Shown here: positions 1-64,000 of the stretch, one piece after another
How the letters are laid out: every line of letters begins with the position of its first letter
Numbering within the stretch: the first letter of the stretch is position 1
Assembly: GCA_028285105.1 (NCBI GenBank)
Contig: JANQQE010000027.1
Location: 62,001 to 126,000, forward strand
From: Alphaproteobacteria bacterium
GTDB taxonomy: Bacteria; Planctomycetota; Phycisphaerae; UBA1845
DNA: 64,000 nt
Direction of reading: 5' to 3'
Notes under the pieces: generated by a model
The model's input: the letters and a program-made list of their open reading frames with translations, nothing else
The model's database searches: none
What the model was told of the DNA's origin: nothing
Made by a program: the position numbers and the translations under genes

Positions 1-2
1 CC

Positions 3-314
3 GGGGACTTGTATCATGTCGTTGTCCGCAGCGGGGGCGTCGAATGGGAGCATGGCGTTACGCTCGATCCGCCAACCGGTCCCGTAAGACATTGGCCGAC
101 CTCGATCGAACATGCCGCCCGTATTCACGATGACACCTGGGTGGCTGAGATTGCGATCCCGCTGGATGCGTTTCCGGAAAACCATCGGGCTGAATCGGTT
201 TGGGGATTCAACGTAGCCCGGTTCGACTATGCCTCGCAGCAGTATTCCAACTGGGCGGGTGCGGTTGGGAATGTGTACGACCCGCAGGCGCTCGGCAACT
301 TGACGATTCCGTGA
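3..314 (+). CDS. C-terminal fragment of a CBM9/DOMON-like carbohydrate-binding domain protein (5' truncated by window edge)
   Basis: Open frame from window edge; 'DDTWVAEIAIPLDAF...WGFNVAR' resembles the CBM9-like family. Confidence 0.6.
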   Translation, partial: GDLYHVVVRSGGVEWEHGVTLDPPTGPVRHWPTSIEHAARIHDDTWVAEIAIPLDAFPENHRAESVWGFNVARFDYASQQYSNWAGAVGNVYDPQALGNLTIP

Positions 315-460
315 CCGCAGTTCATGCGATTAAAGTGAGTGCGGTACATTTATGAAGAAGGGCGTCAGAACTTGCACATCGCATCGTTTTGAATTGATTG
401 CCCGGTGGACGGCAACTACGATTGTATGTAGTAACGAAAACTGCACCAAAGACGACTCCA

Positions 461-1303
461 ATGATGCTCACGAATCGCCACGGCAAAATCATAAGTTCGA
501 GCCCTGGTGAACATGCATTCACGCTGATCGAACTCTTGACGGTGGTCGCGATCATCGGGTTACTGATTTCGATCTTGATGCCGTCGCTGGGGCGGGCCCG
601 CGAGCAGGCGAAGGGCGTCCACTGCCTGGCCCGTCTCAAGGACATCGGCACAGGATTAGCCGCCTACGAAAACATCAGCAGCGACTTTGTCCCTCCGGCT
701 GAGTGGAACCCTGACGCCGACGAATATCCGGAAGTGGTCTACGGTTGGCAGGAAATCCTGTTTGCCTACATCTACAAGGAACCGGTTTTTCGCCCTGAAA
801 CAATGACGCCGGTTAGTTTTCCTGTGCAGCGCAATCTCGAAGCGGAGCGATTCGCCGGATATTTCATCTGCAAAGCGGCTCCAACCCGCGGGGTTAACAG
901 CGGACACTATCGCGTGTACTTGCCCGGCTGGTCGGGAGGTTCGTACTCGCTGAATCCGGACGGCACGTTCGACGAAACCAGCGGCCCCGATCCGAGGCGG
1001 ACTACAACCCGATCGTCGGTCAGTCCGAAAGCCGTGCTGATCGGCGATTCCAACGACAATTCCGAACGCGGCGATGGCGATTTTAACAATGCCGTCAAAG
1101 ACGATTGCAGCTACATCGACGCGGGAGAAGCCGACATCAGCGGTACCGTTCCGGGCACGGGCAACCGGTTTTCCGATCGCCACTACGGTGGAACGAACTA
1201 CCTTTTCGCCGATCTGCATGGCGAGTGGGATACCAAGCTTCGTGAAAAGCTTTCGCGGGATTTCGATTTGAATGGCGTGTTGGATATCGCCGTCGCGCCT
1301 TAA
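461..1303 (+). CDS. Type II secretion/prepilin-like protein with N-terminal methylation motif (DUF1559-like)
   Basis: 'AFTLIELLTVVAIIGLLISILMPSLGRAREQAKG' prepilin signal; C-terminal H-X9-DG-like 'RHYGGTNYLFADLHGEW'. ORF opens at 398; ATG at 461 preferred. Confidence 0.85.
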   Translation: MMLTNRHGKIISSSPGEHAFTLIELLTVVAIIGLLISILMPSLGRAREQAKGVHCLARLKDIGTGLAAYENISSDFVPPAEWNPDADEYPEVVYGWQEILFAYIYKEPVFRPETMTPVSFPVQRNLEAERFAGYFICKAAPTRGVNSGHYRVYLPGWSGGSYSLNPDGTFDETSGPDPRRTTTRSSVSPKAVLIGDSNDNSERGDGDFNNAVKDDCSYIDAGEADISGTVPGTGNRFSDRHYGGTNYLFADLHGEWDTKLREKLSRDFDLNGVLDIAVAP

Positions 1304-1342
1304 TGCGTTGTTGCAATTGCTAGAAAGGATGTCTCGATTCTC

Positions 1343-2005
1343 ATGAGCAGTCGTAACGCTTTGACGTTTCTCAAAACGTATATCGCGTCGCCGAATGTGA
1401 CTGGTGCGGTTGCGCCGAGTTCGCGCGGACTTGCTTTGGCGCTGACGTCTCCGCTTCGTGCCCATGATGGACCGGCACGGATTTTGGAGGTGGGGGCTGG
1501 CACGGGTCCGGTGACGCGAGTGATTGGCGAGTGCATGGGGGCTGACGATCGTTTGGATGTCTGCGAGATTCAGCCCGAGTTGGCCGACGTGCTGGAAGCG
1601 GGGCCGCTCAATCAGGGCAAGTTACTAACCGCCAAAAATGAGGGCCGGGTTCGCTTGATCCGCGCACCGATTCAGGAAGTCGATGCGGCAAGTTCCTATG
1701 ATTTCGTGATTTCGGGACTGCCGTTTACCGCATTTGACTTGGAGAGTGTGCGCGAAATCGTAAGCGTCATTCGCAGATCAATGAAACCGGGCGGTGTGTT
1801 CAGTTATTTCGAGTACATTGCCCTCCGCGCGATTGGCCGCAACCTTGGATTCAAAGCAACACGGGATCGACTCAAACCGGTGTCGGTCTTTCTTGACGAG
1901 ATGATCGCGAATCATCAAGTCAATCGTCAGTCCGTGATGCTGAATATCCCGCCCGCATATGCTCGCCATCTTGTGTTCGCCGAACCCCAATCAAATGACG
2001 CTTAA
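1343..2005 (+). CDS. SAM-dependent methyltransferase, phospholipid N-methyltransferase-like
   Basis: 'ILEVGAGTGPVTRVI' SAM motif; 'FLKTYIASPNVTGAVAPSSRGLA' N-terminus typical of PmtA-like proteins. Confidence 0.75.
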   Translation: MSSRNALTFLKTYIASPNVTGAVAPSSRGLALALTSPLRAHDGPARILEVGAGTGPVTRVIGECMGADDRLDVCEIQPELADVLEAGPLNQGKLLTAKNEGRVRLIRAPIQEVDAASSYDFVISGLPFTAFDLESVREIVSVIRRSMKPGGVFSYFEYIALRAIGRNLGFKATRDRLKPVSVFLDEMIANHQVNRQSVMLNIPPAYARHLVFAEPQSNDA

Positions 2006-2948
2006 GCCTCGATTTATTCCATCGCAACATTCGGTGCCGTTGTTGCTGATTGGCTTTGCAATGTCGATTGCTGGCTGTAAAGAAAACTCTCCATCGCCGA
2101 AACCGAAGTACCAACCTGAAGTCCCTAACACAACCGTCGCTACAGATGTCGACACTGGCAAATCGAATACACCTGCCAACTCGACGAACGACCCAACCAC
2201 AGTACGTTTCGCCAATGCGATATTCCTAAAGCCAGGTATGGATGCAGAAGCCGATGATGCGCGAATGGCACCGCTCCTGGTTTGGGAGAGGGTTGGCAAG
2301 TCTTCGGGTGACATATTGGCCACGCTCGGTGAGCCGGTCGAATCTTCTGGCGATACGGTTATCTTATTCGAGGACAGAGTCGAAATTGGAGGCGCGCTGT
2401 ATGAACGCAAGGCCCACATCTGGACGTATTCCAATGCGCCAACGGACCAACCATTGATCGGATGTGTACAGACTGTTTTGAATCGGGACGCATCGCCCGT
2501 GCTGTGGCACGTTTTCGATTCGCACGACGCCGAAACCAATTCGCTTTACGTCGCTCAGTCCATCGAACATGCCGCCAAACGGGAGCATGGCCAACCGCTG
2601 GAAGGGCGGCGATTCGTTGTTGAGTCCTTGCATGAACCATCGGTCATTCGTGTCGCGCGACTGCTTGAAGACGGATCCGAACCCATGGGCCCGATGGTTT
2701 ATATATCTGCCAACCCTCATAAAGTTGCTGCGGTGGCCTGTCGCTGTATGGATTCGCAGGTCGATGAGATTGAAGATGCACGGTTCTATCGATTGGTACG
2801 GTTTACGTCGCGTGATGAGTCGAATGCGTCGATCATTGAGCAGGTTCAAAACTATTTCGAGTCGAACGGAATCGTTTTAGACGAACAGTTAAGGGCGTTT
2901 CTAGAATGCGATCTTGCCGAACATCTGCGCCTTCCTTCAACGCTGTAA
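1995..2948 (+). CDS. Hypothetical lipoprotein
   Basis: Signal peptide with lipobox 'SIAGC'; ATG overlaps the preceding stop region. Confidence 0.7.
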   Translation: MTLKPRFIPSQHSVPLLLIGFAMSIAGCKENSPSPKPKYQPEVPNTTVATDVDTGKSNTPANSTNDPTTVRFANAIFLKPGMDAEADDARMAPLLVWERVGKSSGDILATLGEPVESSGDTVILFEDRVEIGGALYERKAHIWTYSNAPTDQPLIGCVQTVLNRDASPVLWHVFDSHDAETNSLYVAQSIEHAAKREHGQPLEGRRFVVESLHEPSVIRVARLLEDGSEPMGPMVYISANPHKVAAVACRCMDSQVDEIEDARFYRLVRFTSRDESNASIIEQVQNYFESNGIVLDEQLRAFLECDLAEHLRLPSTL

Positions 2949-2971
2949 ATTCGAGCGAAGGCCTACCCGCC

Positions 2972-4099
2972 CTAGTCTGCTTTGGCAGCATCGCGATAGA
3001 GTTGGATGTATCGCGAAACGACAGCCTCCCATGAGCAATGTTCGCGGACGAAGGTCGCCCCATTTTCGCCCATGGCTTTAAGTTCAGCGGGGGTCGATCT
3101 GACGAGTTTGCCCAACGATGGCAGTATTCCTTTACGCGACGGTTCGACGACGGCTCCGGCGCCTGCTTTGGCGAGACCGTCGATTCCCAATGCCGTCGAA
3201 GCGAGCGTCGCTTTTCCGTACCACATCGCCCAAAGGATCGCGTTCGGTAGGACAGGTGCCACGGCTGGCAGCGCTACAATCTCTGCAACTTCGAGGATGG
3301 ATCGCTGCTGAGCGCGATTGGGAAATACGACAAATTCACCGATATCTTCTTTGCCGTGACGACGTGCGGCGGCTTTGAAAAGGTCCAGACAATTGTCGAT
3401 GGGCCGGCCGGCGATGACGATCCGCCACGATTCGAGCTCGTCCTCCAATTCATCGCATGCTTTGAAAAAGGGGATCAAGCCGAGTTGCCTGTCAATGTCG
3501 CCGAGGTACGCGAGGATTCGCTTGCCATCGCCCAGGGGAAGTTTGTCCGTTTGCGCTTGTTCGGCGGTGGCATCGTTTTCGGCGGAGTAGTCGCAACCGA
3601 CCGGCAACGGTGTTGCGCTAAATGGGAGTCCACGCTGATTCAGCAAATCGGCTTCCATCTGATTTAGGCAAGTGACTCTCTTTGCCCATCGGAGTTTCTT
3701 GTTAAGCCGCCGATTCTCCAACCATAGCGACAGTTTGCCGCGCCCCTTCAGGTGTGATGTCAGCGAGCCATGCGTCGAAACGACGACCGGTTTGTCTTCG
3801 CCTTTAGCCGCCGCCGAAGCGATGGTGGCCACCCCCGACTTGGGGCAGTGAATGTGGATGACGTCGGCGCGGCGAACCAACGGGGAGATGGCTCGAAGGG
3901 CTTCGATTGGTTGGTCTTCATCGACGGAGACTACTTCTTGTGCGGCGAAATGTTCGGGTTCATGCGTGTCGTGCGAAGCCCCGGAGACAATGTCGCACGC
4001 GATATCGTTTTTGGCCAATGCGGCGATATATCCCGGGAGTATGGTTGAAAACATTCCCGGATGCAGGTCCATGCTTTCGACAACTTGGAGGATACGCAT
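2972..4099 (-). CDS. Glycosyltransferase, group 1/family 4-like
   Basis: 'MRILQVVESMDLHPGMFSTILPGY', 'DVIHIHCPKSGV', 'VVVSTHGSL', 'LAYLGDIDRQLGL' GT-B features. Confidence 0.8.
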   Translation of the reverse strand: MRILQVVESMDLHPGMFSTILPGYIAALAKNDIACDIVSGASHDTHEPEHFAAQEVVSVDEDQPIEALRAISPLVRRADVIHIHCPKSGVATIASAAAKGEDKPVVVSTHGSLTSHLKGRGKLSLWLENRRLNKKLRWAKRVTCLNQMEADLLNQRGLPFSATPLPVGCDYSAENDATAEQAQTDKLPLGDGKRILAYLGDIDRQLGLIPFFKACDELEDELESWRIVIAGRPIDNCLDLFKAAARRHGKEDIGEFVVFPNRAQQRSILEVAEIVALPAVAPVLPNAILWAMWYGKATLASTALGIDGLAKAGAGAVVEPSRKGILPSLGKLVRSTPAELKAMGENGATFVREHCSWEAVVSRYIQLYRDAAKAD

Positions 4100-4415
4100 C
4101 TTTTGGGGTTCCACTGTGTGTTATGACCGTGATACAGAAAGGGCGGCTATACTGCGTTGAACGCCCCTTGCTGAGTGGTTTCCATTTGTCGCGATTGTAT
4201 GATTTGTAACCGGGACTGTCACCGGTCAATTCATGGCCAGTATGGCTTGGCGAATAAGGCTATTCTTTCGGAACATTTACTGGCTTGTTACACTCGGTTG
4301 CCGGATCGCTTGATGGTGTGCCGATACAATTTTCGACGGCGGTAGCTGCATGAACAACGGTCAAAGCCGAATACACTCCTATCGTATGAATACGAGAACT
4401 CGTGGAGAGCCAACG

Positions 4416-6851
4416 ATGACACTGAAGCGGGCTATTCGTTCTGCCTTCGTGATTGTGCTGTCAATCTTTGCCCAAGAAGGTTTGGGGCAATCCAAAGCGC
4501 CGGACGTGAAGCTGTCGCTCTTGTCAAACGTTGCAGAAGTTGCACCGGGGCAGCCGTTTGAGTTGGCGCTGAAGTTCGAGTTCCCGAGTGGTTTTCATCT
4601 CTATTGGGAGAACCCGGGCGACAGCGGACTCGCACCGCAGGTCAAATGGAATTTGCCCGAGGGTTTTGCGGCTGGTCCGTTGCAGTTCCCCGCACCGAAG
4701 ACGCACAAAGCCAGTGGCTTGACCACATACGTACTCGAAGGCTCGCCGATTCTTTTAACGACGGTGACGCCGAGCAAGGATGCGAATGTTGGCGGTACAG
4801 TCAAGATCGATGCTGACGTCAGTTGGCTGATTTGCAAAGAGTCGTGCTTTCGAGGTAGCGAGTCTGTTAGCATCGCGCTTTCGATCGCAGCGCAAGCCAA
4901 ACCGGTTGAAGACGACATCGTCTTCAAGTTGGCACGCCGATCGCTGCCGGTTGCGGCGAACAAGGCGTCATACATTTCGATCAAACCAAGCGTTTCAAAA
5001 CCAAGCGTCTCAAAGGGCGATTCATTTGAAGTCATTCTCGATGTCGATATCAAGGATGGCTACCACACGCAGTCCAATGCACCGCTTGGCGAGTTTTTCG
5101 TTGCGACGTCGGTTTATCCTCGAATCGCGACGGGTATGAGTTTTGGCGAGCCCGCTTGGCCGGAACCGCACATTCGCGACGACAAGGTTCTTGGGAAGAT
5201 CAGCGAGTTTGAAGATGCCTTCAAGGTCCGCGTTCCAGTAAAGCTGGAATCGAAAACCGCAAGTGCCGACGTTCAACTCACTGGATTGCTGAAGTATCAG
5301 GCGTGCGATGAGAAGGGTCGGTGTCATACACCTCAAGCGGTGGAATGGGCGGTCAACGTCAAATCGGAGTCGGTGGTGGCTGGGGCGCAAGATGCGGCGG
5401 TCAATGGCAACGGTGCGGCTGCGGAACCTGCGGTGGTTGCTCAAGTTGACGCGAATGACGATAAGCCCTCAGACCGTCCTGATTCAGGCGACCCAAAGTT
5501 AGACGGGCCGACATCGGATGCCAGTGAACCGAAAGGAGTTGCCGCGACGACGAACGTTGCCAAACCGGTGGACAACGGCTGGATGTCGCGGTGGGGCATT
5601 TGGGGCGCGATTCTCGGGGGGATGATTGGCGGCTTGATCCTGAACATCATGCCTTGTGTGCTGCCGGTCATATCGATCAAAATTCTTAGCTTCGTGCAGC
5701 AAGCCGACGAAGATCCCAAGCGCGTGTTTCACCTGGGATTGATGTTTTGCGCGGGCATTATCGTTTCGTTTTGGGCGCTGGCGGCTGGGATTCTGGCGAT
5801 CCGGGCGGGAAGCGACTCGTCGGCGGGTTGGGGGGCGTTCTTTCAGGAATCCAAGTTTATCATCAGCATGTGTGCGTTGATGTTTGCGTTTGCGTTGAGT
5901 CTGTTTGGCGTTTTTGAAATATCGTTACCGGGCTCGGCCTCGACGTCACTTTCTGGCGCGACCGAACGCGAAGGCTTGACGGGAGCGTTCATGAAGGGTG
6001 TGCTGGCGACATTGTTGGCAACGCCTTGTACCGCACCATTTCTTGGACCGGCGATCTTTTTTGCATTGACGAGTTCGGTATTCGTGGTTGCGATCGTGTT
6101 TACGGCTGTTGGTGTCGGGATGGCGCTGCCATACTTCCTGCTGACGGCGCGTCCCGGCTGGCTCAAGTATCTGCCGCGCCCTGGTGCCTGGATGAATACA
6201 TTCAAGCAACTGATGGGATTCTTGTTGATGGGCACGGTGGTGTGGCTTGTTTGGCTTTACGCAAATACTTCGACTTCTGATGACTTGGTAATGCTGCTGT
6301 TGTTCTTGGTACTGCTGGCCGTCGCGTGCTGGCTTTACGGAATCATAAATCCCATGTGGTCAGTGCCTCGAAAGACGGTCGTCGGAATTCTGTCATTGTC
6401 AGTATTTGGTTTCGGAATATGGTATTCGTTCCTATATGTACCTCCTCAACTTGAGTGGAGGGAATACGCGAAGGGCCGCGCGCAACAACTTTCAGAGGAT
6501 GGGTACACAGTCTACGTCGACTATACTGCGCGATATTGCACGACATGCTTAGCCAATAAGAAGTTGGTCCTTCACAGTGAGCCCATCCGGAGACGGTTTT
6601 ACCTTGACGGCACAATTCCAATAAAGGCGGATTTTTCGGACGAAAGTCCAGACATTGCGGCGGATCTCGCATCATTTGGAGTGAGTGGTGTTCCTCTAAA
6701 CGTTATCTATCCAGCAGGGCGCCCCAATGAACCAATTGTATTGCCAACGATACTGACCAAGAACGTTGTCATCGATGCGTTAAAGCAGGCGGGACCGTCC
6801 CAATCGAGCGAGCCTCTGCCCGATGATGTCGTAGCCGCAGTGAAACGATAG
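4416..6851 (+). CDS. Protein-disulfide reductase, DsbD/ScsB family (DsbD-alpha-like N-domain, TM core, thioredoxin-like C-domain)
   Basis: 'FPSGFHLYWENPGDSGLAPQVKW', TM core 'GGLILNIMPCVLPVISIKILSF', 'ATPCTAPFLGPAIFFAL', C-terminal 'ARYCTTCLANK'. ORF opens at 4350. Confidence 0.88.
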   Translation: MTLKRAIRSAFVIVLSIFAQEGLGQSKAPDVKLSLLSNVAEVAPGQPFELALKFEFPSGFHLYWENPGDSGLAPQVKWNLPEGFAAGPLQFPAPKTHKASGLTTYVLEGSPILLTTVTPSKDANVGGTVKIDADVSWLICKESCFRGSESVSIALSIAAQAKPVEDDIVFKLARRSLPVAANKASYISIKPSVSKPSVSKGDSFEVILDVDIKDGYHTQSNAPLGEFFVATSVYPRIATGMSFGEPAWPEPHIRDDKVLGKISEFEDAFKVRVPVKLESKTASADVQLTGLLKYQACDEKGRCHTPQAVEWAVNVKSESVVAGAQDAAVNGNGAAAEPAVVAQVDANDDKPSDRPDSGDPKLDGPTSDASEPKGVAATTNVAKPVDNGWMSRWGIWGAILGGMIGGLILNIMPCVLPVISIKILSFVQQADEDPKRVFHLGLMFCAGIIVSFWALAAGILAIRAGSDSSAGWGAFFQESKFIISMCALMFAFALSLFGVFEISLPGSASTSLSGATEREGLTGAFMKGVLATLLATPCTAPFLGPAIFFALTSSVFVVAIVFTAVGVGMALPYFLLTARPGWLKYLPRPGAWMNTFKQLMGFLLMGTVVWLVWLYANTSTSDDLVMLLLFLVLLAVACWLYGIINPMWSVPRKTVVGILSLSVFGFGIWYSFLYVPPQLEWREYAKGRAQQLSEDGYTVYVDYTARYCTTCLANKKLVLHSEPIRRRFYLDGTIPIKADFSDESPDIAADLASFGVSGVPLNVIYPAGRPNEPIVLPTILTKNVVIDALKQAGPSQSSEPLPDDVVAAVKR

Positions 6852-6860
6852 AATAACTGT

Positions 6861-7571
6861 ATGGATCGCTATTCGATCATCACCAACAAGCTGCCGCGCG
6901 AAATTGTCCTGCTCAAAGGGCTGCCTTGCGTGTGGAGCAAATGCACTTTCTGCGATTACATCGAAGACAACACGACCGATGAACATCACATTCAACGCGT
7001 CGCCGATGAAGAACTTTCGAAAGTGACCGGTGCGTACGGGCGGTTGGAGATCATCAATTCCGGCAGCATTCAGGAATTGACGCCGCCGGTGCTGGAACAA
7101 GTCCGCGAGTTGCTTCACCGGTTGAACATTTCCGAATTCATATGCGAATCGTACTGGTCGTACCGCAAGAGCTGGAATGAAACGCGGGCGTACTTTGGTG
7201 TGCCGACGCGCATCAAGCTTGGCGTGGAGACGTTTGACGATCATGTGCGAAACGTTGTGCTTAACAAGGCGATGTATTTTGACGATCCCGCCGACGTCGC
7301 GAAGTTGACCGATACCGTATGCCTGATGGTGGGGATTCGCGGGCAGAACAGGGACATGATCCGCCGCGATATCGATATCCTCATCGAGCAGTTTGCGTTC
7401 GGCTGCGTCAATGTGTTCACGCCAAATACCAAGAGTGCGACGCTCCTGGACCCGGAAATCAAGGCGTGGTTCTGCGAAGAGTTTACCGAACTCGATGCGT
7501 ATCCGAACATCGAAGTGCTGCGCGAGAACACCGACTTTGGCGTCGGGGATATGTCACTTCCGATCCTTTAA
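6861..7571 (+). CDS. Radical SAM protein
   Basis: 'MDRYSIITNKLPREIVLLKGLPCVWSKCTFCDYIED' cysteine cluster near N-terminus. Confidence 0.75.
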   Translation: MDRYSIITNKLPREIVLLKGLPCVWSKCTFCDYIEDNTTDEHHIQRVADEELSKVTGAYGRLEIINSGSIQELTPPVLEQVRELLHRLNISEFICESYWSYRKSWNETRAYFGVPTRIKLGVETFDDHVRNVVLNKAMYFDDPADVAKLTDTVCLMVGIRGQNRDMIRRDIDILIEQFAFGCVNVFTPNTKSATLLDPEIKAWFCEEFTELDAYPNIEVLRENTDFGVGDMSLPIL

Positions 7572-8342
7572 GCTGTGCCTGCGAGGTTCAGTGCCAGGGC
7601 GATTCAAAATGACCCGCCCAAGGGCCACCGCGCCGCGAATCAAAGCGCTGATGACGAGCAGCAACAGCAGGGTGATGACGGTCAGGCTCAACATGTTCCA
7701 ACTGCGTTCGATATAATTCTGGGTGGGGGCGAAAACCAATCCGGCCACGAACGCGATCACGCCGAACGATGCAATCGCGGCCAACGCGCCGCGCAGGTTT
7801 CCCGGCAGGGGGGCCATCCTTACAGTGAGGCAAATCAGCAGATACATGAACAGCCAAACCCGCCAATTGGCCCCGCCAGCTTGAACCGCGACGTTTAACA
7901 TTTGCTCCATCAGATCGATAAGGCTCCGCAGCAAATCCCAAAACGCTGGTACGCCCACGGGGACTTTTTGCAACACTTGTCCGGCGACGAGGTCGTTGAC
8001 TGTCACACCACCCAGAAGCATGGTGGAAAGAACGATGCCACCGGCGCAAGTCAGGATCGGCAAAACGCCGACGATCAAGGGACCGACCACCGGGATTCTC
8101 GATTTGGCGGAGGTGCTTTGCTTGGGGCTGGCCGACTCATCCTCGGACATCAGCGAAGTGCCCTCGACCGTTCCGCCGGTGACCAGCATGCCGATGACGT
8201 GACCAAGTTGGGCGGCGAGGGTTCCGGGCAACAGGACGATATTGACGATGCGCGACCGAACCATCCCTGCCCAGAGGAAGTACACGCCGGATGCACTCAG
8301 AACAATGACGAACATCCAAAAAACGGCGGCAACGTAAAGCAT
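7554..8342 (-). CDS. Hypothetical multi-pass membrane protein, possibly a degenerate M50-like protein
   Basis: Several hydrophobic segments; 'LLPGTLAAQLGHVIGMLVTGG'. Confidence 0.55.
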   Translation of the reverse strand: MLYVAAVFWMFVIVLSASGVYFLWAGMVRSRIVNIVLLPGTLAAQLGHVIGMLVTGGTVEGTSLMSEDESASPKQSTSAKSRIPVVGPLIVGVLPILTCAGGIVLSTMLLGGVTVNDLVAGQVLQKVPVGVPAFWDLLRSLIDLMEQMLNVAVQAGGANWRVWLFMYLLICLTVRMAPLPGNLRGALAAIASFGVIAFVAGLVFAPTQNYIERSWNMLSLTVITLLLLLVISALIRGAVALGRVILNRPGTEPRRHSLKDRK

Positions 8343-8496
8343 GCAAAAAACCTCCTGATCGACACCGAATCGAAACCCGAAGTTAATGGCCCTTCAAATG
8401 AGAAAATCGACCAAACGGTCCGGCTGCGCACAGTCAAAAAACGCAGGAGTCCGATCGAACCCGTCAAAGTTACCGTCGATTATCGCTTTGAATTGA

Positions 8497-11400
8497 TTAT
8501 CGCGAGGAAACCGGCCCGGTGACCGAATTGACGAATGCACCGAGGTCGTCGAAGTCGATGAATCGGTCGCCCGAGAGGTTGGCGGACTCGCAATGCGGTG
8601 TGGCTGATTGGCCGAAACACAACAGGAACATGGCGTAATCGCTCAAGTCCACATCGCCGTCAGCGTCGAAATCGCCGTCGCCGTAAGGTAGGCAAGTGTT
8701 GTCGGAAGCGCAGTACGACCCCGAATCGCAGTCAGCTTCGATGAGGCATTCGACGCAGGTGTTGCCATCTTCATCGCAGACCGGCAGCGACGGGTTTGTG
8801 CAGGGATCGCCGCTTGATTCGCACGCACTGTTGAAGCAAGTTTCTATACCCGTGCAGAACAGCCCATCATCGCATTCCAGTGGCGCGCCTTCGATACAGA
8901 TACCGTTGCTGCAAACCTCCAATCCATTGCAGTCGTCTCCGTCATTGCAAACGATGGGCATGCCCGCAACGCACAATCCGTTGCTACATACTTCAATGCC
9001 GTTGCACGCATCGCCATCATCGCATTCGACTGGTGTACCAGCGAGACAGATACCGTTGCTGCAAACTTCCAGACCATTGCATCCATCACCGTCGTCACAC
9101 TCAATAGGGTCGCCATCGAAGCAAAGTCCGTTGCTACAGATTTCGATGCCGTTGCAAGCATCCTGATCGTCACAGATCAGCGGTATTCCTGCGAGGCATA
9201 CACCATTGCTGCACATTTCTGCGCCATTGCACCCGTCGCCATCGTCACAATCGGCGTTGGCGAAACAGTCCGTCGACGCGGCGACGAAAACGTTGTCGAT
9301 GGCGGCTTCTATGACACTACCCTGGCCAGTCGCTACGCCGTCACTTGCGCTGAAGCGAATTTGTACCGAATCGGTCAGGTCGATGTATTCGTGAAGATTG
9401 ACTGAGATGCTGGTCCACAGGTTTGTACCGGTTTCGTCGAATGGAACCATGTCAACTTCGACCCAGTCCGAACCGTTGTCGGTGACTTCTGCGCTGAAGA
9501 AGTCACCATCTTCTTCGCCGACATCGCGGTTGTAGAACCATCGCACAAACGCAAACTTTGCCGTCAATTGGTTGCTCATATCGATCGGCGGCGAAACCAT
9601 TTCGACGATGCCGTTATCCACATCCTGGTTTCCGAGACTGCTGTTCTGGGCGGTAAATGCACATCCGACACCATCAAAGGGGTCTTCCGGCTGGGCGTCG
9701 TCACCGGCACTTGTGGTGCCATTGGGATCGCCAATAATCCAGTCGCCTTGGGTGGCTGTGCTGTTCGGGCCGCGAAGGTTCCAGCCGTTGGTGTTCCCGT
9801 CTTCAAAGTCGTCGGCAAATTTGGTGGTCATGCACGTGTCGAGGTCTTCTGCGCAAAATTCGCCAGGCGCACATGGCGTTCCCGGTGACAGGCATAAGCC
9901 GTCAATACATTCCTCGACGCCATTGCAGTAGAGTCCGTCGCCGCATTCGCTCGAAAATCCGCAGGTCGCAACGTCGCCATAGGTGAACGTCATTGTCAAG
10001 CCGGACGTGCTGATGTTGGCGATGATGTTTCCGGTTGGGACGATTTGACCGAATCGATACGAGTCGGTGTTGGGTACTGTGGTTTCGTCGATGCGATCCA
10101 CGCCATTGCCGTGGTATGCGTCGCCACCGTCGCCGCGATTGAACCCATGTTCGAGGTCGTAGTTGCCGTCGGCTTGTAAGACCGCAAGTCGGTAATGGTT
10201 GTTGTTCTGAGGCCAACCGGGCTGACCGGGAAAACCTTCGTCGGTGTTGTCCGGTTTCGCTTCGTCGACGTGCCAGATGACGAGTCCGCCTTGAGGCATT
10301 GCCGTTTCGATGCCGATCGGCTGACGGTTTTCGATCAGCAGGAATTCGTCGTCCGCATAACCGGCATCGATGCGGTAGACGACCTGGTTGAATTCGACGT
10401 TGGGTGCGGTGTAACGATTGGGCGAATCGATGACAATCGGTTCAAGCCAACCCAATAACATCTTGGAATAGGCAGAGAAGTGGGGCGGGTGATACTGCGA
10501 CTGGTCGAATCCCCAGGCGTTGGCCATCATTCCCCAAGAACCCGCACCTTGACCACCGCCATCGATGTCGTAATAGTCCGGCAGTCCAAAGAAATGGCCC
10601 GTTTCGTGAGCGGCGACACCGAGGCGACTTATATCGTTGCCGGAACTGCCCCAAAGCGCGGGTTCCGTGTGATAGTCAAACACATCGACCGCCACCCCGT
10701 TGCTGTTCAAATCATTGCTGATCCACCAGACAGTTCCTGGCACCTGGAAAAGTGCCCAGCGGTGTGACCAGATCCAATTACCGCCACCTCCGCCCGTCTC
10801 CGCGCCATAACCGGAATGGATGATGCTGATGGCGTCGATGCGTCCGTCGAGGTCCTGATCGAATTCGGCAAAATCGATGAATGGGTCAACTGCGTCGAGC
10901 GCATCCTTGACCATGCCTTGTGCGTTGTTCGGATAGTTCAGCGTCAAACCGTTTGAACCAGCCGCGTAATACGCTTCGGTTTGTGGAAGCGTGACCCATG
11001 CCGCCACCGTGCTGTTGATGGTAAGCTGGCCGTATGAGTTTTCGAGGAAGCAGTCGCGCACGCTGCCGGTTGGCGCGAGGGCTGGATCTCCGCCGGCTGC
11101 ATTCCAAAGCACGTCGAAGTCTTCCTGCGGGCGAGTGTGGACACCGAAGTCATGATCGGCAAATTTGCATAACACGACTAGATTCTTGACCGTCCCTTTT
11201 GCGCCGGAACTTTTGTCGCTGCGTGCGGATTTGTTTTGCGCCGACGCGGGCGGTTCGGCGAGCAATCGTCTGCGTGTTGCATCGACGTACCGTTGATCGG
11301 GTTGGATCTTGGGCGACAGACCAGCTGTCAGCGGACTTGACTTACCGACGAGCAGATCGGTCGCGGTCAATTGGCCTCGGGCGTTGCGTTTGGCGTAAAC

Positions 11401-11658
11401 GTATTCTTTTTCTTTGTTCTTGAGGAGAACCGTGTATCCCTGCATGTCTTCGAACCAGTGGTACTCTGGGTAGCCGAAGATTCGCAGGGTGATCGGTGTG
11501 CCATCGGGTTGGGTCAATTCGATCGGCGTGGGAGACGCGGGCATGGCCAAGGCATTTGATTGAACTGCGCCAATCACGGATACGCATACGATCATCAAGA
11601 GGGCATTTCGATGCCATCCATGCCCCCAAAATCGTTTGTATGCCGCCGTGATTCTCAT
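8497..11658 (-). CDS. Secreted M6-family (immune inhibitor A-like) metalloprotease with Cys-rich tandem repeats and C-terminal dockerin-like region
   Basis: Zinc motif 'AAHETGHFFGLPDYYD'; signal peptide; 25-aa Cys repeats; 'DGDFDADGDVDLSDYAMFLLCFG' EF-hand/dockerin-like. Confidence 0.85.
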   Translation of the reverse strand: MRITAAYKRFWGHGWHRNALLMIVCVSVIGAVQSNALAMPASPTPIELTQPDGTPITLRIFGYPEYHWFEDMQGYTVLLKNKEKEYVYAKRNARGQLTATDLLVGKSSPLTAGLSPKIQPDQRYVDATRRRLLAEPPASAQNKSARSDKSSGAKGTVKNLVVLCKFADHDFGVHTRPQEDFDVLWNAAGGDPALAPTGSVRDCFLENSYGQLTINSTVAAWVTLPQTEAYYAAGSNGLTLNYPNNAQGMVKDALDAVDPFIDFAEFDQDLDGRIDAISIIHSGYGAETGGGGGNWIWSHRWALFQVPGTVWWISNDLNSNGVAVDVFDYHTEPALWGSSGNDISRLGVAAHETGHFFGLPDYYDIDGGGQGAGSWGMMANAWGFDQSQYHPPHFSAYSKMLLGWLEPIVIDSPNRYTAPNVEFNQVVYRIDAGYADDEFLLIENRQPIGIETAMPQGGLVIWHVDEAKPDNTDEGFPGQPGWPQNNNHYRLAVLQADGNYDLEHGFNRGDGGDAYHGNGVDRIDETTVPNTDSYRFGQIVPTGNIIANISTSGLTMTFTYGDVATCGFSSECGDGLYCNGVEECIDGLCLSPGTPCAPGEFCAEDLDTCMTTKFADDFEDGNTNGWNLRGPNSTATQGDWIIGDPNGTTSAGDDAQPEDPFDGVGCAFTAQNSSLGNQDVDNGIVEMVSPPIDMSNQLTAKFAFVRWFYNRDVGEEDGDFFSAEVTDNGSDWVEVDMVPFDETGTNLWTSISVNLHEYIDLTDSVQIRFSASDGVATGQGSVIEAAIDNVFVAASTDCFANADCDDGDGCNGAEMCSNGVCLAGIPLICDDQDACNGIEICSNGLCFDGDPIECDDGDGCNGLEVCSNGICLAGTPVECDDGDACNGIEVCSNGLCVAGMPIVCNDGDDCNGLEVCSNGICIEGAPLECDDGLFCTGIETCFNSACESSGDPCTNPSLPVCDEDGNTCVECLIEADCDSGSYCASDNTCLPYGDGDFDADGDVDLSDYAMFLLCFGQSATPHCESANLSGDRFIDFDDLGAFVNSVTGPVSSR
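8806..9249 (-). repeat. Tandem 75-bp (25-aa) Cys-rich repeat inside the M6 protease gene
   Basis: Units of form 'CDDGDGCNGxExCSNGxCxAGxPxx', about five regular copies plus one degenerate copy. Confidence 0.85.
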
Positions 11659-11963
11659 ATGGCCAATCAATTCACCCACCTACATTACCCCTCAAGTTAC
11701 TCTATTCGCTGGGGCGTTTGGATTCAACGAATGATCGGGGCCGGTTTGTAACGACTCTACAGGTTTTGACATCCCGGTGAAGTTGTCCGAATTGTGTCGC
11801 ACGCGGGCGGCTTAACGATAATCAAACAGAAACTGGATTGTGACTTGGCGAGGACGCATTGATTCGGAGACGATCGCGCCAAAGTTGCCGATTTCAACCG
11901 TGAGCGCCATACTCTCTCTGCCTGTTGAGGATTTGCAACGGTGACTTTCTTGAGGACCTTTCA

Positions 11964-12830
11964 ATGGTTTTACAAAGTCCGTCGAATGCCGATTCAGACA
12001 AACGCCGTCTCACATGCATGGAGATCATGGGTGGTAACAAGGCATACAATGGGGCCGTTTCGGTCCCGGGAATCGACGCCTGGATTTACAGCCAGCCCTA
12101 CGGTGACGATGAAACCGGTGGGGACATTCACTATTTGTCGGTGTGCGGTGGCAACAAGATTACGCGATTGGCCGTCGCCGACGTATCCGGACACGGTGGG
12201 ACCGTTGGAGTACTCTCCGGTCAGTTGCGAAACTTCATGCGCCGATTTATCAACCGCGCCGACCAAACGCGCATCGTTCGCAAGCTCAACCGCAGTTTCC
12301 TGAAGCAAGCCGACGGTTCGCATTTCGCCACCGCGATCGTAGCGACCTTCTTTGCACCTTCTGAAGACCTGATCATTTGCAATGCCGGTCATCCGCCACC
12401 GCTGCTCTATCGCGCCGCAACAAAAACGTGGCATGAATTGAGTCCCAACGAACCGGAGACATCTGAGTCTGCTGCCAATCTGCCACTGGGTATTGTGCAG
12501 GAAACGGAATTCTACCAGTTCGCCGTGAAGCTCGAAGTCGATGACCTCGTCCTGTTTTATACGGACGGTCTACCGGAAGCGGCTGACCCTGGTGGCAAGC
12601 TCTTGGGGCAAGCCGGTTTGAAGTCGATGGTTGAAGCGATCGACGTCGATGCGTCGCCGCAAGTTCTCGACGAATTGCGAAGTCGCTTGACCGAGTATCG
12701 GGGCGGGAAAAAAGACGGTGACGACGTCACTGCGATTTTGATACGCCACAATACCGCACGCGCGCCCCGCCCAACGGTCGGCGAAACGATCAGAGTCATT
12801 GGAAAACTCCTCCATCTGGTCAAGGTTTGA
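11964..12830 (+). CDS. SpoIIE/RsbU-type PP2C serine phosphatase
   Basis: 'VADVSGHGGTVGVLSGQLRNFMR', 'ICNAGHPPPLLYR', 'LVLFYTDGLPEA'. Confidence 0.88.
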   Translation: MVLQSPSNADSDKRRLTCMEIMGGNKAYNGAVSVPGIDAWIYSQPYGDDETGGDIHYLSVCGGNKITRLAVADVSGHGGTVGVLSGQLRNFMRRFINRADQTRIVRKLNRSFLKQADGSHFATAIVATFFAPSEDLIICNAGHPPPLLYRAATKTWHELSPNEPETSESAANLPLGIVQETEFYQFAVKLEVDDLVLFYTDGLPEAADPGGKLLGQAGLKSMVEAIDVDASPQVLDELRSRLTEYRGGKKDGDDVTAILIRHNTARAPRPTVGETIRVIGKLLHLVKV

Positions 12831-12851
12831 CCGGCATCTTCGAATGAACGC

Positions 12852-13637
12852 CTAACCAGCCAACTCTTCCCGCAGTTTGTCACCGCCATTTTTGCGCAGT
12901 CTGCAGAGTACGTCTTGGTGTATCTGGCTGACACGCGATTCGGACAATGAAAGAATGTTGCCGATTTCCGACATGGTCAGGTCTTCATAATAATACAGTA
13001 CCAGAATTGCTTTTTCGTTCTTGGACAGGCCTCGACCGAGATACGCTGCCAGCAACGATCGCGAGATGTTTTTTGATGGGTCTGCCGTGTGCGAGTCTTC
13101 GATTGACAACGAACGATGTTCGCCCGCTTGCTTGTCGCGGGACGATTCCAACGTGCTGAAAGGAACGGCTTGCCCCATTGATGAGACGCGCGACATTCGC
13201 GTGAATTTTGAGACCGGCATGCCCATTTGCTTGGCGATTTCCTGCGGTTGCGGCGTTCGTTCCTGGGCGGCTTGCAGGCGCTGGAAGACTTGGTCCCGGC
13301 GTTTCTCGAATGTGCGGATGGCTCGGCCGTGGGTGTCTACGGTTCTCATCCAGTCGACCACAGCGCCGAACAACCGTTGGCGACAATATGTTGGAAACGT
13401 TGCACCGCCTTTGGGGTTGAATGTTTCGATGGCATGAACCAGCCCATCGAAAGCAGCGCAGCGGATTTCATCAAACGATACGGTCGGCGGTAGTCTGCGG
13501 GCCATCCGTCCGGCGTGCTGGTCGACGAGCGGTGCATAGCGCCGGATGAGTTCGTTGCGATCCTTGGTGGATCGGCGCTTCAGGTATTTGTTCCAGAGTT
13601 TCAGATCGACATCCGTGTTTGCTTTTCCTACCGCCAT
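12852..13637 (-). CDS. fliA: RNA polymerase sigma factor, FliA/WhiG (sigma-28) family
   Basis: 'LIRRYAPLVDQHAGRMARRLPP', 'RLFGAVVDWMRTVD', region 4 'YYYEDLTMSEIGNILSLSESRVSQIHQDVL'; ATG at 13637 preceded by GAGGAGG. Confidence 0.82.
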   Translation of the reverse strand: MAVGKANTDVDLKLWNKYLKRRSTKDRNELIRRYAPLVDQHAGRMARRLPPTVSFDEIRCAAFDGLVHAIETFNPKGGATFPTYCRQRLFGAVVDWMRTVDTHGRAIRTFEKRRDQVFQRLQAAQERTPQPQEIAKQMGMPVSKFTRMSRVSSMGQAVPFSTLESSRDKQAGEHRSLSIEDSHTADPSKNISRSLLAAYLGRGLSKNEKAILVLYYYEDLTMSEIGNILSLSESRVSQIHQDVLCRLRKNGGDKLREELAG

Positions 13638-13657
13638 CGCGTGCCTCCTCACCGATG
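13635..13657 (-). promoter_or_regulatory. Hairpin with AGGAGG hexaloop (SD) and sequestered start codon in the fliA leader
   Basis: Minus strand 5'-CATCG GTG [AGGAGG] CAC g CGATG-3': 8 bp with one bulge. Confidence 0.5.
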
Positions 13658-13901
13658 TTGTGTCGCAGTGCCATTGACAAGTTGCGAACGGATCGATGTC
13701 CGTTTGCGCACTGCGTTTCTGACCAACGATTAACCAGTTAGATTTGAAGAAAGAGTGGCGCGACTTTGACCTGAAAAGGAGAACTCGTTCTTGGCAGGAT
13801 AACACTACCCCGAATTGGGGGATTGAAGAATAGGGAATTGACCCAACATTGTCATTCGCCAAAGATCGTTACAGCAAATTGCGCAGATTGTTCAATCTAA
13901 T

Positions 13902-14699
13902 TTAACACATCCGGTAAGGCAGTTTGATACGTTCGATTTGCTCGCACCGACCGCTGTTGGGTTCGACCGTTGCAACAATACCGCAAACGTTGACATTGTC
14001 TTCGGCGACGTCGAAGCGAGCTGGGATGGCGTGAATCATCGATTGCAAGACGCGGTTTTTGTCGCGCCCGAGTACGCCGTCATACGGACCTGACATGCCC
14101 AGGTCGGTGATGTATCCGGTACCGCCCGGAAGAATGCATTCGTCGGCGGTTGGGACATGTGTGTGCGTGCCGAACAGAATGCTGACCCGGCCGTCCAGGT
14201 GCCAACCCATCGCAACCTTTTCACTGGTTGCTTCTGCATGAAAATCGCACACGATGATTTTGACTTCGCTCGGAATCTTCGCGAGAACCCGGTCAGCAGC
14301 TTTGTAGGGGCAGTCGGCTTGGGGCTTCATGTATAGACGCCCAAGCAGCGAGAATACCGCGATCTGAATTCCATCGTCGGTTTCGTGAATGGCGAACTCT
14401 CGACCTGGAGCGGTGGGGGGAAGGTTGGCAGGCTTGACGATCTGCGGCGCTGTTTCAAGGGTCGCGATGATTTCGCGGCGGCGATAGATATGATCGCCAA
14501 GGGTCACGAGATTGACGCCCGACTTCAGAAGTTTTTCAAACAGCGCCGGTGTGATGCCCGACCCCGACGAGATGTTTTCTGCATTGACGATGGAGCAAGC
14601 GATATTCCGCTCTTTGGCAACTTCTGGCAGAAGTTCTGCGATCGCTTTTCTGCCGGGACTACCGACCACATCGCCCGCACACAGTATGTTGATACCCAT
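13902..14699 (-). CDS. ymdB: YmdB-family metallophosphoesterase (TIGR00282)
   Basis: 'INILCAGDVVGSPGRKAI', 'NAENISSGSGIT', 'VTLGDHIY', 'DFHAEATSEK', 'FGTHTHVPTADE'; adjacent to rny. Confidence 0.92.
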   Translation of the reverse strand: MGINILCAGDVVGSPGRKAIAELLPEVAKERNIACSIVNAENISSGSGITPALFEKLLKSGVNLVTLGDHIYRRREIIATLETAPQIVKPANLPPTAPGREFAIHETDDGIQIAVFSLLGRLYMKPQADCPYKAADRVLAKIPSEVKIIVCDFHAEATSEKVAMGWHLDGRVSILFGTHTHVPTADECILPGGTGYITDLGMSGPYDGVLGRDKNRVLQSMIHAIPARFDVAEDNVNVCGIVATVEPNSGRCEQIERIKLPYRMC

Positions 14700-14737
14700 T
14701 TGCAACTGCTTTCGACATTCAGGTATGAACGACCTGC

Positions 14738-16324
14738 CTAGCGTGCAATACCGACGGCGCGAACCTCGCGCAATACCGTCACGCGCACTTCTCCCGGATA
14801 CGTCATTTCTTCTTCAATGCGCTTGGCGATGTCGTGTGCAATCTTCGACGCACGGGCATCGTCCACTTTCTTGGCGTCAACAATCACCCGCACCTCACGG
14901 CCGGCTTGGATCGCGAATGCCTGTCGCACACCGTGCTGCTCAGTGGCGAGTCCTTCGAGTTGTTCCAAACGCTTGATATAACGTTCGAGCGATTCGCGAC
15001 GACCACCAGGGCGCGATGCGCTGATGGCGTCAGCCGCGGCAACGAGCGGCGTGTATGGACTGGTGGCTTCAACATCGCCGTGGTGTCCGTAGATCGCATT
15101 GAGGACTTCAGGCTTTTCGTTGTACCGCTTGCAGAATTCGTATCCGACGAGGGGGTGTCCGCCTTCCTGTTCGTGGTCGATGGCTTTTCCGATGTCGTGC
15201 AGCAATCCGCACCGACGAGCCAGGCGTCCGTCGAGTCCGAGTTCGTCGGCCATGTTCTGGCACAGAAATGCGACTTCGATGCTGTGGCGAAGAACGTTTT
15301 GACCGTAACTAGTTCGATACGAGAGGCGTCCGAGGAGTTCCAACTGGCGTTTGTGCAGCCCGCCAATGTTGGCTTCGACGCTGGCTGCTTTTCCGGCGGC
15401 CATCACATCTTTTTCGACTTCTTTCGCTGTCTCTTCGACGAGTTCTTCAATGCGTCCGGGGTGGATGCGTCCGTCCTGAATGAGACGTTCGAGCGATCGG
15501 CGAGCCACTTCGCGACGCACCGGATCAAACGCACTGACGATCACCACACCTGGCGTGTCGTCTACGATGACATCGACACCGGTGGCTTTTTCGAAAGCCC
15601 GGATGTTACGACCCTCGCGACCGATGACTCGGCCTTTCATTTCGTCGGATGGAATATCGACCGTCGAAACCGTACTCGCCGACGTGTGTTCTGCCGCCGA
15701 ACGCTGGATGGCGGTGATGATGACTTCGCGGGCTTTTTCGTCGGCCTCTTCTTTGGCTTCTGTTAACGCTCGATCGATCAAACGTGCGGCGTCGTTTTCG
15801 ATGTCGTGTTTGACGATTTCGAGCAGGCGGCGTTTGGCCTCGTCTACGCTCATGCTGCTGATGCGGACGAGTTCGGCTTGCTCGCGTTCGAGGGCTTCGG
15901 ACAGTTCGGTTTCTTTCCGAGTGACTTCTTCCTCGCGTTTGGCGAGTTTCTTTTCGTTGTTTTCAATGTTGCGTTCTTTGGTGGCGAGCGTGTCGAGCTT
16001 GCTGTCCACGCTGTCTTCGCGCTTAGAGAGACGCTTTTCGGTTTCCTTAAATTCGGCTCGGATGACTGCCGATTCTTTGTCGAACTCTTCGCGAAGTTTG
16101 AGCGCTTCGGCTTTGGCGTCAACCTCTGCCGCTTTGATTAACGTGTCTGCTTCTCGGCGGGCGTCCGCGACAATTCCGTCGGCTTCTGCGCGCTGAGACG
16201 CGGCTTGCATCTTGCTGCGAACGACCAACGCAATGACGGCCAACGCAATTCCGATGATTCCGCCGTATGCAAGGTCGGGCGAGTCGAACGCCGCGATGAG
16301 CCGGGTGTGGATGATCGCAATCAT
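14738..16324 (-). CDS. rny: Ribonuclease Y
   Basis: TM + coiled coil, KH '[17 protein letters not shown]', HD '[21 protein letters not shown]'. Confidence 0.96.
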
Positions 16325-17370
16325 CTGAGGTCCATCCGTGTAAAGGTATATTCGAATCGCAGCCGCCGATCATCTGTCGGCTGGCAACGGACAATCAGAA
16401 TTGCAATCGAGGAAGGTGCGTCGACGTTTTCGCAGAGACTTTCTTTCTGCGATTTCGATGCACGAGGTCTACAGCGATCAGGAGAGAAAGGGCGAGACTC
16501 TAAACATCCAAAGCGTGCGCTTGACGTTCTAAACGACTACCGATCTAAATCATCGGCCCCTGGGTCCAAACGGTCCCGGTCCGAACAGTTCTGACTCCGC
16601 GCCGACAGATCGTCTTGCCACAGATGGCGCTCGGTCTGCTTGCGAAGGGACATAGAATCGATTCGGATCAACCATAGGGACCAGTACTTTGGCAGCCTGC
16701 GCCGTTGGCGGAAAACCAGCCCGCACGTCACCTTTGGAATTGTGACGGGCAAACAGTTTCTTGAAACCGAGTAGAGGCAAAGCAGAGGCCCACAGAAAGT
16801 TGCAGCGGACATCCAGAGACTCGGCGAACAAAGATCGCACCTTGCAAGCCAAACGCACCAAACTCAGAATCAGCCAGGACACCAACATCATGATCAGGAC
16901 AACTCGCTACACGATGGATTTTGATGGCTTCGACCGCCACAAGAAACCGGCAGACGTCGATGCTCACTTGTGGTCAAGAGTGTTAAGAATCTCGAACGAC
17001 CAACTTTCTCAAATGGGTACATCTCTAAACTGCAAAATCGCTGTGAGAGCCATTGACCCCCGTTACAACACTACTGGTTTCGTTACGTTCAATTCCGCAC
17101 GCCAAGCGATCTCGATCAGCGGAGCGGAATCCGTTTGTTAATTGTTTGCTTACAACCACTTAGCGGACAATCTGTCCAGCCAAACGGAGTATAGGCACGG
17201 GGTAGGGCCTGTCAAGCAGATTGGCCCGACGGCTCGCTACGGCAATTCCGCCGCAATCGTTACATCGGTTGGGGTGAAAGTCGCAGCCGGTTGGCTCCAC
17301 TTTCGGAGGATCCGAACATGCCATACGATTCGCCGCTATTGAGAATTCCGCATGCAAGGAGATCAACACC

Positions 17371-18603
17371 GTGAACACGCTTCTCGACCGGTTTTGCAGG
17401 TACGTCAAGATTGAAAGCGGGGCAATCGAGGGGACATCCAAATACCCCAGTTCTCCAGGGCAGCTTGAGATGGGAAAACTGCTGGCCGAGGAGTTGCGGG
17501 CAATGGGGATCGCCGATGCGGAAATGGACGAACATGGAATCGTCATGGGGACCATCCCCGGCAACATGCCCGACGCGCCAGTGATAGCCTGGATCGCGCA
17601 CGTCGATACATCACCGGAATTTACCGGATTAAACGTCAAGCCGATCATTCACGAGAACTACGACGGGAGTGACATCGTGCTGCCCGGTTGTCCGAGTCGG
17701 GTCATTCGTCCATCCGAAAATGAAGCGCTGGCTGGGCTTGTGGGCAAGACGATCATCACGACCGATGGGACCACGCTTCTAGGTGCCGACGACAAAGCCG
17801 GTGTGGCGGTCATCATGGACGCTGCGCAATACTTACTTGACCACGGTGAGATCAAACGCGGCGATGTGCGGATATGCTTCACATGCGACGAAGAAATCGG
17901 TCATGGTGTCGATCACGTAGAACTCAAGAAACTCGGTGCGGTGGTTGGGTACACGCTCGATGGCGAGGGACAGGGTTACGTGGAGTTTGAAACATTCTCT
18001 GCCGACCTGGCAACGGTAACTGTCACCGGTGTGAATACACATCCGGGTTACGCCAAGGGCAAAATGGTGAATGCGATCCGCATTGCGTCGGAATTCGTTC
18101 ACCGCATGCCGGCTGATCGACTTGCGCCGTCCGTTACCGACGGTCGCGAAGGATTCCTGCATCCGTATGTGTTTGAAGGCGGCGTGCCTGAGGCGACGAT
18201 TCGCATTCTGCTGCGTGACTTTGACGATGCGAAGTTGGTTGAATACCGCGACATTCTGCATTCGATCGCCAACGATTTACTGGATGAGTATCCAGCCGCT
18301 CAGATCAGCGTCGTCGTCAAAGAGCAGTACCGCAACATGGCCGCTGGCATCGCGAAGGAACCGCGAGCGGTCGACCTGGCGCGCGAAGCGATGCAACGTG
18401 TGGGCATCGAACCAAAGAGTTCGCTCGTTCGAGGAGGTACGGACGGTTCTCGGTTGACTGAGATGGGACTCCCGACGCCGAACCTCTCGACCGGAATGCA
18501 TGACTATCATTCGCCGAAGGAGTGGGCGTGTTTGGAAGAGATGGAGGTGGCTGTTCGTGTGCTGGTCGAATTGGCGAAACTTTGGGGCGAGCAGATCAGC
18601 TGA
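17371..18603 (+). CDS. pepT: Peptidase T (M20B tripeptidase)
   Basis: 'GADDKAGVAVIMDAAQYL', 'CFTCDEEIGHGVDH', 'RGGTDGSRLTEMGLPTPNL'. Confidence 0.92.
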   Translation: MNTLLDRFCRYVKIESGAIEGTSKYPSSPGQLEMGKLLAEELRAMGIADAEMDEHGIVMGTIPGNMPDAPVIAWIAHVDTSPEFTGLNVKPIIHENYDGSDIVLPGCPSRVIRPSENEALAGLVGKTIITTDGTTLLGADDKAGVAVIMDAAQYLLDHGEIKRGDVRICFTCDEEIGHGVDHVELKKLGAVVGYTLDGEGQGYVEFETFSADLATVTVTGVNTHPGYAKGKMVNAIRIASEFVHRMPADRLAPSVTDGREGFLHPYVFEGGVPEATIRILLRDFDDAKLVEYRDILHSIANDLLDEYPAAQISVVVKEQYRNMAAGIAKEPRAVDLAREAMQRVGIEPKSSLVRGGTDGSRLTEMGLPTPNLSTGMHDYHSPKEWACLEEMEVAVRVLVELAKLWGEQIS

Positions 18604-19751
18604 TCGTTGAAGCGTTTGGCCAATAGCTGATGTGTGATGGGCGTCGAAGCGAGAATGTTGGCGATGCGCGATGCACTGTTGCCGTCGCCATATGGATTCT
18701 TCAGTCCTCGAATTGAGCATGCGAATTCGGTGGATCGGGCTTGATCGATCGCTGCTCGAACAGCCGCAGACATAGACTCGGTATCGATGACGTTTGCCGC
18801 CCGTACCCGACCGGCTTGTCGTTTGCCGACATTGACCACGGGCGTCTTGAAACTCGGCGATTCGATGATTCCTGCCGAACTGTTGCCCACCATCACCGTC
18901 GCAGATTTCATCAATGTCAAAAAGGCATCGCGCGGAACCGAAGTAAACGCACGGGCTGATTTGTGCTGATTGCAAAAGCGATCAATTGCTTCGCGAATTC
19001 CTTGATGGCCGGTGTCGGCATTCGGGGCAACGATCGCGATATTTGTTGATTCGACTTCGAGTGAACCGACGGCGCGTAACAATTCATCCATCCCTCGATT
19101 CGGATCGATTGTTGCGCCGCGCGTTTCCGGGTGGTACACGACGAGAATGTTTGTCTGGCCACTGACGAAACCGTACTTGGCCTTAATATCAAGCGGTTCG
19201 AATGCAGCAATGTCATCGAGTCCGGGCGCTCCAACACAATGAACGTATTCACTCGGTTCGCCCATTTGAATGATGCGCTTGGCGTATTCAGTCGTCGAGG
19301 CCAAATGGATATGGCTCATCTTGGTGATGGCGTGGCGGATGCTGTCGTCGAACGCCCCTTCCGTCAGCTCGCCACCATGAATGTGTGCAATCGGAATTCC
19401 GAATGGCAGGGCGGCTATGACGGCTGGCAACATGTCGAACCGGTCGCCAAGCACGGTCAGTATGTCGGGGCGATGATTTGCGAAGTGCGCCGCGAATGCC
19501 GAAACGCCGCCGCCCATCGATTTTGCGATGTCACTTGGATCGTCGCCCGGTTCGAGATAGTCAAATTCGGCAGCGACATCGAATCCGTCGGCACGAATGT
19601 CGTTCACCGTTTTTCCAAATGCTTCGGACAAGTGCATGCCACCGGCGATGATGTCCAGCGCTATGTCGTCCCGATCGCGCAAGGCTCGCGCGATCGATCG
19701 CTGAATGCCCCATTCACTGCGCGAGGTCGTCACCATGGCGATGTGTCTCAC
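18507..19751 (-). CDS. neuC: UDP-N-acetylglucosamine 2-epimerase (hydrolysing), NeuC/LegG-like
   Basis: 'VTTSRSEWGI', 'LTVLGDRFDMLPAVIAA', 'IAHIHGGELTEGAFDDSIRHAITKMSHIHLAST'; GTG start after GGAGG, overlapping the neuAB stop. Confidence 0.88.
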   Translation of the reverse strand: MRHIAMVTTSRSEWGIQRSIARALRDRDDIALDIIAGGMHLSEAFGKTVNDIRADGFDVAAEFDYLEPGDDPSDIAKSMGGGVSAFAAHFANHRPDILTVLGDRFDMLPAVIAALPFGIPIAHIHGGELTEGAFDDSIRHAITKMSHIHLASTTEYAKRIIQMGEPSEYVHCVGAPGLDDIAAFEPLDIKAKYGFVSGQTNILVVYHPETRGATIDPNRGMDELLRAVGSLEVESTNIAIVAPNADTGHQGIREAIDRFCNQHKSARAFTSVPRDAFLTLMKSATVMVGNSSAGIIESPSFKTPVVNVGKRQAGRVRAANVIDTESMSAAVRAAIDQARSTEFACSIRGLKNPYGDGNSASRIANILASTPITHQLLAKRFNDQLICSPQSFANSTSTRTATSISSKHAHSFGE

Positions 19752-21490
19752 TTCGTAACCTCCGCCGGCGACAAATGATTCCAAGTCAGCAGTTCGTCTG
19801 AAATGAGAGGTTTGGCGAGAATTCTGCCCAAAACTCTTTCGAGTTCGGTTGGGGAGATGGCCGTTCCCGGTCGGCGTGCGATTAGGTGCTGCGGTTGCAA
19901 AATAGTGCCAGCTTCAAGTGGCTCAACCGCGACGAGGCTGCGTCTCGCGATTTCCCGGGTATTTGCTTCGGCGTCGCGGGGTCGTTTGATTCCGTCGCCC
20001 AGTGCTGATTCAACCATCCGAATGCTTTCGATCATCGCTCGAAGGTCATCCGGTTCCAGTGACGCCCGATGATCCGGTCCGGGGGCAGACCGGTCTAATG
20101 TAAAGTGCTTTTCAATGATTTTAGCGCTCATCGCCACAGCCGGTGCAGCCAATAAAATGCCTTCTGTATGATCGCTGAAGCCAACTGGAAGTTTGGTTGC
20201 CTTTCGTATTGTTTTCATCGCGCGAAGATTGGCGTCTTTGCAACGCGCGGGGTAGGCGCTGACACAGTGCAATAGCGCTAAATCGCTGCATCCATTTCCC
20301 TTCAGAATGCGGACAGCCGCTTGCACTTCGTCAAGCGAACTGCAACCGGTTGAAAGGATGATCGGTCGCAACGTGCTGGCTGCGTGAGAGAGCAAGGGGA
20401 AATTCGTGATTTCGGCGCTACCCAATTTGATGGCGAAAACATCGAGTTCGTCGAGCAGATCGACATCTTCATTTGAAAATGCCGACGACAAAAATCGAAT
20501 GTTTTGGCGGGCGCAATGCGCCATCAGTTCGCGATGGTCATCGGGCGAAAGTTCCAGCCGTTGCAACATGTCGTGCTGGGATTCGTTGCCAGATTCGAAG
20601 TGTTTTTGGTACTCGGCTTTGGGGGCAGTGCGTGTGGTCAATCGATTGGCTGTGTATGTTTGAAATTTGATCGCGTCGGCCCCGGCGAGGGCGGCTTTGT
20701 CGATGAGCTTGTGGGCTGTATCGAGGCAGCCGTTGTGATTGACGCCAGCTTCCGCGATGACAAAGCATCGATCCTGCGTCCACGGCGTGTTGGACGCATG
20801 TAACGACTCTGCGGACGCCATATCCGCATGCGTGTCTACATCGATGGAACGCTCTTTTGGCATCGGCGTTGCGACGGTCTGGCCTGCAATACAGAGGCTG
20901 TCATGTAACTTGATCCAGTCGGGCGAACATACATACGCAGCACCATTAAGGGCGACGGTCGTATCCTTGTCACCGAAATGTTGCTTGACAGCGGGTTTGG
21001 TAAGGCGTCCTTCATCGAATGCAAACTGCAGTCCGACCGGTGAGGTTGGACTTGTCGTTACAGTAACGCTCGACTCATTGTGCCCCGCACGAAAATTCTC
21101 GATGCAGGTGACCACATCGCGCGTGATGCGGAGCGGCGACGTCGGTTGAAGCAATATAATCTCTGAAAATGATTCGCCATGGGAAGCGTACCAATCGACG
21201 ACGTTTCGCAATGCGTCGATCGAAGTCGCTTCATCGTTTGCGAGTTCAGCGTCGCGCAAGAACGGAACCTCAGCGCGCAGTTGACGGGCTTCGCTGGCGA
21301 TTTCTTCGGAGTCAGTGCTGACGACAATTTTGTGCGGGTTGCTGAGACGGTAGGCGCTGGCTTGTGCGCACTTAATCGCGCGTCCGACAAGCGAAACGCC
21401 ACCGAAAGTCAGTAGATTCTTTCGAGGCAGGCGTTTGCTACCGCCCCTCGCGAGGATGACGTACAGCGAATTGTGTTGCCCAGTTTTCAA
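19748..21490 (-). CDS. Fused CMP-nonulosonate cytidylyltransferase (NeuA-like) and N-acetylneuraminate synthase (NeuB-like with C-terminal SAF domain)
   Basis: N-half 'ILARGGSKRLPRKNL...LLQPTSPLR'; C-half 'CFVIAEAGVNHNGCLDTAHKLIDKAALAGADAIKFQTYTA...GFSDHTEG...KHFTLDR..PGPDHRASLEP'. Confidence 0.9.
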   Translation of the reverse strand: MKTGQHNSLYVILARGGSKRLPRKNLLTFGGVSLVGRAIKCAQASAYRLSNPHKIVVSTDSEEIASEARQLRAEVPFLRDAELANDEATSIDALRNVVDWYASHGESFSEIILLQPTSPLRITRDVVTCIENFRAGHNESSVTVTTSPTSPVGLQFAFDEGRLTKPAVKQHFGDKDTTVALNGAAYVCSPDWIKLHDSLCIAGQTVATPMPKERSIDVDTHADMASAESLHASNTPWTQDRCFVIAEAGVNHNGCLDTAHKLIDKAALAGADAIKFQTYTANRLTTRTAPKAEYQKHFESGNESQHDMLQRLELSPDDHRELMAHCARQNIRFLSSAFSNEDVDLLDELDVFAIKLGSAEITNFPLLSHAASTLRPIILSTGCSSLDEVQAAVRILKGNGCSDLALLHCVSAYPARCKDANLRAMKTIRKATKLPVGFSDHTEGILLAAPAVAMSAKIIEKHFTLDRSAPGPDHRASLEPDDLRAMIESIRMVESALGDGIKRPRDAEANTREIARRSLVAVEPLEAGTILQPQHLIARRPGTAISPTELERVLGRILAKPLISDELLTWNHLSPAEVTK

Positions 21491-21508
21491 TGTCGTGTCT
21501 TTCGAGTA

Positions 21509-22303
21509 TTACGCTGCAAACGGGCGAACCATGCCCTCGAAGTCGCGCCTGTTCATCGAGTTTTCCATGTCCGCAGCCGTCGGGATTCGTTCGAGATATT
21601 CGGCGGCTACCTCGTCGGTAAAGTCTGCATTTCGCGAATAGCGGATTTCCAACGAGCGATCTTGTGGCACCGGTTCCAACCGCGCGAGTTCGCCCGATTT
21701 CAAATGCTCGACGACGGCGCGATGGGCGGATTGCACCGCTTTCATTCCAATCACAAACGGGTCAGCCGCTTCTGCTTTCGGAAACGCATGGCACAGTATG
21801 GGGCCTGAATCCAAGCCCGTCGTCAGTCGATGAATCGTCGCTCCGACGTATCGCGGATTGTCGTCGTACATCGCCCAGAAGTTCGTCGAACTGCCACGGT
21901 AGAATGGCGATACGCCCATGTGGATGTTGACGGCTTTGTTGGCGACGAGATGGTCGCAAAGCGGACCCTTGATGTAACTCGCTCCGAAGACGACGTAAAC
22001 ATCCGCTTGCAATGCAGGCGCCAATACACTTGGCGACGTAATCGAAAGATCGCCCATGCGCAGTGCCAGTTGCCGCGCGTTATTTGGAACGAAATGCGGC
22101 TGACCGAATACCATTTGCTCGGCTGACAACACCCGCCGAAAGTACGTCTGCATCGTCTCCGAACGACGAAAAAAGTCATCCACCTGTCCCGGGAAGATCG
22201 TGGTGCATTCCTGGATCGCAAACACTTCGTCGGCGATCGATGCGAGCGATTCGATCAGCGCGACGTGGCGGGCTTGGTTTCCGGTGAAGACGGTGATCCG
22301 CAT
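21509..22303 (-). CDS. Formyltransferase family protein (methionyl-tRNA formyltransferase-like fold)
   Basis: 'AVNIHMGVSPFYRGSSTNFWAMYDD', 'GATIHRLTTGLDSGPIL'. Confidence 0.82.
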   Translation of the reverse strand: MRITVFTGNQARHVALIESLASIADEVFAIQECTTIFPGQVDDFFRRSETMQTYFRRVLSAEQMVFGQPHFVPNNARQLALRMGDLSITSPSVLAPALQADVYVVFGASYIKGPLCDHLVANKAVNIHMGVSPFYRGSSTNFWAMYDDNPRYVGATIHRLTTGLDSGPILCHAFPKAEAADPFVIGMKAVQSAHRAVVEHLKSGELARLEPVPQDRSLEIRYSRNADFTDEVAAEYLERIPTAADMENSMNRRDFEGMVRPFAA

Positions 22304-23229
22304 GTTTGCATTTCTCTGACGATGTTGCTGTGATCCTCGCGTGGGCATTCCAATCGCGACCAGTCGTCTTCAACCATGTTGGCGCGGAATCCTACAGCGA
22401 TGCCGATTTCTTCCAGTATCTCTAAAGTTTCAGTGTTGTATGAGTTGCATGGGTGAGCCATTACTCTGGGCGAACTACCTGTCACGGTTCGCAAGCGTTG
22501 GGCGTTGGTCTTGTATTCCCAGCGTTGTCGATCCGGCGGGAGTTCTGCGACGGCAACCGGATGCGTATGGGAATGCAATCCAATTGGATGGCCACCCTCC
22601 GAGAGTGAGCGAATTTGGTCCGCATCGATCCACAAATCTTTGCCGAGCGATTCGATGGATTGTCCGAACAGTTCAATCATCTCGTCCATGATTTGGGTGT
22701 ATCGAGCTTCGCCAAGAATTTCGTTTCGCAGGAACCGAAAGCGTCGGTCGGCTGGCGTGTAGAAAGGATACTCGGAGAGGTACGTTCCAATATCGAGTTG
22801 ATCGAGGGCGTTGGAAACGGTTTGACAACCAACCGTATTGCGAGCTTGCTCTTCAAATGCACCGTAGTATTGGATCAACGAATCGAAGCATGTTTCGCGA
22901 AACTTTCGATACACTTCAAGTCGCGAGTACTCACCATCTAGCATCGAAGTATGAACAAACCAGAATCCGGTCAAGCCAAGATCCCGCATGACCGGCAGAG
23001 CGACGTCATATTGGCAACTCAAGGCGTCGTCAAAAGTCAGGCACACATCTTCATCTCGCAGCGAGTCCGATTCCGCGCGACCAAGCCACTCGTGTGCCGG
23101 AAGGATCCGCCCGCGCTCCACGTACTCGATCAAGTCGGCAAAAGTCTGAGCATCGATCGAACCCTGGCTGGCAGAATGACTACCGCCATGAAAATGGTGG
23201 AACATGATTCCGTGCGGTCGCATTGCCAT
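22255..23229 (-). CDS. Polysaccharide deacetylase (NodB-like) family protein
   Basis: 'VCLTFDDALSCQYDVALPVMRDLGLTGFWFVHTSM', 'IGLHSHTHPV'. Confidence 0.82.
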   Translation of the reverse strand: MAMRPHGIMFHHFHGGSHSASQGSIDAQTFADLIEYVERGRILPAHEWLGRAESDSLRDEDVCLTFDDALSCQYDVALPVMRDLGLTGFWFVHTSMLDGEYSRLEVYRKFRETCFDSLIQYYGAFEEQARNTVGCQTVSNALDQLDIGTYLSEYPFYTPADRRFRFLRNEILGEARYTQIMDEMIELFGQSIESLGKDLWIDADQIRSLSEGGHPIGLHSHTHPVAVAELPPDRQRWEYKTNAQRLRTVTGSSPRVMAHPCNSYNTETLEILEEIGIAVGFRANMVEDDWSRLECPREDHSNIVREMQTCGSPSSPETKPATSR

Positions 23230-23361
23230 AATTCTTTGCAGTCTCCAGCGTGTGTTGAATCACGGTGCGCGACATCGGCGCGCATCGTCACCTTTGTTTT
23301 TATCGGTCGTCGGGTGCTTTCGGGTGAAGGTGGATATGGCGGTTGTCGGTGGATTGCAGCC

Positions 23362-24327
23362 CTATGCGGGCGTTAATTCATAGAGTACTTCTGCCGGTTC
23401 AGCTTCATCGGCGCATAGGTCGAACGAAGCCTGATTCAGAGGGGCTAACAATTCCTCTAGCAAGTCGATCCAATCCAGCTTGATTTCTCGACGGGTTTCC
23501 GGCGTGAGGTTGTTGGCCATTCGGACGAGCAGCGGGGCGATGGGTCGCAGCCCGATGTCCCAGATGTATGCATGGGTACGGGTGATGAATGGCGTGCGAG
23601 AAACGATTTCCAAACCGGCTGCCTTGAATCTTTGTTTCCAGGTTTCGTCGTCGCTCAGGCTCGGCCACGATTCGATTCGTCCGCGGCCAATGATGTCGAG
23701 CCAGCGTTGGCCGAGTATTGCTTTGTGCGCGTTTTGGGTGTATTCGCGGATCGCATCCAGTTTGACGGAGAGCAAGACGCGGCCGCCTTTCTGTGTGATC
23801 CGTGCGATCTCGCCCATGAGAAGTTCGATATTGGAAGCCCAGTACGCAGAGTTGCAATGCACGGTCTTGAAGGACTCGTTCTCAAACGGCATTGGCGTAT
23901 TATTGTCATGCTCGACCAGACTGTCGTAGAAGTCAAGTGCGCAGGCTTTTAGCAACATATTTGGTTTTAAGTCCGTACCGATATCGATCTTCCAATTGGG
24001 GCGTTCTACGATTTGCGGACCATAGTAATCGCTGGTGTGATCGAACATGTCAGCAAACGCATCCCGCACCAGGTCGAGCGAACCGACTTCCTGAAATACA
24101 TCGAACTCGCAATCGAAGTCGCCACCAGCATGCAGGAAACTGAACACGCCATCGCCGCAACTCAGATCGATCGCCGGACCTTCAAACGAATGCGCCCCCA
24201 ACGCCTGACTGCGCAGGCTCATCCAAAACGCATTCTCGGGGCGAAGCCAGTAGCAATTCAAAAACCGGCGCAGGCGTGCGGCTGATTTTGAGGTGTCATT
24301 TGTTGGCGTCGAAATTGTTGCAGGCAT
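23362..24327 (-). CDS. SAM-dependent methyltransferase, class I-like
   Basis: 'AIDLSCGDGVFSFL', 'MPFENESFKTVHCNSAYWASNIELLMGEIARITQKGGRVLLSVKL'. Confidence 0.75.
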   Translation of the reverse strand: MPATISTPTNDTSKSAARLRRFLNCYWLRPENAFWMSLRSQALGAHSFEGPAIDLSCGDGVFSFLHAGGDFDCEFDVFQEVGSLDLVRDAFADMFDHTSDYYGPQIVERPNWKIDIGTDLKPNMLLKACALDFYDSLVEHDNNTPMPFENESFKTVHCNSAYWASNIELLMGEIARITQKGGRVLLSVKLDAIREYTQNAHKAILGQRWLDIIGRGRIESWPSLSDDETWKQRFKAAGLEIVSRTPFITRTHAYIWDIGLRPIAPLLVRMANNLTPETRREIKLDWIDLLEELLAPLNQASFDLCADEAEPAEVLYELTPA

Positions 24328-24661
24328 TGCCGGTGTTTCCTTCAAGTCGCTACTTGGGTTGGGTCTGGACTGTGCACGAAGATTCTGCCACGCGATCGTT
24401 GATAGGTTCACGGCCCTTCAGCGTTTTATCGGTCATTCGGTCAATGCGAGTGGAGGAGTGTCGAATGAACCGGCGGTGACAGCGTTGGAAACGCCGATTG
24501 GTCCGAAAACGAGTGCGATTGGCGAAGCGCGGATTCCGACTTTAAGCCATGGACGAACTCGAAATCAGGTGGTTTGGTTCTGATAACCAGTGCGGTATCT
24601 TGATCGGCGGATGGGCGGCTGATATCATGATTGAATCGGGCACATTTGAGGGGAAACGAAC

Positions 24662-25483
24662 ATGCGCTTCACGCGATTCCTAATGGGCGCAGGAATTCTG
24701 CTGTTTCATGCTGCTGCGGCGTCGGCCAGTCAGGTCGTACCGATGAGCCTCGATGTGCTTGCCGATCACTCCGGACAGGTCATCATGGGAACGGTGCAGC
24801 GCGTCGAGTCATTCTGGTCGCAAAATCCCAAACGAATCGAAACGAAGGTGACGTTCGACGCGGTTACATTCCTCAAAGGATCGCAGGCAATCGCGGGTGA
24901 TACATTTGAGTTGACGGTGCCGGGCGGTGCGGTCGGCGAATTTCAAATGCGGGTCTGTTGCGCCCCTGAGTACAACGTCGGTGACAAGTGGGTGTTGATG
25001 TTATTGCCGACGTACAAGACGTATCCGGTGGTTGGCATTTATCGCGGCGCGCTCAGAGTAAAACGTGGTGACGACAGTGTTGAACGAGTCCTTGACGCAT
25101 CGGGTCGTTCGATCACCGCAATCGATGCTGATGGTCATTTCATCCTTGACGGTCGAAGGCAGCACGACATCGCCCAGCATCTCACTGGGAGTCACAATGC
25201 AAGATTGAGACCGTCGGAACATAGAGAGATAAACAAAAATGACGCGATGCGGCTGGATACTTTCTTGAGTGAACTGACTCCAATTCTGGCAGCCAGCCGA
25301 AAACATGTTTTGGATCGGTCGGCAGGTCGTCGCGTGCAAGCCGACTTGCGACCTGTCGCCCTCAAGCTTTCTGCGGTAGGCCGTGATGCAGAAAGCAATG
25401 CATCAAATCCAGCGAGAGAACTTCCCAAGCCCCGACCGGCGGAGAAGGACCCGAAGCGGGACAGCAAGGGAGGGGCAAAGTAA
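24662..25483 (+). CDS. Secreted hypothetical protein
   Basis: Signal peptide 'MRFTRFLMGAGILLFHAAAASAS'; 'SGQVIMGTVQRVESFW...VTFDAVTFLKG'; stop overlaps next ATG. Confidence 0.7.
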   Translation: MRFTRFLMGAGILLFHAAAASASQVVPMSLDVLADHSGQVIMGTVQRVESFWSQNPKRIETKVTFDAVTFLKGSQAIAGDTFELTVPGGAVGEFQMRVCCAPEYNVGDKWVLMLLPTYKTYPVVGIYRGALRVKRGDDSVERVLDASGRSITAIDADGHFILDGRRQHDIAQHLTGSHNARLRPSEHREINKNDAMRLDTFLSELTPILAASRKHVLDRSAGRRVQADLRPVALKLSAVGRDAESNASNPARELPKPRPAEKDPKRDSKGGAK

Positions 25484-27558
25484 TGGCTCGAAGTCGATTC
25501 ATTCTAATAGCCCGCGTCTGCGTCTTGGCGATTGCTACCATGATCTGCCTTCTGCCCGGACATCGTGCAGACGGGTTCAGCTATTTCAATATCGGCGGTG
25601 TGAACGTCGTTTGGCCAGGCGGACTCAGCGTTCGATACCTTTCGCCTTCGACGTTTCCGATCGACTCCGATCCGTACTCCCACTACCTGGCTTCGATGGG
25701 TTTGTGGAATCTCGTGCCGGCTTCGGATTTTGAGTACCAGTACATCCTCGCGGATCAGGATTTTCCGATCGACAATTTCGACGGATTCAGCGACACCGCA
25801 GCGGTGCCCGCAAGCGAACTCGACCCCGGTGTGCTGGGGGTCACCTTCCTTGTCAACCAGGGCAGTGCCTGGGTTGATATGGACATGGTCTTCAGCGATG
25901 TGCCTGAGGGCGTGGGGTGGTTCTTCATTGATAATCCGCCGTGCGATTTTGTTGCCGAACCGACTCCGGTCAACGGGTTTTCGTTCTTGCTGGTGGCGGT
26001 TCACGAGTTGGGACATTCGCTGGGATTGGGGCATGATCCGATAGGCGATGAATCGCCCGGTACACCGTGGTTTATTGCGACGATGAATCCGCGCTATCCG
26101 AGCGGGGGGGCGGTCGGTCAGGAGAACATTGTCGAACTGCACACCGACGATCAAAGCGGCGCGCGGTTTTTGTATCCGCATGCGGGACCGTCCGAACCGC
26201 CTCACGTCGATCTTGCGACGGCTGCCTTTACGACGGGTGCAACCCTGGGAAAGGCCGTGCCATCATTCTTCACGCCGTCGTCTTTGCTTCCGGGCGAAAC
26301 GCTGACGATGCGAAGTGTGATTGAGAATCTCGGAACGACCAATGAATTCATGATTGCACAGGGGTTCTATCTTTCGAACGATGCGCTGATCGATACGTCG
26401 GATACGTTCCTAGGTGAGTTGCTCTGGGACATTCCGTTTGAAGATGCGTTTGAGTTCGACGTTGATGTGGACATACCGACCGACATCGCTGCTGGCGATT
26501 ATTATGTCGGGACCATTCTCGACGATCAAAACGAAATCACCGAAGTCTACGAAGACAATAATGCGCTGTCGTATTGCGACCTGTTGACCATCGATCAACT
26601 GATTCCGGTGATCAACGATATCCCGCAGGATTCGACCGCATGCGGCGTGCCTTACACTGGACCGACGCCAGCGGTGTCCCACCCACTCAATATGGCCACA
26701 CTCACGTGGAGCATCGACAATCCGGAACCGGGTATGACAATCAATCCATCAACGGGCGTTCTCTCGTGGCCCGACCCGATCCGTTCGGAGTTTCCGTATC
26801 TGATTTTTCTGCGTGCGACCAATGGCGCAGGATCGTCCACGCAATCATTGTTTCTTGGCGTGACGTCAGCCGAACCCGATGTGCTTTCAATTGCTTCTCA
26901 GACGGCTGAGTGTGGCGTTGCGTTTGACGGGCCGATACCGCAGATCTCCAACCCTGCGTGCATGGACCCGATCATCAACTGGTCGCTCGACAGCGGTCCA
27001 CCTTCGATGTCCATCGATTTTGATACGGGTCAGGTTGCTTGGGATGACCCGACGATCGGAGGGCCGTACTTAGTAACGGTTCGCGCGACAAATGCCGTGG
27101 GCAACGGAACGCAGACGTTCGAACTTAATGTTGTACCGTCAGCTGACAGCGATGGTGACTCGGATGTCGATCTTCAAGACTACGCAGCCATCAACGCTTG
27201 CATCGACGGTCCGGATGTTTCTGCGAATGGCGGATGTGAATGCGTTGACTTCGACGGTGACGGCGATGTCGACTTGAGCGATGCGGCGGAGTTTCAGTTG
27301 CGTTATACCGGTTCGATCATCGGGGCATGCTGTCTGTCGAATGAAACGTGCGTTGAGCAATCGCCGGTCACCTGTGCGATCGACGGTGGTGTGTATCGCG
27401 GGGATGACTCGACATGCACAGCCAATGCTTGCGAAGGCGCATGCTGTTTGCCAAACGGTTTCTGCCTGGATTTGACGGCGCCCAATTGTTCGGGTGCATC
27501 GGGCATATTTGAAGGAATCGGTACCGATTGCGCATCGACTTTATGTCCAGCCCCCTAG
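25483..27558 (+). CDS. Matrixin-like secreted metalloprotease with CARDB, Ig-like, dockerin-like and GACC repeats
   Basis: 'VAVHELGHSLGLGHDP' (HExxHxxGxxH); CARDB-like 'VIENLGTTNE...YEDNNALSY'; 'DSDGDSDVDLQDYAAINACIDG'; 'GACCLPNGFCLD'. Confidence 0.85.
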   Translation: MARSRFILIARVCVLAIATMICLLPGHRADGFSYFNIGGVNVVWPGGLSVRYLSPSTFPIDSDPYSHYLASMGLWNLVPASDFEYQYILADQDFPIDNFDGFSDTAAVPASELDPGVLGVTFLVNQGSAWVDMDMVFSDVPEGVGWFFIDNPPCDFVAEPTPVNGFSFLLVAVHELGHSLGLGHDPIGDESPGTPWFIATMNPRYPSGGAVGQENIVELHTDDQSGARFLYPHAGPSEPPHVDLATAAFTTGATLGKAVPSFFTPSSLLPGETLTMRSVIENLGTTNEFMIAQGFYLSNDALIDTSDTFLGELLWDIPFEDAFEFDVDVDIPTDIAAGDYYVGTILDDQNEITEVYEDNNALSYCDLLTIDQLIPVINDIPQDSTACGVPYTGPTPAVSHPLNMATLTWSIDNPEPGMTINPSTGVLSWPDPIRSEFPYLIFLRATNGAGSSTQSLFLGVTSAEPDVLSIASQTAECGVAFDGPIPQISNPACMDPIINWSLDSGPPSMSIDFDTGQVAWDDPTIGGPYLVTVRATNAVGNGTQTFELNVVPSADSDGDSDVDLQDYAAINACIDGPDVSANGGCECVDFDGDGDVDLSDAAEFQLRYTGSIIGACCLSNETCVEQSPVTCAIDGGVYRGDDSTCTANACEGACCLPNGFCLDLTAPNCSGASGIFEGIGTDCASTLCPAP

Positions 27559-27779
27559 TGTTTGATTCGCAGTACGAGACAAGACTGACCATACAACCAT
27601 TGGCCGTCAGCCAATCCCATGGGAATCGAGCGCTGCCAGCGTTTCATCCCACGAATTCAATCGATTTTCAATTCAAAGTTGCCAAAGCTTCGGTTCACCG
27701 TTACTCATTGTGACTGACGGCAAGGTACAGCCGCCGTGGTTTGTGCCGGATTTTCGTGAGGTCAACGGAGGATCGATCC

Positions 27780-28277
27780 ATGCGTAGTCTTAGGTTTGTG
27801 TTGATGTCGCTTGCAGTTGTGTCGCTAGGCGCCGGCTGCGAGATGCAGGTTCCGAATGGTGACGGCGGTGACAATGGCGATCCGCAGGATATGAATACCA
27901 ACGGCACCGACATGAATTCAAATGGCGAGGACACCAACACCAACGGTGCCGAAGACAATACCTTCGCGAAGTTTGAAGACCCAGACGGCGACTTTGAAAC
28001 GACCGAAGTTCGCGATGTCGATGGCGAGATCATGCAGTTCGACACAGCCACCGAGGAATTGGTCTGGCAAGAGGACGGTTCGCGCATCGCAAATTGGCGC
28101 GTCAATGGTACGGAATTGATTTTTGGCAACAGTCCGTTTCGTGCACGCTTCGGCACAGAAGATGGAGAGCGCCGAGTTTACTTTACCGAAGTAAACCCCC
28201 CGACGATTTGCGATTTGGTCGTGAACAACGGTGTGTTAAGCATTTTTGCAACGAACACGCCGGTCCCGCAGGAATAA
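27780..28277 (+). CDS. Hypothetical lipoprotein with Asn/Gly/Asp-rich linker
   Basis: 'MRSLRFVLMSLAVVSLGAGC' lipobox then 'DMNTNGTDMNSNGEDTNTNG'. Confidence 0.7.
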   Translation: MRSLRFVLMSLAVVSLGAGCEMQVPNGDGGDNGDPQDMNTNGTDMNSNGEDTNTNGAEDNTFAKFEDPDGDFETTEVRDVDGEIMQFDTATEELVWQEDGSRIANWRVNGTELIFGNSPFRARFGTEDGERRVYFTEVNPPTICDLVVNNGVLSIFATNTPVPQE

Positions 28278-28508
28278 CTCGTTTGTCGCTTGGTGACGTT
28301 CAGCGGGGCGATGTGCGGCGCTTTGGGTAGGCTGCGTGTTTCGGGTGCTGGTTGCATTTACCAAGCCCGTTGAACAACACACCGATTTGGTCACAATCCC
28401 GAATTGTAGTTCTGTTTCTGCGCGAATGAAACAAAGGGCCGATGGGCGGTCAAACCAATATTGGGGCCGGTTGCTGACATGCTTGGCAACCGATCAGGAG
28501 ACTCAGGT

Positions 28509-29684
28509 ATGCTGAATTCGAAGTCAAGGTTTTTGACATTGTTGATTGCGATGGGGTTGGCCGGCACTTTCGGTTGCACACCCATGGATATGGGCGGTGA
28601 CAATGGTGGTGGCGGCGGGGGGGGTAATGGAGGCGGAGATGGCGGAGGAGACGGTGGGGGAGATGGAAATGGCGGTGGCGATGACGGCGGAGACGTCAAC
28701 ACCAATGGCGACATGGACACCAACGGCATAGATACAAGCCGACTTTACGTCGTCAACAACGCCGGGCCATCGGTGACTTTCTATACCGGCGCCGAATCGC
28801 TCGACGGAGAGATTGCACCCGATGGCGAAGTGGAAGCCGGCGCCGCGACATCGTTGTTTCAACCGCGATCGGTTGTCGTGACCAACACCGGTCGCTTGCT
28901 CGTCAGCCGCCAGAACGGCGGCATCGTTGGATACGACGATTCGACTACGCTCAATGAAGACACGACGGCTGACTTGCTGGTCGATGGCAATAGCACAGGT
29001 TTGGAATCACCGATTGCGATGGCCTACGACGCCAACGAAGATCGGTTGTTCGTCGGCAACGTCAACGCACAAGATGGCATCTTGGTTTTCGACAATGTTT
29101 CGGACCCAGGGTTCGACGGCAACATTCGTCCCGATCGAACATTTGGGCCACCGGATCGCGCTCCGTTTGATCCGACCGTGTTTACCGTGGACTCGTTATT
29201 CATCGCGCCCAACGGTGACCTGTACGTCAGCGAAGCCGAAGGCGATATCACCGTCAACCGCAACCGCATTTTGGTTTTCACCAATCCGGGACAAGCCAAC
29301 GGCGAAACGCCATTCTCGCGGCGTCTCAACAGCAACGACTGGGAAAAGCACGAGGACATTTTCGTTGATGACAACGATGTTCTGTATGTCGTTGACGCGA
29401 CGGACACCGTTAAAATGGTGGTTGACGTTTCCACAGTCGATGACGAAACAGTGACTCCGGACACGCTGACGATCGATATCGATCTCGTCAACTTGCAGGG
29501 AGTTGTCGTGTCAGGTCAGGGTACAGGCTTCTTGGCCGATCGTGATAACAGCGCCATCTATTCGATCAACGCGATCGCCACCAAGTCGGGCACTATAGGC
29601 CCCGACCGAACGCTGGAGGAATTTGAAACACAACTTCGCGCGCCTCGACAGTTGTGGCTCGTCGAAGACGGATCTGAGAATTGA
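28509..29684 (+). CDS. Lipoprotein with Gly-rich linker and beta-propeller-like body
   Basis: 'MLNSKSRFLTLLIAMGLAGTFGC' lipobox; 'GGDNGGGGGGGNGGGDGGGDGGGDG'; repeated 'GRLLVSRQNGGIVGYDD', 'RLFVGNVNAQDGILVFDN', 'GDLYVSEAEGD'. Confidence 0.72.
   Translation: MLNSKSRFLTLLIAMGLAGTFGCTPMDMGGDNGGGGGGGNGGGDGGGDGGGDGNGGGDDGGDVNTNGDMDTNGIDTSRLYVVNNAGPSVTFYTGAESLDGEIAPDGEVEAGAATSLFQPRSVVVTNTGRLLVSRQNGGIVGYDDSTTLNEDTTADLLVDGNSTGLESPIAMAYDANEDRLFVGNVNAQDGILVFDNVSDPGFDGNIRPDRTFGPPDRAPFDPTVFTVDSLFIAPNGDLYVSEAEGDITVNRNRILVFTNPGQANGETPFSRRLNSNDWEKHEDIFVDDNDVLYVVDATDTVKMVVDVSTVDDETVTPDTLTIDIDLVNLQGVVVSGQGTGFLADRDNSAIYSINAIATKSGTIGPDRTLEEFETQLRAPRQLWLVEDGSEN
28602..28690 (+). repeat. GGN/GGA-rich low-complexity tract encoding a Gly/Asp/Asn linker
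   Basis: Direct reading: ggtggtggcggcggggggggtaatggaggcggagatggcgga... Confidence 0.8.
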
Positions 29685-29785
29685 TCGCGATCTGCTGATT
29701 GATATCTGCTAAATCTGTTTGTCTAAATCTTGGGGGGGCGGGCGATCCGAATTGGATCGCTTGCCCCTTTTCGTTGGAGATGCGA

Positions 29786-30178
29786 ATGAATTCAATGGCG
29801 ATTGGGCAATTTAGATGGTGTCAGTTTCTTGGCAGTGTGGCATACAAGCGGGTGGTCATTGCAACCGTGTTCGGCGGCGTTGCTATTGCATGTCTCGGTT
29901 GCGGTGCATTGTCGCCACAGGAGCGTTTGGCGATGGATGGCGATGCTGTCGAAGCCAGTTGCCTTGATATCTTCAGCGCTGCGCACTTTGGTGGCGGATA
30001 CGGCCTGGGCGAGACCATTGGCGATGACGATCCGGGCCGGACGCTGATGTTGCTGATCGCGTTTGAGGTCGTCGAGCCCTACGTATGGCCCGGATTCAGC
30101 GAGAGCATTCTTAACCAGCGGTGCGATGTCGGATTGGGCGCACTCGGCTGGCTTGTCGAGTCGCTTTCGTCAGACTGA
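29786..30178 (+). CDS. Hypothetical lipoprotein
   Basis: 'VVIATVFGGVAIACLGCGALSPQ' signal/lipobox. Confidence 0.5.
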   Translation: MNSMAIGQFRWCQFLGSVAYKRVVIATVFGGVAIACLGCGALSPQERLAMDGDAVEASCLDIFSAAHFGGGYGLGETIGDDDPGRTLMLLIAFEVVEPYVWPGFSESILNQRCDVGLGALGWLVESLSSD

Positions 30179-30314
30179 TGTTAGTGTGATCGCTGATTTC
30201 AAAGCGATCGGACATCCGCGAAATCGGCGAGCAGAAGATTGAACACACAGTAGACCAATGGGCAGCAATAACTGATTCGCCCGCTTCGTCGCTACTCAAT
30301 TGCGTCATTCCGCG

Positions 30315-30548
30315 CTAGTTCACGCCAGCGCGGTTTTGCAAGTTGTCGATCACGATGATGTCGAGCAGCGTAGCCGCAACCGTCTTGACGGACGTTTCAA
30401 CAATATCTCGGTAAGTATCGCCCGAAACGCAGCCGACCGAACTCGTCAGAATCATCGCGCACATCGTCAGGGCACCGAGCAAGTTGGATCGTTTGGTATT
30501 GTTTTTCAATGCATGAATCCTTTCATATTGTGAAGGGTCAATCTTCAC
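30315..30548 (-). CDS. Small hypothetical lipoprotein
   Basis: 'LLGALTMCAMILTSSVGCVSGDTYRDIV'; start uncertain. Confidence 0.45.
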   Translation of the reverse strand: MKIDPSQYERIHALKNNTKRSNLLGALTMCAMILTSSVGCVSGDTYRDIVETSVKTVAATLLDIIVIDNLQNRAGVN

Positions 30549-30551
30549 CCC

Positions 30552-32171
30552 TTAGAACTTAAACGCATACTGCACATAGAACAAATCGGGATCCTCGCTG
30601 ACCCCGGTATTGGTGATGAACGAACTGTCCCAAAAGTGCGAATACCCGAATAGCATCGATTGGTGGCGGTTGATTTTCCAGACCACCGTCAGGTCCAATT
30701 CGTGTCCCAACTCGGTTCCGCTGTTTCCCGTCACATCGCGTCGCCCAGGTGCGCCGGTCACGCCGTATAGGGCATCGCGTTTTTCGTTGAGCCAAAACGC
30801 ATGATACGAAAGTTTGGCTTTGACCTTCTTGGCGACCGGCCACGCTGTTATATCGACGTGAACGGCATTTAGGTTTTGCCGTGCGACCAGATCGATCAGT
30901 CCCAGATAGGTGTGTCCCAGCGGAAAAAGCTGATCAAACGTGCCTACTTTGCCATCGACGGGGTTTTCGTCGCCGCTGGCCCAGTCGAACCCGGCACCGA
31001 TTCTTGGCTTCCATGCGCAGTCGGTCAGCGTGTATCCGCCATCAATTCCCCAGGCCCAGGCCTGAATCGTATCACCAGCCCACCGTCCCCATTGACCCGC
31101 AACAAATCCGTTGTAATCGAAAGCCCCCGTCTTTCCTTCGAAAGATCCACCGAGCGTGTAGCGGCTCATGTCACCTGAGTTGCCGTTGGGATTGGTACGG
31201 TCGCGTGTGTCGTCCTGGCCAAAGAAGAACATGTCGAACTTGTGGCGCGGGACGCCCTTGTAGCTGAAATAAGCACCGTAGAAATCGACCTCCTCATCCC
31301 ATCGATCGAGGTGTCTTTTGCGGACATTGAGCGGTTTGGAATAGAACACGTCGAATTCGAAATCGTCTTCATGCCAGAATATCTTGACGGCATCGAATCG
31401 CCGGCGCGTGTTGGACCAATCCAGCGGTGAGACGAAGCGCTGGCGGCCATACTGGAGGTCCTGTCGTCCCACGCGAATGGTGAGTGGCGTGCCATCTCCG
31501 AGCGGTTTGAGGTCAAAGAAAAACTGTTGTAGCGCGAAGCGGTTTTCGTCAATCCCCCTAGGGGGTAGCGATCGGGAACTGACAAGTGCAGATCCAATCT
31601 GAAGGAAGAACCGGGCCGAATCGCGGTACTTCAGATCGAAGTGCATGAAGCTTCGGTAGAGTTGGTAGTTGTCTTGTGTTCGGGCATCGGCCCCATACGA
31701 AATGTTCGTTGAAGACTCCATACGAAATCGCAATTCGCCTCCCAGCGACAGCCGCCAGTCATCGTCGAGATGGATGTTCTTGATTGGGTCGAAGGGGTCT
31801 TCCAGATAGGTACCCGGTTCGCCATCGAGATAGCTGAAGTCGTCGTCGTAGCGCAGATTATTATACTTCGGTCCAGGGAGAATGGCCGGGGGCCCGGGGA
31901 GTTGGGCGGGGGGCATTGCCTCTGATTTCTGGCTGAACGTTTCTGATTTGGCTGGTTGTTCGTTGGCTGGCTGTTCACTGGATTGACCGGCTCGGTCGTT
32001 TCCAACAGTGGTCGTTTGCGCGGCGGCGACCTGGCAAACCAGCAATCCGACAGCAAACGCGAGCCTACGTATTGAATTGTGCAAGCACCTGAAGGAACTC
32101 TCGGTATTGATTTTGTCGCGCCAGCAGATCGGCATTAAGGATGCCCTTCCTCTTGTGTTTTGCGAGTTCAT
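30552..32171 (-). CDS. Alginate export (AlgE-like) family outer-membrane protein
   Basis: 'WRLSLGGELRFRMESSTN', 'LTIRVGRQDLQYGRQRFVSPLDWSNTRRRFDAVKI'; ends with 'FYVQYAFKF'. Confidence 0.8.
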   Translation of the reverse strand: MNSQNTRGRASLMPICWRDKINTESSFRCLHNSIRRLAFAVGLLVCQVAAAQTTTVGNDRAGQSSEQPANEQPAKSETFSQKSEAMPPAQLPGPPAILPGPKYNNLRYDDDFSYLDGEPGTYLEDPFDPIKNIHLDDDWRLSLGGELRFRMESSTNISYGADARTQDNYQLYRSFMHFDLKYRDSARFFLQIGSALVSSRSLPPRGIDENRFALQQFFFDLKPLGDGTPLTIRVGRQDLQYGRQRFVSPLDWSNTRRRFDAVKIFWHEDDFEFDVFYSKPLNVRKRHLDRWDEEVDFYGAYFSYKGVPRHKFDMFFFGQDDTRDRTNPNGNSGDMSRYTLGGSFEGKTGAFDYNGFVAGQWGRWAGDTIQAWAWGIDGGYTLTDCAWKPRIGAGFDWASGDENPVDGKVGTFDQLFPLGHTYLGLIDLVARQNLNAVHVDITAWPVAKKVKAKLSYHAFWLNEKRDALYGVTGAPGRRDVTGNSGTELGHELDLTVVWKINRHQSMLFGYSHFWDSSFITNTGVSEDPDLFYVQYAFKF

Positions 32172-32465
32172 GATCCGGACAAATTAATTGATTGAGATGA
32201 GTGTTGATTGAAAGATTCCTAACAAATCTTGTTGCAATTGAAAAGTGAAATCGCGCGCAAAATAATCCACCGACCGCAATTAAAGAGTTTGAGTTTCGAT
32301 TCGGAGATAAGATGGAAAACATTCAAGAACAAAAGAGGCGAATCGCGCTAGATGACACATCCAATTGAGTGATTTGCCGCAGAGCGATGTCTCGACTTGG
32401 ACCGAAGCGCTATGCATCGGTATACTCCGTCAAATTCGAGTTGAATGGTCTCGAGCGAATTCTCA

Positions 32466-34526
32466 ATGACGAATCAGTTCAAGTTAATCAGCGAATTTAC
32501 GCCGGCTGGCGATCAACCGCAGGCCATTGACAAGCTGGTGCGCGCTTACAAAGATCGGACGGAATACGCCTGCCTGATGGGCGTGACCGGTTCGGGAAAG
32601 ACATTCACCGTCGCAAATGTGATCGAGCGTTTGGAAAAACCGACGTTGGTAATCTCGCACAACAAGACGCTCGCCGCACAGCTTTACGAAGAATTCCGCG
32701 AACTGTTTCCAAACAATGCGGTCGAATATTTCGTCAGCTACTACGACTACTATCAGCCGGAGGCGTACATCCCCCAGCGCGATATTTACATCGAAAAAGA
32801 CGCCTCGCGCAATGACGATCTTGATCGATTGCGATTGCGCACAACAAGTTCATTGTCATCGCGAAAAGACGTCATTATCGTCGCGAGCGTATCGTGTATT
32901 TTCGGATTGGGATCACCGGAAGACTACAAAGCCAGCATGTTGTCATTGGCGGTTGGCGAAGAAATTGAACGCGACAAACTGCTGCGTCGATTCGTCGATC
33001 TTCAATACACCCGCAGCAACACCGACCTAAAGCGGGCGACGTTTCGCGTTCGGGGCGATGTCGTCGAAGTCTATCCGGCATACGAGCAGTTCGCTTATCG
33101 CATCGAGATGTTCGGTGACGAGGTCGAACGACTCGATCTGATCAATCCGACATCGGGTGAAGTGCTGGCCAACGAAGACCGCATCTTCATCTTTCCGGCA
33201 GTCCACTACGTCATGCCCGAAGATCGCATCGATACGGCGATCGCCTCGATCAAAGAAGAATTGGAAAAGCGCCTGCTCGAACTTCGACAACACGGAAAGT
33301 TGCTGGAGGCGCAGCGCCTGGCAGCCCGCACCAAATACGACATGGAAATGATCAAAGAGGTCGGATATTGCAGCGGTATCGAGAATTATTCGAGGCATCT
33401 GACCGGCGCGCCGCCTGGCGCAAAACCCTCAACGTTGATCAACTATTTTCCGGACGATTTTCATCTCATCATCGATGAGTCGCACGTGACCATTCCACAG
33501 ATTCGCGCGATGTTTGCCGGCGATCGAAGTCGTAAGCAAGTTTTGGTCGATCATGGTTTTCGATTGCCCTCGGCGATGGACAATCGGCCGTTGCGTTTTG
33601 AAGAGTTTGAAGAGTCGTGGTACCACGTCACATTTATGTCGGCGACACCGGGACCGTATGAACTTGAGAAATGCAAAGGTGAGGTGGTCGAGCAGGTGAT
33701 TCGTCCGACCGGTCTGATTGATCCACCGATTGAAGTCTTGCCCGCGCGTGGCCAAGTGCCCGATCTGATTCAACGGGTGGCGCAACGTGCGGCGGCAAAG
33801 GAAAGTGTGCTTGTTACGACGCTGACGAAGCGATTGGCTGAGGATCTTTCAGATTATTTGAAGCGTGAGGGTTTACGGGCGGAATACTTGCACAGCGAAA
33901 TCGATACGCTCGATCGCGTGAAGATTCTCAAATCGTTGCAAGCCGGCGACTTCGACGCATTGGTCGGAGTGAATCTGTTGCGCGAGGGGTTGGATTTGCC
34001 GCAGGTTTCATTGGTCGCGATTCTCGATGCCGACAAGGAGGGCTTTCTGCGAAGCGAGTCGTCTTTGATCCAGATGATCGGTCGAACCGCTCGCAATGTG
34101 AATGCGGAGGTCATTCTTTACGCAGATAAAGTAACGCCGAGCATGCAACGGGCGATGGACGAAACGGAGCGGCGGCGTACGATTCAAATCGCCCACAATG
34201 AAGGACACGGGATCACCCCAACGACGATTCGCAAAGAGGTGCGCTCCGGATTGGAGACGGTTTTGTCGGCTCGGAAGGTGGCGGCAGAAGCGGTCAAACA
34301 ATCCGCCGCTCAGTTGGATCGCAGTGAAGCTGTCGAGATGCTAAAAGCCCAGATGCTTGAAGCGGCGGAGCAACTCGATTTTGAGCGTGCGGCGAAACTT
34401 CGCGATCGGATGGAAGAAATCAAAGGCGACAAATCCACCGAAACGGTTCCTGAAACGTCGCTCGATGTGGATACAGCCCCCCTTCGACCCAAGAGTACCG
34501 GAAGAAAAGGCAGGCGTTTTTCATGA
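32466..34526 (+). CDS. uvrB: Excinuclease ABC subunit B
   Basis: 'GVTGSGKTFTVANVI', 'YYDYYQPEAYIP', 'IGRTARN', C-terminal UVR motif. Confidence 0.97.
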   Translation: MTNQFKLISEFTPAGDQPQAIDKLVRAYKDRTEYACLMGVTGSGKTFTVANVIERLEKPTLVISHNKTLAAQLYEEFRELFPNNAVEYFVSYYDYYQPEAYIPQRDIYIEKDASRNDDLDRLRLRTTSSLSSRKDVIIVASVSCIFGLGSPEDYKASMLSLAVGEEIERDKLLRRFVDLQYTRSNTDLKRATFRVRGDVVEVYPAYEQFAYRIEMFGDEVERLDLINPTSGEVLANEDRIFIFPAVHYVMPEDRIDTAIASIKEELEKRLLELRQHGKLLEAQRLAARTKYDMEMIKEVGYCSGIENYSRHLTGAPPGAKPSTLINYFPDDFHLIIDESHVTIPQIRAMFAGDRSRKQVLVDHGFRLPSAMDNRPLRFEEFEESWYHVTFMSATPGPYELEKCKGEVVEQVIRPTGLIDPPIEVLPARGQVPDLIQRVAQRAAAKESVLVTTLTKRLAEDLSDYLKREGLRAEYLHSEIDTLDRVKILKSLQAGDFDALVGVNLLREGLDLPQVSLVAILDADKEGFLRSESSLIQMIGRTARNVNAEVILYADKVTPSMQRAMDETERRRTIQIAHNEGHGITPTTIRKEVRSGLETVLSARKVAAEAVKQSAAQLDRSEAVEMLKAQMLEAAEQLDFERAAKLRDRMEEIKGDKSTETVPETSLDVDTAPLRPKSTGRKGRRFS

Positions 34527-35434
34527 GCGAACGATCACTGATCCCCATCGACCAAGCCGCCTTGATTGCTCAAACGCGGGCGCTGGTTCAAATGGCCAAA
34601 GCCGAAGACCTTGGACGTGGCGATCTGACGAGCAGTCTGCTGGGCGATCCCGGCATTGGCGTGTTTCGACTCATCAACAAAGAACCCGGCGTGTTTGCAG
34701 GACGTGAACTCGCTGAGACGATTGTTGCTGAATATGCGTCGGATATTGAGCTTTCGTGGCAGGCGGACGGTGTGGATGGTGGCGAGTTTGGAAGTGACCA
34801 CATGTCGCTCATTGAGCTTGCAGGTCCGGTTAATTCGATCCTGACACTCGAGCGCGTTTTGTTGAATTTTCTTCAACGCCTAAGCGGTATCGCGACCAAG
34901 ACGCGTCGATTCGTTCATGCGGTGCAAGGTACGGGCGCGATTATTTTGGACACCCGGAAAACGACGCCCGGCTGGCGACATCTGGAAAAGTACGCGGTAC
35001 GCTGCGGCGGGGGGCAGAATCACCGCATGGGTCTGCACGATGCGGTTTTGATCAAAGACAACCATCTCGCCAGTCAGCCGACCGGTCAGACGTCAGCCGT
35101 GGTTTTTGACATGCTCAATCGCGTCGGAAGTATCGATCCTCCTCCGCAGTTCATCGAAGTCGAAGCCGACACGCTCGATCAGGTCCGTCAGTTGTTTAGT
35201 ATCGTGGGCATCGACGTGGTCTTGCTCGACAACTTCTCACTTACCGAGCTGCGCGAAGCCGTCGGGCTACGGGAATCGTTGAATCTACAGGACAAGGTCA
35301 AACTCGAAGCATCCGGCGGCGTGAATCTCGATTCGGTGGGTGACATCGCCAAGACAGGTGTGGACTACATTTCAGTTGGGGCGTTAACGCACTCTGCGAC
35401 AGCGGTCGATCTGTCATTGGAGCGCATCGGTTAA
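34523..35434 (+). CDS. nadC: Nicotinate-nucleotide pyrophosphorylase (carboxylating)
   Basis: 'LNFLQRLSGIATKTRRFV', 'LDTRKTTPGWRHLEKYAVRCGGGQNHRMGLHDAVLIKDNH'; overlaps uvrB stop. Confidence 0.95.
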   Translation: MSERSLIPIDQAALIAQTRALVQMAKAEDLGRGDLTSSLLGDPGIGVFRLINKEPGVFAGRELAETIVAEYASDIELSWQADGVDGGEFGSDHMSLIELAGPVNSILTLERVLLNFLQRLSGIATKTRRFVHAVQGTGAIILDTRKTTPGWRHLEKYAVRCGGGQNHRMGLHDAVLIKDNHLASQPTGQTSAVVFDMLNRVGSIDPPPQFIEVEADTLDQVRQLFSIVGIDVVLLDNFSLTELREAVGLRESLNLQDKVKLEASGGVNLDSVGDIAKTGVDYISVGALTHSATAVDLSLERIG

Positions 35435-35439
35435 GTGAA

Positions 35440-36570
35440 TCAGTTCATCTGCTCTTCAAACATCCGGCAGTAACTTTCATATCGAATTTCTGAAATAGCA
35501 CCGTTTTCAACAGCTTGCATCACGGCGCACTTGATTTCGTGGCGATGGGTGCAGTCTGCGAACTTGCAGTTGGGCACATGCTGAGCGAATTCGATAAAGT
35601 GCATTTCGATTTCGTTGATCGGAATCGCCGACAAATCAAACGAACGCACACCCGGTGTGTCTGCTACGAAACCGCCGAACGGAAGTTTGTAAAGCATGGC
35701 GGTTGTGGTCGCATGGCGTCCCTTGTTGGTGTCGTCAGCGACCTTGGCGGTGCGAAGATTTAGCGATGGGTCCAGTGCATTTAGTAGCGAACTTTTGCCG
35801 ACACCGCTTTGGCCGGCGACGGCTGACGTTTGGTCGCGGAAAATTTCGCGCAATTCGTCGATACCGCGTCCGGTGATCGTACTCGTCGTCAGCGTCTGGT
35901 AGCCCAGGTCCGCGTACTGGGTCAGCATGTTTTTGGCTTCATCGTTTTCATCGAGGTCGATTTTGTTGCAGCAGATGACCGGAGTGATTTCGCCGGCATG
36001 GGCTGCGACGATGTAGCGATCGATCAGGTGCGGTTTGAAACTGGGTTGGGCGGCTGACGTGACCACGATGACTTGATCGACGTTGGCGACGATCGCGTGT
36101 ACACGATTGCCGCTGACCCGTGTCAACATGCCCTTGCGCACCTCGACCTTTTCGATGACGCCTTCATTTTCAACGGCTTCCTGATCGGATTCGATCGAAA
36201 AGAGTACGCGATCGCCGACAGTGACCGGTTGGCGTTCTTTGATGAGGCGCGTCCGCAAAACCCGCCGAACAGTGCAGGGCCAAACGCGCTCGCCATCGTC
36301 AACTTCGGCGATCAAACCGCGCATCGCCACAACGACGCCCTTGGAAAGATCCTCCGTTTTCGGATCGTTTTCGATGATCGTCCGCTTACGCGACATCGAA
36401 CCTTTGGAGATGACATTTTCGTCGAGTACGGCGTCGGCGGCTTGGTCCTCGTCGTCGCGGTGGATTCGGGTCCAGTCCTTGGCCCGGGCAGGCTTGCCGC
36501 GATTTCGGCGCAGCGATACCCGCACTTTCTTGCCGGACTTATCGCTGGCATCTTTATCGCGCTTGGCCAT
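35440..36570 (-). CDS. rsgA: Ribosome small subunit-dependent GTPase A
   Basis: 'NKIDLD', 'AVAGQSGVGKSSLLNAL', 'DTPGVRSF', zinc motif 'CKFADCTHRHEIKC'; long basic N-terminal extension. Confidence 0.93.
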   Translation of the reverse strand: MAKRDKDASDKSGKKVRVSLRRNRGKPARAKDWTRIHRDDEDQAADAVLDENVISKGSMSRKRTIIENDPKTEDLSKGVVVAMRGLIAEVDDGERVWPCTVRRVLRTRLIKERQPVTVGDRVLFSIESDQEAVENEGVIEKVEVRKGMLTRVSGNRVHAIVANVDQVIVVTSAAQPSFKPHLIDRYIVAAHAGEITPVICCNKIDLDENDEAKNMLTQYADLGYQTLTTSTITGRGIDELREIFRDQTSAVAGQSGVGKSSLLNALDPSLNLRTAKVADDTNKGRHATTTAMLYKLPFGGFVADTPGVRSFDLSAIPINEIEMHFIEFAQHVPNCKFADCTHRHEIKCAVMQAVENGAISEIRYESYCRMFEEQMN

Positions 36571-36616
36571 GATCCCATTATCGCACTATTAGGTTAAGAC
36601 GAAAAGCGAATTCGAT

Positions 36617-37600
36617 TTGAATGTTCGTGTCGATGCGTTGCGTGCGTGGGTTTGCAGCTTTATATTGCGGGCATTGATTGGAGTGAGCGTGATCGAAGGA
36701 TTTGCAGACAAATTGTTCCGAAACATCGAGCGTTGCGGAACGTGTGCCTGTGTGGGCATTGATCCTGTGTTCGAGCGATTTCCTTGGTATTTGCGGTGCA
36801 AAAGTAAAAGCAACGCCACGAGAGCTAAGAGTATTCTCGAATTTTGCAAGGGTGTCGTTGATGCGGTTGTTGATCACGTTGCTCTAATAAAGCTAAATAT
36901 TGCATTTTTTGAACCTTATCGAGGCCCCGGAATCGAGGCGTACCATGCGGCTGTTCGATACGGGCATAAACGTGGTCTTCTCGTGATCGGTGACATCAAG
37001 CGCGGAGATATTGGACATTCGAGCGCTAGTTATGCAGCAGCGCACTTGGTGGGAGAGGGGCCTGACGATCCTGCAATCCCTGATGCGGTGACCATTAGCG
37101 GGTATCTTGGCCTCGACGGAGTCGCCCCGTTCATTGAAGTTGCCACCCAAATGGGACGCGGAATATTCATTCTTGTGCATACAAGCAATGAGTCTGCGTC
37201 CCAATTGCAGCACCTTAAGTTACAGAACGGACCAATGGTAGTTGAAGCGATGGCTTGCTTGGTTCATGACTGGGGGTTAGATTCGATTGGAGACTGCGGT
37301 TATAGCAACATTGGCGCGGTGTCCGCACCCGGCGACGTAGATACTGCGAAGAAATTGCGGAAACTCATGCCCAACAGCATTCTGCTTGTGCCTGGTTTTG
37401 GAACCCAGGGACGTTCGATTGGGCAAGTGGGAGCTTGTTTCGACTCAAAGGGATGGGGCGCAATCGTCAATGCTTCCCGCAGCGTGACTTATACATTCGA
37501 CACGAATATCATTAAGCCCGCTGAGCGTTGGCTGGACGATGTGGAATGCGCCTGTGAGGAATTCGTTAAAGCGCTCGGCGCAATTCGTCACCATCATTGA
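36617..37600 (+). CDS. pyrF: Orotidine-5'-phosphate decarboxylase, type 2
   Basis: 'VGIDPVFERFP', 'LVIGDIKRGDIGHSSASYA', 'LLVPGFGTQG'; true start probably downstream (GTG at 36683). Confidence 0.9.
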   Translation: MNVRVDALRAWVCSFILRALIGVSVIEGFADKLFRNIERCGTCACVGIDPVFERFPWYLRCKSKSNATRAKSILEFCKGVVDAVVDHVALIKLNIAFFEPYRGPGIEAYHAAVRYGHKRGLLVIGDIKRGDIGHSSASYAAAHLVGEGPDDPAIPDAVTISGYLGLDGVAPFIEVATQMGRGIFILVHTSNESASQLQHLKLQNGPMVVEAMACLVHDWGLDSIGDCGYSNIGAVSAPGDVDTAKKLRKLMPNSILLVPGFGTQGRSIGQVGACFDSKGWGAIVNASRSVTYTFDTNIIKPAERWLDDVECACEEFVKALGAIRHHH

Positions 37601-37627
37601 AACGCAAAATGGTGATTGGACCTTCGT

Positions 37628-38998
37628 ATGAACGATGCGCCAAGTCATGTCACTGATGCGGAGTTAGCCGGCGCTCGCGTTGTGGTCATGGGGTTGGGAC
37701 GATTCGGTGGTGGCGCTGGCGTGACGCGATTCCTGGTTGGTCGAGGGGCTCGCGTGTTGGTCACCGACATGGCCAATGAAGATACGCTTCGCACGCCGCT
37801 TGAGTCCATTTCTGATTTGCCTGTTGAGTATCGGTTGGGTTCGCACGACGAAAGCGATCTGGATGATGCCGATTTGCTGATTGTCAGTCCGGCAGTCAAT
37901 CGTGCGACAAGCGCGTTTGTGCAGGAGGCGAACAGGCGGCGAATTCCGTGGACGACGGAAATGGGACTGTTCGTCGATCGCTGCCCCGCGCGAATGATCG
38001 GGATCACGGGTTCCATCGGCAAGAGCACAACGTGTGCCATGCTTCATTGCATCCTTGATTCGCAACCGGCGAAAGAGATTGCGAAACACGAGCAGGTGTA
38101 CTTCGGTGGGAATATTGGCCGTTCGCTGCTCGGCGATGTCGATGCGATGTCGGCAAACGATCTGGTTTTATTGGAACTATCAAGTTTTCAGCTTGAGGCG
38201 TTGCCGGATTTGGCAGGCGATTGGCCAGTGGTGGGAATCACGAATATCACGCCGCATCATCTGGATCGGCATGGTGGTTATGAAGCTTACATTGACGCGA
38301 AACTGAATCTCATTCGGGGTATGTCGCGCGGCGCAAGGGCAGTCGTTGGTCGAGTCGATGGCGATGTTCGAGAACGAATCATGGGGCTTACTCGTTCGCA
38401 GCAAGGGCGAGTCATCTTAACCGATTCATTCATTGACGTATTCGATCTAAAAATTCCGGGCCCGCACAATCAGACCAACGCGCGGTTCGCGGCAATGGTG
38501 GCAAGAGAGCTTGGCATCGAATTCGAAATCTCCAGATTGGCGCTGGCTGAATTCGGTGGGTTGGCCCATCGTATTCAATACGCTGAGTGTGTCGATGGTG
38601 TACGATATTTTAACGACTCAAAATCAACATCGGTCGAGGCAATCGATACAGCCCTTCAATCTTTTACCGAACCGGTCGTACTGCTCTGTGGCGGCAAGGA
38701 CACCGGCAGCGAACTGGAGCGTATCAAAAACTGCACGTGGAAGTCGGTGCGCGCGGTCGTCAGCTTCGGCGATGCGGCAAAGCGGTTGGCCGACATGATC
38801 GGCGGACTCGATGCCGACAATCGGCCGAAGGTCGTTCAATCGGAGCAAACCATCGCAGCCGCCATCGAGAAGGCTCGAACGCTTGCTCATGCGGGCGATG
38901 TAGTCTTGATGTCACCCGGTTGCCCAAGCTACGACGCCTTCAGCAACTATGAAGAACGCGGTGACGCATTCATAGCCGCCGTCCAATCCCTCAGCTAG
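37628..38998 (+). CDS. murD: UDP-N-acetylmuramoylalanine--D-glutamate ligase
   Basis: 'GITGSIGKSTTCAML', 'LELSSFQLE', 'FNDSKSTSVEAI', 'VLLCGGKDTGSEL', 'VLMSPGCPSYDAFSNYEERGDAF'. Confidence 0.93.
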   Translation: MNDAPSHVTDAELAGARVVVMGLGRFGGGAGVTRFLVGRGARVLVTDMANEDTLRTPLESISDLPVEYRLGSHDESDLDDADLLIVSPAVNRATSAFVQEANRRRIPWTTEMGLFVDRCPARMIGITGSIGKSTTCAMLHCILDSQPAKEIAKHEQVYFGGNIGRSLLGDVDAMSANDLVLLELSSFQLEALPDLAGDWPVVGITNITPHHLDRHGGYEAYIDAKLNLIRGMSRGARAVVGRVDGDVRERIMGLTRSQQGRVILTDSFIDVFDLKIPGPHNQTNARFAAMVARELGIEFEISRLALAEFGGLAHRIQYAECVDGVRYFNDSKSTSVEAIDTALQSFTEPVVLLCGGKDTGSELERIKNCTWKSVRAVVSFGDAAKRLADMIGGLDADNRPKVVQSEQTIAAAIEKARTLAHAGDVVLMSPGCPSYDAFSNYEERGDAFIAAVQSLS

Positions 38999-39072
38999 AT
39001 TCTCTTCATCAACGCGATTTTCGCCTCAGGAATACGGCAGCAATTGCCACGCATCAGGCGCATCCTGCGCCT

Positions 39073-39486
39073 TTGCTTCGATCCCGTAGCGCATTAAGAA
39101 TTGATCCTCAAAAACCTGTGGCACGTAACCTGCTTATTTTTCTGCACTTACAGTCGTCTTCAGGAATCCGCCATTCGTTCTGGCACGAATGGCACGCGGG
39201 CTGCTTTCAAGAGTTGTCGGAGGGACTGCGTCCAGCGTGTCCCATCAGAATTGGACCAACACATTCAGATTTCGGAGCAGCAATCTTGAATCTGCGTTTG
39301 CAAAACGACAAGTCAGCTTGCGATGTCGAGCGAATTGAAATTTCCTCAGCGCCCGATCGTTCGGGCGTTGATTGGCTTTCGTTCGATTGTGCTGAACTCG
39401 GGCAAATCGTTCGTGAGTCGGCTCATCGATCAGTTGCCCAGCACTTGTGTGAGGCGATCGAAACGGATTGCGAGGTGGTCGGATGA
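39073..39486 (+). CDS. Hypothetical protein at the head of the flagellar operon (start uncertain)
   Basis: Open frame whose TGA overlaps the flgF ATG (ATGA at 39483). Confidence 0.4.
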   Translation: MLRSRSALRIDPQKPVARNLLIFLHLQSSSGIRHSFWHEWHAGCFQELSEGLRPACPIRIGPTHSDFGAAILNLRLQNDKSACDVERIEISSAPDRSGVDWLSFDCAELGQIVRESAHRSVAQHLCEAIETDCEVVG

Positions 39487-40253
39487 CACACGGAATCTGG
39501 GCATCGGTTGGCGGCATGCAGGTCAACGAGTACCGTCAATCGCTCGCTGCGAACAACATGGCCAACCTTGAAACGGTCGGATTCAAGAACGACTTGGCTG
39601 TTATCAGCCAGCGCTTGAACGAAGCCGACGAGGACCCATCGCAAAAAATATTTCAAACCTATCCATACAACGAACTCGGCGGCGGATCGTGGGTTCGTCC
39701 TACGTATACAAACTTCGCACAAGGCACATTGGAGCCTACCGGTCGTGCGTTGGATGTGGCACTCAATGGCAACGGGTTCTTCGCGGTCAGCGACGGTTCC
39801 GAAACGCGCTACACGCGTGATGGTCGATTCGCCCGCAATGCAGCCGGCGATCTCGTTCTCAGCGCAGACGGTGGGCGCTTCCGTGTGCTCGATCAAGTCG
39901 GTTTGCCGATCAACATCGCCGACCCCTCGATCGGGTCGATTGCGATCGGTCGAAATGGCGAGGTGATGCAGGGAGACGAAGTTCTCGGACAGATCGGAGT
40001 CATCGATTTCAGCGATCGAACGGCACTCAAAAAGTCAGGTCAGAGTACGTTCAAACTCATCGGCGATGCGCAAGCCATCCCCGCGACAGCGGATATTCAC
40101 GGCGGCAATGTCGAATCTTCAACGGTCGATTCCATCGCCTCACTAACAAATATGATCGAGGTCAGCCGAGCGTACGAACTCAACGCGCGGATGATCTCTT
40201 TGCAAGACGAAACCCTGGGCATGGCCACCAGCCGCATCGGTCGGGTCGGATAG
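39483..40253 (+). CDS. flgF: Flagellar basal-body rod protein FlgF-like
   Basis: 'YRQSLAANNMANLETVGFKND', 'LNGNGFFAVSDG', 'MIEVSRAYELNARMISLQDETLG'. Confidence 0.85.
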   Translation: MTHGIWASVGGMQVNEYRQSLAANNMANLETVGFKNDLAVISQRLNEADEDPSQKIFQTYPYNELGGGSWVRPTYTNFAQGTLEPTGRALDVALNGNGFFAVSDGSETRYTRDGRFARNAAGDLVLSADGGRFRVLDQVGLPINIADPSIGSIAIGRNGEVMQGDEVLGQIGVIDFSDRTALKKSGQSTFKLIGDAQAIPATADIHGGNVESSTVDSIASLTNMIEVSRAYELNARMISLQDETLGMATSRIGRVG

Positions 40254-40266
40254 GAGGACGTAGTTC

Positions 40267-41076
40267 ATGGCGATTATGGCTTTACATGCGGCGTCGAGCG
40301 GGATGAAGGCGCTCGATACGAAACTGGACGTGACGGCCAACAACCTGGCCAACATCAACACGACTGGATTCAAACGCAGCCGCGTCAATTTCGAGGACTT
40401 GCTCTACCAGACGAAGCGCGAACCGGGTCTGCCCAACGTCGACAACGAACCGATTCCGCATGGTATTCAGGTCGGCCTCGGCGTCCGCATCGCCGGTACG
40501 CAACTCGATTTCCAACGTGGTCCGGTCGATCCGACCGACAAGCCACTCGACATGATGATCGAAGGCCCGGGTTTCTTTCAGGTGCGCACCAATTTTGACG
40601 GTGGACCGATCATTGCGTACACGCGGGCTGGCAACTTTACAACGAATGCCGAAGGCAACCTCGTTCTCGGTACACAGGCCGGACCGATTCTCGAACCGCC
40701 GATTTCCGTGCCACCGGATGCAACTGACATCGCCATCGGTCGAAACGGCGAAGTGCGCGTTCGTCAACCCGGTCAACAGCAACTGACGCAAGTGGGTCAG
40801 ATTGAGTTGGCGCGATTCGTGAACGAGGAAGGCCTCAAGCAGCTTGGTGGAAATCTGTATCTGGATACCGATGCATCCGGCCCGGCGGTCACCGGACCAC
40901 CGCAGTTGGATGGTCTTGGTGCAATTGCCCAAGGCCAATTGGAAATGAGTAACGTCGATCCGGTGCGTGAACTGATCGCTCTGATTACCACGCAGCGCTC
41001 GTTTGAAATGAACAGCCAGGCGATTCAGTCGGCAGAGCAGGCGCTTCAGATTGTCTCGAATCTAAGGCGGTTCTAA
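40267..41076 (+). CDS. flgG: Flagellar basal-body rod protein FlgG
   Basis: 'LDVTANNLANINTTGFKRSRVNFEDLLYQ', 'MIEGPGFFQV', 'LITTQRSFEMNSQAIQSAEQALQIVSNLRRF'. Confidence 0.95.
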   Translation: MAIMALHAASSGMKALDTKLDVTANNLANINTTGFKRSRVNFEDLLYQTKREPGLPNVDNEPIPHGIQVGLGVRIAGTQLDFQRGPVDPTDKPLDMMIEGPGFFQVRTNFDGGPIIAYTRAGNFTTNAEGNLVLGTQAGPILEPPISVPPDATDIAIGRNGEVRVRQPGQQQLTQVGQIELARFVNEEGLKQLGGNLYLDTDASGPAVTGPPQLDGLGAIAQGQLEMSNVDPVRELIALITTQRSFEMNSQAIQSAEQALQIVSNLRRF

Positions 41077-41106
41077 TCGGCTGAGGTGAACGCGACGTAA
41101 GACGCA

Positions 41107-41140
41107 CGGCAGGATGCTGAACACAAACGCAAGGATTGCG
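41107..41140 (+). promoter_or_regulatory. Twin hairpins with identical AGGAT loops upstream of flgA, the second containing the SD
   Basis: CGGC[AGGAT]GCTG (41107-41119) and CGCA[AGGAT]TGCG (41128-41140); ATG at 41143. Confidence 0.5.
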
Positions 41141-41142
41141 GC

Positions 41143-42222
41143 ATGAAGGTTTCAAAACACATCACAAGCTTACTGGTGTTCGCGACCATTGCGTCGTTCG
41201 GTCAGCCCGCGCGGGCGGAGTCCGTTGAACTCTGGCGGGATGCGACGGTGACCGAAGCGCAAGTCTACCTTCGCGACATTTGCACGTTGAACCAATTCGG
41301 CCCTTCAGCAGTCGAGTCGTTTTATTCGCTCGTTGTCGCCAAAGCGCCGGAAGTTGGCGAATCGGCGTTGATTGCGATGGCCGATGTTCGCCTCGTTTTG
41401 ATTAAGAATGGACTCAATCCGGCACTGACGATGTTTAAGGGCGCGATGCAATGCGAAGTGAAGCGCATCGCCCGTACGGTACCGGACGGCATTATGGCAG
41501 ATGCAAGAGGTACAACGGAATCAGTTCATCAGCCTCGCGGCAGCACCCTTCGTGAATTCATCGAGTCCGACCTCGGCAAGGATGCCCGACGCCTGGGTGG
41601 CTGGGTTAAGGTCGTGTTCGGGAAGGCGATCGGTTCGATGCTGGAATTGCGTGAGGGGGAATACGAGTTCGAGGTGCGTCGCACGAATGACAAACAACTT
41701 GGTCTGATCAGTCTGGATGTGATCGTTTACAAAAACGGCGAGATCGTTCAGCGGGTCGGCGTCGTTGCGGATGTCACCTTTGTCAAGCCAACCGTCATTG
41801 CTTCCCGTCCCATCAACTTAAACGCCCCGATCACCAAACGCGACGTCAGCGTTGTCAACAAAAACTACAAGCGATTTGAACAAGCCGGTATCGACTCGAT
41901 CAATGCCGTCGTCGGTCAGCGGGCAAAGCGCTTCATTCGCGTGGGCGAGATCATTCAGGAACGCAACCTCGAACCGGTTCCGCTCGTACGACGCGGACAA
42001 ATGGTGCAGGTGCATTCTCGCAGCGGCGGCGTGGTGATTGAATCCGTCGGCAGGGTGGTCAAGGCTGGTGCGTATGGCGATGTGGTCGAGTTGCAGACTG
42101 CCGACCGCGCACGACGCAAATTTACGGCGACAGTAACCGGACCGGGATTGGTGTCGGTTGGACCGATGAATGCAAACGAACCGGGCGGGTCGACACACTT
42201 TGCCCTTGGAGGTGGGAAATGA
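41143..42222 (+). CDS. flgA: Flagella basal-body P-ring formation protein FlgA
   Basis: SAF-like C-terminus 'VIASRPINLNAPITKRDV...VVGQRAKRFIRVGEIIQERNLEPVPLVRRGQMVQVHSRSGGVVIES'. Confidence 0.9.
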   Translation: MKVSKHITSLLVFATIASFGQPARAESVELWRDATVTEAQVYLRDICTLNQFGPSAVESFYSLVVAKAPEVGESALIAMADVRLVLIKNGLNPALTMFKGAMQCEVKRIARTVPDGIMADARGTTESVHQPRGSTLREFIESDLGKDARRLGGWVKVVFGKAIGSMLELREGEYEFEVRRTNDKQLGLISLDVIVYKNGEIVQRVGVVADVTFVKPTVIASRPINLNAPITKRDVSVVNKNYKRFEQAGIDSINAVVGQRAKRFIRVGEIIQERNLEPVPLVRRGQMVQVHSRSGGVVIESVGRVVKAGAYGDVVELQTADRARRKFTATVTGPGLVSVGPMNANEPGGSTHFALGGGK

Positions 42223-42911
42223 AACAGATTGTCACCATCATGCTAACACTGTTTTTCTGCCATGCGGCGCAAGCGCAGTCGTCGTCGATCGGTCGCTTCA
42301 GGGATTTGCCGCGAACGGCTACTCCAGCACGCGAAGACCCACTGAAGCCAGCGAACCCGGTCATCGAGTCGTCTTCGCTGATTTCCGTAAAGTCAAAGGA
42401 ACCCAAGAAATACAAGGTCCACGACTTGATCACCATCATCGTGCGCGAGCGTACGCTTTATGAAGCTGAAGGCACCGCCAACGCACGTCGCCAAGCCGAC
42501 TTGCGCAGCGAACTCGATGCGTTCATCAGATTTACTGGTGGCGGCATTGGTGCGACGCCGTTCCGTCGCGGCAAGCCCAACATCAACTACCGCAGCACTT
42601 TCAATCAGCGAAACGATGCAGAATCGGAACGCGAAGACACGCTGACCACGCGCATCACTGCGAAGATCGTGGATGTGAAGCCCAACGGTAATATCGTGAT
42701 GGAAGCCACAGGCCAAACGCGCCACGACAAGGAAGTGCATACGTTGCGATTCACCGGTATGTGCCGAAGCATCGACGTATCGCCCGACAATACGGTACTC
42801 AGTACACAAATTGCTGAAAAGAAAATCGACATCGTTACGAAGGGCAGTGTCCGCAACGCGACGCGGGCTGGCTGGGCTGGCGAACTTTACGATTGGATTA
42901 GGCCGCTCTAA
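42219..42911 (+). CDS. flgH: Flagellar L-ring protein FlgH
   Basis: 'KYKVHDLITIIVRERTLYEAEGTANARRQADLRSEL', 'TTRITAKIVDVKPNGNIVMEA'. Confidence 0.92.
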   Translation: MKQIVTIMLTLFFCHAAQAQSSSIGRFRDLPRTATPAREDPLKPANPVIESSSLISVKSKEPKKYKVHDLITIIVRERTLYEAEGTANARRQADLRSELDAFIRFTGGGIGATPFRRGKPNINYRSTFNQRNDAESEREDTLTTRITAKIVDVKPNGNIVMEATGQTRHDKEVHTLRFTGMCRSIDVSPDNTVLSTQIAEKKIDIVTKGSVRNATRAGWAGELYDWIRPL

Positions 42912-44053
42912 TGAATCGAATGAATCTAAAACATACGGTCGTGGTCGTCGGTCTCTTGGCGACGTTCTGTGTCTCGACGCGCAGTGTACAAGCGGCAGGC
43001 GTTAATGCCCGCGTTGGCGACGTGACCAAGCTTAAGGGTCAGCGTACGAACAAGCTGATTGGCATGGGACTTGTGACCGGTCTGTCGGGAACGGGCGACG
43101 GTGACGATTATCTCCCGAGCATGCGTCCCTTGGCAGCCGCCCTTCGGCGATTCGCCAACCCGGTCGCATCCATCGAAGAACTCGGTGGGAGCAACAATTG
43201 TGCGATCGTCATGTTGGAGGCGGTCTTGCCGGAATACGGCGTTCGTGAAGGAGATTCGGTCGATGTTCACGTCACCGCATTCGGATCGGCCAAGAGTCTG
43301 CAAGGCGGTCGCTTGCTGATCACACCGCTTCTTTATCACGACTTCAGCGTGCAAAAAGTATTCGCCCGGGCGTCCGGATCGATCAAGGTGCAGAGCGAAA
43401 GCGACCTGGTCACCGGCATCATTGAAGACGGCGCGACGGTCGAGGAAGACGTCTTGGTACGGTTCCTGGCCACCGGTCGCGAATTGCCCTACGGAGCCGA
43501 TTGGATCAATCCAAACGAACGTTACATCACATTGGTACTCGATGATGCGCACGCCAGTTGGGCGATGGTTCACGAGATCGCTACTTCGATCAATACAGAG
43601 CTTGCGTTGGCGGCGGATGTTGAACAGGTCGCGCTGGCTGTCGATCCGAAGAACGTCATCGTTCATGTACCGGGTACGCAATCCGTCGCGTCCTGGATTC
43701 AGGAAGTTGAAAACGCTGTGCTGCTGGTACCTGAAACGGAAGCTAGGGTCATCGTCGATCGGCTTAGCGGAACGATTGTTGTGACGGGGAATGCGAAAAT
43801 GTCGCCGGTGATCGTGTCTCAGCGCGGTCTGACCGTCACCATCGCACAGACTCCGGAGGGCGAACTTGTTGCCGACCCATCGGGCCCCAACTCTTTCGTT
43901 GCCCTAGATCCAAGCCGAGCGGGCGATGTCAACGTGGGCGATCTTCTGGAAGCATTAAAGCCGCTCAACGTGCCCATTGAGGATCGTATCGAAATACTCG
44001 CAAAGGTTCACCAACTTGGGAAGTTGCACGCTGATCTGATTTACGAGAACTGA
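42911..44053 (+). CDS. flgI: Flagellar P-ring protein FlgI
   Basis: 'ARVGDVTKLKGQRTNKLIGMGLVTGLSGTGDGDDY', C-terminal 'DLLEALKPLNVPIEDRIEILAKVHQLGKLHADLIYEN'. Confidence 0.95.
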   Translation: MNRMNLKHTVVVVGLLATFCVSTRSVQAAGVNARVGDVTKLKGQRTNKLIGMGLVTGLSGTGDGDDYLPSMRPLAAALRRFANPVASIEELGGSNNCAIVMLEAVLPEYGVREGDSVDVHVTAFGSAKSLQGGRLLITPLLYHDFSVQKVFARASGSIKVQSESDLVTGIIEDGATVEEDVLVRFLATGRELPYGADWINPNERYITLVLDDAHASWAMVHEIATSINTELALAADVEQVALAVDPKNVIVHVPGTQSVASWIQEVENAVLLVPETEARVIVDRLSGTIVVTGNAKMSPVIVSQRGLTVTIAQTPEGELVADPSGPNSFVALDPSRAGDVNVGDLLEALKPLNVPIEDRIEILAKVHQLGKLHADLIYEN

Positions 44054-44056
44054 CTC

Positions 44057-44443
44057 ATGCAGGCTATTGCAGAAATCAACTTAAACAACGCAGCGCCCAT
44101 TCAACCCGAAGCCGGTTCGCGCCTGAAGCACGCAGCCGACGAGATCGTCGGGTCGATCTTCTACGGAACGATGCTGCGTCAGCTTCGTGCTTCGGAGTTC
44201 AAGGGCAAGTACGGGCACGGCGGGCGCGGTGAGGAAGTGTTCCAGGCGCAACTCGATGAAATATTCGCAAAGGAAATGGGACGTGCCAAAAACGCCAACC
44301 TCTCCGATGCGATCGTCAAGCGGTACGAACGAAACGCGATACATGCGGACAAAGTGCGGGAGCGTCAACAAGCCGCCATCGCCCAGGCACAGCGTGATTT
44401 GAACCATTTGGCTCAGCCGAAGATGGAGAAACCGTCGTGGTAA
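44057..44443 (+). CDS. flgJ: FlgJ-like rod-binding protein (N-terminal domain only)
   Basis: 'FYGTMLRQLRASEFKGKYGHGGRGEEVFQAQLDEIFAKEMG'; position after flgI. Confidence 0.75.
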   Translation: MQAIAEINLNNAAPIQPEAGSRLKHAADEIVGSIFYGTMLRQLRASEFKGKYGHGGRGEEVFQAQLDEIFAKEMGRAKNANLSDAIVKRYERNAIHADKVRERQQAAIAQAQRDLNHLAQPKMEKPSW

Positions 44444-44961
44444 TGCAGGGACCGGAACATTCTCGGGTCGCAACGCTCGTCCGTTTGCTCGATGAAATCG
44501 CTGACTTGCACGTGCAATTGTTGGCAGCGATCGATGCGAAGATCGATGCGATGAAGACGGCTGACACGGATCGGATTCGCCAGACGATGCTTGGTGAACA
44601 GGAAATTGTCGAGCGCATCAACGAACGCGAAGGGCTTCGCAAGCAGTTGACCGTCAATTTGGGGCGGTCTTACGGCATAAGTCCCGAACGGGCACGGCGA
44701 ATGTCGGCGACTCAGATTGCGGAACGCTTCGCGGGCAGCGAGACGGCGCGGATCGAAGCTGCGGTCTCGCGGATGCGTGATCTCACGACGCAGATCGCCC
44801 GGCGTAACCACGTGGCGCAACTCGTATCGGAAAACATTCTGCGACACATGCGAATCGTGTTCGCCTCGATGACGGCGCCTGCCGACGGTGGCGTGGCGTA
44901 TTCGGCAGACGGTCAATCCAACGCAGCAACCAACGAACGACTCTTTGATTTGGTGGGATAG
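44437..44961 (+). CDS. flgN: FlgN-family flagellar chaperone-like protein
   Basis: Coiled helical protein 'LVRLLDEIADLHVQLLAAIDAKIDAMKTADTDRIRQTMLGEQEIVERINEREGLRKQL'; position before flgK. Confidence 0.7.
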   Translation: MVMQGPEHSRVATLVRLLDEIADLHVQLLAAIDAKIDAMKTADTDRIRQTMLGEQEIVERINEREGLRKQLTVNLGRSYGISPERARRMSATQIAERFAGSETARIEAAVSRMRDLTTQIARRNHVAQLVSENILRHMRIVFASMTAPADGGVAYSADGQSNAATNERLFDLVG

Positions 44962-44966
44962 ATCAG

Positions 44967-46697
44967 ATGGGACTCGTAACATCAGGACTAACCGCAGGAC
45001 GAAACGCACTGCTTACCTATCAGGGTGCGTTGCAGGTCGTCGGTAACAACGTCGCGAATGCTGGCAATGTGGATTACACGCGCCAGTCAGCAGATCTGTC
45101 AGCCGTTCATGGGTCGGCGATCGGTCCAGGACTTCGTCCGGGCGCGGGTGTCGCCATCACGGGTTTGCAACGCCATGTCGATGAGGCGCTTGACAATCGA
45201 CTCCGCGCATCGATTGGCGATTTGCAATCTGCAATTGCGCAACGGCAGGGCATCGGTCAGATCGAAGTTCACTTTAACGACTTGAACGGTACGGGAATCA
45301 GTTCGCAGATCACCGATTTCTTCAACAGCCTCAGTGACGTGCAGAACGCACCGGACGACCTGGCGATACGATCGGTGGCGATTGCGAACGGTGAAGCATT
45401 GGCCCGTACCCTTCGAACGACTCGAACCGACATCATTGAAACCTCGCTGGATCTGAATGATGAAATTCGCCGGGTGGTTACCGATGCCGATCGCGTGGCG
45501 GCAGAGATCGCCGAACTGAACACCGAAATCGTCTCCGTCGAAGCAGGCGGTACCGGAAAAGCCAACGCCCTTCGCGATCGACGCGACGCCTTGATTCGCG
45601 ACCTCAGCGAAGTATTCGATGTGCTTGTTCGCGAGCAGCCCAGCGGTGCCGTCAACGTTTACGTCGGAAGCGAACCGTTGATTCAACACGGCGCCTCGCG
45701 CGGGCTGACCACCGAAAATGAACTTGATGGCATGTTCGAGCGAACCACCGTTCGATTCGAAGACACCAATGCCACGATCAACGTTGCGGGCGGTGTCATC
45801 GAAGGCATCATGAAAGCCCGCGACGAACAGGCGCTCGCGCAAGTGGCCAAACTCGATCAACTTGCAGACGGTATCATTGCAGAAGTCAACGCAGTCCACG
45901 CCGACGGACAGGGGCTAGCAGCATTTACTTCGGTTGTGGCGAGCAACGTTGTCGATGACGTTTCTGCACCGCTCAACAGTCTCGAAGCCGGTCTGCAAAA
46001 TCTACCTGTCAATGGCAGCTTCTACATTTCAGTGACGGACCAAGCCACCAATTCGCCGGTGTCGTATCGCATCGAAGTGGACCTCGACGGTCAGGGAGTG
46101 GACACGACGTTGGAAGACATCGTGACTGCGATCAACACGGATGTGGCTGGCGTCAATGCGTCGATCACGCCCGACCATCGACTCAGTCTCAGTGCCGACT
46201 CAGGGTTTTCCTTCACGTTTGGCAATGATGGCGATTCGTTCCGAACAGACAGTTCAAAATTGCTGGCCGCCTTGGGCATCAACACATTCTTTGAGGGTTC
46301 TGGTGCGGACGACATTGCGGTACGCGAACAGCTACGCACTGATTCGAGTTTCCTGGCGGCAGCGACGGTCAACCATGTCGGTGATGGAAACAATGCCGGC
46401 CGTCTTGCCGGTCTGACCAATCAAGCCAGCGACGTTCTGAATGGTTCGACGATCTTCGAGTTTTACAACGGTATCGCCAATGGCGTTGCGGCTGATGGAA
46501 GGTCGGTGCAGGACACCTTGGAGGCGGCGGACGTCATTACGACGTCATTGGAAGAACAGCGTCAAAGCGTGAGCGGTGTCAGTCTCGATGAGGAAGCGAT
46601 TGGTTTGCTTAAGTACGAGCGGGCATTCCAAGGAGCCGCACGATACATCGGTACGGTGGATTCGCTGCTGCAAGAGTTGATCGGACTAATCACCTAA
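44967..46697 (+). CDS. flgK: Flagellar hook-associated protein 1
   Basis: 'LTYQGALQVVGNNVANAGNVDYTRQSADLS', C-terminal 'QSVSGVSLDEEAIGLLKYERAFQGAARYIGTVDSLLQELIGLI'. Confidence 0.95.
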   Translation: MGLVTSGLTAGRNALLTYQGALQVVGNNVANAGNVDYTRQSADLSAVHGSAIGPGLRPGAGVAITGLQRHVDEALDNRLRASIGDLQSAIAQRQGIGQIEVHFNDLNGTGISSQITDFFNSLSDVQNAPDDLAIRSVAIANGEALARTLRTTRTDIIETSLDLNDEIRRVVTDADRVAAEIAELNTEIVSVEAGGTGKANALRDRRDALIRDLSEVFDVLVREQPSGAVNVYVGSEPLIQHGASRGLTTENELDGMFERTTVRFEDTNATINVAGGVIEGIMKARDEQALAQVAKLDQLADGIIAEVNAVHADGQGLAAFTSVVASNVVDDVSAPLNSLEAGLQNLPVNGSFYISVTDQATNSPVSYRIEVDLDGQGVDTTLEDIVTAINTDVAGVNASITPDHRLSLSADSGFSFTFGNDGDSFRTDSSKLLAALGINTFFEGSGADDIAVREQLRTDSSFLAAATVNHVGDGNNAGRLAGLTNQASDVLNGSTIFEFYNGIANGVAADGRSVQDTLEAADVITTSLEEQRQSVSGVSLDEEAIGLLKYERAFQGAARYIGTVDSLLQELIGLIT

Positions 46698-46768
46698 GCA
46701 TCGGTTCTACGTATACGTTTGAGCAGTCGGAATTTTAGGCGACGCATTCTGGTCGCGAGGATAGAGAG

Positions 46769-48709
46769 ATGGCAATCAATTCAGTCAATCTAAGTCGCGT
46801 AACCACGACGCAGAAGACCGAAGCGTTGTTGTCATCGCTTCGCCGCAACACAGCCGAACTTTTCACCGGGCAGAATCGTCTCGCAACCGGACAGCGTTTC
46901 AGTACGCCGAGTGAATCGCCAGGTGAAGCTGCCCGCGTGTTGAATATGTCCGAGATTCTTGGCGAACAGTCGCAATTCATCACCAACATCCGACACGCAG
47001 CCAACACGCTGGACGCTACGGATGTTGCAATGGGTGAGGTCAGCGGTTTGATCATCGACGCCCAAGCCATTGCCAGCCAGAGTATCGGCACGCTGTCGAG
47101 TACGGCTGAACGTGAGGCGTCGGCTGAACTTATCGCATCGATTCGCGATCAACTCGTTGCGGTAGGAAATCGCACGTTTGAAGGTCGCTACCTCTTTGCA
47201 GGGCGCGATACCGATCGGCAGCCGTTTATCGAAACGATCGATGGTGTTCGGTATGTCGGAGACACCGGTGACATCTTCGCGCGGACCGATGTTGACGAAC
47301 TGACGCCAATCAACCTGCCTGGCAATGTCTTGTTTGGTGCGATTTCCAGCCAAGTGCTGGGGCGCGTCGATCTCAATCCGATCATTAGCGATGCCACTCG
47401 CCTGGAAGATCTGCAAGGCGCTCGTGAACTTGGGATTCGCAAGGGTTCGTTCCAGATTGTTGAGGATGGTGCGGCGGGTGTTGTCACTGTTGATATTACC
47501 GCAGCCGATACGGCTGGCGATGTCGTTCAACTCATTAACGATGCCGCGATTGAATCTGGCGCTGGTTTCACTGCAACGCTGACCAATAATGGAATCACGG
47601 TCACACCAGGCGCTACTCCGATTTCCATCCGCGACATCAGCACGGGCACGACGGCAGGCGATTTGGGGATTACGACACTTGCTCCAACCGGTGCGGCGAT
47701 TGTGGGTGTCGATCTTGGAACCAGACTCTCGCGCACGACACCGCTGACTGCGCTGTTGGACGGAGCGGGTCTGGATGTGTCGATGGGCCTGACCATGACC
47801 AACGGCGCGGATTCAGCGACGATCGATCTTTCGACGGCGACGTCCATTCAAGACGTACTCAATGCGATTAACAATTCCGGTCTCTCAGTCAATGCCAAGG
47901 TCAACGACGCCGGAACAGGCATCGACGTGGTCAATCTCAAATCGGGTTCAGAACTATCGATTGGCGAAAATGGCGGAATGGTTGCCAGCGCTCTCGGGAT
48001 ACGCTCACTTGATCTGGACATTCCTCTTTCAAGCTTGAACAACGGTCGAGGCGTACGCACGGTCGAGGGGGAAACGGATTTACTCATCACCGCCAAGAAC
48101 GGGAACTCGTTTGAGGTCAATCTCGACGGACTGACGACCATTGGCGAAGTGATCGACGCGATCAACCTGGCAGCTACGGGTGCAGGTGTGGGCGTGAGTG
48201 CGAATTTGGCGTCGGTTGGTAGTGGTATCGCATTAAACGATACGACTGGCGGGGCGGGTTTCCTGTCGGCTGGCCGGGCGAATCTTTCGTTTGCCATAGA
48301 CGACCTCGGACTGACTGGAATGGTTCAGGATCCCGAGACTCAACTGGTGGGTAACGACGTCGCGACAGCCCGTGCCAACGGTGTGCTGTCGGCGCTTTAC
48401 GATCTGGAACGCGCGTTGTTGGCTGACGATTCGCAATTGATCACCATTGCGGGAGAAGACATTGATCGCCATGTCGTCGATTTCAACAAATCGCGCGGTG
48501 TCGTCGGTGCGCGTGGCAAGTCGATGCGCGACCGTCAATCTCAAACCGAAAGCGCCGTCTTTGCGACCGAGCAATTGCTCAGTGAAGTCCGCGATCTCGA
48601 TTATTCAGAAGCAGTTACCCGGTTTCAGCAAGCACAAACGGCGCTACAAGCCAGCCTGCTGACCGGTTCGCAAGTGTTGAATACGTCACTTCTGGATTTC
48701 CTTCGATAG
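46769..48709 (+). CDS. flgL: Flagellar hook-associated protein 3 (FlgL), enlarged with flagellin_IN-like insertions
   Basis: N-terminal flagellin-like 'LFTGQNRLATGQRFSTPSESPGEAARVLNMS', C-terminal 'LDYSEAVTRFQQAQTALQASLLTGSQVLNTSLLDFLR'. Confidence 0.9.
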   Translation: MAINSVNLSRVTTTQKTEALLSSLRRNTAELFTGQNRLATGQRFSTPSESPGEAARVLNMSEILGEQSQFITNIRHAANTLDATDVAMGEVSGLIIDAQAIASQSIGTLSSTAEREASAELIASIRDQLVAVGNRTFEGRYLFAGRDTDRQPFIETIDGVRYVGDTGDIFARTDVDELTPINLPGNVLFGAISSQVLGRVDLNPIISDATRLEDLQGARELGIRKGSFQIVEDGAAGVVTVDITAADTAGDVVQLINDAAIESGAGFTATLTNNGITVTPGATPISIRDISTGTTAGDLGITTLAPTGAAIVGVDLGTRLSRTTPLTALLDGAGLDVSMGLTMTNGADSATIDLSTATSIQDVLNAINNSGLSVNAKVNDAGTGIDVVNLKSGSELSIGENGGMVASALGIRSLDLDIPLSSLNNGRGVRTVEGETDLLITAKNGNSFEVNLDGLTTIGEVIDAINLAATGAGVGVSANLASVGSGIALNDTTGGAGFLSAGRANLSFAIDDLGLTGMVQDPETQLVGNDVATARANGVLSALYDLERALLADDSQLITIAGEDIDRHVVDFNKSRGVVGARGKSMRDRQSQTESAVFATEQLLSEVRDLDYSEAVTRFQQAQTALQASLLTGSQVLNTSLLDFLR

Positions 48710-48782
48710 GAAATGAGTGACGCAAAGTAAGTAGATTGTCGTCGTCAGCGTCTGGCAGTCGGGCCTGGGTGACGATTGGTTG

Positions 48783-48823
48783 TCCTGCGAGGAGATGCAG
48801 GAGCACGTGTTGAGAACCACGTG
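48783..48823 (+). promoter_or_regulatory. Two adjacent hairpins in the flgL-fliW intergenic region, the first with a GAGGAGAT loop
   Basis: TCCTGC[GAGGAGAT]GCAGGA (48783-48802) and CACGTG[TTGAGAAC]CACGTG (48804-48823). Confidence 0.45.
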
Positions 48824-48882
48824 AGAGCATCCGACGTGCGGAAGCGCTCGGCCAAAATGGATCGGCTGCAGGGAGAGGCGCG

Positions 48883-49335
48883 ATGACGATACAAACGTCG
48901 CGATTCGGACCGCTGGATGTTAACGAGGAGAGGTTCATCACATTTGAGCAGGGCATACTGGGTTTTCCGAATCAGAAACAGTACGCCTTGATTCAGACGG
49001 GAGACAATAGCGGGTTTTATTGGCTGCAAGCCGTCGACCGTGCAGAACTCGCGTTTGTCGTGTGCGATCCTCGGCTATTTGTGCAGGACTACCGTGCTCC
49101 GATCAAGTCGGAAGAGTTGGCCAATCTGGGGGTGACCGACCCGGATGACGCGCAGGTCTTCATCATTGTGAACAAGATCGACAAGGTGCTGACCGGGAAC
49201 TTGCAGGGACCATTGGTAATCAACGTCAAGACGCACGTGGCGCGACAATTGGTGTTGAGCGACCGCAAGTACTCGACGCGACATCCGTTGATGCGATTGC
49301 CAGAACCGCAACCGGCAATGGCCAAGACGGGTTAG
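48883..49335 (+). CDS. fliW: Flagellar assembly factor FliW
   Basis: 'RFGPLDVNEERFITFEQGILGFPNQKQYALIQ', 'FYWLQAVDRAELAFVVCDPRLF', 'LVINVKTHVARQLVLSDRKYSTRHPL'. Confidence 0.95.
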   Translation: MTIQTSRFGPLDVNEERFITFEQGILGFPNQKQYALIQTGDNSGFYWLQAVDRAELAFVVCDPRLFVQDYRAPIKSEELANLGVTDPDDAQVFIIVNKIDKVLTGNLQGPLVINVKTHVARQLVLSDRKYSTRHPLMRLPEPQPAMAKTG

Positions 49336-49405
49336 GGCCCATCATTCGCACTGGGTTTGAGGCAGTTCGCATTTGATTGACCCTACAACCGGTGCGTGGT
49401 CTCGG

Positions 49406-49488
49406 TGGCAAGACAGACGCTCAGATGGATATCGAGCCAATTGGTTTGCAAGGTTTCGCCGACTCAGCAAACCGAAGTCGTCTTGCCA
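49406..49488 (+). promoter_or_regulatory. Candidate three-way-junction RNA in the csrA leader
   Basis: P1 49406-49414/49480-49488 (9 bp) plus 49416-49418/49477-49479; P2 GCTC-a-GAT[GGAT]ATC-GAGC 49419-49437; P3 GGTTTGC/GCAAACC 49443-49449/49467-49473. Confidence 0.5.
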
Positions 49489-49532
49489 ACAACTTAGCGC
49501 AGATATAGGCCGACCCGAGGAAGGAGCCACGG

Positions 49533-49772
49533 ATGTTGGTGCTATCAAGGACGCGCGATGAAACGATTATGGTCGGAGACGACATTGAAATAACCGTCGT
49601 TGACGTTCGAGGAGACAAGGTTCGGTTGGGCATTAAAGCGCCAACCACCATCCCCGTTCATCGCAAGGAAGTCTATGAAGCAATCAAGACGGAAAACACA
49701 AACGCCGCGACACTCAGTGTAGATCAAATGGCACAGGTGATTCAGCGGCATGAACATACAAGTGTGCAATAG
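49533..49772 (+). CDS. csrA: Carbon storage/translational regulator CsrA
   Basis: 'MLVLSRTRDETIMVGDDIEITVVDVRGDKVRLGIKAPTTIPVHRKEVYEAI'. Confidence 0.98.
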   Translation: MLVLSRTRDETIMVGDDIEITVVDVRGDKVRLGIKAPTTIPVHRKEVYEAIKTENTNAATLSVDQMAQVIQRHEHTSVQ

Positions 49773-49811
49773 TTGGCACAAGCCCAAATCGAAAGGGCAT
49801 TAGAGTCAGGG

Positions 49812-49863
49812 GCTGGCCCGACAAGGATGAGAGGGTCAGCGTAATGCAATCAAGGAGGATTGC
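49812..49863 (+). promoter_or_regulatory. Candidate dual CsrA-binding leader of the flagellin gene
   Basis: GCTGGCCC[GACAAGGATGAGA]GGGTCAGC (49812-49840) and GCAATC[AAGGAG]GATTGC (49846-49863) sequestering the SD; ATG 49866. Confidence 0.7.
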
Positions 49864-49865
49864 TC

Positions 49866-51314
49866 ATGAGTCGTATCACAAACAACATACCCGCTATCGT
49901 TTCTCAGAGAGAACTGTCGCAGTCGCAGCGCTCGCTTAGTACGAGCTTGCAGCGTTTGTCGAGCGGTCTGCAAATCAACCGCGGTGCCGACAACCCTGCC
50001 GGGCTGATCGTATCCGAGCGGCTGCGTTCGGAAGTGGCCGCAGTCACCCAGGCGATCGACAACTCGCAGCGGGCCATCAACGTCATCGCCACGACGGAAG
50101 GTGCTCTCAACGAGGTTAACTCGATCCTGACCGACATCCAGGCGCTCGTCGTAGAAGCCGCCAACCGTGGAGCGTTCAGTGATGAAGAAGTCGACGCCAA
50201 CCAATTGCAGATCGATTCTGCGATTGAGTCGATCACGCGAATCGCCAATACGACTACGTTCGCCGGTCGAAAGCTGCTCGATGGTTCGCTCGACTATGTG
50301 ACGAGCGGCGTTGACACGGCGCAGTTGGCAGACGTTCAGGTGGAAGCAGCGAACTTCGGACGCGCAAGCTTCATTCCAGTTCAGGTTGACGTGACGGCAG
50401 CCGCCGAGAAAGCCACGCTAGAATTCCCCGGAGCAACCGTCGGTTCGGCAGACGTTGCTCTCGACGTTCAGGGTCCGAAGGGAATCGTCACGCTGAACTT
50501 CCCGGCAAGCGCACCGATGGATGCGATCGTCATCGCGATCAACAACCAGACCGACGCGACCGGCGTCACTGCAGAATTTGTAAACTCCGCGACGCAATCC
50601 GGAATTCGCTTCCTGAGCGAAGAGTATGGCAGCAAGCAATTTGTTTCCGTCAAGGCACTTGATACGGGTGGTCCATTCCCGGTGACGGACACATCCGGCG
50701 GAACGGTGACGCGAACCAACGGTGTAGACGCACAAGCCACTGTCAATGGGGCCGCAACGATCGCCGACGGACTCAACCTGTCGATGAATTCGCGATTGCT
50801 CAACGTCAAGATCGCGCTCGACGAAGGGCTCGGAACCCAGGCGACCGGCAGCAGTACGTCGTTCGCGATCACTGGCGGTGGTTCGCTCTTCCAGCTTGGA
50901 CCGCGCGTCAATACAAACCAGCAGTCGAACATCGGGGTGCCGGCGATGCAGGCGAACAAGTTGGGCAATCGCATCGACGGTTTCCTGTCGCAGCTCGGAA
51001 GCGGACAGGCATTCGCCCTTCGTACCGGAAACTTCGACCAGGCATCTGACATTGTTGATTCAGTCATCACGGAAGTGACAACCCTCCGTGGGCGATTGGG
51101 TGCATTCGAGCGAAACAACTTGCAACCGAACATCACGCAGTTGCAGATCACGGCTGAAAACCTGACTGCGTCGGAATCGATTATTCGCGATACCGACTTC
51201 GCTCAGGAAACCACCGAGTTGACGCGTTCGCAGATTCTGGTGCAAGCCGGTACATCCGTCCTGTCCATCGCCAACGCTCAACAGCAAAACGTATTGACGC
51301 TGCTTGGTGGATAG
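49866..51314 (+). CDS. Flagellin
   Basis: 'MSRITNNIPAIVSQRELSQSQRSLSTSLQRLSSGLQINRGADNPAGLIVSERLRSEVAAVTQAIDNSQRAINVIATTEGAL'; C-terminal 'QILVQAGTSVLSIANAQQQNVLTLLGG'. Confidence 0.97.
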   Translation: MSRITNNIPAIVSQRELSQSQRSLSTSLQRLSSGLQINRGADNPAGLIVSERLRSEVAAVTQAIDNSQRAINVIATTEGALNEVNSILTDIQALVVEAANRGAFSDEEVDANQLQIDSAIESITRIANTTTFAGRKLLDGSLDYVTSGVDTAQLADVQVEAANFGRASFIPVQVDVTAAAEKATLEFPGATVGSADVALDVQGPKGIVTLNFPASAPMDAIVIAINNQTDATGVTAEFVNSATQSGIRFLSEEYGSKQFVSVKALDTGGPFPVTDTSGGTVTRTNGVDAQATVNGAATIADGLNLSMNSRLLNVKIALDEGLGTQATGSSTSFAITGGGSLFQLGPRVNTNQQSNIGVPAMQANKLGNRIDGFLSQLGSGQAFALRTGNFDQASDIVDSVITEVTTLRGRLGAFERNNLQPNITQLQITAENLTASESIIRDTDFAQETTELTRSQILVQAGTSVLSIANAQQQNVLTLLGG

Positions 51315-51348
51315 TAGGCGCATCAGTTGAATTTGAAGTGGAAGTAGG

Positions 51349-51393
51349 CGGCTCCATTCCCTTTCGCCTGGGGGATGGAGCCGTCTTATTTCT
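51349..51393 (+). terminator. Rho-independent terminator downstream of flagellin
   Basis: CGGCTCCATTCCC...GGGGGATGGAGCCG (about 13 bp, one G-U) followed by TCTTATTTCT. Confidence 0.75.
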
Positions 51394-51411
51394 ATTCGAT
51401 TGCAAATGGAT

Positions 51412-53115
51412 TTAGCGAGCGGTGGGGTGGGTTTTGTCCAGATCCGTCGCACCGGAGCGCATCACCGAAAGGCGAACCTCGAATCGCGTGCCTTTGTCTT
51501 TCGCCGTCTTGATGCGGATTTCGCCTTGCAATTCGTCCACGATTTTTTTTGCAGCAGCCAACCCAAGTCCCGTTCCACCTTGACCCTTGGATGAGTTGAA
51601 CGGTTCAAACACACCCTTGAGGTCGTCAGAGTCGATGCCCGGTCCGTTGTCGGTGATTCGTATCGAGACCATGTTGGCGTCGGTGTCGTATCGGGTCTTG
51701 ACCAATACACGTCCCGTTTCGGTGGGGCACGCGTCGGTGGCGTTGAGGATGAGATTGAACACAACCTGATGAATTCCTTCAACATCGGTCGGGATCGCCG
51801 GGACATCGTCGAGGTCGGCAAGCAGCATCACGCCTCGTTCTTCGGCATGGCGCTTGGCCAGATCGACAGCGTCTTCAATAACGTTGTTGATTTGTGCCAA
51901 TTCGATCTTCGGGAGACGGTCTTTGCTGAACGTCAACATGTTGGTCGTCAGGTTGAACACGCGATCGAGATTGTGTTCGACTATGCGCCAACCCGTACGA
52001 ATCTTATCCGAATCGTCGCGGTTCAGACCCATGTCCACAATGTCCGCACCGCTTCGAAGACCTTGCAACAAATTGCGAATGTGATGCGACAGATACGCAA
52101 CTGTTTCCCCCGTTGCTGCCAACCGGGCGTTGCGCATTCGCGCTTCGGTCAAACGCTGATTTTCGATCGCCAATCCGCAAACGCGACCGATGGCGGTTGC
52201 CAACCGAAGATGGTCCTGACTGTAGGTGTGCCGTCCCATCGGACAATCGATGTGGATGACGCCGATGACTTCGTCGTGACCGGTCAGTGGTACGCAGATC
52301 ACGCTGCGAAGCGCCAGGCTTTCGAGGCTGGCTGTGTTTGGGTCGGTGACGAATCGTTCGTCAGCGTTGGCATTGGCACAGAGGACACCCGCTTTGGTGT
52401 CGATGACTTGCTGGATGATTGCACTGGACGTTTTGATTTGCTCGTGCGTGCGTCCAGCTTTTGATCGATACCGGACGACGGCAGGCTCCAATTCGGCGCC
52501 GGCACGCTTGCGGATGAGAATGAACAACCGGTCGACGATCAGGCTGCGGAGAATGATATCGGTGATGCGATCCAAAAACTCGCGCTCGGACGCAATCACG
52601 CCAGCCGCTTCCGCCAGTTGATACATCACGTTCCAGGAACGAACCGCAGCCGCATTTTCCGGAGCAGCAACGATAACGCTCTCTTCGCTTGACTGAATCG
52701 CTGAAAGCAGGGATGAGTCTCCGGCATCGTCGCCTCCGCTGAATTGAACCATGTTTTCGGTTGTTTGCGGTTCGCCGAAACCCTGAACGCCCAATTGTCC
52801 GCGAAACGCCAGAAGCGTACCGCCGATTTTGATCTGGTCGCCATGATGAAGTTGCGTCGCTTCGGATATTCGTTCACCGTTGACGTAGGTACCGTTTGAG
52901 CTGCCGAGATGGGTGATCGTCCATTCGTCGCCGTTGCACATCAGTTCGGCGTGGCGGCGCGATACGGTATAATCGGTGAGTGGGGCCTGCTCTGAGTGGC
53001 GACCCAGAAGCACAGACGAATGGGTGAGTTCGATGGCCTGACCTGCATCGGGCCCTTGAAGTACATAGAGTGTTGCCACGTTTCGGTTCTCGTAGCTCTC
53101 TGAAGCGCAATGCAC
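51412..53115 (-). CDS. Sensor histidine kinase with N-terminal FHA and GAF domains
   Basis: FHA 'VLLGRHSEQAPLTDYTVSRRHAELMCNGDEWTITHLGSSNGTYVNGERI'; GAF region; H-box-like 'YLSHHIRNLLQGL'; HATPase 'RITDNGPGIDSDDL...GGTGLGLAAAKKI'. Confidence 0.85.
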   Translation of the reverse strand: MHCASESYENRNVATLYVLQGPDAGQAIELTHSSVLLGRHSEQAPLTDYTVSRRHAELMCNGDEWTITHLGSSNGTYVNGERISEATQLHHGDQIKIGGTLLAFRGQLGVQGFGEPQTTENMVQFSGGDDAGDSSLLSAIQSSEESVIVAAPENAAAVRSWNVMYQLAEAAGVIASEREFLDRITDIILRSLIVDRLFILIRKRAGAELEPAVVRYRSKAGRTHEQIKTSSAIIQQVIDTKAGVLCANANADERFVTDPNTASLESLALRSVICVPLTGHDEVIGVIHIDCPMGRHTYSQDHLRLATAIGRVCGLAIENQRLTEARMRNARLAATGETVAYLSHHIRNLLQGLRSGADIVDMGLNRDDSDKIRTGWRIVEHNLDRVFNLTTNMLTFSKDRLPKIELAQINNVIEDAVDLAKRHAEERGVMLLADLDDVPAIPTDVEGIHQVVFNLILNATDACPTETGRVLVKTRYDTDANMVSIRITDNGPGIDSDDLKGVFEPFNSSKGQGGTGLGLAAAKKIVDELQGEIRIKTAKDKGTRFEVRLSVMRSGATDLDKTHPTAR

Positions 53116-53245
53116 ATCATCACGCGATCGAATCAGTCATTCCATAGCGCGGGGACGATTTCGCGGAATCGAGTTCGACGAAATGCATTGGTACCGCAAC
53201 AGATGACAGGACGCGAGTCGATGGTAAAAACCGCAGATGGATAAG

Positions 53246-54601
53246 TCAATTCTGCGCGGCCAACGAACGCTTGTTCAGCTTGAATCGAGCCATCACTGGA
53301 TTGTGGTCGGACCCGCTCGATTCCACCGTACCGAGAATCACGTCGTAGCTTTGAGGCACATACAACTGTGCCATCGCAGGCGACGCGAGGATAAAATCGA
53401 TCATCGATAAGTAGCTGCGATTGTAAGTGATTCGTTTGTCTTCCGGCAGATCATCGATGAACGCAGCGAGTTTGCTATCTCCGTCGCCGATCAGCCGCTG
53501 AATCGGTTCGCTCTCGAAGGTGTCATTGAAATCGCCGCAAATAACGAATCGGGCCTGCGGGTCTTCGGAAAGAATGCGGTCGAGTTTTCTGCGGGCTGCA
53601 AGCACTTCACCAAGTCGAATCGGGCGGGACTTGTCGGCTCCGCCATGCTTGCTCTTGAGATGAACAACGAATACGTCGAACGTATCATATCCATCCGGTT
53701 CAATGCTGACCTGCAAGAGATCTCGCTGGAAACGCATGTGTCGACCGTCGGCGCTTCTGAAATCGACGTGGCGATGCGACGTCACCTCGCCGACCGGTAA
53801 GCGCGAAACCAAAGCGACATCGATCCCGCGACGATTATTGCCCTCAATCAGTACAATGTCGCAATAGCCCATGTCAGCCAGATGCGTCGCAATGAAATCT
53901 TCCAATCCACCGCGGTTTTCAACTTCCTGAAGCGCCAGTACATCGGCGTTGGCTTGGCGGATGGTCTTGGCGAGGTTTGCGACTTCTGAGTCTCGCTTAC
54001 CGGGATACGATTCAGAATCTGAATACGGATCGTCAAAATTATCGAAGAGGTTCAAAACATTGAACGTCGCGATCGTAACTTCGCCATCCTTCAATGATTT
54101 TGGTTTTGACGGACTGAGGTATTTCGGTTTGTAGACCTTGGGTGTGTCGGTTTTCGCGACGGGTGTTGCCGCAACGGTCGCGCCCTTCGCCGGTGGCTTT
54201 GGACTCTCGACGATCTGAATATCGTTGGCCGAAGTCAGTACGATTTCCGGTTTGCCTTTGAATTGGATGACTTCACCGACGATCCGCACATGCTTGCCTC
54301 GAAACATCGATTCGGGTGGCGACGAAAATTGTGAGTAAAGATTGCTTGGAATCACCCCGGTAAAGGTGGTCCGAAAATCCCTGTCGAAGTTTAGAAAGCA
54401 GCGACTACCGATATCTTTTGAACCGACCACCGTCCCATACACCACGCAGCGCTTCCCATAATGTTCTGCCGTATCGCTCCAGGATATCTGCGGAAGATTG
54501 GGGTCAAAAAGATTGGCATCCTTCTGCTCATCCGCACCGATGACAAGAGTGGTACTCAGGCTCAATAGAATGACGGTTGCGACGAGTGTTTTGCGAATCA
54601 T
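53246..54601 (-). CDS. Secreted endonuclease/exonuclease/phosphatase family protein
   Basis: 'TIATFNVLNLFDNFDDP', 'LALQEVENRGGL', 'FVICGDFNDTFES', 'GSDHNPVMARF'; signal peptide. Confidence 0.82.
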   Translation of the reverse strand: MIRKTLVATVILLSLSTTLVIGADEQKDANLFDPNLPQISWSDTAEHYGKRCVVYGTVVGSKDIGSRCFLNFDRDFRTTFTGVIPSNLYSQFSSPPESMFRGKHVRIVGEVIQFKGKPEIVLTSANDIQIVESPKPPAKGATVAATPVAKTDTPKVYKPKYLSPSKPKSLKDGEVTIATFNVLNLFDNFDDPYSDSESYPGKRDSEVANLAKTIRQANADVLALQEVENRGGLEDFIATHLADMGYCDIVLIEGNNRRGIDVALVSRLPVGEVTSHRHVDFRSADGRHMRFQRDLLQVSIEPDGYDTFDVFVVHLKSKHGGADKSRPIRLGEVLAARRKLDRILSEDPQARFVICGDFNDTFESEPIQRLIGDGDSKLAAFIDDLPEDKRITYNRSYLSMIDFILASPAMAQLYVPQSYDVILGTVESSGSDHNPVMARFKLNKRSLAAQN

Positions 54602-54748
54602 GTCCAATCTCCGATACTTGGGTTTATCCGATAAAACCGGGGGATCGACGATATTTTATGGCAATCGAAACATAAAGCCACCTTTCCGGGGCGTGATGAT
54701 ATCGTAGGCTTCTTACGGTTGCGAGGGTTCGAATCGGGAGGCTGACTG

Positions 54749-55306
54749 ATGCTCAAGACAACAGACGCTAGAGGCAACAGGGGAATGGGAACGTCAATGC
54801 TATTGGACGACGAATCACCTCGGCACGAAGGGACTTGTGCGTACGGCTCACACGATTGCGACAATCGACTGGATGAAGTCTTTGAGAAACATCACCTCAA
54901 GACGGTCGAACAAGACTATAGCGCTCCGCTGCCAAAGCAGGTCTCGGCCATCGATAGGCTTCGACACGTTTTTGTGAATGAATTGATACCCGTGGTCAAC
55001 GAACTGCGCGAGAAGTACGCCTCGAAGGGGCTGAATCTGCAAATGAACGCGGAACGCTTCTTAAGCGGTAAGCGTGAAATTGTGATCGAAATGCAATTCG
55101 ATGGGATTGGCATGCGCTACAACGGCACGGTGATCGAAGGGGTGATCGCATTTAACCAGACGCGCTATGACATTGAGGATCGCAGCGGACTGACCGCCTC
55201 TGGCGCTGCGCTTCGCACGCGCGATCTTGACGCGGACAAGTTCAGAACTTTTCTTTGCGATCGCATCGCTCATCTCGTTCAACAAGCCAGCAAGCGCCAT
55301 CGCTAG
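54749..55306 (+). CDS. Hypothetical protein
   Basis: Open frame with coherent composition; no recognised family. Confidence 0.55.
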   Translation: MLKTTDARGNRGMGTSMLLDDESPRHEGTCAYGSHDCDNRLDEVFEKHHLKTVEQDYSAPLPKQVSAIDRLRHVFVNELIPVVNELREKYASKGLNLQMNAERFLSGKREIVIEMQFDGIGMRYNGTVIEGVIAFNQTRYDIEDRSGLTASGAALRTRDLDADKFRTFLCDRIAHLVQQASKRHR

Positions 55307-55383
55307 CTTGAAGGGCGCCGTCAGGATTTCTGCTGCAAACATGCGTGTCGGGAGCAGGCACAAATCTTGACGGCGGCGATTCA

Positions 55384-57450
55384 TCAATCGGAGATCGGTT
55401 TTTCTCCCTGCGAAACCGATTCGTCGAAATGTTCGAGTTCGGTCAACACCGATTCGGGATTCTTGCGGTGGTCCTCCATTCCCGGTGGTTGGGGCATGAC
55501 TTTGTCTACGGCGAATGGCGGATTGTGTGTCTTGCATTGTTGTTCGACATATGGAAGAGCGTCGTCGTAGATGGCCTTGCGGGTCGTCAGATCGAGCGAC
55601 TTCCACACGCGAGCCTTTTCTTGAGCCGAATACGCCGGAGTCTGCATAAACACAAGCGCAGCATCTCGCCTCATGATTCCCAGCGGTTGCATCTTTCGCC
55701 GCGTGTTGCGGTCTGTGTCCATGTCACGATGAAAATATTCCCACCAGCTCTTGGCGGTGTTGAAACTCTGAATACTTCGATCGACCGCGCCGACAGCTGC
55801 CTCTTTTAGCGAACGAAGCAGAAATGCCTGAATGAACGAGCGGGCTCCAGAATGCGTGTCCAGTTGTTCTTTGAACTGCCGCTCGATGAACGCCTTGAAG
55901 GTCGTGTTGTACCAGGGCTTTACGTTGCCGAATTCGTCGAGATCGAATTTGCGAAGGTAAAAATAATATTCCTTCGCCTCATCGAGATTCTTCTTTCCGC
56001 CGGCCAAATATAGCTGACGGATTGCTCGCATCAGAAAGTTTTCGTGACCCGTCGAGTAGTTCGGGCCAGCCGTTCCCTCGACAAAATCGGGATGATCGCC
56101 GAACTGCTCCTTGCCATACTTGATATATGCCTCGTGCATGTGCCGAATAAATCGCGCGTCCGGCTGGGGATCGCAAAATGACTTGCCGGGCTCATCAAAA
56201 TTCGGTTCGAGAATGATCTTGCCATTGCGACTGAGTTGGTCAAGTGCGAAGAAGATAAACCGAACCGCATTCATCGAATCGGCATCGTCTCGGTTCTTGA
56301 TGCCGGATGTGACGTGGTCCCCGTACGAAGCCCAATACAAGGCGTGCGAAAAACAGCTCCGCCAATCGAGCGGTCCATATTCTTCCATCAGCGACAACAT
56401 GTACTCGACGCTCATATTGTATTTTTCAGCGTCGCGAAGCACATCGGACCGAACCGCCGCACACAACTGGTCCAGCAATTCAGCGTTCGTCGGATCACTC
56501 AGTAAATCGCGCTGCCGCTTGTGCGGTACGATTTGATATTCGTCGTCGACCACGACGAATTGTTCTTGATTTGAATAGGTGCGCAGGTACTCGGCGACAA
56601 ATGAAAGCAACGTCTCGTTCGCAGAGAGTTCAACTTCATCCTCGGCAGCCGCTTTGGCTTCTGCCGGTGTCCAATCCGGATTCAATTCCAGCAGTTCCGA
56701 TTCATCCTTGCGCCGCATCCGATCGACGAATCGCTTGATTTCCGGATTCTCCTCGATCCATTTATCCAAATCGCGCGGCGCTTCCACGATTTTCTTGAAA
56801 CGATCGACAGCCTGATCGTCTTCAAGCACCAGCGGCGGTTCGCCAAATATTCGCTCCATCTCGACAGCCAACTGGGCCTTGTATGCCCGGTGCGAGTCGT
56901 CGAGTTTGTCACCTATCTTGTGGTAAAAGATCCAGGAAAGTTCCTTGTATAGCGAAATCGACTTGGGGTTATACACCAGTCCGCGGTTGCGTAAATTGCT
57001 AATGCCGTTGGAAACCCAAAGCCATCTCGCCTTGTCGCTGTATTGGCAAACCGAAATGTTGTAGGCCATGTTCCAAGCCGAGTACTTCCAAACCGTCGGG
57101 TAGCGCGGGGCGAGTTTGCACAACCAGTCGGACAACTGCATCAACTCGAAAAAGCGATTCTCCATCTTGAGGTCTTCAAGGCGGATGAACGCAATGTCGA
57201 TGGCCAATGCTCGAAGCGTTCCAAGTTTGGTCATGAGCGCAATGTCCGGCGGCAGCCCCTTGATCTGCACGTCCAGCGTCAACTGTTCTTCACGCCTGAT
57301 TTCATTGATTGGGTGAACGAGAAACATAGCGCCCATTAGACATACCAACGCCAACAATCCTGACAGAAGTCGCACCCATCGGTCGCTGCGCGCAGCGCTG
57401 GCGCGTCCGGTGAGGTAGGTCTCCATGCTGGATTGGGCTGCCTGAGACAT
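55384..57450 (-). CDS. Large hypothetical protein with N-terminal TM helix, in an operon with the ABC exporter
   Basis: 'WVRLLSGLLALVCLMGAMFLV' TM; long helical Trp/Tyr-rich body. Confidence 0.75.
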   Translation of the reverse strand: MSQAAQSSMETYLTGRASAARSDRWVRLLSGLLALVCLMGAMFLVHPINEIRREEQLTLDVQIKGLPPDIALMTKLGTLRALAIDIAFIRLEDLKMENRFFELMQLSDWLCKLAPRYPTVWKYSAWNMAYNISVCQYSDKARWLWVSNGISNLRNRGLVYNPKSISLYKELSWIFYHKIGDKLDDSHRAYKAQLAVEMERIFGEPPLVLEDDQAVDRFKKIVEAPRDLDKWIEENPEIKRFVDRMRRKDESELLELNPDWTPAEAKAAAEDEVELSANETLLSFVAEYLRTYSNQEQFVVVDDEYQIVPHKRQRDLLSDPTNAELLDQLCAAVRSDVLRDAEKYNMSVEYMLSLMEEYGPLDWRSCFSHALYWASYGDHVTSGIKNRDDADSMNAVRFIFFALDQLSRNGKIILEPNFDEPGKSFCDPQPDARFIRHMHEAYIKYGKEQFGDHPDFVEGTAGPNYSTGHENFLMRAIRQLYLAGGKKNLDEAKEYYFYLRKFDLDEFGNVKPWYNTTFKAFIERQFKEQLDTHSGARSFIQAFLLRSLKEAAVGAVDRSIQSFNTAKSWWEYFHRDMDTDRNTRRKMQPLGIMRRDAALVFMQTPAYSAQEKARVWKSLDLTTRKAIYDDALPYVEQQCKTHNPPFAVDKVMPQPPGMEDHRKNPESVLTELEHFDESVSQGEKPISD

Positions 57451-57504
57451 CGGGAAATCCCCAAACGATAAACGACTATGCCATTACGCCTTAAAGCGAT
57501 TGCG

Positions 57505-58893
57505 TCAAACTGAAACCTCATCCACTTCGCGTAACATGAACGCCAGACATCCTGCCAATAACAAGATCGCCGCTTTGAACAACACGAGATTGCCCACGCT
57601 CATCAAGACCCACATCAACGTGACATTTCGACCGTCTACCAACGATTCCAATCCGCTGAACTTGTCGAAGTTCGGAATCAGGAAGTAGACGATCCAGATG
57701 ACCGAGTTGAGGATCATCTGAACAATCCCCAATGATCCCTCTTCCGGAATCCAACTGACTGAGTCGAGAAGAAATTCCCGACTGGTCGCAAGGATGAGGA
57801 TCGTAAATGCCCCGAGACAAGCTACGGGGAATGAAAATACTGTAGACAGTGCGACGGCGATGGCGGCCAGAAACGCCAATCGGCACAAAACCAGGCTCAA
57901 CGCCCGAACGAAATTGCCTCCGAATGTACCGATCGGAAAGTACACCTGCACCGAATCGTCGCGCTGAAAAACGATTGTATTGTCGTACTGTTTTTCGCCG
58001 AACCGTGCGTATGGATTGATGTTTTGAAAGATGACCTGAAGCGTGTTGTCCGGTGCAACGCAGTCGGCAGGAACCGAAACGGTATGGATTCGATTCATGA
58101 AGTCTCGGCGAGGTACACCATATTGCTCCGTTCCCTTTTCGGCGCTTCCGAAGATCCAGCTGTATCTAATGATTTCATCGGGCGGAAAGTTTGAAACGCG
58201 GTGTTCGTATCGGAGATGAATCATCGAATCCTTGCTGCGATCGCACCGAACGTTTTCGAACTCAAAGACCCTTGTCTCTCGCGGCCAAATGACACGCCAG
58301 CGCTCGCGCATCTGTGCTTGAATCTTCTTCTTTTCTTTGACCTCATCGTGGTCTGGCAGTCCCGAATACTTACCGATCTCGACGTTTTCTTGGTACTTGG
58401 CCGCTGCCTCGGACGCGAACGACGGAATGACATAGTTCGATGCGTGTCGCGCACTTAGAATCTGACCTTCCAAGCGTTCCCTGTCGATCTTATCCTGAGC
58501 CGGTTCGGAGGCCAGATACAACGTCAATCCAAATATCAGCACACCGGCAATCAACAGCAGCATCGTATCAATGCACACGATTCCAAACCAACGCCCGACG
58601 ATATACTTCCAGCGTGCAACGGGCTTGGTCATCAGCATCAGGATTTGCTTGCCGGCGAGATCGTCAGAGATCGATTTGGCGAGGAAAATTGACAGCAATG
58701 AGAGCAGAAAACTGACCGTTGTTATGGAATACGAAAGGTAGGCCTGCACCGCTCCGCTGACCGTGTTGTCGCCCTTGGATACGAACGGCAAGCCGATCAG
58801 AATGATCGCCATGACAAAGATAAATGAGATCGCGACCTTGTTGCGAATGCTTTCTGAAATCGTATGACGGGCAACGGTCCAGATACTACCCAT
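57505..58893 (-). CDS. ABC-2-type transporter permease
   Basis: 'MGSIWTVARHTISESIRNKVAISFIFVMAIILIGLPFV...LLLIAGVLIFGLTLYL'; multiple TM; overlaps the ATPase ORF end. Confidence 0.82.
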   Translation of the reverse strand: MGSIWTVARHTISESIRNKVAISFIFVMAIILIGLPFVSKGDNTVSGAVQAYLSYSITTVSFLLSLLSIFLAKSISDDLAGKQILMLMTKPVARWKYIVGRWFGIVCIDTMLLLIAGVLIFGLTLYLASEPAQDKIDRERLEGQILSARHASNYVIPSFASEAAAKYQENVEIGKYSGLPDHDEVKEKKKIQAQMRERWRVIWPRETRVFEFENVRCDRSKDSMIHLRYEHRVSNFPPDEIIRYSWIFGSAEKGTEQYGVPRRDFMNRIHTVSVPADCVAPDNTLQVIFQNINPYARFGEKQYDNTIVFQRDDSVQVYFPIGTFGGNFVRALSLVLCRLAFLAAIAVALSTVFSFPVACLGAFTILILATSREFLLDSVSWIPEEGSLGIVQMILNSVIWIVYFLIPNFDKFSGLESLVDGRNVTLMWVLMSVGNLVLFKAAILLLAGCLAFMLREVDEVSV

Positions 58894-60103
58894 TATCCCG
58901 ATCCTTTTGATCCGCTGAATTCTCTTGCCCGAGCAGCCCGTCAATCACGCTTTGATTGGCTTCGACTTTCTTGGGCGCAGTGGTCTTTGGCGATGACTCA
59001 GACGATGGTTTCGGCTTGAAATCTGCTGTGGGCGATGGTTTTGGCTTCGTCAGTTCGTCCAGCACTCTTGAGGAAGGTGCGGGATCTTTTTCTTTCTTCG
59101 CCGACATGGGTACCGGAACCGCCGGTGTTTCTTGATCCGCTGCCAGAATCAGCGATTGGATGATCTCGCTACCGTCATCGGTTGCAGCGCCGAGAAACTC
59201 AGGAATGGCTCCTGCTTGCCCGGCGCCTGACGTTTCGATCTTTGCCGCCTGCGCATCTTCAACGATCTTGAGAAACAGATTCTCAAGTCGGCCTGTCGGC
59301 ACACTGACATCGATGGGTTTCGACTCGCGCCTTTCAACGACCGACTTGATCTCTTCAATGGTACCCGGTTGAAGCCGTTCCGCCTGAATCTGCGTGACGT
59401 CCTTCTGGGCCAGCAGTTCCTTCACTGTTCCTTCGGCTTGAACTTTTCCGCCATACAGGATGCAAACCCTGTCACAAACATCCTCGACATCAGCCAACAA
59501 ATGGCTGCTCAGCAGAATCGTCTTGCCCATGTCGCCAAGCCTGCGAATGACATCCTTGATCTGACGTGTTCCGATCGGGTCAAGACCGGATGTTGGTTCG
59601 TCCAGAACCAGAAATTCAGGATCGTTGATTAGGGCTTGGGCCAAACCGATGCGACGGGCCATGCCTTTCGAGTATTCGCCGATACGCCGATTCGATTCAT
59701 GTTGCAATCCAACCATTTCCAGCAACATGTCGCGGCGTTCGCGGCGAACCTGCCCATGTTGACGAAAGAGTCTGCCGTAAAAATCCAGCGTCTCCTTCGC
59801 ATCAAGGAATCGATAAAGATACGATTCCTCGGGCAAATATCCGATTCGCTGTTTGATCGCCACGTCGGTTGGAGGCCGCCCAAAAACGGAGATGCGTCCT
59901 CGTGTGGGATAAAGCAATCCGAGCAACATCTTGATGACGGTACTCTTGCCCGAACCGTTGGGGCCCAGAAGTCCGAAAACCTCTCCAGGCTTGATTTCGA
60001 TGTTGAGATCCTGAACCGCCGAAACGCGAGGCCGCCGCCAAAAATCCTTAAAGACCTTTTGCAGTCCCACAGTTTGAATGACTGGTAGCGTTGATTCGAC
60101 CAT
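58886..60103 (-). CDS. ABC transporter ATP-binding protein with Pro/Lys/Ser-rich C-terminal extension
   Basis: Walker A 'GLLGPNGSGKSTVIKML', signature 'YSKGMARRIGLAQALINDPEFLVLDEPTSGLDP'. Confidence 0.92.
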   Translation of the reverse strand: MVESTLPVIQTVGLQKVFKDFWRRPRVSAVQDLNIEIKPGEVFGLLGPNGSGKSTVIKMLLGLLYPTRGRISVFGRPPTDVAIKQRIGYLPEESYLYRFLDAKETLDFYGRLFRQHGQVRRERRDMLLEMVGLQHESNRRIGEYSKGMARRIGLAQALINDPEFLVLDEPTSGLDPIGTRQIKDVIRRLGDMGKTILLSSHLLADVEDVCDRVCILYGGKVQAEGTVKELLAQKDVTQIQAERLQPGTIEEIKSVVERRESKPIDVSVPTGRLENLFLKIVEDAQAAKIETSGAGQAGAIPEFLGAATDDGSEIIQSLILAADQETPAVPVPMSAKKEKDPAPSSRVLDELTKPKPSPTADFKPKPSSESSPKTTAPKKVEANQSVIDGLLGQENSADQKDRDNG

Positions 60104-60183
60104 GGTTTAGGCGCGTTTCCGAATGGGTCAACGATGTCCGTCTTGAGCCCTCTGCTCGATCGTCTAGTCGTGGTGACTTGCGT

Positions 60184-61500
60184 TTATGGCATAATTGCGT
60201 GCAATTTCTTCTTCGGCGCAAATTCGTAAGCGTCGCTCTCTTGGCGCAATCTTTCGGTTTCGTCACGAGCCGCCTGCTCGGGGTCGGGTTCGATGTGAAT
60301 GCGAAGTTCCATCGCATTGCTGGCGACGAAGTGCTTGGTCAAACCTTTCTGCTGAAGAACCCGCTGCCTGGTTTGTTCCCAAAGGCGGTGAATCAGCAGG
60401 TCGGGCGATTCGAGATATTCATCAAGCACCGCGTGATACTGGTCTACATCGCCTTCGATTTGCTGTACGACTTTCGTGTAGTACCCGCGTGCAAGCCGAA
60501 TCTGTTCACCAGCTGCTCCGGATGCTTCGTTTTCCAGTATCTGATCGATTTCAGCTTCCAACTTCTTTTGCTTCGCTTCGTCGTTCGTCTCAATGGCGGC
60601 GTCGAGTTGATCCAGCAAGCCCACATGTCTTTCGCCCGTTCTTGTCTGATACGTCGCCAACTCGCGCCAGGAATTGCCCGCCGTTGCATTGAGAACTTTG
60701 ATGCGCTGCTGATGGGCTTCCTGAACGGCTTTGTCGCGTTCGCTTTGCGCTTTGGCCACATTGTCAAAGGCAATCATCGTCGGTCCAGGAACGGAAGAGT
60801 GTGGAATGTCGAGGGCGACAACATGAACGCCAGTTTCCAACTGTTCAAGCCGTTCGTTTACCATCGAGCGCACCTTGAAGGCGACATCGGTTGTTGAACC
60901 TCGGGTCACGTCTTCGGCGCTGTAACTGGAAACGGCGTTTATCGTGGCGTCGTTGAGCAAAGACTTGATCAACACTTCCACTTCCGTCGTCGATTCGTCG
61001 CCGACATTAAGAACGTATCGTTCCAGGTTTTTCACTCGGTACTTCACGTCCCACTGAATATGAACGATTCCGTTGTCAGCCGTCAGCAGAGACCCATCAA
61101 GTCCGGGGTTCAATATGCCACTGTTTCGCACTTTGCTGAGCGGTTCATTGATCTGGCCCTCTTTGACTTTGGGCCAGTGATCAAGGCTGCGGAACGAATT
61201 GTCCTTCTTGGTCGCAAAGATCAAAGTTTCTTCGATTGGGAATGGGAATGCTATCGAAGCACCAGAACCCTTGACCCGGTTCAACTTGCCGAAGCGAAAC
61301 ACAACTGCTTCTGAATCTTCGTCAACAATCCGCACGCCGCTAAATGCATAAAGCACAACGAGTACGACCATGATGAACTTGAGAATGTTGAAGCTTGCCC
61401 GCATGGCATCGGCGAGCGATTGGTTTGCCGCATCCAGCGGAGCTTCACCCGGCAAATCGCCTGCCGGAGGATGATGATGGTGATGATGCGAGTGGGCCAT
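60184..61500 (-). CDS. SPFH-domain (HflK-like) membrane protein
   Basis: TM then 'GVRIVDEDSEAVVFRFGKLNRV...ADNGIVHIQWDVKYRVKNLERYVLNVGD'; N-terminal His tract. Confidence 0.85.
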   Translation of the reverse strand: MAHSHHHHHHPPAGDLPGEAPLDAANQSLADAMRASFNILKFIMVVLVVLYAFSGVRIVDEDSEAVVFRFGKLNRVKGSGASIAFPFPIEETLIFATKKDNSFRSLDHWPKVKEGQINEPLSKVRNSGILNPGLDGSLLTADNGIVHIQWDVKYRVKNLERYVLNVGDESTTEVEVLIKSLLNDATINAVSSYSAEDVTRGSTTDVAFKVRSMVNERLEQLETGVHVVALDIPHSSVPGPTMIAFDNVAKAQSERDKAVQEAHQQRIKVLNATAGNSWRELATYQTRTGERHVGLLDQLDAAIETNDEAKQKKLEAEIDQILENEASGAAGEQIRLARGYYTKVVQQIEGDVDQYHAVLDEYLESPDLLIHRLWEQTRQRVLQQKGLTKHFVASNAMELRIHIEPDPEQAARDETERLRQESDAYEFAPKKKLHAIMP

Positions 61501-61573
61501 GAACCTAACTCACTGAGGTTAAACGTTTTTCCAGGCACAGATCAGCGACAATTTCGGAGTTGCGCCTGGGACT

Positions 61574-62512
61574 CTAGTTACTTGCCGTCGCCGCGGAGGG
61601 TTTTTGAATTCTCGTCTCCGGGTTCCAGACATTAAACGGTTGAATTTCGGTATCGAGAAACACTTCCGCGCGATTACGCAGAATGACTTCGATCGATCGA
61701 AGTTGGTCGAGGAATATTCGCAGCTCTTCGTGCTCCTTGAATTCCTTGTATATTTCACCGACCTTGGCAAGTCCTTCGCTTTCGATGCGGGCGACCTTTC
61801 GCTCGACCATCGCCATGATTCGTCCACTTGCCGCCTGGGCAGCCGCTTTGATCCGCGTTCCTTCGGCATCGCCTTCCGAGCGATACTTGTCGGCTTTGAC
61901 CTCCTGGGTCTTCTTCATCGTAGTAAACACCGCCTGCGTGACGTTGGCGGGCAGGGCGAGTTGTTTGACGCCAAACGTGCAGATTTCAACGCCGAAGTCT
62001 TTCTTGGCGTCAGCGGCGATCGCGTCCATCATCTCTTGCTCAATATCTTGCAGCTTTCGATCGGAGGCCTTGGTCGAGACAAAATCAGAGAAGTTGTGCT
62101 GACCGATAACGGCTTTCTTGAGGCTGCGAATGCGCGTTCGCAGCGCTTCTTCGCCCGATTCGATTTCGTTGTAACGGGTGTGGAACTTGAAGGGATCGAC
62201 AATGCGCCATGTGGTAAACGTGGTGACGATGATCTGCTTGCTGTCCAGTGTCGGTGCTTCTTCGATGCGGCCTTCCAACAGACGCAGGCGCGTGTCGTAC
62301 TTGACCACACTTTGAATGGGCCAAGGCCACTTCAGATTCAACCCGGCGAAGAAGCTGTTGTCATTCTCGTCGATGCGAATGGGAACCTCGCTCGCGTTAC
62401 CGAACGTTTTTTTGATCGCAACTTCCGTAGAGCGAACCTGAAATGTACACCAGTACATAAGCAGGATCGCCATCAGCAGGACCGCAGCGATGATCGAAGG
62501 TGTGTTTTTCAT
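61574..62512 (-). CDS. SPFH-domain (HflC-like) membrane protein
   Basis: 'CTFQVRSTEVAIKKTFGNA', 'GLNLKWPWPIQSVVKYDTRLRLLEG', 'QVKADKYRSEGDAEGTRIKAAAQA'. Confidence 0.85.
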   Translation of the reverse strand: MKNTPSIIAAVLLMAILLMYWCTFQVRSTEVAIKKTFGNASEVPIRIDENDNSFFAGLNLKWPWPIQSVVKYDTRLRLLEGRIEEAPTLDSKQIIVTTFTTWRIVDPFKFHTRYNEIESGEEALRTRIRSLKKAVIGQHNFSDFVSTKASDRKLQDIEQEMMDAIAADAKKDFGVEICTFGVKQLALPANVTQAVFTTMKKTQEVKADKYRSEGDAEGTRIKAAAQAASGRIMAMVERKVARIESEGLAKVGEIYKEFKEHEELRIFLDQLRSIEVILRNRAEVFLDTEIQPFNVWNPETRIQKPSAATASN

Positions 62513-62678
62513 GTGAGCTTCTCCGTGAAGTCGAAATCGATTTGAATGTTGAGTTCGACGATCACGCGATAACGAATCCTTACTCTATCGAGTCAGTTTG
62601 GCAAACAAGTTTGGTAATTCAGGCGGGCATTAAAACCGCCCACGTCAACAACCAACGTCAATGCTGAAAAATTCCGTG

Positions 62679-64000
62679 CTAATCTGTGTCGATGTCAATG
62701 GTTCCGGTCTGCGGCTTGTCGTAGATCACGACCACCTTCTTGGTCGGGTCGGTCACCACCACATACTTACGAATGTTTGTCAATGCTTCCTGGAGCATCT
62801 CCAGGTACTTTCGCACTTTGTACAATCGCGGTGCCGCTTCGTACGCCGCAATCTCCGCGCTGAATACCGTCAGGTTGCGCCGGGCTTGCGTGACCTCGTA
62901 GAGAATTCGAGCCTGAATCTCCGCAATCCTGGATGCCGCCGAACCGCCTGTCGGTACTGTTCCACCGGCTGCATCGATCGAACCCATCAACAGTTCGTCG
63001 ACGCGATCAATCGCTGCCTGCTTTTGTTCGTCGGTTGAAGATTCGTCCTGGGCGATTCGATCCATCGCGAGGATAGCCCGGTCAAGTCGCAGTGCCCGGT
63101 TGCGACTGCCCGCCACCGTCGTCAGGATTTCTTCAGCCTGTCCTCGAGCCTCTTCGACGAAGGCGTCTTTTTCCATCTCGGCTTTGACGACTTCCTGAAA
63201 CGCTTTCGCCACATCGTCGGTGGGGTGGGCTTCTTGAACGCCGCAAAAAAGTATCTCGACACCCAGATTCAATTCGTCTGCCCGCTTTTGGAGAATCCGG
63301 TGCAGCGACTCATTCACCTCGCCGCGACCCGGTCCAATGATTCGATCGACATCCACGCTGGCTGCGTAGTCGGTCAACACCTGGTAGGCGATGGATTCGA
63401 CCAGGCGCTCGGGTTCATAGTGTTCATACAGATAGTCGTCCAGCGACTTGACCCGATACTGGATGTTCACCGACACCATGAGCAAACCGACGGCGACGGC
63501 TTTACCTTCTTTCCTCGCATCATTGGCTTGCTCGGCGCCACTGGCGATGGCATCCTGCGCATCGTCGTCAATGTTGCTTTCCGTATCGAAGTTGGTGATA
63601 TCCGGACTTGCGACAACGAGCATCATCTCCGCGTTGAATTCGTGTTTCTCGCCCCAGAGAATCGGTTTCTCGCGAAGTTTTCCGTCAACCTCTTCCATGT
63701 TGGCTTCTTTGTCGTGATCGACGGAGGAACCCACCGTGATCGTCCGAACCCGATCGACCCGCGCCCGGTAGACGCAATCAATTGGCCAGGGACATTTGAA
63801 GTGCAGCCCGGGCGACAGGACTTCATCGCCTCTTTGCAGGCGTTTGCCGAATCGTTCGATGACGGCTTGCTCGTCGGCATCCACGAATACGACTGTAGAC
63901 AGCAAAATCAACGCGAAGACACCGAAGGCAATCATCGGAGCCATCGCTCTCTGCAGCAGACTATAGAACCAAGTCTTACTGACCTCGAATCCGAACTGGT
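62679..64000 (-). CDS. SPFH-domain (HflK-like) membrane protein, 5' end beyond window
   Basis: 'VVFVDADEQAVIERFGKRLQRG...VLSPGLHFKCPWPIDCVYRARVDRVRT'; the frame stays open upstream to the window edge ('QFGFEVSKTWFYSLLQRAMAPM'). Confidence 0.82.
   Translation of the reverse strand, partial: QFGFEVSKTWFYSLLQRAMAPMIAFGVFALILLSTVVFVDADEQAVIERFGKRLQRGDEVLSPGLHFKCPWPIDCVYRARVDRVRTITVGSSVDHDKEANMEEVDGKLREKPILWGEKHEFNAEMMLVVASPDITNFDTESNIDDDAQDAIASGAEQANDARKEGKAVAVGLLMVSVNIQYRVKSLDDYLYEHYEPERLVESIAYQVLTDYAASVDVDRIIGPGRGEVNESLHRILQKRADELNLGVEILFCGVQEAHPTDDVAKAFQEVVKAEMEKDAFVEEARGQAEEILTTVAGSRNRALRLDRAILAMDRIAQDESSTDEQKQAAIDRVDELLMGSIDAAGGTVPTGGSAASRIAEIQARILYEVTQARRNLTVFSAEIAAYEAAPRLYKVRKYLEMLQEALTNIRKYVVVTDPTKKVVVIYDKPQTGTIDIDTD

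Follow-up and report, generated by a model that had tools for sequence, protein, structure and literature searches.

A three-way-junction RNA is encoded between fliW and csrA in a genus of uncultured planctomycetes. Judged from comparative sequence analysis, this is a real structured RNA on the csrA sense strand, and it apparently represents an uncatalogued, genus-restricted structure of the csrA leader. A role in csrA control is most likely, which we state with moderate confidence. More specifically, we propose that the csrA leader is structured and has the junction as an upstream domain peculiar to this genus, which modulates access to the start codon; we infer this mechanism and give it about even chances.

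The analysed stretch of DNA, hereafter the window, comprises 64 kb and contains flgK, a gene for a FlgL-like protein, fliW, csrA and flagellin, in this order (Table 1). At the level of the locus, the parts of a FliW-CsrA-flagellin switch are present: all domains occur, and a CsrA-type ANGGAN hairpin covers the flagellin Shine-Dalgarno sequence (SD). The junction lies wholly inside the fliW-csrA intergenic region, and the closest downstream gene start is that of csrA. Across the order, fliW was located upstream of csrA with a long intergenic region at all 30 loci fetched. The comparison set consisted of five species of one genus (G000-G004; Phycisphaerae, near MAG UBA1845).

A second csrA gene is found in every genome of the genus (G000:C32:30284-30466, minus strand; L118-L122). 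Its leader carries a conserved GGTG...CACC-G-TTTTTT stretch, which is terminator-like in most genomes; a hairpin with GGA is located at the SD.

Table 1. Features of the fliW-csrA-flagellin region, in positions of the window.
Feature	Position	Strand	Remarks
fliW	48883-49335	+	PF02623, E 3.5e-37
Conserved 5' flank GGTGCGTGGTCTCGG	49391-49405	+	88% mean pairwise identity versus 45% in the spacer just upstream
P1, 5' strand TGGCAAGAC	49406-49414	+	45/45 pairs conserved across the five species; pair 4 changes from C-G to U-A
P1 extension, GAC x GTC	49416-49418 x 49477-49479	+	After a bulged A
P2 stem-loop, GCTC-a-GAT[GGAT]ATC-GAGC	49419-49437	+	Stem in 5/5 species; loop variable
P3 stem-loop, GGTTTGC x GCAAACC	49443-49449 x 49467-49473	+	P3b cap; outer stem pairing kept
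P3 loop, invariant 12 nt GTTTCGCCGACT	49453-49464	+	12/12 columns identical in five species
P1, 3' strand GTCTTGCCA	49480-49488	+	Partner of 49406-49414; from folding and comparison
Invariant 37-nt csrA leader AGCGCAGATATAGGCCGACCCGAGGAAGGAGCCACGG, SD GGAAGGAG	49496-49532	+	37/37 columns identical in five species
Predicted csrA start hairpin	49502-49546	+	From folding; predicted in all five species
csrA, 79 aa	49533-49772	+	PF02599, E 1e-24; Pfam CsrA is residues 1-52
Flagellin SD hairpin, GCAATC[AAGGAG]GATTGC	49846-49863	+	ANGGAN hexaloop; sequence in all five species
Flagellin (fliC/hag)	49866-51314	+	PF00669 and PF00700

Folding and conservation of the junction

An earlier note, made from a single sequence, had described a compact nested structure in this non-coding DNA, and re-reading of the sequence located all of its helices at 49406-49488. 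The junction is both the minimum free energy and the centroid structure in RNAfold (-38.8 kcal/mol). It is 3.4 s.d. more stable than shuffled sequences (z -3.40), none of 200 shuffles being equal, and a z of -3.4 or lower was reached by 1.1% of 1598 segments of the same size across the 64 kb. The stability of the single sequence is thus just moderately unusual. A 9-bp inverted repeat by itself is to be expected by chance, with 11 in the window versus 19-27 in shuffles. For the junction, the comparative evidence is decisive.

All five species share the fold, and each of their sequences adopts the P1-P2-P3 plan, with P3 of one species (G003) being rearranged when folded alone and some longer segments of G003 favoring a different structure. 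In a structure-guided count, in which the P3 bulge was placed by structure, 119 of the 120 helix pairs form across the five species. Covarying pairs, the absence of which the earlier note had named as an argument against the fold, are present. With the structure-guided alignment, on which the clearest compensatory changes in P3 depend, two-sided changes occur at four positions, namely P1 pair 4 (C-G to U-A), P2 pair 3 (U-A to C-G, in G003) and P3 pairs 3 and 5 (U-A to A-U, and G-U; U-A to C-G). With the unadjusted MAFFT alignment covariation is weaker, comprising two pairs, with 24-28 of 500 shuffles scoring as high; five sequences provide low covariation power, and the structure was first spotted in one of the five. 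The GAC/GTC extension of P1, part of the original description, holds for the reference sequence but is not kept across species.

The consensus energy from RNAalifold was -29.1, compared to -14.9 ± 2.9 in column shuffles (z -4.9, 0/500), and the structure conservation index had a z of +3.4 (1/500 column shuffles). The helices are therefore compensated beyond shuffled controls, as in a conserved structured RNA motif, more weakly so on the unadjusted alignment. Identity among the five species is 84-93% in P1 and 100% over the 12 nt of the P3 loop, against 45% in the spacer past the fliW stop and 54% at fliW fourfold sites. The P3 loop GUUUCGCCGACU is among the invariant parts of the region, as is the UCGG adjoining P1, within UCGGUGG of the flank. 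Loop and flank together make up the conserved unpaired bases, while the strands at the junction vary (AGAC/AACC/GACC), as do the P2 loop and the linker from the junction to csrA (59% identity).

These results bear on whether the junction might be a non-functional chance fold in the spacer of close relatives. Only five species are compared, and 1.1% of the segments in the window are as stable as the junction, as such a fold would allow. However, shuffled alignments reach the consensus energy in none of 500 cases and the conservation index in one, and local conservation is far above that of the flanking spacer and of synonymous sites, which makes a chance fold very unlikely. The nested structure of the earlier note is thus upheld as real and beyond chance, both by the folding z and by the five-species comparison. 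A coding explanation was ruled out, as G003 has gaps of one and two bases that disrupt all reading frames.

The covariance model scored 96-119 bits on the plus strand versus 13-18 bits on the minus strand. In addition, several changes in P1 and P3 produce G-U pairs on the plus strand, which would be A-C mismatches if read on the minus strand. Together, these G-U intermediates and strand scores indicate an RNA read from the sense strand of csrA rather than a palindrome in the DNA.

The consensus of sigma-54 promoters is TGGCACG-N4-TTGC, in which GG and GC are fixed. A GG-N10-GC motif (TGGCAAGACAGACGC) occurs at about -127, overlapping P1, in all five species, and could belong to a sigma-54-like promoter; alternatively, P1 could be a protein-binding inverted repeat, so that in either case its conservation would reflect a DNA-level site instead of an RNA. 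In Pirellula, csrA is reported to be a target of sigma-54 (PMC12316311), which is in line with the promoter. However, agreement with the consensus is limited to 6-8 of 11 bases, none of the five species has the TT of TTGC, and such a site leaves unexplained both the P3 loop and why the 3' arm is conserved, with compensatory changes and G-U pairs. A DNA-level site as the reason for the conservation of P1 is, in our view, improbable. No convincing match to sigma-28 or sigma-70 promoters was found.

The GGA motif in the P2 loop

The earlier note drew attention to a GGA in an apical loop and considered a CsrA-titrating element. This GGA is present in P2 of the reference species but absent from the P2 loop of the other four, which read AGAGTAATGAT, TGAGTGAGTAC, TGTGTGCTTAC and CGAGGTTTGGG, and no GGA of the junction is common to all five. 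Because it is private to one species, the P2 GGA cannot be the conserved function. In titrating RNAs of the CsrB/RsmZ type, several hairpins present a conserved GGA in their loops, an arrangement that the junction does not share, and titration found no comparative support. Binding or titration of CsrA via the P2 loop would fit with the ANGGAN hairpins that are common upstream of csrA across the class, but even in the reference species P2 has GGAU in its loop, with GAU/AUC as the closing pairs, instead of an ANGGAN hexaloop. We regard this function of the junction as highly improbable.

Predicted start hairpin of csrA and leader of flagellin

RsmE/CsrA proteins bind the ANGGAN hexaloop with high affinity, E. 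coli csrA is autoregulated, hag is repressed through SD-overlapping sites, and FliW antagonises CsrA (PMC7652899; PMC4894983). In the genus studied here, the csrA leader is predicted to fold as GAUA...GCCGAC-CCG-a-GG[AAGGAG]CC-a-CGG-AU-GUUGGU...UAUC, with the helices GAUA/UAUC, GCCGAC (49509-49514) x GUUGGU (49535-49540) and CCG/CGG. In this predicted hairpin, the SD occupies the GG[AAGGAG]CC hexaloop, codons 2-4 are paired, and a second GGA is situated at ACGGAUG. The GGA motifs noticed earlier in the csrA SD region are hence borne out, in the context of CsrA sites. The AAGGAG hexaloop SD and ACGGAUG are invariant in the genus, and GGAAGGAGCC is found in most of the order; conserved GGA sites thus lie over the SD and start, as in an autoregulatory csrA leader.

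Other genera of the order have a different 5' strand, GCAUCGGCAU, which is complementary to the same csrA start, AUGUUGGUGC, and encloses the SD. This complementarity is seen order-wide (L006-L030 and others, -30 to +10 of csrA). Upstream complementarity to the start exceeded that of shuffles in the 26 CATCGG leaders (mean z -1.7) but not in the other 73 (+0.3); as the leaders were grouped by the motif itself, this contrast characterizes the motif and does not test it independently.

An ANGGAN hexaloop hairpin was present in 44 of 100 Phycisphaerae csrA leaders (L006-L030 and L036-L115, scored from -170 to -12 of csrA), where 1.0-4.9 were expected according to two shuffles and two definitions. 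The sequence of the hexaloop varies among these leaders (ACGGAG, AGGGAA, ATGGAA). Because of these ANGGAN statistics and the known systems elsewhere, CsrA autoregulation via the predicted csrA start hairpin is likely. Autoregulation, one of the functions suggested in the earlier note, is accordingly plausible, but the evidence indicates the invariant SD/start hairpin rather than the three-way junction.

Two further observations concern the neighboring sequences. Hairpins with an ANGGAN hexaloop also occur in 12 of 97 fliW leaders versus 1.2 expected (L006-L030, L036-L115), a hint of possible CsrA action on fliW in some lineages. The 5' codons of csrA (49533-49580) look nucleotide-constrained, with 6 of 7 fourfold sites invariant in the first 16 codons versus 14 of 27 later, although these numbers are small.

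An ANGGAN hexaloop hairpin covers the SD in 55 of the 58 flagellin genes that follow csrA in Phycisphaerae, and from its sequence the flagellin SD hairpin of the window is likely a CsrA site. Within the flagellin leader (49812-49863) there are two likely CsrA sites, this hairpin and GCTGGCCC-GACAAGGATGAGA-GGGTCAGC, the latter kept in four of the five species.

Occurrence of the junction

With Rfam 15, no family scored above its gathering threshold in the 64 kb, and at E ≤ 10 nothing relevant was found, the sole match, to a miRNA on the opposite strand, being due to chance. A covariance model of the junction (R1), a check proposed in the earlier note, recovered all five genus members among 114 genomes of the order. 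It gave one weak additional match (G046, E 0.0037), which was judged to be chance and is about 2 Mb from csrA of that genome; the model thus found no convincing match in the 109 other genomes. The only off-locus match of a DNA search in 60 relatives was a stretch of 28 nt in a dnaN-like reading frame of 417 aa, which was regarded as chance. In these searches, the junction occurs as one copy per genome in one genus. The same intergenic place in 35 relatives of the order shows mild structure on average (z -1.3), and the rest of the order gets by without the junction. None of the papers searched describes a csrA leader RNA from Planctomycetota.

The junction resembles three-way-junction riboswitches and leader aptamers in its closing helix P1, two hairpins, conserved terminal loop and 5' leader position, and the lack of an Rfam match would be compatible with a new metabolite- or ion-binding aptamer for csrA. 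Unlike in such riboswitches, the junction strands, a frequent site of aptamer pockets, are the variable part; the conserved bases reside in the P3 loop and flank, not at the junction. Restriction to a single genus, with a single copy per genome, also speaks against an aptamer. Such an aptamer is therefore scarcely probable here.

Proposed role of the junction in csrA control

The flank contains two copies of CGGU, which are complementary to the two copies of GCCGAC in the P3 loop and the leader; GCCGAC is complementary also to GUUGGU of csrA. RNAalifold predicts a helix between flank and leader (P0, CGGU x GCCG), and no stretch within 400 nt complements the P3 loop better than the flank does. 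A candidate pseudoknot between UCGCCGA of the P3 loop and UCGGUGG of the flank overlaps P1 and involves bases that do not vary; shuffling a truncated flank gave it no support, as 59% of shuffles were as good. These long-range pairings are without covariation support because the bases are mostly invariant.

We propose the following mechanism for the junction as an upstream domain of the csrA leader. The invariant 37-nt segment is predicted to fold over the ribosome-binding site and start of csrA, and by analogy with E. coli csrA and B. subtilis hag, CsrA would bind this SD/start hairpin and repress its own translation. The junction may serve as a scaffold that places the flank (CGGUGCGU...UCGGUGG) near the leader. 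There, the flank could compete for GGCCGACC, the strand otherwise paired with csrA codons 2-4, and the junction would thereby tune start-codon access. FliW and flagellin would set the level of free CsrA acting on the start hairpin.

A more elaborate version is a protein- or ligand-responsive switch, in which the flank and the P3 loop alternately pair with the GCCGAC that masks the start, so that a signal gates translation besides CsrA autorepression. In the model, opening the csrA start costs 6.7-7.9 kcal/mol; therefore, such a switch would need a ligand, a protein or co-transcriptional folding. We consider it doubtful. If true, an RNA switch upstream of csrA would be an added layer of control, none having been found described for FliW-type systems.

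As the evidence linking the junction to csrA translation is indirect, the strongest rival is a separate unit, i.e. an element for RNase processing or stabilization, or an sRNA, derived from the fliW-csrA mRNA. It would set the levels of both mRNAs separately and leave csrA translation untouched. The position of a stable, compact fold between two genes of an operon is consistent with this, as are the variable P2 loop and csrA linker, expected for a self-contained domain, and the invariant P3 loop could be a target site for a protein or RNA. However, that the leader is invariant and the flank complementary speaks for coupling to csrA, and no terminator-like site follows the junction on the plus strand. 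A separate unit is possible, yet unlikely.

Comparison with known systems and implications

Autoregulation through the E. coli csrA leader was described by Yakhnin et al. 2011, in the account given of it in a review (PMC7652899). As in that leader, CsrA-type GGA sites overlap the csrA SD here, and by analogy translational repression would be expected. Unlike in E. coli, the predicted SD hairpin also pairs codons 2-4, a conserved junction lies upstream, and the CsrA sites are putative. With the hag leader of B. subtilis and the flaA leader of C. jejuni, the locus shares the adjacency of fliW, csrA and flagellin and the flagellin SD in an ANGGAN hexaloop (PMC7652899, PMC4894983), but the junction is upstream of csrA, not of flagellin, and is without a conserved GGA loop. 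FliW is anti-correlated with the BarA-UvrY system, the driver of CsrB/RsmZ-type sRNAs (PMC4682653). The junction is like these titrating sRNAs in being a structured RNA near csrA and unlike them in being without repeated conserved GGA hairpins.

Most knowledge of control by CsrA comes from gammaproteobacteria, Bacillus and Campylobacter. The locus studied here suggests that the FliW-CsrA-flagellin logic is at work in Phycisphaerae too, with RNA sites that can be read from the sequence, and that in one genus the csrA leader has gained a conserved junction RNA. If the junction gates csrA translation, it would constitute a further input to the level of CsrA, for which the known antagonist there is the protein FliW.

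Follow-up and report, generated by a model that had tools for sequence, protein, structure and literature searches.

The leader of a flagellin gene in the planctomycete (Phycisphaerae) genome studied here is in all likelihood a translational brake of the CsrA/FliW type. The window, a stretch of 64,000 nucleotides, is part of contig C32 of this 4.8 Mb genome and contains two hairpins, HP1 and HP2, between csrA and the flagellin gene (Table 1). The evidence consists of the two hairpins and how they are conserved and covary, the order of the genes, and the encoding of CsrA and FliW with key residues intact. From it we infer a mechanism in which a CsrA dimer would bind the ANGGA-containing loop of HP2, itself the Shine-Dalgarno (SD) sequence, and also the loop of HP1 where that hairpin is present, one dimer thus bridging the two sites. 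HP1 would act as a helper site, its GGA (49825-49827) lying 26 nt upstream of the HP2 GGA (49854-49856). With CsrA on the SD, ribosomes would be unable to start flagellin synthesis. FliW, encoded two genes upstream, would bind CsrA during flagellin export and relieve the repression, and cytoplasmic flagellin would take up FliW and restore it.

Table 1. Features of the flagellin locus and of related leaders in the same genome (window positions unless a contig is given).
Feature	Position	Strand	Evidence
flgK, hook-associated protein, neighbor gene	44967..46697	+	FlgK_D1 166.8 bits
Flagellin-like hook-associated protein, FlgL type, same flagellar cluster	46769..48709	+	Flagellin_N 44.6 bits
fliW, 150 aa, family of CsrA antagonists	48883..49335	+	Pfam FliW 127.3 bits
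csrA, 79 aa	49533..49772	+	Pfam 87 bits
HP1, 8-bp stem with one G-U, GCTGGCCC / GGGTCAGC, 13-nt loop GACAAGGATGAGA, putative second CsrA site	49812..49840	+	folding, congeners
ACAAGGATG in HP1 loop, core of CsrA SELEX consensus	49821..49829	+	consensus from PMC7652899
HP2, perfect 6-bp stem, GCAATC-AAGGAG-GATTGC, hexaloop = SD, putative CsrA site blocking the ribosome	49846..49863	+	sequence, folding, covariation, model R1
CAAGGAGG, fits CsrA motif CANGGANG, overlaps SD GGAGG (49854-49858)	49851..49858	+	sequence
Flagellin gene, ATG start, 482 aa, presumed regulated gene	49866..51314	+	Flagellin_N 111.5 bits, Flagellin_C 71.9 bits
ANGGYN hairpin L003 of flagellin paralog C35:81034, own genome	G000 C35:81498-81519	-	covariation with paralog leaders L211-L283
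SD hairpin of bactofilin-like gene, L180	G000 C35:46426-46450	-	sequence

The initial annotation had placed fliW and csrA directly 5' of flagellin, and Pfam searches bore out both genes. A gene with FHA, GAF and histidine-kinase domains lies on the minus strand at 51412-53115, convergent with flagellin. For comparison we drew leaders from the fliW-csrA-flagellin regions of relatives and from 79 further flagellin loci (the second collection). The genomes compared are mostly metagenome bins, and those named relatives whose flagellin N termini are 92-99% identical are bins assigned to Phycisphaerae or Planctomycetota. Of 100 related genomes, 96 have FliW. The first 30 regions inspected all have csrA 3' of fliW, nearly every one with flagellin next, and in the second collection csrA is upstream of most flagellins.

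Both proteins resemble structurally characterized partners. Among solved structures the window CsrA is closest to CsrA in the FliW-CsrA complex 5DMB, and the window FliW matches 2AJ7 and the FliW chain of 5DMB. The window CsrA carries L4, R6, R44, E46 and N55, which include the RNA-binding residues L4, R6 and R44. All 122 distinct CsrA sequences examined have R44, E46 and N55; residues 4 and 6 were in part built into the search pattern. In B. subtilis, N55D CsrA is deficient in FliW binding (PMC6529632), and judged from the sequence the present genome both encodes FliW and keeps this FliW-binding residue. A second CsrA, encoded away from fliW (L001, G000 C32:30311-30466), keeps R44 and N55; it occurs in 5/5 genomes of the genus and is absent from many relatives.

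HP2 had been described as a perfect 6-bp stem whose hexaloop holds the SD just before the ATG at 49866, and its coordinates are correct to the base, with 49846-49851 pairing with 49858-49863. Its loop thus places ANGGA over the SD of the flagellin mRNA, 7 nt 5' of the start codon. Folded alone, HP2 reaches -7.1 kcal/mol (z=-2.6), with 6 of 200 dinucleotide shuffles as good, and the segment spanning both hairpins (49805-49871) gives z=-2.9 (2/200). The check proposed in the initial annotation, folding of the 128-nt leader span against dinucleotide shuffles, turned out unremarkable (z=-1.36, 22/200 as good), so that folding energy alone is insufficient and the case rests on comparison. An Rfam search returned no family matching the leader.

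Nearly all of the 89 leaders compiled from the order, among them two paralogs of the genome itself, have the motif TCANGGAGGA 5' of the ATG. Across this set the columns C, GG, A and G never vary, the A preceding N is found in 86/89, and N is free (A45 G24 C11 T9). Because the loop N is free while the flanking A and GGA are kept, CsrA fits better than SD pairing alone. The stem is conserved as a structure as well: among 91 distinct sequences 83.7% of cells are paired, 39 cells are double-changed compared with 14.5 +/- 3.1 in shuffles, and the covariation score is 0.243 compared with 0.045-0.103 for slid partners. When partners are slid by +2 or +3 the raw number of double-changed cells is no lower, but the percentage paired and the covariation score are. 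Mapped on the flagellin tree, HP2 shows about 15 pairing-preserving double changes as against 3-9 with slid partners. Compensatory arms include AGTC/GACT (L033, L065, L078), ACAAC/GTTGT (L035) and CATC/GATG (L003), and the secondary structure is thereby preserved in relatives. This comparative evidence strongly supports the reading of HP2 as a putative CsrA site. In several families (L009, L011, L031, L032, L037, L048, L059 and others) HP2 is nested in an outer stem AGCCA...UGGCU, which pairs across the start codon (AUGGCU), so that AUG and SD would both be sequestered.

The 8-bp stem of HP1 with its one G-U pair, and the SELEX-consensus core reported in its loop, were likewise found exactly as described, 49812-49819 pairing with 49833-49840 around the loop 49820-49832. 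This loop agrees with RUACARGGAUGU at 9 of 12 positions, the ACAAGGAUG core being exact. HP1 is identical in 4 of 5 congeners and therefore uninformative there. A chance hairpin with a chance SELEX-like core, next to a genuine CsrA site in HP2, is an unlikely explanation of HP1 but the one that deserves most consideration, and it is compatible with the main mechanism at HP2. HP1 is without conservation across families, its loop has 13 nt where 6 are preferred, and in the one divergent congener (L029) the A-N-GGA spacing is lost to a shifted ACA-GGA; the same congener nevertheless retains the stem, in which one C-G pair has become U-A by compensatory change. Chance also sits poorly with the folding of HP1 alone (-15.3 kcal/mol, z=-3.9), which none of 200 dinucleotide shuffles equaled, with the exact 9-nt consensus core in the loop and with the recurrence of upstream ANGGA hairpins in unrelated leaders. 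Among 104 nonredundant leaders of the class, ANGGA in short upstream hairpin loops was observed 15.2 times compared with 1.3 +/- 0.7 expected from shuffles, and GGA ranks first of the 64 triplets behind 'AN' in such loops. Clear cases are GTGGAC-AAGGAT-GTCTAC (L140, L144), GTGGAC-ATGGAC-GTCTAC (L142), TTTTGGC-ATGGAC-GCCAAAA (L150) and CGCGGCG-AATGGATA-CGCCGCG (L038). Prediction finds no upstream ANGGA hairpin in most relatives, and where one occurs its position varies. By these leader comparisons the group has a real tendency toward a predicted second upstream site, which is acquired and lost and is no fixed element. The conservation and covariation in relatives on which the initial annotation had staked its reading thus hold for HP2 and extend to HP1 as a tendency only, which leaves HP1 as a putative second CsrA site less secure than HP2.

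An SD within a hairpin can act without any protein, and HP2 might accordingly be an RNA thermometer or a simple translation damper in which CsrA is uninvolved. We regard this as very improbable, since the HP2 loop matches CANGGANG with free positions that are exactly those CsrA tolerates, a thermometer has no need of a fixed A-N-GGA loop, a second ANGGA loop is enriched upstream, and csrA and fliW are almost always adjacent.

The HP2 hairpin was followed beyond the order with a covariance model, termed R1. In the genome itself R1 returned the window leader as its best match (E=6e-4) and a flagellin paralog as its second; as the two belong to the training set, what counts here is that no better rivals appeared. 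Among 150 genomes of the class, 45 had a match at E<=0.02. Of 18 matches inspected in families outside the order, 17 lie directly 5' of the start codon of a flagellin gene that has csrA upstream, often in the form GACAATC-AAGGAG-GATTGTC set right against the ATG; a minority may come from the same species as training loci (L346 and L347 are seemingly identical to L125 and L131), so these matches are not all independent.

Three more flagellins are encoded in the genome besides that of the window, and we collected 60 paralog leaders from relatives, some with starts picked by rule. These leaders form two groups, one with the SD in a C-[ANGGAN]-G hairpin and the other without such a hairpin. In the paralog SD hairpins the sixth loop base is also free (AAGGAC, AAGGAT, AAGGAA), and ANGGAN is therefore kept at the expense of SD pairing. 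That HP2 is kept solely as a strong SD, with a stem that is incidental or fixed by descent, is the least credible reading of all: GGAGG is an optimal ribosome-binding sequence, selection for the SD by itself accounts for part of the HP2 sequence conservation and the same AATC/GATT arms recur across much of the order, but the compensatory changes go beyond the slid controls, the base just 5' of GGA is free though SD pairing favors A there while the A preceding it is kept, and paralogs accept a weaker SD by varying the base after GGA.

Among paralogs unlinked to csrA, one of them in this genome, there is an extra perfect hairpin, RC-[ANGGYN]-GY, with its 3' end 41-57 nt upstream of the ATG. Of 29 leaders with an SD hairpin, 22 have it, as opposed to 1 of 47 without (Fisher 4e-12, uncorrected for leader relatedness), and its loops are AAGGTG, ACGGTG, AAGGTC, AAGGCT, ACGGCT, AGGGCA and ATGGCT. 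ANGGC hexaloops were found in 9/71 and ANGGT hexaloops in 8/71 nonredundant leaders compared with 0.12 and 0.07 in shuffles, or 17/71 for ANGGYN hairpins with about 0.2 expected. The seven-pair stem has a covariation score of 0.822 compared with 0.054-0.219 for slid partners, and the covariation includes three outer pairs that lie outside the selection criteria for the paralog set. The ANGGYN element is statistically real. Its closing pair is C-G and the next pair mostly R-Y, which is the AC...GU frame of the CsrA consensus. The GGA itself is missing from the loop, with GGC or GGU in its place in 22 paralog leaders, while GGA is found in every ligand selected with E. coli and C. jejuni CsrA (PMC7652899, PMC6692469). 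As the A of GGA is a pyrimidine, C or U, relative to the SELEX consensus, we term this hairpin CsrA-site-like and not a CsrA site.

We give about even chances to the view that flagellin leaders in Phycisphaerae employ loops of two types, one being ANGGAN at the SD and the other an upstream ANGGYN, in flagellins unlinked to csrA, that would be CsrA-like with an altered base choice or would serve another partner. The second CsrA was considered as the reader of ANGGYN: many genomes with the hairpin have only the fliW-linked CsrA (G007, G011, G054, G057, G060, G061 and G064), so the second CsrA is not required. A DNA operator was also considered; the arms differ among species and covary while the loop is kept, and an RNA hairpin therefore fits better. 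Other matches of the R2 model in the genome lie within reading frames or off gene starts and look like chance. In the window, the plus strand at 19673-19695 weakly matches the ANGGYN hairpin model (E=0.013) and may be chance as well.

Further leaders carry related features. In the second flagellin of a tandem pair (L005 on C35 and its congeners L242 and L246) a hairpin with a CAAGGT loop lies just 5' of the SD, and its arms covary within the genus around the constant loop (ggtcatcg/cggtgacc, ggtctccg/cggaggcc, ggtcaccg/cggtggcc). A third paralog class (L254, L269, L274, L278, L284, L286 and others), often with MTRINTNVQSLI..., has TTGGAGGCACGA or TTGGAGGCATGA conserved around the SD. The SD hairpin is absent from this class, which apparently is unbraked or differently controlled. 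Outside the flagellins, the SD of a bactofilin-like gene lies within CAAAC-AAGGAG-GTTTG in two congeneric genomes (L180, L208), and the gene is a possible further CsrA target. A 255-aa gene and a 361-aa gene (L183, L202, L207; L191, L192) have ANGGAG-loop SD hairpins in at least two congeners, with a loop N that differs among congeners in the latter (AAGGAG, ATGGAG).

The dual-site layout had been likened to that of B. subtilis hag, and it indeed matches both hag (PMC7652899) and C. jejuni flaA (PMC4894983). In B. subtilis there are likewise two CsrA sites, one over the SD, with FliW as antagonist and fliW and csrA adjacent (PMC7652899, PMC6529632); the planctomycete belongs to another phylum and has several flagellin paralogs with different leader types. 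The flaA leader of C. jejuni, a species that also has FliW, contains two ANGGA stem-loops, SL1 and SL2, the second over the ribosome-binding site; CsrA binding is proven for both, and relatives show compensatory changes (PMC4894983). Binding, footprint and mutants back that case, whereas sequence comparison backs that of the planctomycete leader, which differs further in its adjacent fliW, csrA and flagellin genes and in the 13-nt loop of HP1. Compared with the hairpins selected by CsrA in SELEX, RUACARGGAUGU and mAwGGAs (PMC7652899, PMC6692469), HP1 shares the ACAAGGAUG core and HP2 the hexaloop ANGGAG closed by C-G.

A 2015 survey relied on gene presence to propose that FliW may control CsrA in Planctomycetes (PMC4682653), and in the open-access literature searched we found no published study of a flagellin leader in this phylum. 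The leader is thus very probably a new case of the known CsrA/FliW control of flagellin leaders, in a phylum for which we found no published one. Such an extension to Planctomycetota, reached through covariation instead of resemblance, would fit the suggestion that flagellin control is the older job of CsrA (PMC4894983). R1 provides a ready RNA model for Phycisphaerae flagellin leaders, and the leader comparison sorts paralogs into apparently braked and unbraked classes. The ANGGYN hairpin offers a test of how strict the GGA requirement of CsrA is, and if Phycisphaerae leaders do employ both loop types, each flagellin in a cell with several would get its own brake.
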